Both the position numbers and the translations under genes were made by a program. Positions 1 through 34,559 of a DNA stretch of 34,559 nucleotides are shown here, in pieces. Under the pieces are notes generated by a model, which worked only from the letters and a program-made list of their open reading frames with translations, was not told the origin of the DNA and ran no database searches. This stretch comes from Candidatus Kerfeldbacteria bacterium (GTDB lineage Bacteria; Patescibacteriota; Patescibacteriia; JACPL01), in assembly GCA_016182525.1 (NCBI GenBank), contig JACPGL010000004.1, positions 1 through 34,559 of the forward strand, written 5' to 3'. Each line of letters begins with the position of its first letter. Positions within the stretch are counted from its first letter, which is position 1.

Positions 1-1
1 A

Positions 2-562
2 GTGGGAGTCGGCGAGAACGCAACACGCCCAGGAATTGTCCACCGCTTGGATCGTGATGTCTCCGGCGTGATGGTGGTTGCCAAAACGCAAGAGGCGTTT
101 GCGCATCTCAAAGCTCAATTCGCCAACCGCACCGTTCGCAAAGAATATCTCGCGCTTGTCCACGGTGTGATGCAACAACCCGACGGTGAGATCCGATTCT
201 CCATCGACCGATCAGTACGCGACGGAAAAATCGCAGCTAAGAGCGACCAGTCCGGCAAAGACGCCATCACAAAGTTTTGGGTGGAGCAACGATTTCAACA
301 GTATACACTGCTAAAGGTGCAGATCTTGACCGGCCGAACGAATCAAATCCGCGTGCACTTACGGGCGCGGTCGCATCCGATTGTGGGCGACACGCGGTAT
401 GGGCGCGGACGACCATCCGAACCGATCAGCCGGCCGTTCCTGCACTCCTCCCATCTCGCTTTTCTGAACATGGCAGGCGAACAGCAGAGTTTCACCGCCC
501 CGCTTCCAGCCGATCTTGAGGCGTTCCTTGTGGGGATTCACTCCCCACATCGTGATGGTTGA
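2..562 (+). CDS. RluA-family 23S rRNA pseudouridine synthase, 5'-truncated by window edge
   Basis: GIVHRLDRDVSGVMVVAKT and LLKVQILTGRTNQIRVHL motifs typical of RluA/RluD. Confidence 0.93.
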   Translation: MGVGENATRPGIVHRLDRDVSGVMVVAKTQEAFAHLKAQFANRTVRKEYLALVHGVMQQPDGEIRFSIDRSVRDGKIAAKSDQSGKDAITKFWVEQRFQQYTLLKVQILTGRTNQIRVHLRARSHPIVGDTRYGRGRPSEPISRPFLHSSHLAFLNMAGEQQSFTAPLPADLEAFLVGIHSPHRDG

Positions 563-619
563 CAGGTCAGCGCTATTCTTGTATGATGCATTCGCATTTT
601 TAACGGTTTTTTATTTTGT

Positions 620-1099
620 ATGGCAGACGAGACAAACGCGGCACCAGCGGTGACGGATGCACCGACGGAAGCTCCAAAAGAAGAAGCGCCAGCAACTCCG
701 GCAGAACCCAAGGCTGAAGAAGCACCAGCTCCAGCAGCAGAAGCGCCTGTCGCTGAAACACCGGCGACTCCGGAAACTCCGGTCGCGCCAGCAACCGCTC
801 CTGAAGAAATCCGCTCCGGGTACAAAGTGCGGGTTGCGCAAAAGATTGTGCAGGGCGGCAAAGAACGCATCCAGAACTTTGAAGGGATTGTGATTGCGAC
901 CTCTGGCAAGACGCCGGAAACAAAAACGATCACCGTTCGCAAAGTGTCTGAAGGCATCGGGGTGGAGAAAATCTTCCCGCTCGCATCACCGAACGTGACT
1001 GCGATTACGGTGCTCGACAAGATGAACGTGCGCCGATCAAAGTTGTATTATCTTCGAAACTCGCTCCAGAAGTTTCAACAGCTTCGACGGAAGAAATAG
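620..1099 (+). CDS. rplS: 50S ribosomal protein L19 with ~65-aa Ala/Pro/Glu-rich N-terminal extension
   Basis: L19 core SGYKVRVAQKIVQGGKERIQNFEGIVIA...KVRRSKLYYLR-like; low-complexity acidic N-terminus. Confidence 0.9.
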   Translation: MADETNAAPAVTDAPTEAPKEEAPATPAEPKAEEAPAPAAEAPVAETPATPETPVAPATAPEEIRSGYKVRVAQKIVQGGKERIQNFEGIVIATSGKTPETKTITVRKVSEGIGVEKIFPLASPNVTAITVLDKMNVRRSKLYYLRNSLQKFQQLRRKK

Positions 1100-1132
1100 A
1101 GGATTGGTTTTAAGAAGGGGGTAAAAAGGGGC

Positions 1133-1196
1133 CCCCACAAAAATGGTGCGCAGGGCGGTCGCGAAAGCGCGACCGACCGAGCACGTTTTTGTGGGG
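1133..1196. terminator. Long hairpin after rplS
   Basis: CCCCACAAAAA (1133-1143) pairs with TTTTTGTGGGG (1186-1196); nested GGTCGCG-AAAG-CGCGACC (1157-1174). Confidence 0.75.
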
Positions 1197-1202
1197 AGAG
1201 GA

Positions 1203-1283
1203 GGAAACGTGTGCAGGCTGGAGTATTGCTGTACCCGTCTCGATGATGTTCGGACAGCAATACGGAAGCCGGAACACGTTTCC
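1203..1283. repeat. 81-nt imperfect palindrome upstream of tRNA-Leu
   Basis: GGAAACGTGT/ACACGTTTCC outer arms; GTATTGCTGT/ACAGCAATAC inner arms. Confidence 0.8.
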
Positions 1284-1288
1284 GACGA

Positions 1289-1373
1289 GCGGACGTGGCG
1301 GAACTGGTATACGCGCAAGCTTGAGGGGCTTGTGGGATTCTTTCCCGTGGAGGTTCAAGTCCTCTCGTCCGCA
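1289..1373 (+). tRNA. tRNA-Leu(GAG), no encoded CCA
   Basis: Acceptor GCGGACG/CGTCCGC; anticodon arm CAAGC-TTGAGGG-GCTTG; long variable arm; T arm AGGTTCAAGTCCT. Confidence 0.93.
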
Positions 1374-1448
1374 CTCGCGATTTGTTGCTTCGGGTTTCGT
1401 AAGTCCTCTCATGAGAACTTACTGCACCCTCCGCAACAATCTCTCGTT

Positions 1449-1504
1449 TCGAAAAAATGCGTGCCCGTCCCACAAGAGCGGGACTGCGCACCACATTTTT
1501 TCGA
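1449..1504. repeat. Long hairpin between tRNA-Leu and tRNA-Val
   Basis: TCGAAAAAATG/CATTTTTTCGA arms, with internal GTGC/GCAC and GTCCC/GGGAC. Confidence 0.8.
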
Positions 1505-1534
1505 CAGGGGAGATACCGTAACCTCCAGACTTTC

Positions 1535-1608
1535 GGGCGCTTAGCTCAGCTGGTTAGAGCGTCGCATTTACACTGCGAAGGCCGGGGGTCCGACTCCCTC
1601 AGCGCCCA
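1535..1608 (+). tRNA. tRNA-Val(TAC), no encoded CCA
   Basis: Acceptor GGGCGCT/AGCGCCC; anticodon arm TCGCA-TTTACAC-TGCGA. Confidence 0.95.
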
Positions 1609-1634
1609 CGAAGGGTGCAGAGATATACACGCGA

Positions 1635-1948
1635 GCCGGGGTAGCTCAGTGGTAGAGCACATGACTGAAGATTTTCGGTCCGTTCCGAAGCGATTCGGGA
1701 ATGAAAATTGGGTGAATTCGGGGAAGCCTACATCAAACGATACGGTAATCCCGAGCCAAGCCAAGAAGGGCCCGCGACTCGCGGAGGTTTCTTGGAAGGT
1801 GTAGAGACTAGCGAGATGAGTCCCGACAATATTCTCGCCCAGTGCGCCCAACCTCTTGCAGAAGAGGATGAGATAGTCCAATCCAAGAAGGAAACTTCTT
1901 GACCACAGGAAAATCATGGTGTCGTGAGTCCGATTCTCACCCCCGGCA
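1635..1948 (+). tRNA. tRNA-Phe(GAA) interrupted by a group I intron; exons 1635-1666 and 1909-1948
   Basis: Acceptor GCCGGGG/CCCCGGC; D stem GCTC/GAGC; anticodon stem CATGA/TCATG split by intron; spliced loop CTGAAAA. Confidence 0.92.
1667..1908 (+). ncRNA. Group I self-splicing intron (242 nt, no homing endonuclease ORF)
   Basis: IGS TTTTCGGTC pairs with exon GACT (P1, U.G) and exon GAAAA (P10); P3 TTGGGTG/CGCCCAA; P7 GACTA/TAGTC; P8 CCTCTT-gcag-AAGAGG; P9 CAAGAAG-GAAA-CTTCTTG; terminal G. Confidence 0.92.
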
Positions 1949-2019
1949 CAGAAAAGAAAGGCCTCTTTACAGAGGCTTTTCTGCTCCTTGCTTTCTCCTC
2001 CGAAATCGCCTATCATTGA

Positions 2020-2238
2020 ATGGCTTACAAAACGCATATGCCAGCAATCGACTGGACACATATCTATAAAAAGTATAAGGGTCAGTGGGTCGCTCTTGAG
2101 GGTGACGAACAAACCGTCATCGCGAGTGGGAAAACCGCAAAGGACGCTTTCCAGAAAGCCCAACAAAAAGGCTACACCAAACCGATCTTGACGCGTATGC
2201 CAAAGAATCTTGAGACATACGTCGGATTTGGAATATGA
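2020..2238 (+). CDS. DUF5678-like small protein
   Basis: 72 aa; WTHIYKKYKGQWVALEGDEQTVIASGKTAKDAFQKAQQKGY pattern; overlaps next ORF. Confidence 0.7.
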   Translation: MAYKTHMPAIDWTHIYKKYKGQWVALEGDEQTVIASGKTAKDAFQKAQQKGYTKPILTRMPKNLETYVGFGI

Positions 2239-2630
2239 AATTCCGGTATAAACGATACAGCCGAAACATTCTTCGGCCAGTCATCCCCGTTGAGATAGGC
2301 ATTGGTGACCGTTCCATTCCCTACGAAGCACTTGTTGATTCTGGAGCGGATTTTTGTATCTTTCCAGCAGAACTTGGGGAGCTCCTCGAAATTGATCTCG
2401 CAGGTGGAGAAAAAAATCTTGTCAATGGAATTACTGGCAAAGCTGAATGGTACTTTATGCACTCTGTAACCCTTACTGTGGGTGGCCATCCATTTATCAT
2501 CAAAGCCGGCTTCTTGCCAAACATGGGGGAAATAGGGTATGGTGTCGTGGGACAACAGGGATTCTTTGATCTCTTCATTGTCAAATTTGATCTTCAACAG
2601 GAAGAAATCGAATTAAAACCACGAGTCTAA
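2235..2630 (+). CDS. Retroviral-type aspartyl protease-like protein
   Basis: EALVDSGADFCIFP (D-S-G active-site motif) in a ~131-aa domain; ATGA overlap with upstream ORF. Confidence 0.75.
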   Translation: MKFRYKRYSRNILRPVIPVEIGIGDRSIPYEALVDSGADFCIFPAELGELLEIDLAGGEKNLVNGITGKAEWYFMHSVTLTVGGHPFIIKAGFLPNMGEIGYGVVGQQGFFDLFIVKFDLQQEEIELKPRV

Positions 2631-2634
2631 TTTT

Positions 2635-2707
2635 CGGGGATTGGCGCAGTTGGTAGCGCGCCGCGTTTGGGACGCGGAGGCCGCCGGTTCGAGTCCGGCA
2701 TCCCCGA
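2635..2707 (+). tRNA. tRNA-Pro(TGG), CCA encoded at 2708-2710
   Basis: Acceptor CGGGGAT/ATCCCCG; anticodon arm CCGCG-TTTGGGA-CGCGG; followed by CCA. Confidence 0.95.
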
Positions 2708-2730
2708 CCAGAACATTCCCACTCATAGTG

Positions 2731-2862
2731 ATGAAATCGTATACCACTCTTAAAAAACAATTGTTAAAAGACAAAGCCGTACGAAAAGCCTATGCTGAAC
2801 TTGGCTCAGAGTTTCGATTGGTTCAACTGAACATCGAGCGACGGATACAAAAATGTACATAA
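2731..2862 (+). pseudogene. Truncated XRE/HigA-like antitoxin N-terminus (43 aa)
   Basis: MKSYTTLKKQLLKDKAVRKAYAELGSEFRLVQLNIERRIQKCT resembles the segment preceding the HTH in XRE antitoxins; stops before the HTH. Confidence 0.5.
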
Positions 2863-3242
2863 CCAGCGCACAAGATTCAACTTCCCCCATCCACACACCG
2901 CATGGGGAAACAATCTGCGAACTCATTGGACGCGCCGTTGTTCAACCCACCGACACTCATAGCGTCGCGCATGTGCTGATTCCTCCAGGCAGCTCGACTC
3001 TTCTTCACTCCCATCCCAGCACTGACGAGAGCTACTACATTCTCAAGAGGAAAGCGCGAATGGTGCTCGATGATGAAGAGGCGTTGTTATCACCCGGTCA
3101 GATCGTTCTCATTGCTCCCGGCCAGCGTCATAAAATCTTTACTGTCGGATCAGACCCTCTTGAGATGCTCGTCGTTTGCGTGCCAGCGTGGGAACCCACA
3201 AATACAATCTGGCTCGAAGGATCCGACGCAGTTTCCAAATAA
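2853..3242 (+). CDS. Cupin-domain protein
   Basis: PGSSTLLHSHPSTDESYYILKRKARM...LSPGQIVLIAPGQRHKI cupin motifs. Confidence 0.85.
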   Translation: MYITSAQDSTSPIHTPHGETICELIGRAVVQPTDTHSVAHVLIPPGSSTLLHSHPSTDESYYILKRKARMVLDDEEALLSPGQIVLIAPGQRHKIFTVGSDPLEMLVVCVPAWEPTNTIWLEGSDAVSK

Positions 3243-3265
3243 GCCAGGGATACATTATCTCTTCT

Positions 3266-3826
3266 ATGCCCGCGAATCCGTCAACCATCCAACTCCTTTC
3301 CATTCTTGCCACGATCGGTGTGGCGCTCTTTGGATATGCGGTGACGTATATCTACAACCTTCGTCTTGCGCGACGCAAAGAGCGGCTTGATCGCGTCACG
3401 CAACAGCTCGATGACTTTTACGGGCCGCTCTACATCACCGCTAAAACCATCGACACCGCGTATCGCACTCTTCTGGAAACCATGGACCGCACATCCTTTT
3501 TTGATGACGCAAATCCGCCGACCCCCGAGCAATGGACACAGCACCGCATCTGGGTCAAGACGATTTTCCTTCCTCTCGTGAACGATCTTGGCACGATTAT
3601 TAAAAACAACGCGCATCTTATTCGCGAACAAGAGATGCCCGACATGTTGATTCGCGTTGTCGCGCATTCCTTTACCTCCCAAGTGCTTGCGTATGAGTGG
3701 GAACATGGCGACACGCGAAACGAATTGCCGGCCATTGCTTTCCCGACAGAAATCTTAGACTACGCCACGCGCTCGTACAAAGAGCTGAAACATGAACAGC
3801 TCGCCCTCATTGGACGCAAGTCGTAA
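3266..3826 (+). CDS. Membrane-anchored protein of unknown function
   Basis: N-terminal TM segment LLSILATIGVALFGYAVTYIYNL then soluble helical domain. Confidence 0.7.
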   Translation: MPANPSTIQLLSILATIGVALFGYAVTYIYNLRLARRKERLDRVTQQLDDFYGPLYITAKTIDTAYRTLLETMDRTSFFDDANPPTPEQWTQHRIWVKTIFLPLVNDLGTIIKNNAHLIREQEMPDMLIRVVAHSFTSQVLAYEWEHGDTRNELPAIAFPTEILDYATRSYKELKHEQLALIGRKS

Positions 3827-3848
3827 GGAAATGTGGGGGATCGGTAGA

Positions 3849-3875
3849 CATCGCTCAAAAACAGCGATGCTTTTG
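3849..3875 (+). terminator. Rho-independent terminator
   Basis: CATCGCT-CAAAAAC-AGCGATG followed by CTTTTG. Confidence 0.6.
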
Positions 3876-3877
3876 AG

Positions 3878-3906
3878 TTGACAAGATCAGGAAAGCGTGG
3901 CAGGAT
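3878..3906 (+). promoter_or_regulatory. Promoter of GC-rich unit 1
   Basis: TTGACA-N17-CAGGAT. Confidence 0.5.
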
Positions 3907-4004
3907 GAGGCGTTCTTACTGCTCGGAAGCCAACACATGTGCGCTTTTCGCGAGGGTCCCCTTTTGAGAAACGCACAGCAGCGGCTTCTGACTGCGAGGA
4001 CAAA

Positions 4005-4520
4005 ATGCGATTTTCTGCTTCTCTACTCCTGCTTATCGCCGGCCTCGTGCTGGTGGCTGGCTGCTCGTCGCACAAGCAGACCGAACAGGTTGGGCCTGGC
4101 ACGGTCATCACGTCCGAAAACGGCTCGGTCACCGTCCGCCAGGCGACCGCCGCCGAGATGGCCGGGTTCGAAAGGCTCAGTGAGCAGCTGAGCCTTGCCG
4201 ACACCACGGCCACCGCGGCGACACCAGTGCTCGCTACGGAGGAGGGACCTCCGGACAGCGTACAGGCTGTCGTCCTCAAAGCCGTCGAGGCGTCCACCGC
4301 CCGTGGCGCGAAGGAGGGAAACCCCCTCCGAATCATCGTCGAGGAATTCAATGCCCATGCCCCGGAAGGCTGGGCGTTGCGTGAGTTCCGTTCTTCCGAG
4401 GGGGACTGGCGACTGCGCCTCGGTAGCGCCAAGCTGGTCCTCGTCCGGCGGGATCCGGACGACCCCGAGGAGTGGCAGGTCGCGGTCAATCAGCAGGAGG
4501 TGCTCTACTTCCGCGACTGA
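4005..4520 (+). CDS. Orphan lipoprotein (GC-rich unit 1)
   Basis: MRFSASLLLLIAGLVLVAGCSS: signal peptide with lipobox LVAGC; GC-rich codon bias unlike neighbours. Confidence 0.75.
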   Translation: MRFSASLLLLIAGLVLVAGCSSHKQTEQVGPGTVITSENGSVTVRQATAAEMAGFERLSEQLSLADTTATAATPVLATEEGPPDSVQAVVLKAVEASTARGAKEGNPLRIIVEEFNAHAPEGWALREFRSSEGDWRLRLGSAKLVLVRRDPDDPEEWQVAVNQQEVLYFRD

Positions 4521-4549
4521 CGCGGCTGTGCCACGAAGCCAGCCCGCCT

Positions 4550-4585
4550 GAGTCCGCGCGCCAATACCCTCGCGCGCGCGGACTC
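4550..4585 (+). terminator. GC-rich hairpin ending unit 1
   Basis: GAGTCCGCGCG / CGCGCGGACTC. Confidence 0.6.
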
Positions 4586-4625
4586 TGACCCCCTCCCTCC
4601 AACCCTCTTTCGGGAAATTTTTCTG

Positions 4626-4653
4626 TTGACTTTTTCAAAAAAATAGATATAAT
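4626..4653 (+). promoter_or_regulatory. Promoter of cation/proton antiporter gene
   Basis: TTGACT-N16-TATAAT. Confidence 0.75.
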
Positions 4654-4685
4654 AGACGAAAGATCACAAAATTTGAACAACGCCT

Positions 4686-6068
4686 ATGTCAAAAAAAGTT
4701 CTCTTTTTTCTTGTTGCCGCAATTCCTGCTATCGCCTTTGCCGAACAAGATGCCGAAACGTCATCTCACGCATCAACTGCCATTACTTTCCTTTGGATTG
4801 CGATCATTCTCGGAGCCGCAAAGCTCTCGAGTTTTATTGAACGACTGGGTCAGCCGGCCGTTCTTGGCGAGTTACTCATCGGCGTTGTCATCGGAAACCT
4901 TGTGCTTTTTGGCCTACCCTGGTTTGAGGCTCTGAAGACGAACGAAATCATCGCCTTCCTCGCTGAACTCGGCGTGGTCATTCTCCTCTTTCAAATCGGC
5001 TTGGAATCCAATATTCAAAAAATGAAAAAAGTTGGAGGACGAGCACTGCTCGTCGCTCTTGTTGGCGTGGTCGTTCCCTTTGTTCTTGGAACATTTCTCG
5101 TCGGCCCGCTCCTTGCTCCAGGGCTTTCATCGAACACCTATCTCTTCATTGGCGCAACGCTCACCGCAACATCGGTCGGAATCACCGCCCGTGTCTTTCA
5201 GGATCTTAAAAAACTCCAATCACCTGAAGCACAAATCGTTCTGGGTGCGGCAGTCATCGATGATGTTCTCGGCTTAATCATCTTGGCTGTCGTCTCGGCG
5301 ATGGTGACCGTCGGAAACGTGGGGATCATGACAATCGCTTGGATTACATTGAAAGCCGCTCTATTCCTCGTCGGATCTATTTTTATCGGCCAGATGACCG
5401 CTCATCCCATTAGTAAAGCATTCTCAAAAATTCATACTGGAACAGGAATAAAATTCACGCTTGCGATTATTTACTGTCTGGTGTTTGCCTATCTTGCTTA
5501 TGTAATCGGACTCGCGCCCATTGTGGGAGCATTCGCCGCCGGGCTCGTGCTTGATCCTGTCCACTTTCGCTATTTCAAAAAACCCGATTTCGTCGAAGAA
5601 CTGACGGCTCTTGCCAATACGGCAGCGCCCTCGACAAAAGCAAAAATCATTTCCACGGTGGAATCGTATACGCATCATCATGTGGAAAATCTTGTCGCTC
5701 CTCTTGGAATGTTCCTCGTACCGATTTTTTTCGTGCTCACCGGCATGAATGTACGTCTTGAAACATTAACGAACGCGCCTATCCTTTTGACAGCCCTTGG
5801 GATCACCGTTGCTGCTTTTATTGGCAAAATTTGTGCTGGACTTGTTGCAGGGAAAGCGAATAAAATGATCGTTGGCGTCGGTATGATTCCTCGAGGGGAA
5901 GTGGGATTGATCTTTGCGCTTATGGGGAAATCGCTTGGCGTAATCTCTGACGAATTGTACTCTGCGCTCGTGATTATGGTAATTTTGAGCACACTCCTGA
6001 CTCCTCCAGTGCTCGCAACACTCCTCCGACGACAAAAAGCCGCCGAAACTCAATTTATACCTACTTAG
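4686..6068 (+). CDS. CPA2-type cation:proton antiporter (KefB/NapA-like)
   Basis: About 12 TM segments; GQPAVLGELLIGVVIGN; GMIPRGEVGLIFA. Confidence 0.9.
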   Translation: MSKKVLFFLVAAIPAIAFAEQDAETSSHASTAITFLWIAIILGAAKLSSFIERLGQPAVLGELLIGVVIGNLVLFGLPWFEALKTNEIIAFLAELGVVILLFQIGLESNIQKMKKVGGRALLVALVGVVVPFVLGTFLVGPLLAPGLSSNTYLFIGATLTATSVGITARVFQDLKKLQSPEAQIVLGAAVIDDVLGLIILAVVSAMVTVGNVGIMTIAWITLKAALFLVGSIFIGQMTAHPISKAFSKIHTGTGIKFTLAIIYCLVFAYLAYVIGLAPIVGAFAAGLVLDPVHFRYFKKPDFVEELTALANTAAPSTKAKIISTVESYTHHHVENLVAPLGMFLVPIFFVLTGMNVRLETLTNAPILLTALGITVAAFIGKICAGLVAGKANKMIVGVGMIPRGEVGLIFALMGKSLGVISDELYSALVIMVILSTLLTPPVLATLLRRQKAAETQFIPT

Positions 6069-6097
6069 ACATCTTGTTTGCATGGCGATGTTTTTCA

Positions 6098-6127
6098 TTG
6101 ACAAAAAAATCACGAGTGTGGTAAGGT
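6098..6127 (+). promoter_or_regulatory. Promoter of GC-rich unit 2
   Basis: TTGACA-N18-TAAGGT. Confidence 0.5.
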
Positions 6128-6231
6128 GGTGGCTCGTCCTTTACTCTGGAGGCTAAACCATGCGTATTTTGTGCGAGAGACGTCACAAAAGCACGCATAA
6201 GAGCCTCTAAAAATGTGGAGAAATAACCAAG

Positions 6232-6660
6232 ATGTATCCGCAGAAGATCGTGAGTCTGGATGATTTGCTCACCAAGAGCGGAGTGGAGCTCTTCACGGAG
6301 AACCTGTTCATCGTATTGACAGGTGCGCGAGGGATTCTCCGTAGCCTCTGTCAGGGGTGCCAAGATCGTCTTGGCGTAACGTTTGAAGGAGAGCTCCCGC
6401 CGCGCGAGTTCGAGGCGCTTCAAGCGCATCGAGCATCGGGAAGCTGCAGCTCGGTTCAACTAGCCGCCCTCCTCCATGGGCAGGGTCTCACCAAGCTCCG
6501 GGGGTTCGCACCCTTCATGCAGTCGCAGTCACCGACAGAGCTCGATAAGAACGACCGCCTCTGGCTGGACGATTCGGCCGTACGAGCGCTGATGCACTAC
6601 GTCCTCCTGTTCCTGACGTCGACTTCGGTCGACAAGCTGGCTCCATTCGGGGAGAGGTGA
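6232..6660 (+). CDS. Orphan protein (GC-rich unit 2)
   Basis: 142-aa ORF with GGAG RBS, isolated promoter and terminator; no family recognised. Confidence 0.6.
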   Translation: MYPQKIVSLDDLLTKSGVELFTENLFIVLTGARGILRSLCQGCQDRLGVTFEGELPPREFEALQAHRASGSCSSVQLAALLHGQGLTKLRGFAPFMQSQSPTELDKNDRLWLDDSAVRALMHYVLLFLTSTSVDKLAPFGER

Positions 6661-6682
6661 GCTCTACCAAGAGCCACGTCGA

Positions 6683-6730
6683 GGGGCCGGTGTGGGTTTG
6701 ATTCCCACCCGGCCCCGGATTATCTTTTTT
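6683..6730 (+). terminator. Terminator with TPsiC-arm-like tip
   Basis: GGGGCCGG-t-GTGGG-TTTGATT-CCCAC-CCGGCCCC then T6. Confidence 0.75.
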
Positions 6731-6775
6731 CAAAAAGCAGATGAATATTCCAAAAACAATCCTTTTGAAACGTTC

Positions 6776-6804
6776 TTGACTACTTCTAGAATACGCGGTA
6801 TAAT
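6776..6804 (+). promoter_or_regulatory. Promoter of ATPase gene
   Basis: TTGACT-N17-TATAAT. Confidence 0.75.
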
Positions 6805-6821
6805 AGAGTCAATACTTCTCT

Positions 6822-7982
6822 ATGATTCAACGACTCATCCAACTCCCCAAAAAACACAGCTTTTTCTTATTTGGCCCGCGTCAAACAGGGAAAAGCACGC
6901 TTTTGAAAACGCTCTTTTCCGAACAACAAACCATGTATTACGATTTGCTGAAATCAGAAGAATACTTGCGGTTGTCGGCCCACCCGCAATTATTCCGCGA
7001 GGAAGTACTCGCGCGTCCTGCCTCAAAAAGCCGTGTCATTATTGATGAAATCCAGCGTGTTCCCCTCTTGCTGAATGAAGTCCATTGGCTGATGGAACAG
7101 CCGCGCGCGCCCGTGTTTTTGTTAACTGGCTCCAGCGCGCGGAAACTCAAGCGGGGTCATGCCAATCTTTTGGGTGGCAGAGCGTTGACAATGCAGCTTT
7201 TCCCATTGGTACAAGCGGAACTCACTGATCTCTTCTCGCTTCACAAAGCGCTCGAAGTTGGCACTCTACCCAAAATCTATCTGGAGCCAGAACGCGATGT
7301 TGCAAATGCCTTATTGCAAGCGTACGTTGATACGTACCTCAAAGAAGAAATTCAACTCGAAGCACAGGTGCGAAATTTGAATCCGTTTATTCAATTTTTA
7401 ACGCTGGCGGCACATGAGAACGGAAACAGTATTCACTTCTCAAACATCTCTCGAGAAACCGGCGTGTCGTATCAAACAGTAAAATCGTACTATCAGATTT
7501 TGGAGGACACGTTGCTCGGTTTTTTCTTGCTTTCCTACAAACGAGCCCTGCGCAAACGCTTGAATCAGCATCCCAAGTTTTATTTTTTTGATCGAGGAAT
7601 TGTACGGGCTCTTACCAAAACACTTACTGTACCGCTTGAGCCAAAAACCGATGCGTTTGGGCGAGCATTTGAACATTTCATGATTTTGGAAATCATGCGG
7701 ACGATTCAGTATGAGAAGCTGGATTATCGAATGTCCTATTACCGAACAGAACATGGGGCTGAAGTTGACCTGATTCTTGAAACTCCGCGGGGTGGTATCA
7801 AAGCCATCGAAATAAAATCGACGGACAGCGTGCAAGGGGTGCATCTTTCCGGTTTGCGATCATTTGCCACCATCGCTCCGCACGCAGAGCTGTGTTGTGC
7901 GTCTTTGGCTCCGCACAGGCGCAAGATTGGGAACATCGACATTCTTCCGTGGCAAGACGTTCTTGAATGGATAAAACGGTAA
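6822..7982 (+). CDS. AAA ATPase with DUF4143-type C-terminus
   Basis: Walker A GPRQTGKST; VIIDEIQRVP; EVDLILETPRGGIKAIEIKST. Confidence 0.9.
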   Translation: MIQRLIQLPKKHSFFLFGPRQTGKSTLLKTLFSEQQTMYYDLLKSEEYLRLSAHPQLFREEVLARPASKSRVIIDEIQRVPLLLNEVHWLMEQPRAPVFLLTGSSARKLKRGHANLLGGRALTMQLFPLVQAELTDLFSLHKALEVGTLPKIYLEPERDVANALLQAYVDTYLKEEIQLEAQVRNLNPFIQFLTLAAHENGNSIHFSNISRETGVSYQTVKSYYQILEDTLLGFFLLSYKRALRKRLNQHPKFYFFDRGIVRALTKTLTVPLEPKTDAFGRAFEHFMILEIMRTIQYEKLDYRMSYYRTEHGAEVDLILETPRGGIKAIEIKSTDSVQGVHLSGLRSFATIAPHAELCCASLAPHRRKIGNIDILPWQDVLEWIKR

Positions 7983-8080
7983 TAATGCGTCTCGAACAAA
8001 ACCATTGCAGCTCGGTGCATTGTATGGTATCCTCTTTTTAGGAGGATCTGTCATAAACATTCTTAATCCTCTTTTGTGCT

Positions 8081-8776
8081 ATGAAGTCTCTATCGAAATT
8101 TTTTACGAAAGAAGCTCTACTCTTTGTTGCGCTCTTTGCAGTTTTGGGGTTTTTAGCGCTTCAGGTGCCGGTCACCCAGCTCATGGGATCAAAGGCAAAG
8201 TTCACGTTGTTTGACGCGTTTGGCCCGATTGCGAGCGGATTTGTAGGCACGGTCCCTGGCGTCATCGCCGTCTTCCTGATGCAGTTTGCGAATTTCCTGG
8301 TCCATGGGGCAAAAGTGGTGGATGCCGGCACGATCATTCGATTCTTCCCCATGCTTTTTGCCACATGGTATTTCAGCAAACGATCCCGCGCTGTTCTTGT
8401 TATCCCAGTGATCGCTATCGTCGCCTTTCTTGCGCACCCGATCGGCCGCGAGGTCTGGTACTACTCGCTCTTTTGGCTCATTCCGCTCGTCTGTCACGCC
8501 TTCCGAGAGCGATTCTTGTTTGCGCGCAGCCTTGGCGCAACCTTCACGGCCCATGCGGTTGGTGGCGCGCTCTGGATCTACACCTTTACCCTGCCCGCAA
8601 CTGTGTGGCAGTCGCTCATCCCCATCGTTGCTCTTGAACGGTTGATTTTTGCGATCGGCATTTCGGTGATGTATGTCGTTGTCACCAACATCTTGCATGT
8701 CTTGAGTGAAAAAAAGATTGTCACGCTGCCGTTCGCGCTCAATACAAAATACATTCGCAGACGAAGTTCAGTGTAG
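8081..8776 (+). CDS. Polytopic membrane protein, possibly ECF S-component-like
   Basis: Multiple TM helices; FDAFGPIASGFVGTVPGVIAVFLMQFANFL resembles integral vitamin-transporter subunits. Confidence 0.6.
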   Translation: MKSLSKFFTKEALLFVALFAVLGFLALQVPVTQLMGSKAKFTLFDAFGPIASGFVGTVPGVIAVFLMQFANFLVHGAKVVDAGTIIRFFPMLFATWYFSKRSRAVLVIPVIAIVAFLAHPIGREVWYYSLFWLIPLVCHAFRERFLFARSLGATFTAHAVGGALWIYTFTLPATVWQSLIPIVALERLIFAIGISVMYVVVTNILHVLSEKKIVTLPFALNTKYIRRRSSV

Positions 8777-8806
8777 CGAACACAAAAGGTGAAGGGAGGT
8801 GATTTC

Positions 8807-9214
8807 ATGCCAGACGTCACATTGAATTGGGTTGCCATGCTCGTTGCGCTTATCGTTTCAATGGTCATCGGCTCTCTTTGGTATTCCAAACCCGTCTTTG
8901 GAAAAGCCTGGATGGGGATGATCGGAAAAAGCGAAGAGGATTTGAAAAAAGGCGCAGGCAAAGCCATGGGAATCATGATCGTTGCCACGATCATTATGAT
9001 CTACGTTCTCTCCAACATCGTTGACTACGCAACGGCAACGACGTGGATGGAAGGTGCGCAAACAGGATTCTGGGTATGGCTGGGGTTCGTGGCGACCGTC
9101 CTCGTGATGAGCGCCGGATACGAAGGCCGGCCAATGAAGCTTACGGCGATCAATGCAGGCTTTCAGTTGGTCAATCTTGTCGTCGCGGGTGCGATTCTTG
9201 CAGCCTGGGCGTAA
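8807..9214 (+). CDS. DUF1761-like membrane protein
   Basis: WVAMLVALIVSMVIGSLWYSKPVFGKAWMGMIGKS; strong AAGGGAGGTGAT RBS. Confidence 0.8.
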   Translation: MPDVTLNWVAMLVALIVSMVIGSLWYSKPVFGKAWMGMIGKSEEDLKKGAGKAMGIMIVATIIMIYVLSNIVDYATATTWMEGAQTGFWVWLGFVATVLVMSAGYEGRPMKLTAINAGFQLVNLVVAGAILAAWA

Positions 9215-9322
9215 GCATTTTTTTTCGACTGCAGGCTCGGCCGCGACCGAGCCTGCTTAGCATGGGGATATCTACTCACATGCGATCTTTCTTCCGCATG
9301 CTGCATGTGCTACAATAGTACC

Positions 9323-9904
9323 ATGAATTGGTACTTCATCCTCGTTGTTCTCCATATTGTCGGAACAGCGCTCGGCGTGGGAGCGGTCACGGTTGGCGAG
9401 GCGCTATTTTTTCGTGCGCTGAAAAACAAACGTATTGACGAAAGCATGGTCGAGACATTAAAAACCGTATCCCAGATTGTGTGGGTCGGGCTCTCCGTAC
9501 TCTTTTTCTCTGGAGCATTTTTCTTTGTGGTGTACCGACTCGGCGCTCCTGAACGTCTTGACCTTGCGTTCTCATCCAAGTTTTGGATCAAGATGCTGAT
9601 CGTTGGCGTGCTATCGGCGAACGGTGTGTTTATGCACTTTAAGACCATTCCCGCGCTCGAACGGCTTGCGCGCGAAGGAGGCAAACTCTCGTCCCCGCTC
9701 TTTCAAAAATATGCCTGGCAATTTTTCGCCAGCGGAGCAATCTCATTCACGTCGTGGTACGGAGCGCTCGCGCTCGGTGCTGCGCGCAACTTCCCTCTCA
9801 CTTTTTGGCAGGCACTCGTCGTGTATATTCTCATCCTCGCGTTCGCCATCGGTGTATCCCAAATGATATGCCGGCGCGTTCTCGATTCTCTTTCACGCTC
9901 ATGA
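9323..9904 (+). CDS. Integral membrane protein (DUF2269/CopD-like)
   Basis: Four to five TM segments; HIVGTALGVGAVTVGEALFF. Confidence 0.65.
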   Translation: MNWYFILVVLHIVGTALGVGAVTVGEALFFRALKNKRIDESMVETLKTVSQIVWVGLSVLFFSGAFFFVVYRLGAPERLDLAFSSKFWIKMLIVGVLSANGVFMHFKTIPALERLAREGGKLSSPLFQKYAWQFFASGAISFTSWYGALALGAARNFPLTFWQALVVYILILAFAIGVSQMICRRVLDSLSRS

Positions 9905-10362
9905 ACTCCACCTTTCAAATACTCTTGATTCTCCATGTCCTTGCCGGTGTTCTTGGGATTCTCTTTTTTCTGTGTGCGTTCTTCTGTCTTGCGCGACCGC
10001 ATCGTGGGAAATGGCGAGTGGGGGTGACACTGCTCGGCACGCTCTCATTCTGGATCGCATGGATTGCAGGAGGCGCGTATTACGTCAAACGCTACGGCAG
10101 CGCGGTGAAACCGATTATTATGAAAGGGTCAACACCGTGGGCGCATACGATTTTTATGGAAGCCAAAGAGCATCTGTTTCTTTTCCTCCCGTTCCTTAGT
10201 GTTGCCGCGTTGTTGCTTGTCTGGCTTGCCGGCCAAGAGATTGATAAAGATGAAAAGCTCCGGGCGCGTGCGCAGATGCTTGTTGGCCTTATCATCGCCC
10301 TTGGAATTTTCATGACATTCAGCGGAATTGTCATTTCGGCGGCCGGCGGTCGCGTATCGTAA
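9901..10362 (+). CDS. Integral membrane protein
   Basis: ATGA overlap with preceding ORF; four TM segments. Confidence 0.7.
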   Translation: MNSTFQILLILHVLAGVLGILFFLCAFFCLARPHRGKWRVGVTLLGTLSFWIAWIAGGAYYVKRYGSAVKPIIMKGSTPWAHTIFMEAKEHLFLFLPFLSVAALLLVWLAGQEIDKDEKLRARAQMLVGLIIALGIFMTFSGIVISAAGGRVS

Positions 10363-10366
10363 CTCT

Positions 10367-10684
10367 ATGAACACCAAAACACGATGGATTATTGGAGCAC
10401 TTCAAGCGGCAACAGTCGCCGTTGTTCTGGTTGCCGTTCTCACCGTTCTGGCCGAGCTTGTCCCTGCGCTCAAAGATTGGCTGAAAGCGACCTTCTCCCA
10501 TCACTGGATTGGCAAAGGCGTGCTCGCGCTTGTAGCGTTTGTTCTTGTGTTCCTCATCGCGAGTGCTCTTGCCAAAAACGTCTCGACGCAAAAACTGGCA
10601 CGATGGATGAATGTCCTCTCGATCACCACTGTTGTTACCTCGCTCGTCATCATTGGGTTCTTCATTGTCGAGACCGTTTTCTAA
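10367..10684 (+). CDS. Small two/three-TM membrane protein
   Basis: 105-aa hydrophobic ORF immediately downstream. Confidence 0.65.
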   Translation: MNTKTRWIIGALQAATVAVVLVAVLTVLAELVPALKDWLKATFSHHWIGKGVLALVAFVLVFLIASALAKNVSTQKLARWMNVLSITTVVTSLVIIGFFIVETVF

Positions 10685-10743
10685 ACCCGTTCCCCCTATT
10701 CACAAAATCCGCAAAGTGGGGTAGGATACGGGTGCTTTAATTT

Positions 10744-10816
10744 CGGGGTATAGCGCAGTTGGTAGCGCGCATGCATGGGGTGCATGAGGTCGTGGGTTCA
10801 AATCCCGCTACCCCGA
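10744..10816 (+). tRNA. tRNA-Pro(GGG), CCA encoded at 10817-10819
   Basis: Acceptor CGGGGTA/TACCCCG; anticodon arm CATGC-ATGGGGT-GCATG; CCA. Confidence 0.94.
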
Positions 10817-10822
10817 CCAAAT

Positions 10823-11644
10823 ATGACATTCCCGTTTGCATCCAAAAATGGCGCGCTTATTCCGTACGCCGAGGCTGCGGTTCCGGTAACGAACATTGCC
10901 TATGCGTATGGCTTTGGCGTGTACGAATCTCTGCGTGTCACGGACAACGTCGTCTTTTTTCTGGATCAGCATATCAACCGCCTCATTACATCTGCAGAAA
11001 TGATCGGGCTCGCTCACCCTTTTTCGCCCGAGACGATTTCACAGAGCCTCCGAACTCTTGTCACAAAAACTCTCGGTACCTATAATGTAAAAATTCTTCT
11101 GATTGGAGCAGCGCGGCCTGAAGACGTGCTGTTGTTTATGCTGCCATCCGCTCCGCTCTTCCCTGATCGTAAACTGTATCGCGATGGAGCAACGGCAATC
11201 ACGGTTCACGGCCGCCGACCCTTTCCCAAAGCCAAAACACTGAACATGCTCACGAGTCATCTTGCGTACACCAAAGCGCGAGAGGTGGGATGCTATGATG
11301 CACTCTTGGTCAATGAAAAAGATGAGATCATCGAAGGTACACGATGCAACTTTTTCGCGATCCGTGGACGAACCATTGTGAGCCCGCCGAACGCCGAGAT
11401 TCTCGATGGCGTGACGCGGGATATCGTTCTCGCTCTTGCGCGCCAACACAACTTCGCGGTTGAAGAACACCCAATCAACAAAGATACGCTCAGCGAGTAC
11501 GACGGTGCATTCCTCACGAGCACAAGTGGAAAAGTGCTCCCTCTGCGGACGATCGATGATTTCTCGTTCCCTGGCATCCCGACCACGATTCACGAACTCG
11601 TAAAAATCTACGACGACTTTCTCAAAAACTATCACAATCCTTAG
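10823..11644 (+). CDS. Class IV (branched-chain/D-amino-acid type) PLP aminotransferase
   Basis: YAYGFGVYESLRV; ALLVNEKDEIIEGTRCNFFAI; LDGVTRDIVLALA. Confidence 0.9.
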   Translation: MTFPFASKNGALIPYAEAAVPVTNIAYAYGFGVYESLRVTDNVVFFLDQHINRLITSAEMIGLAHPFSPETISQSLRTLVTKTLGTYNVKILLIGAARPEDVLLFMLPSAPLFPDRKLYRDGATAITVHGRRPFPKAKTLNMLTSHLAYTKAREVGCYDALLVNEKDEIIEGTRCNFFAIRGRTIVSPPNAEILDGVTRDIVLALARQHNFAVEEHPINKDTLSEYDGAFLTSTSGKVLPLRTIDDFSFPGIPTTIHELVKIYDDFLKNYHNP

Positions 11645-11704
11645 AAATCGAGATCCGTTCTCGATTTCCTTATTTCCGAGAACGGATCTCGGAAATAAGG
11701 AAAT
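11645..11704. repeat. Interleaved inverted repeats / two hairpins with complementary loops
   Basis: AAATCGAGA-tccgt-TCTCGATTT and ATTTCCTTATTTCCGAGA-acgga-TCTCGGAAATAAGGAAAT. Confidence 0.85.
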
Positions 11705-11714
11705 AATAAAGAAA

Positions 11715-11744
11715 ACCCCGGTGACCAGCCGGGGTATTTCTTTT
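11715..11744 (+). terminator. Rho-independent terminator
   Basis: ACCCCGG-TGACCAG-CCGGGGT then ATTTCTTTT. Confidence 0.85.
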
Positions 11745-11752
11745 GTATAGAC

Positions 11753-14700
11753 TTATTCGTTGATCGTCGTGGCTTTCACGCCGCCGCGGAAATTTTCGGC
11801 GAAACCCCAGAACCAGCCATACAGCTCAAGTTCTTCGGTGTCCGAATTCCAGTCGAGAACACGAACATTCGGGCCGCCCATCCCCACCTCGAGCGGTGAA
11901 ATGATGAGTTCAGAATCTCCATCGCCCTGAATATCCGACACCGTCACGTGGAGCTGACCACGGAGCCCTGCGCCATACACAAGCATCCAATCGCTGAGGA
12001 CAAATCCGCCTTGGTCAGGATCATATTCATAGACGCGCAGATTGGATCCGCCATCATGCCGCGGGCTTGTGACGATTTCACGATAGTTATCATTATCGAG
12101 ATTCGTGATCGCGAAGTCAACGCCGCCATGGTAGGACTCTTGGTAGGCCATGAACCACCCGACACGGTCGATTTCTTGAGTCAAGGCATTGTACTCGAAC
12201 ACCTGCACGTTCGGGCCGCCCTGGGTATGAGGAGCCACGACCGCCTCAATCATTCCATCGTTATCAATATCTCCTACGCGAATGTTCAACTCACCGCGCC
12301 ACTGTGGACCAAAGGCCATGGTCCACCCAAGCAATTCGAATGCTTCGTCGTTCGTGTTAAATTTGTAGAATCGAATGTTGGAGCCGGCCGCTTCTTCCGG
12401 AGCCACGACGAGGTCACGAACTCCATCTCCATCAAGATCACCCGTCATCACTCGCAAACCGACGCGCACTGTCGTTCCATAGGCGAAGAATTGAGTGAGG
12501 AGTTCGAGTTTTCCATTCTCATAATTGAAGACGCGAATGTGCGATGTACCGCCACTTGTCGGGAAGACGATAACATCCGGCGTGTCGTCTCCCGTCACAT
12601 CAGCAACGGTGACATTTATCGTCCCACGGAACGTTTCGGCATAGACAAAGTCATCAGCAGTCAAAGAGAAGGATTGCTCATCAGCATCATAGCTATAGAC
12701 GCGAAGCTGCGCGCCAGCTCGTCCTTCGGGCCAGGTGAACAACTCTGGCAAACCGTCGCCAGTCACATCGGCAAGAAGCATCTTTGCGCCAAACCGTGCT
12801 CCTGTCCCAAAGGGGAAGAAGTGCGTGAGGAGATTCCCTTCTTTATCAAAGAGGCGAACGTGCGGAGTAAGACCATCTTCTGTCGACACGAGCAACTCTT
12901 GCTCTCCATCACCATCGAGATCTCGGGTGAGCATTTGGTACGATCCACGGACGGTTGGACTGTAGGCGTAGAATGAGCGGATGTACTCTCCGGTATTCGT
13001 GAGCATGCGAATGTTCGATGCTCCTTCGTTGGGTACCACGATGACGTCTTTCACAACCGCCGTTGCCACGGGGAGGGGTGTATCATCCCCGTCGCCACCT
13101 CCATTATCGCCATTGCCGTCCCCGCCGTCGGCTTCGGTTCCAATAGCATACGTCAACGTTCGCGTCACCGCTTCAGAAGATCCGGCGCCATTTGTCGCAC
13201 TGACCGAGAGCGTGTTTGACCCGAGGGTAAGGTCGGTCACGGTGTGCTCAAATGAACCATCTGATGATACCGTCGGCGTACCGACAACACTCCCGTTCAA
13301 CGACACAGACACGGTTGAGGCGGCGTCTGATGTTGTCCCCTGAACAAGAACCTGCGGAACAGACACGGTCGACCCATCCGGAGGAAGCGTGAGGCTCACT
13401 GCAGGAATGGTCAGCGTCGCATCCGCCGTTCCACTGGTGACAATGCCAAACTTCGTAAAGTGGTTAATCGTGCAGCTGATTTCATTCTCATCAGTATTGA
13501 CGACAACGTTATTCACACTTCGATAATCACGATTCGTGTCGTCCCAATACGATGGCGTGATTTCTTCTTCGGTGATTCCCTCCTTTTCTAACTGATCGTC
13601 GGTGTATGGAAGAACAATAGTAACTTCTGCAGCAAAGCTTGTGATTTCCGACCCAACATCTTCACCGTCAGCCTTGACCGCCTGCAGGTCATACATTAAT
13701 CCGAGCGGTTGCTCTGTGGACGTTCGGGCAACACCTTCAACAAGAGGAGTTGCCGTGACCGTCAACAACTGGTCAGTATCGTCAGAAATAGCGAATTCAG
13801 GAATGACCACCTGTGTTCCATCAGAGAGTTCGAGGGTCGCCATTTCGTCAGAATTGAAGGTAACCGTTTCTGCGTCAGGAACCACAAGGTCAGATTGCGT
13901 GAGCGAAAGATCAGCGGTGTAGGTCGTATTTTCCTCTTCGGCAATGATCACGACTTCTGATGCTTCGTAGAAGGTGTTTTCGTTATCAACTTCATGGACA
14001 GCTCCAACATTCCAGGTATCATCTGACGTGATCGGGAGTTCAAATGTCCCAGAGTCTGATGTCGTTGACGTATACCCTCCATCCTCTGACCATGCGTACA
14101 CCGAAGCCGGACTCTCTGCGCCATCAAGGGTAACGTTTCCGGAAATGGTTGCATCAGGCACGCGGAAGACAAAGTCAACGTCTGCAGGATGACTGGAATC
14201 AACGGTCACCTTTACCGCTTCCGGATTCATGTATCCGCTCCCTGCGGTTGCCGATGGGGTCACGAACCAATCGCCCGATGTTGTCTGAATTTCGTAATTC
14301 CCGTTTTGGTCAGACACCGCGCCGAACTCGTAGTAGCTTCGATACGCGTCGTAGTTTGACGTTGTCTCTTCGCCCTTCTTCGTCTTCAGCGATATCCACA
14401 TGTTCTGAAGAGGGGTGCCAGATTCATCCGTGACGGTGCCGCTGACCAAAGAATCTTCCTTTACAACCGTAATATCAAACGTTACATCTTCATCATCGCC
14501 AACGGTCACGGTTTTTTCCTGCTGCGGGGAGACGATGTACCCCGACCCCCAACTTACCCATGCGCCGAGCGTCCATTCTCCGCCAGAGACTTTGAAGCTA
14601 TAGGAACCATCATTTGTCCATGCATATTTATTTGATCCCGAGCCATTATCAGCGTAGATAGAGGCGGATACATCGGTAATCGCATTCCCGCTTGCATCAA

Positions 14701-17332
14701 CCAGCCGACCCGAGATCGACGAGTTTGCCGGGATCAGCGTGACCACAACCCCGTCAACGGTTTCTGAATCGCCAATCGTAACCGTCACCTCATCGCCAAC
14801 GTCATAGTCGCTATTGTTCCACACGTTATATCGCAAGATCCATGTTCCTGCCGGGACTTTACAGATGAAAGCTCCCTGACTGACCGAACAGCCAAGACCG
14901 CTGCCCCAGACATCGGTCGAGGATGAACTGCGAACGCTTATCCACCCATAGCCGCTGACCGTGTTGCCGTCGCTATCTTGAACACTCCCAATGATGGTTG
15001 CGTTTGCTACCGCAAAAGTAAAGGAGACGTTTTTCGTTTCTTCCGCGGAAACAGACACTTTCTTTGAGGATTCGATTGGCACATATTGCGTTGTGGCTCC
15101 ACCATACCAATAGTTCGCATAGGTATACACCACCCAGTCACCTTTCGTGACATTGAGCGTCACTTTCCCCGTGGAATCGGTCTGACCCGATGCCCATCCA
15201 TAGTTCCCGTTATCTTTCCACGCATAGGCATATTGATCGGCAAGCGCATTTCCATTTGCATCAACAATGGTGACGACAATCTTCTCTTTCTTTTCCACGA
15301 GGTAGAGCGTTCCAATATCGAGCGTCTCGTCTTCTCCAACGGACCAGCTCTGCAGATCAGGAGAACCCTTTGTTGTGCTTGATGTATAGACTTGAACTTT
15401 ATGCGTACCCTTCGGAACCCTGACGGAGAAGGATCCGTCGCTTCCGAGTTGCGTCCAGTTGTACGCCCCGCCATCTTGGTAGATGCTCACACTTGTGTAA
15501 TCGCTGGTTGAGGGCACGCTCCCATCAGGATTCAAAACCTCGCCTTTAATCACGGAAGTAAAGGGGACAACGGTTATTTCGACCGATTGCGTTTCGGGAA
15601 CATCGCGAGCCTCCTCAAACTTCACCACTTTCGCTGACTCAAAGAATCCCCACGCCGGAGAGCCGCCGGTCCATACTGGATAGGCAGAAACATTCCATGT
15701 TCCCGATGAGGTCGTAATCGAATATTGGCCGCTTGAATTTGTCTGTCCGCTGAACCATCCGGACCCTGATCCTGTCTTCCAGCCGGAAATATATCCATCG
15801 GTAACGGCATTCCCATTGGGATACTTTACGCTTACATTAATCGTCTTCACCGGAGTGGTTGCGACGAGAGGAGTCGTCACATAGGTGGTATCTGTTGTTC
15901 CTTTCACAAGACTGATTTCAAAATCATCCGGCATGACGTATTGCGCGCCGCCATTCCAGTTATAGTAACTTAAGTTGACGGTGTAGGTGCCAGTTGCAAG
16001 AGCTTTTCGAACAGTAAAGTTCCCGCTTGAGTCGGTGGAAGCCCACCCATATCCATTGGAAGACCAATTTGCATCATGAACGTTGAGATAGACATAGGCT
16101 AAACCATTGCCGCTCGGATCAACCACTTTCCCGCGCATCGCCGGCTGCTGCATGGTCAAGGTTTGGCTCACCGTCCCGCCAGATGAAAAGGTGAATGTAT
16201 ACGGATCAGGATCGGCGTACGTGCTTGAGTTTGAATACGCTTCGAGCGTATAGGTTGCTGATTGCGTAAGTGTAAACTCGACTTGTCCCGATGAATTGAA
16301 ATTTGCGTATTTATAGACGCTCCAATCAGCGGTATGGAGGTACGCCCACCCACCACTCGTAACCGCTGTCGTTCCATTTGGTTCCACAAGACTGAACGTC
16401 ACGTTTGGTGCTGTTTGTCGAATCGTTCCGAGATCTGTCACGCCGGTTTCTGGAACGGTCACAGAAACGGGATCAGGATCTTGCCCGCCGTTTCCTCCAC
16501 CATAGAGCGAAAGTGTCCACGTGCCCGAGCTTGCATAAAACTTAAATTCACCGGTTGTCCGATCAACATTGGCGTACTTGCTTTCGCTCCAGTTGGACTT
16601 ATACAGGTACGCATACGGATAATAATAGGAGGGAATAACGCTTCCATTCTTATCCGTAAACTTCCCTTTGACATTTGGGGTTTTCCCTTGGAACGTTCCA
16701 AGATCAAGCGCCTGCTCTGTGGCAGTCAGCTCAAAGGATTTATTTCCTGGCCAGAAAAATCCTTTACTTGAATCATCATATCCATAGAGCGTATAGGTTC
16801 CTGTGTCAGGGAGATACATGCTAAAGTTTCCATCGCTATCCGTATACTTATAGGCATAGGAATAGTTCGTGTAGTTTGTACTCGACGCACTCACATAAAA
16901 ACTTGTCATCGCTTTTCCATCGCTATCCAGGATTTTTCCTCGAATGTTATCCTTCTTGAACTTGATTTTTGACAGATCCGTGGTCTTGTCAGCTTCAACC
17001 GCAACACTAAATGGTTTTGGGGCAGAATAGTCCTTTGTCCACGGCCAGGCAGGATACACCTCTATGGTATAGGTCGCCGGAGAGAGGTCATAGAACGTAA
17101 AGTTCCCGTTCGAGTCAGTCGTCGTGGATTTATAGGTTGCCCAGGACGCATCGTGGATATACACCGTTGCGCTCGCAATCCCTGTTATCCCTTCTGGGTC
17201 AACAAGCTTCCCAATAACATTGCCGGTTTGCGCTGACACCGACTGTCCGTGTATAAAAAGGGCAGATACGATAGTACACAAAATCGCCATCCAAAGAATT
17301 GGTCGGCGCACCAACGAAATACCTCCTGTCAT
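11753..17332 (-). CDS. Giant secreted surface protein: ~12 carboxypeptidase-regulatory/Cna-B-like repeats, ZU5-like domain, Ig-like domain, C-terminal FG-GAP/VCBS propeller
   Basis: Signal peptide; repeated GK(V/L)xDxxG...TDSxGNF...GTYTL units; repeated DxDGDGxxE/RxxVxxP motifs at C-terminus. Confidence 0.9.
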   Translation of the reverse strand: MTGGISLVRRPILWMAILCTIVSALFIHGQSVSAQTGNVIGKLVDPEGITGIASATVYIHDASWATYKSTTTDSNGNFTFYDLSPATYTIEVYPAWPWTKDYSAPKPFSVAVEADKTTDLSKIKFKKDNIRGKILDSDGKAMTSFYVSASSTNYTNYSYAYKYTDSDGNFSMYLPDTGTYTLYGYDDSSKGFFWPGNKSFELTATEQALDLGTFQGKTPNVKGKFTDKNGSVIPSYYYPYAYLYKSNWSESKYANVDRTTGEFKFYASSGTWTLSLYGGGNGGQDPDPVSVTVPETGVTDLGTIRQTAPNVTFSLVEPNGTTAVTSGGWAYLHTADWSVYKYANFNSSGQVEFTLTQSATYTLEAYSNSSTYADPDPYTFTFSSGGTVSQTLTMQQPAMRGKVVDPSGNGLAYVYLNVHDANWSSNGYGWASTDSSGNFTVRKALATGTYTVNLSYYNWNGGAQYVMPDDFEISLVKGTTDTTYVTTPLVATTPVKTINVSVKYPNGNAVTDGYISGWKTGSGSGWFSGQTNSSGQYSITTSSGTWNVSAYPVWTGGSPAWGFFESAKVVKFEEARDVPETQSVEITVVPFTSVIKGEVLNPDGSVPSTSDYTSVSIYQDGGAYNWTQLGSDGSFSVRVPKGTHKVQVYTSSTTKGSPDLQSWSVGEDETLDIGTLYLVEKKEKIVVTIVDANGNALADQYAYAWKDNGNYGWASGQTDSTGKVTLNVTKGDWVVYTYANYWYGGATTQYVPIESSKKVSVSAEETKNVSFTFAVANATIIGSVQDSDGNTVSGYGWISVRSSSSTDVWGSGLGCSVSQGAFICKVPAGTWILRYNVWNNSDYDVGDEVTVTIGDSETVDGVVVTLIPANSSISGRLVDASGNAITDVSASIYADNGSGSNKYAWTNDGSYSFKVSGGEWTLGAWVSWGSGYIVSPQQEKTVTVGDDEDVTFDITVVKEDSLVSGTVTDESGTPLQNMWISLKTKKGEETTSNYDAYRSYYEFGAVSDQNGNYEIQTTSGDWFVTPSATAGSGYMNPEAVKVTVDSSHPADVDFVFRVPDATISGNVTLDGAESPASVYAWSEDGGYTSTTSDSGTFELPITSDDTWNVGAVHEVDNENTFYEASEVVIIAEEENTTYTADLSLTQSDLVVPDAETVTFNSDEMATLELSDGTQVVIPEFAISDDTDQLLTVTATPLVEGVARTSTEQPLGLMYDLQAVKADGEDVGSEITSFAAEVTIVLPYTDDQLEKEGITEEEITPSYWDDTNRDYRSVNNVVVNTDENEISCTINHFTKFGIVTSGTADATLTIPAVSLTLPPDGSTVSVPQVLVQGTTSDAASTVSVSLNGSVVGTPTVSSDGSFEHTVTDLTLGSNTLSVSATNGAGSSEAVTRTLTYAIGTEADGGDGNGDNGGGDGDDTPLPVATAVVKDVIVVPNEGASNIRMLTNTGEYIRSFYAYSPTVRGSYQMLTRDLDGDGEQELLVSTEDGLTPHVRLFDKEGNLLTHFFPFGTGARFGAKMLLADVTGDGLPELFTWPEGRAGAQLRVYSYDADEQSFSLTADDFVYAETFRGTINVTVADVTGDDTPDVIVFPTSGGTSHIRVFNYENGKLELLTQFFAYGTTVRVGLRVMTGDLDGDGVRDLVVAPEEAAGSNIRFYKFNTNDEAFELLGWTMAFGPQWRGELNIRVGDIDNDGMIEAVVAPHTQGGPNVQVFEYNALTQEIDRVGWFMAYQESYHGGVDFAITNLDNDNYREIVTSPRHDGGSNLRVYEYDPDQGGFVLSDWMLVYGAGLRGQLHVTVSDIQGDGDSELIISPLEVGMGGPNVRVLDWNSDTEELELYGWFWGFAENFRGGVKATTINE

Positions 17333-17415
17333 ATGATTTCGATTATATTTATATGGATCTTTTTGTAATCCATGCTATGATAAATGTATTATACCACCAA
17401 TCTCAAAAAAAATCA

Positions 17416-17775
17416 ATGGCGCGGCTCAAATATCAACCAAATTTCTATGTTCGGGTGTATGCGGCGGTGCGAAAAATCCCTTGCGGGCGTGTTACAACCT
17501 ACGGACAAATCGCTGCGATGTGCGGTTCGCCGCGCGGTGCACAGCTTGTGGGGTGGGCATTGAATGCTTTGAATAATCTAGGACCGCAGACTCGGGTGCC
17601 GTGGCAACGTGTCATCAACCGCGAAGGCCGTATTTCGATTGAGAATCGCAATGCGTCGAAAGATTTGCAAGCGGCGCTCTTGCGAGCCGAGGGGGTAGAG
17701 GTGGAATTTCGCGACGGCAATTACTGGGTCGATCTCCGTCACTACCTCTGGGACGCCCAGGGCGAAAAAGACTAG
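17416..17775 (+). CDS. Alkyltransferase-like (ATL) protein, MGMT family
   Basis: RKIPCGRVTTYGQIA...VPWQRVINREGRIS: Trp replaces the catalytic Cys of PCHRV. Confidence 0.9.
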   Translation: MARLKYQPNFYVRVYAAVRKIPCGRVTTYGQIAAMCGSPRGAQLVGWALNALNNLGPQTRVPWQRVINREGRISIENRNASKDLQAALLRAEGVEVEFRDGNYWVDLRHYLWDAQGEKD

Positions 17776-17916
17776 AAACGCCCAGGGCGTTTTAGGGTGT
17801 TTTCGCCCAGGGCTCGTGCCCTTCGCGCTCCGAGCCAGAAAGGGCTTTCTCGCTCCGAGCCAGTTTCTTTGACAGCATTCCTCTCCTCAGATACAATAGC
17901 TCAAGTTGCTCTTTGT

Positions 17917-17987
17917 GCGGGATTCGTATAACGGTAGTACGCCACCCTTCCAAGGTGGAGACGCCGGTCCGACTCCGGTATCCCGCT
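17917..17987 (+). tRNA. tRNA-Gly(TCC), no encoded CCA
   Basis: Acceptor GCGGGAT/ATCCCGC; anticodon arm CCACC-CTTCCAA-GGTGG; upstream TTGACA-N17-TACAAT. Confidence 0.94.
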
Positions 17988-18026
17988 CTTGTTCGGAGGG
18001 AAAAACCCTCGATGGGTTTTCCCCTC

Positions 18027-18046
18027 CCTGCCTGCCGGCAGGCAGG
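18027..18046. repeat. 20-bp perfect palindrome CCTGCCTGCCGGCAGGCAGG
   Basis: Exact self-complementarity. Confidence 0.85.
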
Positions 18047-18109
18047 CGATACCTCCCTTTTCCATTGAGCTCGCCGCGCGGGTTAAACCCGACGCGGCTC
18101 GAAACTTTT

Positions 18110-18745
18110 TTGAAAAAAGACAAACACGCTGAAGAAATCCTCCGCATTCTCAAAAAAACATACCCGAACGCTGAATGCGCGCTCATCCATCGCAATGCGT
18201 GGGAGCTTTTGATTGCGACGATCCTTTCGGCGCAATGTACCGATGTGCGCGTGAACATGGTAACGCCGGTCTTGTTTAAGACGTATCCTACTCCAGAGAC
18301 TCTGGCCAAAGCGCCAATCGCAAAGATCGAACGTATCATCCGTTCAACCGGCTTTTATCACAACAAAGCAAAAGCGATCAAAGGCGCATCGGCTCTCATT
18401 GTCAAAAAGTTTCACGGAAAAGTTCCGCGCACCATAGAGGAGCTGTTACAGCTGCCCGGTGTTGCCCGCAAAACCGCGAACGTGGTTTTAGGCACCGCGT
18501 TCGGCAAAAACGAAGGAGTCGTCGTGGATACGCACGTCAAACGGCTCGCAGCGCGTCTTGGCCTCTCAAAGCACACCAGCCCCGCCAAAATCGAACAGGA
18601 TTTGATGGCGCTCTTCCCGAAAAACGAGTGGACAAACCTCTCTCACATGCTCATTTGGCATGGTCGGCAGATCTGTACCGCCCGAAAGCCCCGATGTGGC
18701 GATTGCCCCCTGAATCGCGTCTGCCCCTCGGCATTCAAGGTCTAG
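18110..18745 (+). CDS. nth: Endonuclease III (TTG start proposed)
   Basis: LLIATILSAQCTDVRVN; LLQLPGVARKTANVVLG; VVDTHVKRLAARLGL; Fe-S CTARKPRCGDCPLNRVC. Confidence 0.92.
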   Translation: MKKDKHAEEILRILKKTYPNAECALIHRNAWELLIATILSAQCTDVRVNMVTPVLFKTYPTPETLAKAPIAKIERIIRSTGFYHNKAKAIKGASALIVKKFHGKVPRTIEELLQLPGVARKTANVVLGTAFGKNEGVVVDTHVKRLAARLGLSKHTSPAKIEQDLMALFPKNEWTNLSHMLIWHGRQICTARKPRCGDCPLNRVCPSAFKV

Positions 18746-18782
18746 ATATTGGCTAATCTCAGCTACAATAGGTGCATTCCCC

Positions 18783-18810
18783 TTGACTTCTTGAGCGAAA
18801 AGAGTACACT
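18783..18810 (+). promoter_or_regulatory. Promoter upstream of 3D-domain gene
   Basis: TTGACT-N16-TACACT. Confidence 0.6.
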
Positions 18811-18825
18811 ACCAGCGAACAAAAG

Positions 18826-18848
18826 ATCCCAAGATATGGGATTTTTTT
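18826..18848 (+). terminator. Leader terminator/attenuator candidate
   Basis: ATCCC-AAGATAT-GGGAT with T7 run. Confidence 0.6.
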
Positions 18849-18944
18849 GATTCTGTAGGGAGGCCATAGAACTGTTCGGAAGGTGGGTTTCCAAAAACCC
18901 GCAAAAAGACAGATCCGTGGTACCTCATTCTTGGCTCGAAACGC

Positions 18945-19490
18945 ATGATTTCACGACCTTTCCGAGCCTTGGCAAACGATTGGGTCATTGTGGGCTTAAT
19001 CGCCCTCCTTGCCCAGTTCCTGTACCCCGCCACGGCTCGTTCATTCGAACCAGAAACAGAACTCAAAACCAATACCGCCCTTCACGAGTATTTCAAAATC
19101 AATAGACCAAAATTTCAATCGCTCGCCGAGGTTCAGCCGACCGAACCAATGGATCAACTCCCGTCGGTCGGATACACCCCGGTGAAACGCATGACGGTTG
19201 AGGCCACGGCCTACACCAATCTCGCCGCGCTGACAGATGCAAGCCCAGACATTACCGCTTCAGGATCGCGCGTCGGATTCGGTCAGATCGCTGCGAACTT
19301 TCTCCCCTTTGGGACAAAAGTCCGCATCCCTGACCTCTATGGTGACCAAATCTTCACGGTCACCGACCGCATGAATGCCCGCTACTGGCACCGTGTCGAT
19401 GTCTTTCTTCCGACATACACGCAAGCCATTCAGTTCGGATACAAACGACACCTCGCAATCGAGGTGCTCGAATACCACAGCCGCCCCTAG
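18945..19490 (+). CDS. 3D (RlpA-like double-psi beta barrel) domain protein
   Basis: MTVEATAYTN...TASGSRVGFGQIAANFLPFGTKVRIPDLYGDQIFTVTDRMNARYWHRVDVFLP. Confidence 0.88.
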   Translation: MISRPFRALANDWVIVGLIALLAQFLYPATARSFEPETELKTNTALHEYFKINRPKFQSLAEVQPTEPMDQLPSVGYTPVKRMTVEATAYTNLAALTDASPDITASGSRVGFGQIAANFLPFGTKVRIPDLYGDQIFTVTDRMNARYWHRVDVFLPTYTQAIQFGYKRHLAIEVLEYHSRP

Positions 19491-19500
19491 GGGGCGGTTT
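19481..19500. terminator. Bidirectional hairpin over the shared CTAG stop codons of convergent genes
   Basis: CCGCCCC-TAG-GGGGCGG-TTT. Confidence 0.6.
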
Positions 19501-20080
19501 GTGTTTGCGTGGTTTGTGTTTGTGTGACAGGACGAGCCTCTTCTTGTGTCGCAAGATCATGCAGATGCATCAGCGCTCGCGCAACCGTTGCCGGTTTGCC
19601 AACGCCCTCGAACTCAAATTGCTTTTGTTCCCCGGCTGTTTGCACCAACAAATTTCCGTAGTCCAAAAACGTTTGAATCTTGCCGTTGACCTCGCTCGTC
19701 ACATCTTGAATTTTCGACAAGCTCAACTCCGAAATTCGCCGTGAAAATAATCCGTTCTGCTCAATATCCACTAGCCGTCGATTGGTCACGATCCACACGT
19801 CGAGATACGAATCAATCCATTGATGAAAGTAAAACAGCCACACGTACAAGTAATACAAGCTCGCAAGAAGAATCAAGAGAATCGAAACAGCGCTCTGTTC
19901 AAAAAAATCAATCTCGAGCGCGCGCGAAAGATACACAGAGAGAGGGATCGGAAGGATCAATCCAACCACAAAGAGAACCGTGTCGCGCGCAATCGTTGTC
20001 CAATGTTTGCGAATCAATAACTCCACACGCTCATTGGGCAGTTGTCCGTGGAAGTGAATCGAATGAACATCGTGCGACAT
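19487..20080 (-). CDS. PH-domain (bPH2-like) membrane protein
   Basis: Two TM segments then DVWIVTNRRLVDIEQNGLFSRRISELSLSKIQDV. Confidence 0.85.
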   Translation of the reverse strand: MSHDVHSIHFHGQLPNERVELLIRKHWTTIARDTVLFVVGLILPIPLSVYLSRALEIDFFEQSAVSILLILLASLYYLYVWLFYFHQWIDSYLDVWIVTNRRLVDIEQNGLFSRRISELSLSKIQDVTSEVNGKIQTFLDYGNLLVQTAGEQKQFEFEGVGKPATVARALMHLHDLATQEEARPVTQTQTTQTQTAP

Positions 20081-20094
20081 AGCGGCGTGAAAAG

Positions 20095-20346
20095 TTAGAG
20101 CGAGATGTTAATCTCGGGCAGCTCGAACGGCTGCCATGTTTGACTCCAGTCAATGGTCAGGATAAAGGCACTCGTTGCAACAAGAATCAACACGGTGACC
20201 ACAAGATAGGTCGTCACCACAAAACCCGTCATCGTGTCTTTGATCCCAAACCGAAATGCGTGGTACACATTAAAAAAACTTAACAGGAGGTAGATGGCGA
20301 GACCGACGAGATATAAGCCAAGAAAAACGTACAAAGGAATAGACAT
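20095..20346 (-). CDS. Small membrane protein
   Basis: MSIPLYVFLGLYLVGLAIYLLLSFFNVYHAFRFG; two TM segments. Confidence 0.7.
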   Translation of the reverse strand: MSIPLYVFLGLYLVGLAIYLLLSFFNVYHAFRFGIKDTMTGFVVTTYLVVTVLILVATSAFILTIDWSQTWQPFELPEINISL

Positions 20347-20353
20347 ACATCTA

Positions 20354-21394
20354 TTATAGCAGCTTTTTCTGTGGTTGTGTTGCCGGCACGCCGATGCCAA
20401 GATGCGCATAGGCAAGTTCAGTGGCCACGCGGCCTTTGGGCGTGCGCATGAGCAAGCCGCATTGCAGGAGATACGGTTCGATCACATCTTCGATCGTACT
20501 CGCCTCTTCGTTCGTTGCTGCCGAGATCGTGCCGATGCCGACCGGCCCGCCGCCAAATTTTTGGATAATCATGTGCAAGATTTGGCGGTCGATAAGATCG
20601 AGTCCGTGCGTATCAATGTTCATGAGTCTCAGCGCTTCTTCGACTGCTGGGATAGAGATGACATTACCGTGTCGCATCTGCGCCACATCACGGACACGTT
20701 TCAAAAGACGAAGCGCGATGCGCGGGGTGCGGCGTGATCGCTGCGCAAGAATGTGGCAGGAGTCGGATTCAATCGCAATGTTCAAGATGCCGCCGGCGCG
20801 GTGCAAGATCTGTTCAATCTCGTTTTCGTCGTAAAAGTCTAATCGGTAAATGGCGCCAAACCGATCGCGAAGCGGAGACGAGAGCAAACTCATACGTGTG
20901 GTCGCGCCCACAAGCGTGAAGTGTGGCAAGTCGAGGCGGAGCATGCGCGCCGACGGACCTTGCCCCACCACAATATCAATCCCGCCTTCTTCCATGGCCG
21001 GATACAACACCTCCTCAATGGTTTTGTTCAGCCGGTGGATCTCGTCGATAAACAGCACGTCGCCGTCTTGTAAATTCGATAAGATAGCGGCCAAGTCCCC
21101 GCTCCGTTCAATCGCTGGGCCAGACGTGACGCGAATGTTCACGCCAAGTTCGCGCGCAATGATGTGAGCAAGTGTGGTTTTGCCAAGCCCCGGCGGCCCG
21201 TAAAGCAACACATGTTCGAGCGATTCCCCTCGGCCTTTGGCAGCATCGATAAAAATCCGCAAGCCCTCTTTGATATGCGACTGGCCAATGTATTCGGTGA
21301 GCGTTCGGGGCCGCAGTGTCAGCTCTAGTTGTGTATCTTCAGGATGAGCGGCGGCGCTGGCAACACGGTTGTCTTCCTGCGTTTTAGAGATCAT
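20354..21394 (-). CDS. ruvB: Holliday junction branch migration helicase RuvB
   Basis: [61 protein letters not shown]. Confidence 0.97.
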
Positions 21395-21485
21395 AGTACG
21401 CCCAGTATACCATATTTTTGAGGATCAAACTAGGGCGGAAAAACAAAAAAAATAGCTGAGGCTAGCCAATAAGACGAACAAACCC

Positions 21486-21513
21486 TTGACTTTGCGGGCG
21501 GGTATGGTATAGT
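21486..21513 (+). promoter_or_regulatory. Promoter of structured ncRNA
   Basis: TTGACT-N16-TATAGT. Confidence 0.7.
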
Positions 21514-21519
21514 GTGGGG

Positions 21520-21733
21520 TCACCAAAATTCGGGTGATTGTGCTTGAAAATCTGCACTCACGACAAGCATGGGAACATATTGGAGGATTTCGATGGGTTC
21601 GCCTGACGGCTTCCTTTGATATGTTCTCTTGAGTGCAGTTTCGCGAGCGGAATCCCTCCTGCCGCTTGCTTGTTCTTTTGAACCGAAGGACCCTAGCCTC
21701 TATGGCCAGGGTTCTTCGTTTTGGCTTTTCTTA
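21520..21733 (+). ncRNA. Unassigned structured small RNA
   Basis: CTGCACTCA/TGAGTGCAG and GAACATAT/ATATGTTC stems; GCGAGCGG-AATCCCTCCTG-CCGCTTGC hairpin; terminator hairpin GAAGGACCCTAGCC/GGCCAGGGTTCTTC; no ORF of note. Confidence 0.65.
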
Positions 21734-21755
21734 GCCAAGATATAATCAGTTCCCG

Positions 21756-21784
21756 TTGACAAAATGCGAAAATGAGAGTATAAG
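21756..21784 (+). promoter_or_regulatory. Promoter of GC-rich unit 3
   Basis: TTGACA-N17-TATAAG. Confidence 0.7.
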
Positions 21785-21864
21785 GAGGAGTCTTCGGCTG
21801 ATCTTTGCTCTGCCAAATGCGCAGGGGTAAGGTCAGTATTGAGGATCCTCGAAAGGAAATCGCG

Positions 21865-22401
21865 ATGTTCGCTCACGCGCTCGCCGTCGCCCTCGGCCTC
21901 GCCCTCGGCATGTCGGTCTTAGACTCCACGACCTTCGCCCCCACCGACTCGGTCGCCATGACCGTCGAGACGGCCACGTCGTCCGATCCGACCATGGAGC
22001 TGGGAGTCGCGGCCCTCGGCATCCTCGAGGACATGCTGAGGGAGAACGACGCGCCTGCGGGGTTCTACCCCTACTCCGTATTCAACCGGGAGGCGCTCCC
22101 GATCGGGACGCCAGTCTGGACGAACCATGGGGACACCAAGTGTACGTACTGGTGGGAGAAGTATCCGTCAGCGACAGATACGTGCTTAACGGAGTACTTC
22201 CGAGCCAAGATCTCCGGGGTTACCACCTTCCCGTGGCTCGGGGAGAGACTGTACTTCTACGAGGTGGAGTTCGAACCCTTGTCCCCGCAGGACGATTATC
22301 GAACCGAGCGGGAGGCAGAGTTCGACGGCGCCATGGAGGGATACAACCTCCCGCCGGAGGTTGCCGCCTTCTCGAAATACTTCATCCAGCTGAACTGGTG
22401 A
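21865..22401 (+). CDS. Orphan secreted protein (GC-rich unit 3)
   Basis: MFAHALAVALGLALGMSVLDSTTFA hydrophobic N-terminus; GAAAGGAAA RBS; GC-rich codons. Confidence 0.7.
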   Translation: MFAHALAVALGLALGMSVLDSTTFAPTDSVAMTVETATSSDPTMELGVAALGILEDMLRENDAPAGFYPYSVFNREALPIGTPVWTNHGDTKCTYWWEKYPSATDTCLTEYFRAKISGVTTFPWLGERLYFYEVEFEPLSPQDDYRTEREAEFDGAMEGYNLPPEVAAFSKYFIQLNW

Positions 22402-22436
22402 CCGCGGCGGTTCACCGTAGCTCCAGAGACCGACCG

Positions 22437-22509
22437 CGAAAACGCCACCAAACCAAAGTATCTCAAGCTGTCCACGGACGGCGCGAGATCAAGGTGCGGT
22501 GGCGTTTCG
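22437..22509 (+). terminator. Long hairpin ending unit 3
   Basis: CGAAAACGCCACC / GGTGGCGTTTCG with one bulged A. Confidence 0.55.
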
Positions 22510-22526
22510 AATTTTACTCGAAGAGC

Positions 22527-22577
22527 TTGACAAATAGATGTCTAATGTATACAATTAGGATATTATTTAATAATATC
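22527..22577 (+). promoter_or_regulatory. TA promoter and operator
   Basis: TTGACA-N17-TACAAT, then perfect palindrome GATATTATT-T-AATAATATC (22559-22577). Confidence 0.75.
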
Positions 22578-22584
22578 TTATATT

Positions 22585-22836
22585 ATGAATACAACTCAAA
22601 ATATCTCCATCACCATGCCGAAAGCGATGATTAAAGAAGCGAAGCGACTTGCTCAAGGTGAGAACCGAACTATGAGTGAGCTCATTCGTGAAGCTCTCCG
22701 CCGATACCAACGCGATAAACGATGGGATGAGATGAATGCATATGGAAGAGCGCAAGCAAAAAAGCTTGGGATTACCTCGCGTGATGTGGGGCGCATCATC
22801 GATGAATACCGCCGCGAGAAACGATCAAAGGCATGA
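22585..22836 (+). CDS. Ribbon-helix-helix (CopG-like) antitoxin
   Basis: ISITMPKAMIKEAKRLAQGENRTMSELIREALRRY. Confidence 0.88.
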   Translation: MNTTQNISITMPKAMIKEAKRLAQGENRTMSELIREALRRYQRDKRWDEMNAYGRAQAKKLGITSRDVGRIIDEYRREKRSKA

Positions 22837-23270
22837 ACATTCCGGAGTTTCGTGTTGTCGCTGATAGCAACATCTATATTTCCTCTTTTGTGTTCGGTGG
22901 ACTCCCACGACGTTTTGTGCGCCTTGCCGAGGATGGCGCTTTTCGTCTGTATATTTCTGATCCCATCCTCCAAGAAGTTCTTCGAATCCTTAGCCAGAAA
23001 TTTCGCTATGCGCCAGACCAAATTGACTCCGCTCTTCTTACTCTTCGTGAAACAACTATTCCTATTCAGCCACGTTCTAAGGTAACCTTAGTTTCAGATC
23101 CGGATGACGACCGCATCTTAGAATGCGCTCTTGCCGCAGAGGCCAATAGTATCGTAACCGGAGATCGGGATCTTTTGCGACTTCAGGTTTTCGAAAATAT
23201 TCCCATTCTTACGGTGCGCCAATTTTTTTCCCGCCGACCGTGGGAAACGCAAATCCGGATGCTCAAGTGA
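22833..23270 (+). CDS. PIN-domain toxin (TIGR00305-like)
   Basis: RVVADSNIYISSFVFGG; DPDDDRILECALAAEANSIVTGDRDLL; ATGA overlap with antitoxin. Confidence 0.9.
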   Translation: MNIPEFRVVADSNIYISSFVFGGLPRRFVRLAEDGAFRLYISDPILQEVLRILSQKFRYAPDQIDSALLTLRETTIPIQPRSKVTLVSDPDDDRILECALAAEANSIVTGDRDLLRLQVFENIPILTVRQFFSRRPWETQIRMLK

Positions 23271-23274
23271 GCCC

Positions 23275-24786
23275 TTATCCTAAACTTTTTCGGAGCTTGC
23301 CGGCGCGAAGCACGGCATCAGAAATATCGTCACCCGCCTGACGCAAAAAGTAAATGTCGGATGTGGTATTGCGATGCAAAAATTCGTGCGGTTCGCGCGG
23401 GCCAAGTTCGGTCGCAAAATACTCTTCCAAGAATTGAATGTCTTTTTGAATCGGTTTCCAGCGCTCATCGGCAATCGTCATCATCTCCAAATTTTCTTTG
23501 TTCAAGAATCGTCCGGCAAGTTTAATGTCATTCTCCATGTGTTCGTATGTCGCGCGCAGCACTTCGCGTTCGTCTTCTTTGAGTGAGCGGAGTGTGCGGC
23601 CAGTGCCGATGAGTTCCGGCGGAACACCAAGTGAATACATGGCGGCAGTAAACGTAATCGCGCGCGGGAATTCTTTTTTGCCGATCTTGCGCGCATACCC
23701 GAGCAGGCCAATATGCAACCGCCGTTCGCGTCGAGGCGGCACCGCAGACGACACCGCAAACATCGCCTCTGCAACTTTTTGTACTGACTGATGATACTGC
23801 GCCGTGCTTTTACGCACAATCTCGTGCAAAATTTTTCGGTGACGAACAGAAATGATGAGTGGTTCAGCTTGCGGCAGTTCGTTCGTCAAACGCGTGAGCG
23901 CATGTTTGACATGGGTCAAATCATAATCGTAGCGAAATGCAGATTGAATCGTGACCGTGCGCACACCGCGATACTCATTCAAAAACGCATCCATATTTTC
24001 TGGATTGCACCCACCGCGGAACGGGAGCGAACCGGTTCCAATAATCGGATACACATCAATCCTATTCTTCGCTGACCAGTCCGTAAGTTCAGACAGCGCC
24101 ACTTTGTTGCCAGCAACTGCCGCGATCATTCCGGAAATCAATGCCGGGTCGCTTCGCGCTAAAAACACACGGAGATATGGAATCTTTTTTCGAAATTTTT
24201 GCGAATGCGCATGCGTGTAGCTATTCAAGAGTTTGCGAATCCCGAACATCCCCTCCACGTCTTCGACCAGCGGAATGGCTTCGATGTGCCGAAAATCGCT
24301 CGTGCCACCGTTCGGGAAAAGGCGGTGCTTCACTTTGGCCAACTGCCCAAACGTCTCTTGAATGTGAATGAGCTGCGTAGCGGATTCGGTCATGGGCAAG
24401 ATCACTTCAAAGAGCGGCGGCGTGTGGATTTTTAAATCTTGCGCCATGTCAGCAGCGGTGAGCATGGCCATGAACGCGCGGGCAAGCGAGTAGCCTTTTT
24501 CTTGCCAGATGTTTGGGATGCGAAACGTCAAAAATTTGTCGCGGCCAAGAGACGTCTCCATAAAATACTCGTGATACTCCGAAAACAACCGCTCTACCAC
24601 TGCCTCATCCACGTACTTGCCTTCCCAGTCCCACATGTATTCGTCAACGTTCAATTCACTAAATGCCGCATACGCTTCTCGGACTTCTTCTTGCGCCGAG
24701 ATAAACCCATCACCATCGGTTTCCCAAAATGGGGCACTGGCGTTATCGGGATGTTGCGTTGCCATGGTGGCCGGAATGTGTCGCAT
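23275..24786 (-). CDS. ppcA: Phosphoenolpyruvate carboxylase, archaeal type
   Basis: IPATMATQHPDNA; YMWDWEGKYVDEAVVERLF; GTGSLPFRGGCNPEN; ~503 aa. Confidence 0.92.
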   Translation of the reverse strand: MRHIPATMATQHPDNASAPFWETDGDGFISAQEEVREAYAAFSELNVDEYMWDWEGKYVDEAVVERLFSEYHEYFMETSLGRDKFLTFRIPNIWQEKGYSLARAFMAMLTAADMAQDLKIHTPPLFEVILPMTESATQLIHIQETFGQLAKVKHRLFPNGGTSDFRHIEAIPLVEDVEGMFGIRKLLNSYTHAHSQKFRKKIPYLRVFLARSDPALISGMIAAVAGNKVALSELTDWSAKNRIDVYPIIGTGSLPFRGGCNPENMDAFLNEYRGVRTVTIQSAFRYDYDLTHVKHALTRLTNELPQAEPLIISVRHRKILHEIVRKSTAQYHQSVQKVAEAMFAVSSAVPPRRERRLHIGLLGYARKIGKKEFPRAITFTAAMYSLGVPPELIGTGRTLRSLKEDEREVLRATYEHMENDIKLAGRFLNKENLEMMTIADERWKPIQKDIQFLEEYFATELGPREPHEFLHRNTTSDIYFLRQAGDDISDAVLRAGKLRKSLG

Positions 24787-24816
24787 AGTGGCCTTATCCT
24801 ATCAGACCGGCAGAAC

Positions 24817-24845
24817 TTGCACAAGATGGGATGTTGCAGTAAGAT
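24817..24845 (+). promoter_or_regulatory. Promoter of GC-rich unit 4
   Basis: TTGCAC-N17-TAAGAT. Confidence 0.55.
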
Positions 24846-24928
24846 GCTCGGACGAGAATTCGACATGAAGGAAATGACAGCTGTTTCTTTTGTGCCGGAT
24901 TCTCGTGATCCGGAGATTGGAGGACGAG

Positions 24929-25048
24929 ATGGCCATCCGCCATCGAAGCGACCGAGGAGGGCAGTTCCTCGCTCTCGTCTTCTGGATCGCCGTTGTCGTA
25001 GCGGTGGTTTGGAAGGGGCGAGAGATCGCCCAAGCCCTCGGCCTCTAG
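24929..25048 (+). CDS. 39-aa single-TM small protein (GC-rich unit 4), absent from the ORF track
   Basis: ATG..TAG: MAIRHRSDRGGQFLALVFWIAVVVAVVWKGREIAQALGL; upstream GGAGG RBS. Confidence 0.6.
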   Translation: MAIRHRSDRGGQFLALVFWIAVVVAVVWKGREIAQALGL

Positions 25049-25054
25049 CCGCTG

Positions 25055-25118
25055 CCGCCGTGCGCACGAAGTGTGTCGAGCACCGCCCCCGGGCGGTTCT
25101 CCTCCACGCGCGCGGCGG
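25055..25118 (+). terminator. GC-rich hairpin ending unit 4
   Basis: CCGCCGTGCGC / GCGCGCGGCGG. Confidence 0.5.
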
Positions 25119-25129
25119 CGGTTTCCTTG

Positions 25130-25178
25130 TGTCCAAAGCTTAGCTTTTGCCAAAGTGGCAAAAGCTAAGCTTTGGACA
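25130..25178. repeat. Perfect 23-bp inverted repeat with 3-nt loop; contains dispersed 32-nt repeat copy 1 (25147-25178)
   Basis: TGTCCAAAGCTTAGCTTTTGCCA-AAG-TGGCAAAAGCTAAGCTTTGGACA. Confidence 0.92.
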
Positions 25179-25803
25179 TCTCCAAAATCTTCATCACTTC
25201 CTCGTCACTCGTTTGCGGGAAGGATTCGTAAAACGCACCCACAGCGCCAAAAAGAAGCGGCGCATCAACGGAGATCACCTCATCAGCTTCGCGTCGCAAG
25301 ATTTCCAGCGTATCAAGCGCAATCACGGGAACCGCAACGATGATCGTGGCTGCGCCACGCTTGCGCACTGATCGAATCGCGACCCGCATGGTCGCGCCCG
25401 TTGCTACTCCGTCATCCACAAGGATGGCGGTTTTGTGTGTGACGTTCAGCGGCGGACGGCCTCCACGATACACGTTCATCCGTCGCTCGGCCTCGCGCTG
25501 TTCTTCGTAAACTGTTTGCGCAATGTATTCTGGCGAGATGCCGAGCGCGGCGATAGCGCGTTCATCGAACAGACTCTCTCCGTCTTCGGTAATGGCTCCG
25601 ATGGCATACTCGGGGTTGCCTGGTGCACCGATTTTTCGCGGCACGACAATATCGAGCGCGAGATCGAGCTCGCGTGCAATCTCCGCCGCAACGACAACTC
25701 CGCCGCGCGGCAACGCGAGCAATACTACGTTCGAGTTCCCGCGGTATGCACCCATTTTCGCGGCAAGTTGCCTCCCCGCATCAACACGATCGGCAAACAT
25801 CAT
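25165..25803 (-). CDS. Phosphoribosyltransferase-family protein
   Basis: VVLLALPRGGVVVAAEIARELDLALDIVVPRKIG; TAILVDDGVATGATMRVAIRSVR. Confidence 0.92.
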   Translation of the reverse strand: MMFADRVDAGRQLAAKMGAYRGNSNVVLLALPRGGVVVAAEIARELDLALDIVVPRKIGAPGNPEYAIGAITEDGESLFDERAIAALGISPEYIAQTVYEEQREAERRMNVYRGGRPPLNVTHKTAILVDDGVATGATMRVAIRSVRKRGAATIIVAVPVIALDTLEILRREADEVISVDAPLLFGAVGAFYESFPQTSDEEVMKILEMSKA

Positions 25804-25807
25804 AGAG

Positions 25808-26608
25808 TTAGAGAAGATGTCGGAAGGAGCGAATCTCGACCGCAAGATCCGACGCAAGATAGGAGTACCACTTTCGCTCTTCGAACAAATGGTCGGCGAG
25901 TTTGCCAAGCGTGTAGACAGCGTTCACCGCGGCCTGAAGAGGCGTGTTGCCTTGCGCAATAAACCCACCGACAAGTCCGGCAAGCACATCGCCCGTGCCG
26001 GCTTTTGTGAGACTTGGGTTGCCGGTTCGATTTTCGTAGATGCGATCAGAGCTGTAAATCCGCGCACGCGGGCCTTTGCGGACGAGCACATTGCCTCGTG
26101 GAACGAGTTTCAACGGATCAATGAAACGAGAGAGCCGTTCATACTCTTTGGGATTGGGCAAGAGAACAGCGTTTGTGAGCTGGCGAGGATCAAACGCAAA
26201 AAGCGCCGCGGCATCGAGTACCTTTGGTGCGCGAATCGTCGAGGCGAGCTTGCGCAAGAGTGCCATGGTGCTTGGCCGCTCGTACACGCCCATGCCCATC
26301 ACCACCACATGCGCTTCCCGCGCCGCGCGCATAAGCGTGGAATAATGCCGCAGCGAAAGGTTCTTGCCCGGCAATTTTTTAGTGACAAAATCCGGTGAGA
26401 GTGCATTCACGGCCCATGCAACCTTTTTAGGAGCCGCGAGCACCACGCTATCTGCGCCAGACCGCAACGCGGCAATCGACGCAAGAGCAGGCGCGCCGGT
26501 AAACTCCGGAGACCCGCCAATGAGTAAAACGCGACCATTGTCGCCTTTCACGGAATCTGCTTTCCGCCGTGGGAGCGTGAGATGCTTTTTTGTGATGGTC
26601 GTATTCAT
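25808..26608 (-). CDS. nnrD: ADP/ATP-dependent NAD(P)H-hydrate dehydratase
   Basis: GRVLLIGGSPEFTGAPALA; LTKAGTGDVLAGLVGGFIAQG. Confidence 0.92.
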   Translation of the reverse strand: MNTTITKKHLTLPRRKADSVKGDNGRVLLIGGSPEFTGAPALASIAALRSGADSVVLAAPKKVAWAVNALSPDFVTKKLPGKNLSLRHYSTLMRAAREAHVVVMGMGVYERPSTMALLRKLASTIRAPKVLDAAALFAFDPRQLTNAVLLPNPKEYERLSRFIDPLKLVPRGNVLVRKGPRARIYSSDRIYENRTGNPSLTKAGTGDVLAGLVGGFIAQGNTPLQAAVNAVYTLGKLADHLFEERKWYSYLASDLAVEIRSFRHLL

Positions 26609-26707
26609 CTCACCCTGTATGGTACCACACTTTTTGGGAGCCGGAAACCAAACCTATCCTCGTGCCATGTAACTCTCTCGCGACTACATGCTATATCTCT
26701 TTCTCTT

Positions 26708-26782
26708 ATGCGAGCCATCAGTTTCAAAATGTCATTTCTTCTTGCGCTGGGCATGTTCGCCGTGTGGTTGTTGTTGATTTAA
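26708..26782 (+). CDS. Candidate 24-aa single-TM microprotein
   Basis: MRAISFKMSFLLALGMFAVWLLLI; no clear RBS. Confidence 0.25.
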   Translation: MRAISFKMSFLLALGMFAVWLLLI

Positions 26783-27222
26783 CGAGTTCGCGCATACACG
26801 CCCATACGTTCGGCAGAGGCGAGGACATGCCCATCCATCGCATGCTCAAGATCCGCCGCGGTTGCATTGAAGGAAAGTTCGAGAGCACGATCAAGAGCGG
26901 CCAGCTTGAAGAAGTAGCGATGCGTGCCTGAGGGAGGACACGGACCTCCATAGCCAGTCTTACCGAAACTTGTCGTGCCTTCGGTTGCGCCGCTTGGCAC
27001 CGAGTTCTCGGTGATCTCTGTTATGTGCGGATCGATATTCCACACGACCCAATGCACCCATGTGCCGGCTGGCGCATCTGGATCATCAACAATCAGCGCG
27101 AGACTTTTTGTATTCGCGGGCACGTCCGCAATCGCAAGTGGCGGATTTACGTCACGCCCATCGCACGTGTATGTCGATGGGATTGTTTGGTTGTGCTCAA
27201 ATGCCGAGCTTATGAGTTTCAT
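26779..27222 (-). CDS. YbhB/YbcL Raf kinase inhibitor-like (PEBP) protein
   Basis: IPSTYTCDGRDVNPPLAIADVPANTKSLALIVDDPDAPAGTWVHWVVWNI; GYGGPCPPSGTHRYFFKL. Confidence 0.93.
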   Translation of the reverse strand: MKLISSAFEHNQTIPSTYTCDGRDVNPPLAIADVPANTKSLALIVDDPDAPAGTWVHWVVWNIDPHITEITENSVPSGATEGTTSFGKTGYGGPCPPSGTHRYFFKLAALDRALELSFNATAADLEHAMDGHVLASAERMGVYARTR

Positions 27223-27259
27223 AGGATAGTTCCATCATACCCTTTCCACCCACACGGGG

Positions 27260-27919
27260 TCAACCTCCAAACGGAAACTCGGCAATTTTTCGTTGGCACG
27301 TATGATTTTCCCCAAGTTCATAGACGGCAATGCGATTCGCACGAAATGATGATCGCCGTTTGGGCAAATGAGAATATGCACGCTGTGCCTGATCCACGTC
27401 AAGAAAAATGCCAAGCGTGACATGAGGATTCCAAAAGCGGCCCACCATTGGACTACCATAGGTTTGGATCATCTGTTGTCGTTCTTCCTGTTGTGTTCGT
27501 AGCGGAAGACTCCACGTTTTCCGAACACGTTCTTTGATTTTTAGATGGTTGTAATCAAAATACCGAACGGTTCGACGAAGAACCGTGGAATGAAGTGCCG
27601 TGAGCCAGCGATTTTTATAAAGAGGAAGCGAAACCCACGATTTCAAATCTGCTATTCCAAGAATCGGAGCCGTACATCTTAATGTTTGCTCTGCACATTC
27701 CGAGGCAATATCCGATACCGTATGGAGAAACTCGTCCATGTCTGTTTTGCGAACCGGAACATGAAACAGAGTCACATGAGGAACATACGCCCGCTTTCCA
27801 AGCTTCCACCGAGCGCCGTACTTGTACAACATCCGACTCAATGCAATCACCTCATCCTGAAAATCTTCTGGAGGAATCAGCGCAACATCATAATAGTTGG
27901 GGTACATCTTTGGCTTCAT
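27260..27919 (-). CDS. 2H phosphoesterase (2'-5' RNA ligase-like), paralog A
   Basis: Two HVTL motifs (HVTLFHV, HVTLGIF) in ~219 aa. Confidence 0.8.
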   Translation of the reverse strand: MKPKMYPNYYDVALIPPEDFQDEVIALSRMLYKYGARWKLGKRAYVPHVTLFHVPVRKTDMDEFLHTVSDIASECAEQTLRCTAPILGIADLKSWVSLPLYKNRWLTALHSTVLRRTVRYFDYNHLKIKERVRKTWSLPLRTQQEERQQMIQTYGSPMVGRFWNPHVTLGIFLDVDQAQRAYSHLPKRRSSFRANRIAVYELGENHTCQRKIAEFPFGG

Positions 27920-28167
27920 TTGTAGGCTCCTTGTCGGTGAGCAATATCAATAACAGCCACCACAAGTCTTCCGTTATCAATGGTATAGATGATACGGTAT
28001 GGCCACACTCGAATCACAAAGCTTCCTTCTAACTCCCCTCCCAAGGCCTTCCCGATGTGTGGATGAAACTCAAGACTTCGCAGCGCGCGTTTGATTCGTG
28101 GAAGATATCGTGAATCAATTTTTCGAAGACTTTTTGCGGCTCTTGGGTGAAGATAAACGGCGTACAT
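27916..28167 (-). CDS. RelE/ParE-family toxin
   Basis: YLHPRAAKSLRKIDSRYLPRIKRALRSLEFHPHIGKALGGELEGSFVIRVWPYRIIYTID. Confidence 0.88.
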   Translation of the reverse strand: MYAVYLHPRAAKSLRKIDSRYLPRIKRALRSLEFHPHIGKALGGELEGSFVIRVWPYRIIYTIDNGRLVVAVIDIAHRQGAYK

Positions 28168-28474
28168 GTTTCTTTCGAGTACCATCCTTCTTGGCATCTC
28201 TTTCTTGTAAGACGTCCTCAAGGGGGATAAAATTTTCGAAGTTTCCCTCCTCGATATCTTTTTGTGCTTTCTTGATATCTCGAACGAGCTCGGGATCGCT
28301 CATAATTTCCAGAGTCTCTTTCCAGGATTCGAACTCGTCAGCCGACATTACCACTACCTTTGGCTGACCATTCTCGGTCAGTGTGTAGTATCGACTGGAA
28401 TTATAGGTATCCTCGATAATCTTAAAGATGTTTTTTCGAGCCTCTGTGACAGAGAGCGTTGTAGGAGGAGTCAT
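28115..28474 (-). CDS. Phd/YefM-family antitoxin with C-terminal extension
   Basis: LSVTEARKNIFKIIEDTYNSSRYYTLTENGQPKVVVMSADEFESWKETLEI. Confidence 0.88.
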   Translation of the reverse strand: MTPPTTLSVTEARKNIFKIIEDTYNSSRYYTLTENGQPKVVVMSADEFESWKETLEIMSDPELVRDIKKAQKDIEEGNFENFIPLEDVLQERDAKKDGTRKKHVRRLSSPKSRKKSSKN

Positions 28475-28500
28475 AACTCGTGCCTTGTCGTCGTTCTTAT

Positions 28501-28535
28501 ATGTACATACTAACGTACATCTCATTTCTTGTCAA
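28501..28535 (-). promoter_or_regulatory. TA promoter with palindromic operator over the -10 box
   Basis: Minus strand TTGACA-N17-TAGTAT; ATGTAC-N8-GTACAT at 28501-28520. Confidence 0.7.
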
Positions 28536-29211
28536 GAGTCTCTGTTGGAGACGAATCAGGTTTGACGTATCCTTGCCCAAACGGAAACTCGGCAATTTTT
28601 CGCTGGCACGTGTGATTCTCACCAAGCTCATACACGACAAGTCGATTTGCAGAAAAATCAAACCTCTTGAGAGGCAAATCGCGAAGAATCGCTTCGCGCA
28701 TTTCCGGATTTGCGACTCTCGCGAGTGAAATATGTGGTCGAAACGCTTCTTCAGCCAACGGAGTACCATACTTCTTGAATAGCTCCATGCCTTTTGGCGA
28801 AAACCTCACGAGATCGCTCCACAATTTCTTGCCCTCGCGCTGTTCGTACGCCCAATCGTAATGCGGAAGGAGTCGTTCAAGAACTTTTTCATGGAGCTGC
28901 ACAAGCCAGGGGATCTTTTGAACCATCAGTTGCAGGCCATTATGTCCAACAAGCTCAATATCGGTGGTGTGCAGGATCTGCGGTTCTTGAGCGCCAGCGA
29001 TGAGTTTCAATTCGCGCGAGACATTCTCAAGCAACGATGGAAGAACTGGGATATGATAAAGCGAAAGATGCGGGATATAGTGATCCCTGCCAAGTTTCCA
29101 CGGCGCACCATATTGAAAAATTTTTTCACTCAGCGCAATCGCATAGTCCATCACTTCTGGTGAAGGAGAAATCACGATGTCGTAATACTGAGGATGGATG
29201 GTTGGTTTCAT
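28522..29211 (-). CDS. 2H phosphoesterase, paralog B
   Basis: HLSLYHI and HISLARV motifs; C-terminal VYELGENHTCQRKIAEFPFG shared with paralog A. Confidence 0.78.
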   Translation of the reverse strand: MKPTIHPQYYDIVISPSPEVMDYAIALSEKIFQYGAPWKLGRDHYIPHLSLYHIPVLPSLLENVSRELKLIAGAQEPQILHTTDIELVGHNGLQLMVQKIPWLVQLHEKVLERLLPHYDWAYEQREGKKLWSDLVRFSPKGMELFKKYGTPLAEEAFRPHISLARVANPEMREAILRDLPLKRFDFSANRLVVYELGENHTCQRKIAEFPFGQGYVKPDSSPTETLDKK

Positions 29212-29255
29212 GTATACACTCCTTATTCTTTCTCAAGGGACTCCTTTTGTCAACC

Positions 29256-29284
29256 TTGATGGAAAAGCGTTTTCTTGGTACGCT
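29256..29284 (+). promoter_or_regulatory. Promoter of GC-rich unit 5
   Basis: TTGATG-N17-TACGCT. Confidence 0.4.
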
Positions 29285-29360
29285 TGCGAGCGTCTCTACC
29301 GCATAGGGCGGCAAGAGAAACGGCGGGAATCCATTCATTGCACGAAAGAGGGCTCGAACG

Positions 29361-29858
29361 ATGGAGAAAAAAGGAGCGCTGACCGATGGAGAAAAAGAAA
29401 TCGGTCGGATGATCCACGATGCTCGCACCAAGCAGGGCTTCTCGCAGCTCTATGTCTCGCGGCAAGCGCGAAAGCGCGGGTGGTTTCTATCTCAATGCCT
29501 GATCTCGAGCATTGAGAATGGAAGTCGACGCCTTTCGAACCTGAACGCTCTCATGCTCATGGCAATTCTCGGATGCCGCGAGCTCGCCCTGTCCACCATT
29601 AACCCGCACTTCTCCGAGACGCTCGCGTATGGCCCGGACCGGCAAGACCCGGCACTGCGGGCGTTCCTTCAAGAGTTTGTCGGTCGGCTTCCGGAAAAGG
29701 ATGAGGGATTCTTCGATCCCTCCCCGAGAGCATGGTTCAAAGGCGTCTGCGCCGCAGCCATTGACCGGCTTCTCAAAGAACAGCCGGATCTCTTCCAAAG
29801 GGACGACTGGCGACGCCGACCGCGAGGGCCCGTGTGGCCGCCAGACAGGTCAACGTGA
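29361..29858 (+). CDS. XRE-like HTH protein (GC-rich unit 5)
   Basis: IGRMIHDARTKQGFSQLYVSRQA...CLISSIENGSRRLSNLNALMLMAILGC. Confidence 0.7.
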   Translation: MEKKGALTDGEKEIGRMIHDARTKQGFSQLYVSRQARKRGWFLSQCLISSIENGSRRLSNLNALMLMAILGCRELALSTINPHFSETLAYGPDRQDPALRAFLQEFVGRLPEKDEGFFDPSPRAWFKGVCAAAIDRLLKEQPDLFQRDDWRRRPRGPVWPPDRST

Positions 29859-29876
29859 CAACGGAGGGAATACTCT

Positions 29877-29898
29877 GGGGAGAGCCCGCGCTCTCCCC
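29877..29898 (+). terminator. Terminator of unit 5
   Basis: GGGGAGAGC-CCGC-GCTCTCCCC then TCCCTTTCTT. Confidence 0.8.
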
Positions 29899-29906
29899 TC
29901 CCTTTC

Positions 29907-31664
29907 TTATGCAATAAACCCGCCGGCTTGCATGGTCCACAGTTTTTGGTACAAGCCGCCGTTGTTCAAAAGTTCGGTGTGCGAGCCTTGCTCGACAATC
30001 GTGCCTTCGCGGATCACAATGATCCGATCCATTTTCATGATGGTCGAGAGGCGGTGCGCGATCACGATGGACGTTTTGCCTTTCATAAGGTTGTCGAGCG
30101 CATCTTGAATCATGGCCTCGGAATGTGAGTCCAAGCTCGAGGTGGCTTCATCCAAAACGAGAATCGGCGCGTTTTTCAAAATCGCGCGCGCAATCGCCAC
30201 GCGCTGACGCTCGCCGCCCGAGAGTTTAATCCCTCGTTCGCCGACAAACGTCTCGTACCCATACGACAACTTTTTGATGAACTCATGGCAATGGGCAAGG
30301 TGCGCCGCACGCAACACTTCTTTTTTCGTGGCCGCTGATTTGCCGTAGCGAATATTCTCTTCGAGCGTGCGGTGGAACAAGATCGGATCTTGCGGCACAA
30401 GCGAAAGATTCGCGCGCAACGAATCCTGCGTCACATCGGCGATGCTTTGCCCGTCGATAGAAATGGAGCCATCGATCAAATCAAAGTAGCGGAACAACAG
30501 GCCGGTAATGGTCGTTTTGCCCGATCCGGACGGCCCAACCAATCCTACTTTTTCGCCTGCTTGAATGGTGAGGTTGAAATTCTCAAGCACATTTCGTGTT
30601 TTGGTATACGCAAAATCGACAGCGCGGAATTCAATTTTGCCTCCACGCACTTTAAGAGTTTTGGCTCGATATTTGTCTTGAATCTCGTGCGGCGTATTCA
30701 AAATCTCGGTCATTTCTTTGGCGTCGGCCAAGCGTTGATAGAGTCTGCGAATCACGCGACCAATATCCCAAATGTGGACAAAGATATTGAGCACATACGC
30801 CTGTACCAAGACAAGGTCACCGATGGTCAATCGCCCTTCGTTCCAAAATCGAACGGCGTAGAAAAAAATGAAAAACTCGAGCACGACAAAGAGCAGACTC
30901 TGAATGGTGCTCATGTGTTCATCAAGTATCCACGCTTTTCGGCGAATCGAAGACTGTTTCGCCGTGAGCGCGCTATGACGTTGGAATTCTTCAGGAAACG
31001 AGGTAAAGATTTTGAGATTCACGTTGTTCGTAATCGTATCAGCCAAATTGCCCGTCACCTCACTATCCACTTCGGATTGCTGCGTATCGTATTTGAGTTT
31101 GTAGAGTGAGAAGATGTAGTTGACGAGAATAACCACAACGACCCACACGAACAAAATGAACGAGAGCAAGGGTTTCTGCGTGAACAGCACCGCGAGAATA
31201 ATCACGATGCGAACCGCGAGAGAAATAATTTCTCCGAGAAACATATCCGCAATATCCTCAAACGACTGGACAAAGCGATTCACGCGCCGCACAAGCGACC
31301 CGACAAATCGATTCATAAAGAATCCAACCGAGTGACCCTGAAGATAGGCGAATGTCGAGTTCATCAAATCTTGAATGATGCGCGTTTGGAACCGAATGTT
31401 CGTATACCCCACCACGCGATACAGAACATTGACCGCAAGGTTCAGCCCGAGAATCACAAACAAAATTCTCACAAGTTCGCGAACCGTATCGGCGCCGCGT
31501 CCTGATGTCGTGAGCACATCAAAGAAATTTCGGTACAAGAGCGGGACAAGCGTGTGCACCGAGACGGAAATAATCAAAGCCAAAAGCAAACCCGCCGTGA
31601 GCCACGGGTAGCGTTTGATGTGATTCCAGTAGAGTTGGTAGGTTTGTCGAGTTGTGGATTGCAT
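29907..31664 (-). CDS. ABC exporter (fused permease/ATPase)
   Basis: TM domain plus GLVGPSGSGKTTITGLLFR, LSGGERQRVAIARAIL, APILVLDEATSSLD. Confidence 0.95.
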   Translation of the reverse strand: MQSTTRQTYQLYWNHIKRYPWLTAGLLLALIISVSVHTLVPLLYRNFFDVLTTSGRGADTVRELVRILFVILGLNLAVNVLYRVVGYTNIRFQTRIIQDLMNSTFAYLQGHSVGFFMNRFVGSLVRRVNRFVQSFEDIADMFLGEIISLAVRIVIILAVLFTQKPLLSFILFVWVVVVILVNYIFSLYKLKYDTQQSEVDSEVTGNLADTITNNVNLKIFTSFPEEFQRHSALTAKQSSIRRKAWILDEHMSTIQSLLFVVLEFFIFFYAVRFWNEGRLTIGDLVLVQAYVLNIFVHIWDIGRVIRRLYQRLADAKEMTEILNTPHEIQDKYRAKTLKVRGGKIEFRAVDFAYTKTRNVLENFNLTIQAGEKVGLVGPSGSGKTTITGLLFRYFDLIDGSISIDGQSIADVTQDSLRANLSLVPQDPILFHRTLEENIRYGKSAATKKEVLRAAHLAHCHEFIKKLSYGYETFVGERGIKLSGGERQRVAIARAILKNAPILVLDEATSSLDSHSEAMIQDALDNLMKGKTSIVIAHRLSTIMKMDRIIVIREGTIVEQGSHTELLNNGGLYQKLWTMQAGGFIA

Positions 31665-31678
31665 ATGCTTTTGGAGAG

Positions 31679-31709
31679 ATCCTTCGGTCGCCGACGGCGA
31701 CCTCAGGAT
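31679..31709. repeat. Intergenic palindromic repeat
   Basis: ATCCT-tc-GGTCGCC-gac-GGCGACC-tc-AGGAT. Confidence 0.75.
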
Positions 31710-31776
31710 GACACGGTGTTGGTGGCTCAGGATAACACAGCCTGACACAAAAAATCTTCCATGAAGGAAGATGATG

Positions 31777-31808
31777 TTGCCAAACTGGCCAAAGCTAAGC
31801 TTTGGACA
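31777..31808. repeat. Dispersed 32-nt repeat copy 2
   Basis: TTGCCAAACTGGCCAAAGCTAAGCTTTGGACA, 30/32 match to 25147-25178. Confidence 0.88.
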
Positions 31809-32559
31809 CTTTCTTCCTTCTCAAGAATTGTTGAATCTTTCGATTGAGTGTTGGGTTCATGAGTGCCTGGCTTGACGAGAGGTGACCTCCGCGTTTCAGC
31901 ATGACAAGTTCACAGTGTACCAGTTTTGCGAACGTTTGTACAGGGGCGGGGAGAACCGTTTCGTCGTCGCGGGCGTGGATCATGAAGATTTTCGCGCCGT
32001 CGAGCTCGTGGGTATGAGCTGCCGGATTGTAGAACGTGCCGGTTTTGAGTTTGTTCCAATTCTTTTTCGTCATGCGGTAGCCGTTGCCAAACGCGTTGCG
32101 CGTGAACCCTGCGAGCCAGTCGAGGGGTTCGGCTTTGGAGCGTGCAGTCCAATCGACAACAGCGGAAACGGTGATGACTTTGGTGACGCGCGGGTCGCGA
32201 GAGGCGAGGAGAACAGCCGGCCCACCGAAGCTGGATCCGATGAGTACCACACGGCTTGGTTTTACACAGTACGTTTTACCATCCCCAAAACTCGTAAACC
32301 CTTTTGGCAATTGATCCAGCACATCAAGCACGTCGCGCTCGGGCGATATGCGCAAGAATGATCCGTCGCTCTCCCAACTTCCGCGATACCGCGGAGCAAA
32401 CACCCAATAGCCTTTGCGCGCATAATATTCAAGAAGCGTTTTCTTGGATGGCATCCCCGGCATCCCAAAACAGAAAATCGCCACGCGCGTCGATGGCCGA
32501 TTCGGCAGCAAAAATTCCGCCACAATCTCTTTTGCAAATCGCGTGCGGAGGAGATTCAT
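31795..32559 (-). CDS. Alpha/beta hydrolase
   Basis: VVLIGSSFGGPAVLLAS nucleophile elbow; MIHARDDETVLP; GGH. Confidence 0.88.
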   Translation of the reverse strand: MNLLRTRFAKEIVAEFLLPNRPSTRVAIFCFGMPGMPSKKTLLEYYARKGYWVFAPRYRGSWESDGSFLRISPERDVLDVLDQLPKGFTSFGDGKTYCVKPSRVVLIGSSFGGPAVLLASRDPRVTKVITVSAVVDWTARSKAEPLDWLAGFTRNAFGNGYRMTKKNWNKLKTGTFYNPAAHTHELDGAKIFMIHARDDETVLPAPVQTFAKLVHCELVMLKRGGHLSSSQALMNPTLNRKIQQFLRRKKVSKA

Positions 32560-32756
32560 CGAGGCGCGGTCATTGCGAGGCCGCTTCGAGCGGCCGAAGC
32601 AATCTTTGTATTAGTATTCCGTCTGACTGGAATCAATGTAAGTCGAAATCGATCCGCAGTGACAGACAGTTTCATGCCAGGCTTTAGTGCAAGACTTTTT
32701 CGAATAGATCTTGGAATAGTCACTCGAAACTGTGATGTCACTTTAACGATACTCAT
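32556..32756 (-). CDS. AbrB-like DNA-binding/antitoxin-type protein whose C-terminus is encoded by a repeat
   Basis: MSIVKVTSQFRVTIPRSIRKSLALKPGMKLSVTADRFRLTLIPV; ATGA overlap with hydrolase. Confidence 0.7.
   Translation of the reverse strand: MSIVKVTSQFRVTIPRSIRKSLALKPGMKLSVTADRFRLTLIPVRRNTNTKIASAARSGLAMTAPR
32570..32606. repeat. Palindromic repeat, left copy
   Basis: TCATTGCGAGGCCGCTTCGAGCGGCCGAAGCAATCTT. Confidence 0.8.
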
Positions 32757-32768
32757 AAACACACAAAT

Positions 32769-32803
32769 AAGATTGCTTCGCTCACGTCGTTCGCTCGCAA
32801 TGA
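32769..32803. repeat. Palindromic repeat, right copy, inverted
   Basis: Reverse complement TCATTGCGAGCGAACGACGTGAGCGAAGCAATCTT shares both ends with left copy. Confidence 0.8.
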
Positions 32804-32822
32804 CAATGATTGTCACGAGGAA

Positions 32823-33712
32823 CTATTTCAACGTCGTGATCGGGCGGGACTGGAGGATGTAGAATTTTCCTTTTTCGCGCGCCCATTCGATATCGCACGG
32901 GAATTCGCGCGTTCAGCGACGGGAACAGCCTTCGTAATCGTTTTCTGTACGCCTTTGGCTTTGGTATTTTGCAAAATCATCTGCTGCTGCTCTCCAATAT
33001 TCACGTCCAAGAGCAAATCGTCTTCTTTATCCACGACATACGTATCGGGAGTCACCATGCCCGAGACCAGCGCCTCGCCAAGCCCATACGCCGCTTCAAT
33101 CACCATCTGGTTCGGGTCTTTGGTCACCGGATGCACCGTGAAACACACTCCAGCAATTTCCGAGTTCACCATTTTTTGTACGACCACCGCAACATGCACA
33201 TCCGCGTCGTGTAAATTTTTTTCAAACCGATACACGATGGCGCGAGGAGTGAACAGCGACATCCAACATTCTTTCACGGCGTCGAGTAGTTTGTCTTTGG
33301 TCACGTAAAGAAACGTATCGAGCTCGCCGGCCCAACTTGCGACATCCGAATCTTCCGCTGTAGCGCTTGACCGTACGGCAACATATGGGCTTTTGAGGCG
33401 CGTAAACTCCGCGAGCAATTCCTTCTCCAGATCTTTTGGCATTGGCGTATCGTGAATAACATCACGAATCACATTTGACGCGCGGTCAACCGAGTTCGTG
33501 TCATCCGGATTCACATTTTTGAGTTGCGACAGAATTTCCATCTCGAGATTATTCGCTTTCACAAAATCTTGGTAGCTTTGCGCGAGCACGACAAAACCTG
33601 GTGGCACCGAGATCTTGGCGCGCGCCATTTCCCCAAGCGATGCGCCTTTGCCACCGGCCTTTAACACATCTTTGGAACTGATCTTTGAAAACGGGAGAGT
33701 ATGTTTTGGCAT
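32823..33712 (-). pseudogene. PEP synthase/PPDK N-terminal domain, with apparent internal deletion and frameshift near its C-terminus
   Basis: GGKGASLGEM...VAVRSSATAEDSDVASWAGELDTFL; alternate frame gives TREFPCDIEWAREKGKFYILQSRPITTLK*. Confidence 0.75.
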
Positions 33713-33713
33713 A

Positions 33714-34166
33714 TTACGCTTTCAAAAAATCTTCAACGGTCTGTACTCCGTTCTTCTTATATACTGCGTCAAAACTAAAAATGGCATCGAGTCTGTCTTC
33801 CTCCATAATTGCCATATTCACACAATCGGCAAAGCTCACATTTTTTGAGCGCTGTTGATAAAAAAATTCGATAGCGAACTTTTCGATATCCTCATCCACC
33901 CACCGAAAAACCACAAAGGAGGATGGCGATTTTACCCGCTGAATAAATTCATGAGCGACGGACTTCCCCGCGCGTTGAGAAAGAACAGTGACCGCCTCGG
34001 CAAATGCATAGTTGGATGCAATAAATTTCACCGGCCAGCTCATGAGTTGGATAAGTGCTGCTCGAGCTCGTTCGCGGTTTGAATCATTTTCTTTTATGAG
34101 AGCAACAAAGGCATCGGCATCAACAAGAATCGTTCCCTTACGTCCCTTTCCGTTTTGGACCGCCAT
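33714..34166 (-). CDS. PIN-domain toxin
   Basis: ILVDADAFVALIKENDSNRERA; FADCVNMAIMEEDRLDAIFSFDAVYKK. Confidence 0.87.
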   Translation of the reverse strand: MAVQNGKGRKGTILVDADAFVALIKENDSNRERARAALIQLMSWPVKFIASNYAFAEAVTVLSQRAGKSVAHEFIQRVKSPSSFVVFRWVDEDIEKFAIEFFYQQRSKNVSFADCVNMAIMEEDRLDAIFSFDAVYKKNGVQTVEDFLKA

Positions 34167-34395
34167 ACAAATAATGATCAAGATTCGTAGAAAGATCTTT
34201 TGGACCGCCTTTCGCCTTTATTTCAAGGAGAGACAAAAGCGCCTTTTTGCCAGTATGATCAACGTCGAGTTCTTGTTGAAGACCATGCTGAACAAAATTA
34301 CGAATAACCCCAGCAAGGGAGGTATTCCGACCACGCGCCAGAGTGGTGAGCTGACGATGTAGATCTTGAGGGAGATAAATTTGTGTGCGAATCAT
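34138..34395 (-). CDS. Ribbon-helix-helix antitoxin
   Basis: MIRTQIYLPQDLHRQLTTLARGRNTSLAGVIRNFVQHGL. Confidence 0.85.
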   Translation of the reverse strand: MIRTQIYLPQDLHRQLTTLARGRNTSLAGVIRNFVQHGLQQELDVDHTGKKALLSLLEIKAKGGPKDLSTNLDHYLYGGPKRKGT

Positions 34396-34411
34396 AGAAA
34401 GACCTTAAAGT

Positions 34412-34449
34412 GATGTATAAAGTATACATCTAGGAGAGGTGGCTGTCAA
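34412..34449 (-). promoter_or_regulatory. TA promoter with palindromic operator
   Basis: Minus strand TTGACA-N17-TATACT; GATGTATA-AAG-TATACATC at 34412-34430. Confidence 0.75.
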
Positions 34450-34455
34450 GCTCGT

Positions 34456-34559
34456 TCATACAATTGCATACTGTATCGTATGCAACACTGAACGCATATC
34501 CCATTCAAGCAGTCGGGTGCCTTTTAAGACTTTTTTCATCTCTTCTGACGACACGGAGT
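34456..34559 (-). CDS. C-terminal fragment of an ORF entering from the window edge
   Basis: Minus-strand frame SSEEMKKVLKGTRLLEWDMRSVLHTIQYAIV* open to the edge. Confidence 0.35.
   Translation of the reverse strand, partial: SVSSEEMKKVLKGTRLLEWDMRSVLHTIQYAIV

Follow-up and report, generated by a model that had tools for sequence, protein, structure and literature searches.

We found that the tRNA-Phe(GAA) gene in the 34,559-nt stretch of Candidatus Kerfeldbacteria DNA analysed here (the window) is split between U33 and G34 by a group I intron which, with a probability of about 96% by our estimate, is functional and is spliced out to leave a standard tRNA-Phe. The insertion, its structure, its boundaries and the selection acting on them are established here by computation.

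Organization of the split tRNA-Phe gene

All parts of the gene lie on the forward strand. The 5′ exon (1635-1666) covers tRNA positions 1-33, from the acceptor strand to C32-U33, and ends in CATGACT. It is followed by the 242-nt intron (1667-1908), which starts with GAAGATTTTCGGTCC and ends with CCACAG, the last base being the omega-G at 1908. The 3′ exon (1909-1948) starts with GAAAATCATGG and runs from G34, the first anticodon base, to A73; CCA is not encoded. The junction is thus C32-U33 | G34-A35-A36. ARAGORN recognized tRNA-Phe(gaa) in the joined exons (1635-1666 plus 1909-1948) and no tRNA in the unspliced stretch, which agrees with the original prediction, made from the letters of the DNA, that the host is tRNA-Phe(GAA) and becomes normal once joined. 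The gene is a member of a tRNA cluster, with tRNA-Leu(GAG) and an intact tRNA-Val(TAC) (the latter at 1535-1609, forward strand) upstream and intact tRNA-Pro(TGG) (2635-2710, forward strand) downstream. No convincing open reading frame was found within the 242 nt of the intron.

The group I intron that had been predicted at 1635-1948 was recovered by the Rfam covariance search: RF00028 matched positions 1657-1901 with 71.6 bits (gathering score 50 bits; E 1.8e-16), the match spanning the model from its first to its last position (1-253). The internal guide TTTTCGGTC (1672-1680, forward strand) pairs with both exons. Its GGTC forms P1 with GACT of the 5′ exon (1663-1666), leaving the wobble pair U1666.G1677 at the 5′ splice site, and its TTTTC forms a 5-bp P10 with GAAAA of the 3′ exon (1909-1913). 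The guide is followed, on the same strand, by the P2 hairpin (1681-1703), the 5′ strand of P3 (1708-1714), P4 and P5 (1718-1754), and P6 with its extensions (1755-1800; inner stem 1761-1766/1790-1795). The 5′ strand of P7 (GACTA, 1806-1810) pairs with TAGTC at 1874-1878, and the 3′ strand of P3 lies at 1845-1851, so that the P3-P9 catalytic core is present together with its P3/P7 pseudoknot, as are the U.G pair and the terminal omega-G expected of group I introns. The P8 hairpin (1852-1867; strands 1852-1857/1862-1867) and the P9 hairpin with a GAAA loop (1884-1901; strands 1884-1890/1895-1901) complete the structure. An extra hairpin of the P7.1 type, GCGAGA/TCTCGC (1811-1816/1833-1838 within 1811-1838) with a conserved loop, is inserted between P7 and the 3′ strand of P3. 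A helix in this place (P7.1) is a trait of subgroup IA.

Free-energy folding of the intron by itself gave a modest gain over shuffled sequences (z -2.28). Two minimum-free-energy pairings, guide to 1902-1904 and 1872-1874 to 1881-1883, were discarded, as they conflict with P1 and P7.

The same insertion in other genomes

We searched 85,462 species genomes for a tRNA-Phe 3′ half in which the universal U33 is replaced by G, the omega-G, and obtained 56 matching stretches. Of these, 38 also contain a Phe 5′ half that complements the 3′ half and has CU or UU as its last bases, the halves being 213-283 nt apart; the omega-G, as part of the search pattern, is built into these 38 homologues. Another 14 stretches were set aside because no matching 5′ half lay in reach. 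Four candidates, L065, L070, L081 and L083, were rejected as introns: they contain an intact tRNA-Phe whose 3′ half is present a second time within about 200-350 nt downstream, the arrangement that a mobile element leaves when it integrates at a tRNA (these come from Acidobacteriota, Thermoanaerobaculales, Omnitrophota and Terriglobia).

The insertion falls between positions 33 and 34 in the window gene and in all 38 homologues, in accord with the predicted insertion after U33. ARAGORN identified tRNA-Phe in 39 of these 39 genes when the exons were spliced and in none of the 39 when they were not. DNA similarity revealed four further split tRNA-Phe genes (L118, L119, L120 and L122) in genomes of the window's class (G024, G017, G018 and G019). 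The same junction is therefore found in 43 tRNA-Phe genes and in at least 42 genomes besides that of the window. Several of the 38 are titled just 'bacterium' and none bears the name of a lineage outside Patescibacteria; the names given are Moranbacteria, Falkowbacteria, Berkelbacteria, Nealsonbacteria, Buchananbacteria, Kuenenbacteria, Magasanikbacteria, Peregrinibacteria and Paceibacterota. By this relationship the organism of the window would be a Patescibacterium as well.

The introns themselves are diverse. The core of the window intron is at most 72% identical to those of its homologues (highest to L103). A subgroup of five (L066, L084, L093, L095 and L101, four of them named Berkelbacteria) lacks the P9 hairpin before the omega-G, and L097 and L122 carry another insert in place of the P7.1-type hairpin. 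Comparison with other CPR tRNA-Phe genes, proposed along with the original prediction, yielded intact genes besides the 38 and 4 that are split alike. Intact tRNA-Phe stands beside tRNA-Pro(TGG) and/or tRNA-Ile(GAT) or tRNA-Lys in the relatives L123, L124 and L126-L129, so the empty site exists in relatives. Among canonical GAAAATC tRNA-Phe genes in genomes of the phylum sample at least 90% complete, 5 were split at this site and 13 were intact, although the pattern used (KGAAAATC...) matched just 19 of 241 genomes and is too restrictive to give a count for the phylum as a whole.

Selection on the ribozyme and its guide

To score covariation, the 39 introns were aligned with MAFFT, and 68 pairs of the window structure, with P7 added, were compared with 500 shuffles and with a control in which the partners were slid. 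We observed 86.1% of cells paired, versus 74.4% in shuffles and at most 48.3% with slid partners; 45 of the 68 pairs changed on both sides, and the covariation score was 0.374 versus 0.167 in shuffles. None of the 500 shuffles reached any of the observed values. P7 is invariant across all 39 sequences, and P4-P6 and P8 covary. P3 is paired in 99.6% of cells, with changes on both sides in 4 of 7 pairs; the corresponding values are 97% and 6 of 6 pairs for the P6 inner stem (1761-1766/1790-1795), and 86.8% and 6 of 6 pairs for P8. The P7.1-type hairpin, put forward earlier as a mere possibility, is paired in 98.3% of cells, has both-sided changes in 4 of its 6 pairs, and occurs as 13 distinct fully paired stems among 38 introns.

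The pairing of the guide with the exons shows the same behaviour. The U.G pair at the 5′ splice site is present in 39 of 39 introns. A U in place of C at exon position 32 is accompanied by GATC in place of GGTC in the guide, so that GATT/GATC (five sequences on two separate tree branches) replaces GACT/GGTC; exon GGCT is matched by guide GGCC in L122. In L120 both pairings have changed: exon GCCT is accompanied by guide GGGC (P1), and 3′ exon GAAGA by guide TCTTT (P10). These compensatory changes indicate that the guide is kept by selection to pair with this exon junction in both P1 and P10. The original prediction had thus drawn the guide at 1672-1680, with its U.G pair and 5-bp P10, correctly. 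It had also been right about the terminal G, which is the omega-G at 1908, and about P3, P7, P8 and the GAAA-capped P9, all of which could be placed, P3 and P8 being covarying helices and P7 an invariant one.

Relation to tRNA-Asn introns

A second split tRNA is present in the genome of the window: a tRNA-Asn(GUU) gene (G000:C58, L010:1352-1976, minus strand) with a group I intron (73.6 bits) between U35 and U36. Within this intron lies an open reading frame of 114 aa (L010:1584-1928, minus strand), which by eye is HNH-like (CxxC and HH..CANCHREVH motifs) and gave no Pfam match. Similar HNH-like frames were seen in 4 of 57 relatives, 3 of these 4 being inside split tRNA-Asn genes. One such intron, L139, in the tRNA-Asn(GUU) of a class relative, is also placed at U35|U36 and joins the HNH-like frame with a Phe-type core and a P7.1 hairpin. 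The tRNA-Asn introns (L136, from the window's own genome, and L138-L140) resemble the Phe intron as group I introns of the anticodon loop, but differ from it in their site and in having a nuclease-like frame; the cores of L136, L138 and L140 are divergent.

A tree built from the intron cores placed the Patescibacteria Phe introns, which share one site, with two tRNA-Asn introns in a 45-row clade (support 100/100) apart from seven introns of the genome's own 23S rRNA gene. The tree gave the window intron no firm exact position, and L136 sits on a long branch with an unsure position. L139 and the Phe intron L118 form a group (96/84), a placement suggesting that the tRNA-Phe and tRNA-Asn sites have exchanged ribozyme cores. 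Derivation of the Phe intron from the 23S introns of its own genome was rejected, these being in the separate clade. That 23S gene (G000:C18:10897-15109, L009) contains eight group I intron matches, four of them above the Rfam threshold.

The intron could still be mobile, moved by the HNH-like nuclease of the tRNA-Asn introns, instead of being mainly inherited and immobile. The association of such a frame with a Phe-like core in L139, and the presence of a tRNA-Asn intron with the frame in the window's own genome, speak for such movement. However, no Phe intron among those examined is long enough to hold the frame, the expected target of the nuclease is the Asn site and not the Phe site, and the frame is without a Pfam match; we therefore regard present mobility as unlikely. 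It would in any case concern the spread of the intron and is compatible with the splicing proposed below. Since the Phe intron lacks a nuclease frame, it would persist by descent or by occasional transfer through the nuclease of another element or through recombination. The tRNA-Asn introns with the HNH-like frame provide a system in which the movement of group I introns among tRNA genes can be studied.

Probable need for splicing and proposed mechanism

No tRNA-Phe was found among the 27 intact tRNAs of the genome (79% complete, 63 contigs), and the T-arm of the split gene occurs there in a single copy, so splicing of this tRNA-Phe is probably essential. A second intact tRNA-Phe, which the original prediction had named as the finding that would count against it, was not seen in this 79% of the genome. 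At this completeness and with 63 contigs, an intact second gene could be absent from the assembly only. This leaves a small opening for the view that the intron is a decayed one in a tRNA-Phe pseudogene, no longer splicing, while another tRNA-Phe does the work. Such decay is nevertheless very improbable, given that no such gene was found and that the core helices, the guide and both exons are all intact and are kept by selection in 38 homologues. Splicing by proteins at a bulge-helix-bulge, or joining of a trans-split tRNA, with no ribozyme involved, would recall the anticodon-loop introns of archaeal and eukaryotic tRNAs but is scarcely credible, as the RF00028 match is full-length, P7 is invariant and the ribozyme helices covary, the tRNA halves are contiguous, and all relatives with informative names are bacterial.

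A functional ribozyme would act by the established group I mechanism, from which we infer both chemical steps. Pairing of the guide GGTC with the last four bases of the 5′ exon would place the conserved U33 in the U.G pair, and an external guanosine bound in P7 would attack after U33. The freed 3′-OH of U33 would then attack after the omega-G at 1908, while the guide TTTTC (P10) holds G34-A38. Ligation of the exons would give the standard tRNA-Phe and release the 242-nt ribozyme. The universally conserved U33 of the tRNA itself supplies the U needed at the 5′ splice site. The gene shows that a ribozyme can be required for an apparently essential tRNA of a reduced genome. The split gene also explains why tRNA-Phe is absent from the output of a standard tRNA finder, which bears on checks of genome completeness.

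Comparison with known tRNA introns

The Phe intron belongs to a known class of self-splicing introns. Bacterial tRNA group I introns have Leu(UAA), fMet, Ile and Arg tRNAs as their main hosts (PMC4033280, PMC5733544, PMC8450103). The original prediction had called Phe a less familiar host; it does differ from these reviewed hosts, but it is not an isolated oddity, since the lineage extends to at least 42 other genomes. According to one review, most bacterial tRNA group I introns are inserted at 37/38 (PMC4033280), directly 3′ of the anticodon; the window intron and its 38 homologues share the anticodon loop with these but are inserted at 33/34, and in another host tRNA. The Azoarcus and Synechococcus pre-tRNA introns are called IC3 in the title of a cited reference, whereas the Phe intron carries the P7.1-type hairpin, an IA trait. 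The introns that Tsurumaki et al. 2024 (PMC11270868) describe from CPR rRNA genes are of the same ribozyme class but differ in host gene and site.

Closest in host lineage, gene class and intron class are the tRNA introns reported from Patescibacteria. A passage of Lui et al. 2021 (PMC8172020) on circularised genomes, mostly CPR, relates that group I introns make tRNAs hard to detect, and the title of Nakagawa et al. 2025 (bioRxiv 10.1101/2025.07.03.662931; cited in PMC12641178) reports a novel tRNA insertion site in Patescibacteria; neither that passage nor that title states the host tRNA and position. Among the results read in our search of the open literature, none reported a group I intron in a bacterial tRNA-Phe gene. 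Patescibacteria tRNAs had been known to contain introns, and the parts that may be new are the U33|G34 site and the link to tRNA-Asn. It is conceivable, though we hold it only tentatively, that these introns make up an undescribed, Patescibacteria-wide, ORF-less and IA-like family specific to U33|G34 of tRNA-Phe(GAA) which swaps cores with the nuclease-encoding tRNA-Asn(GUU) introns; if this were true, the spread of an intron from tRNA to tRNA could be followed.

Other genes in the window

Two genes of the 2′-5′ RNA ligase superfamily (LigT-like) lie close together on the minus strand (27260-27919 and 28522-29211). Their proteins have a common C-terminal stretch, VYELGENHTCQRKIAEFPFG, which suggests that the pair arose by duplication. 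A gene for a phosphoenolpyruvate synthase/PPDK-like protein (32828-33712, minus strand) appears truncated or frameshifted, as its frame is open for the N-terminal ATP-binding part only. The minus strand also encodes, at 23275-24786, a phosphoenolpyruvate carboxylase of the PEPcase_2 family (E 1.7e-143), a type usually called archaeal.
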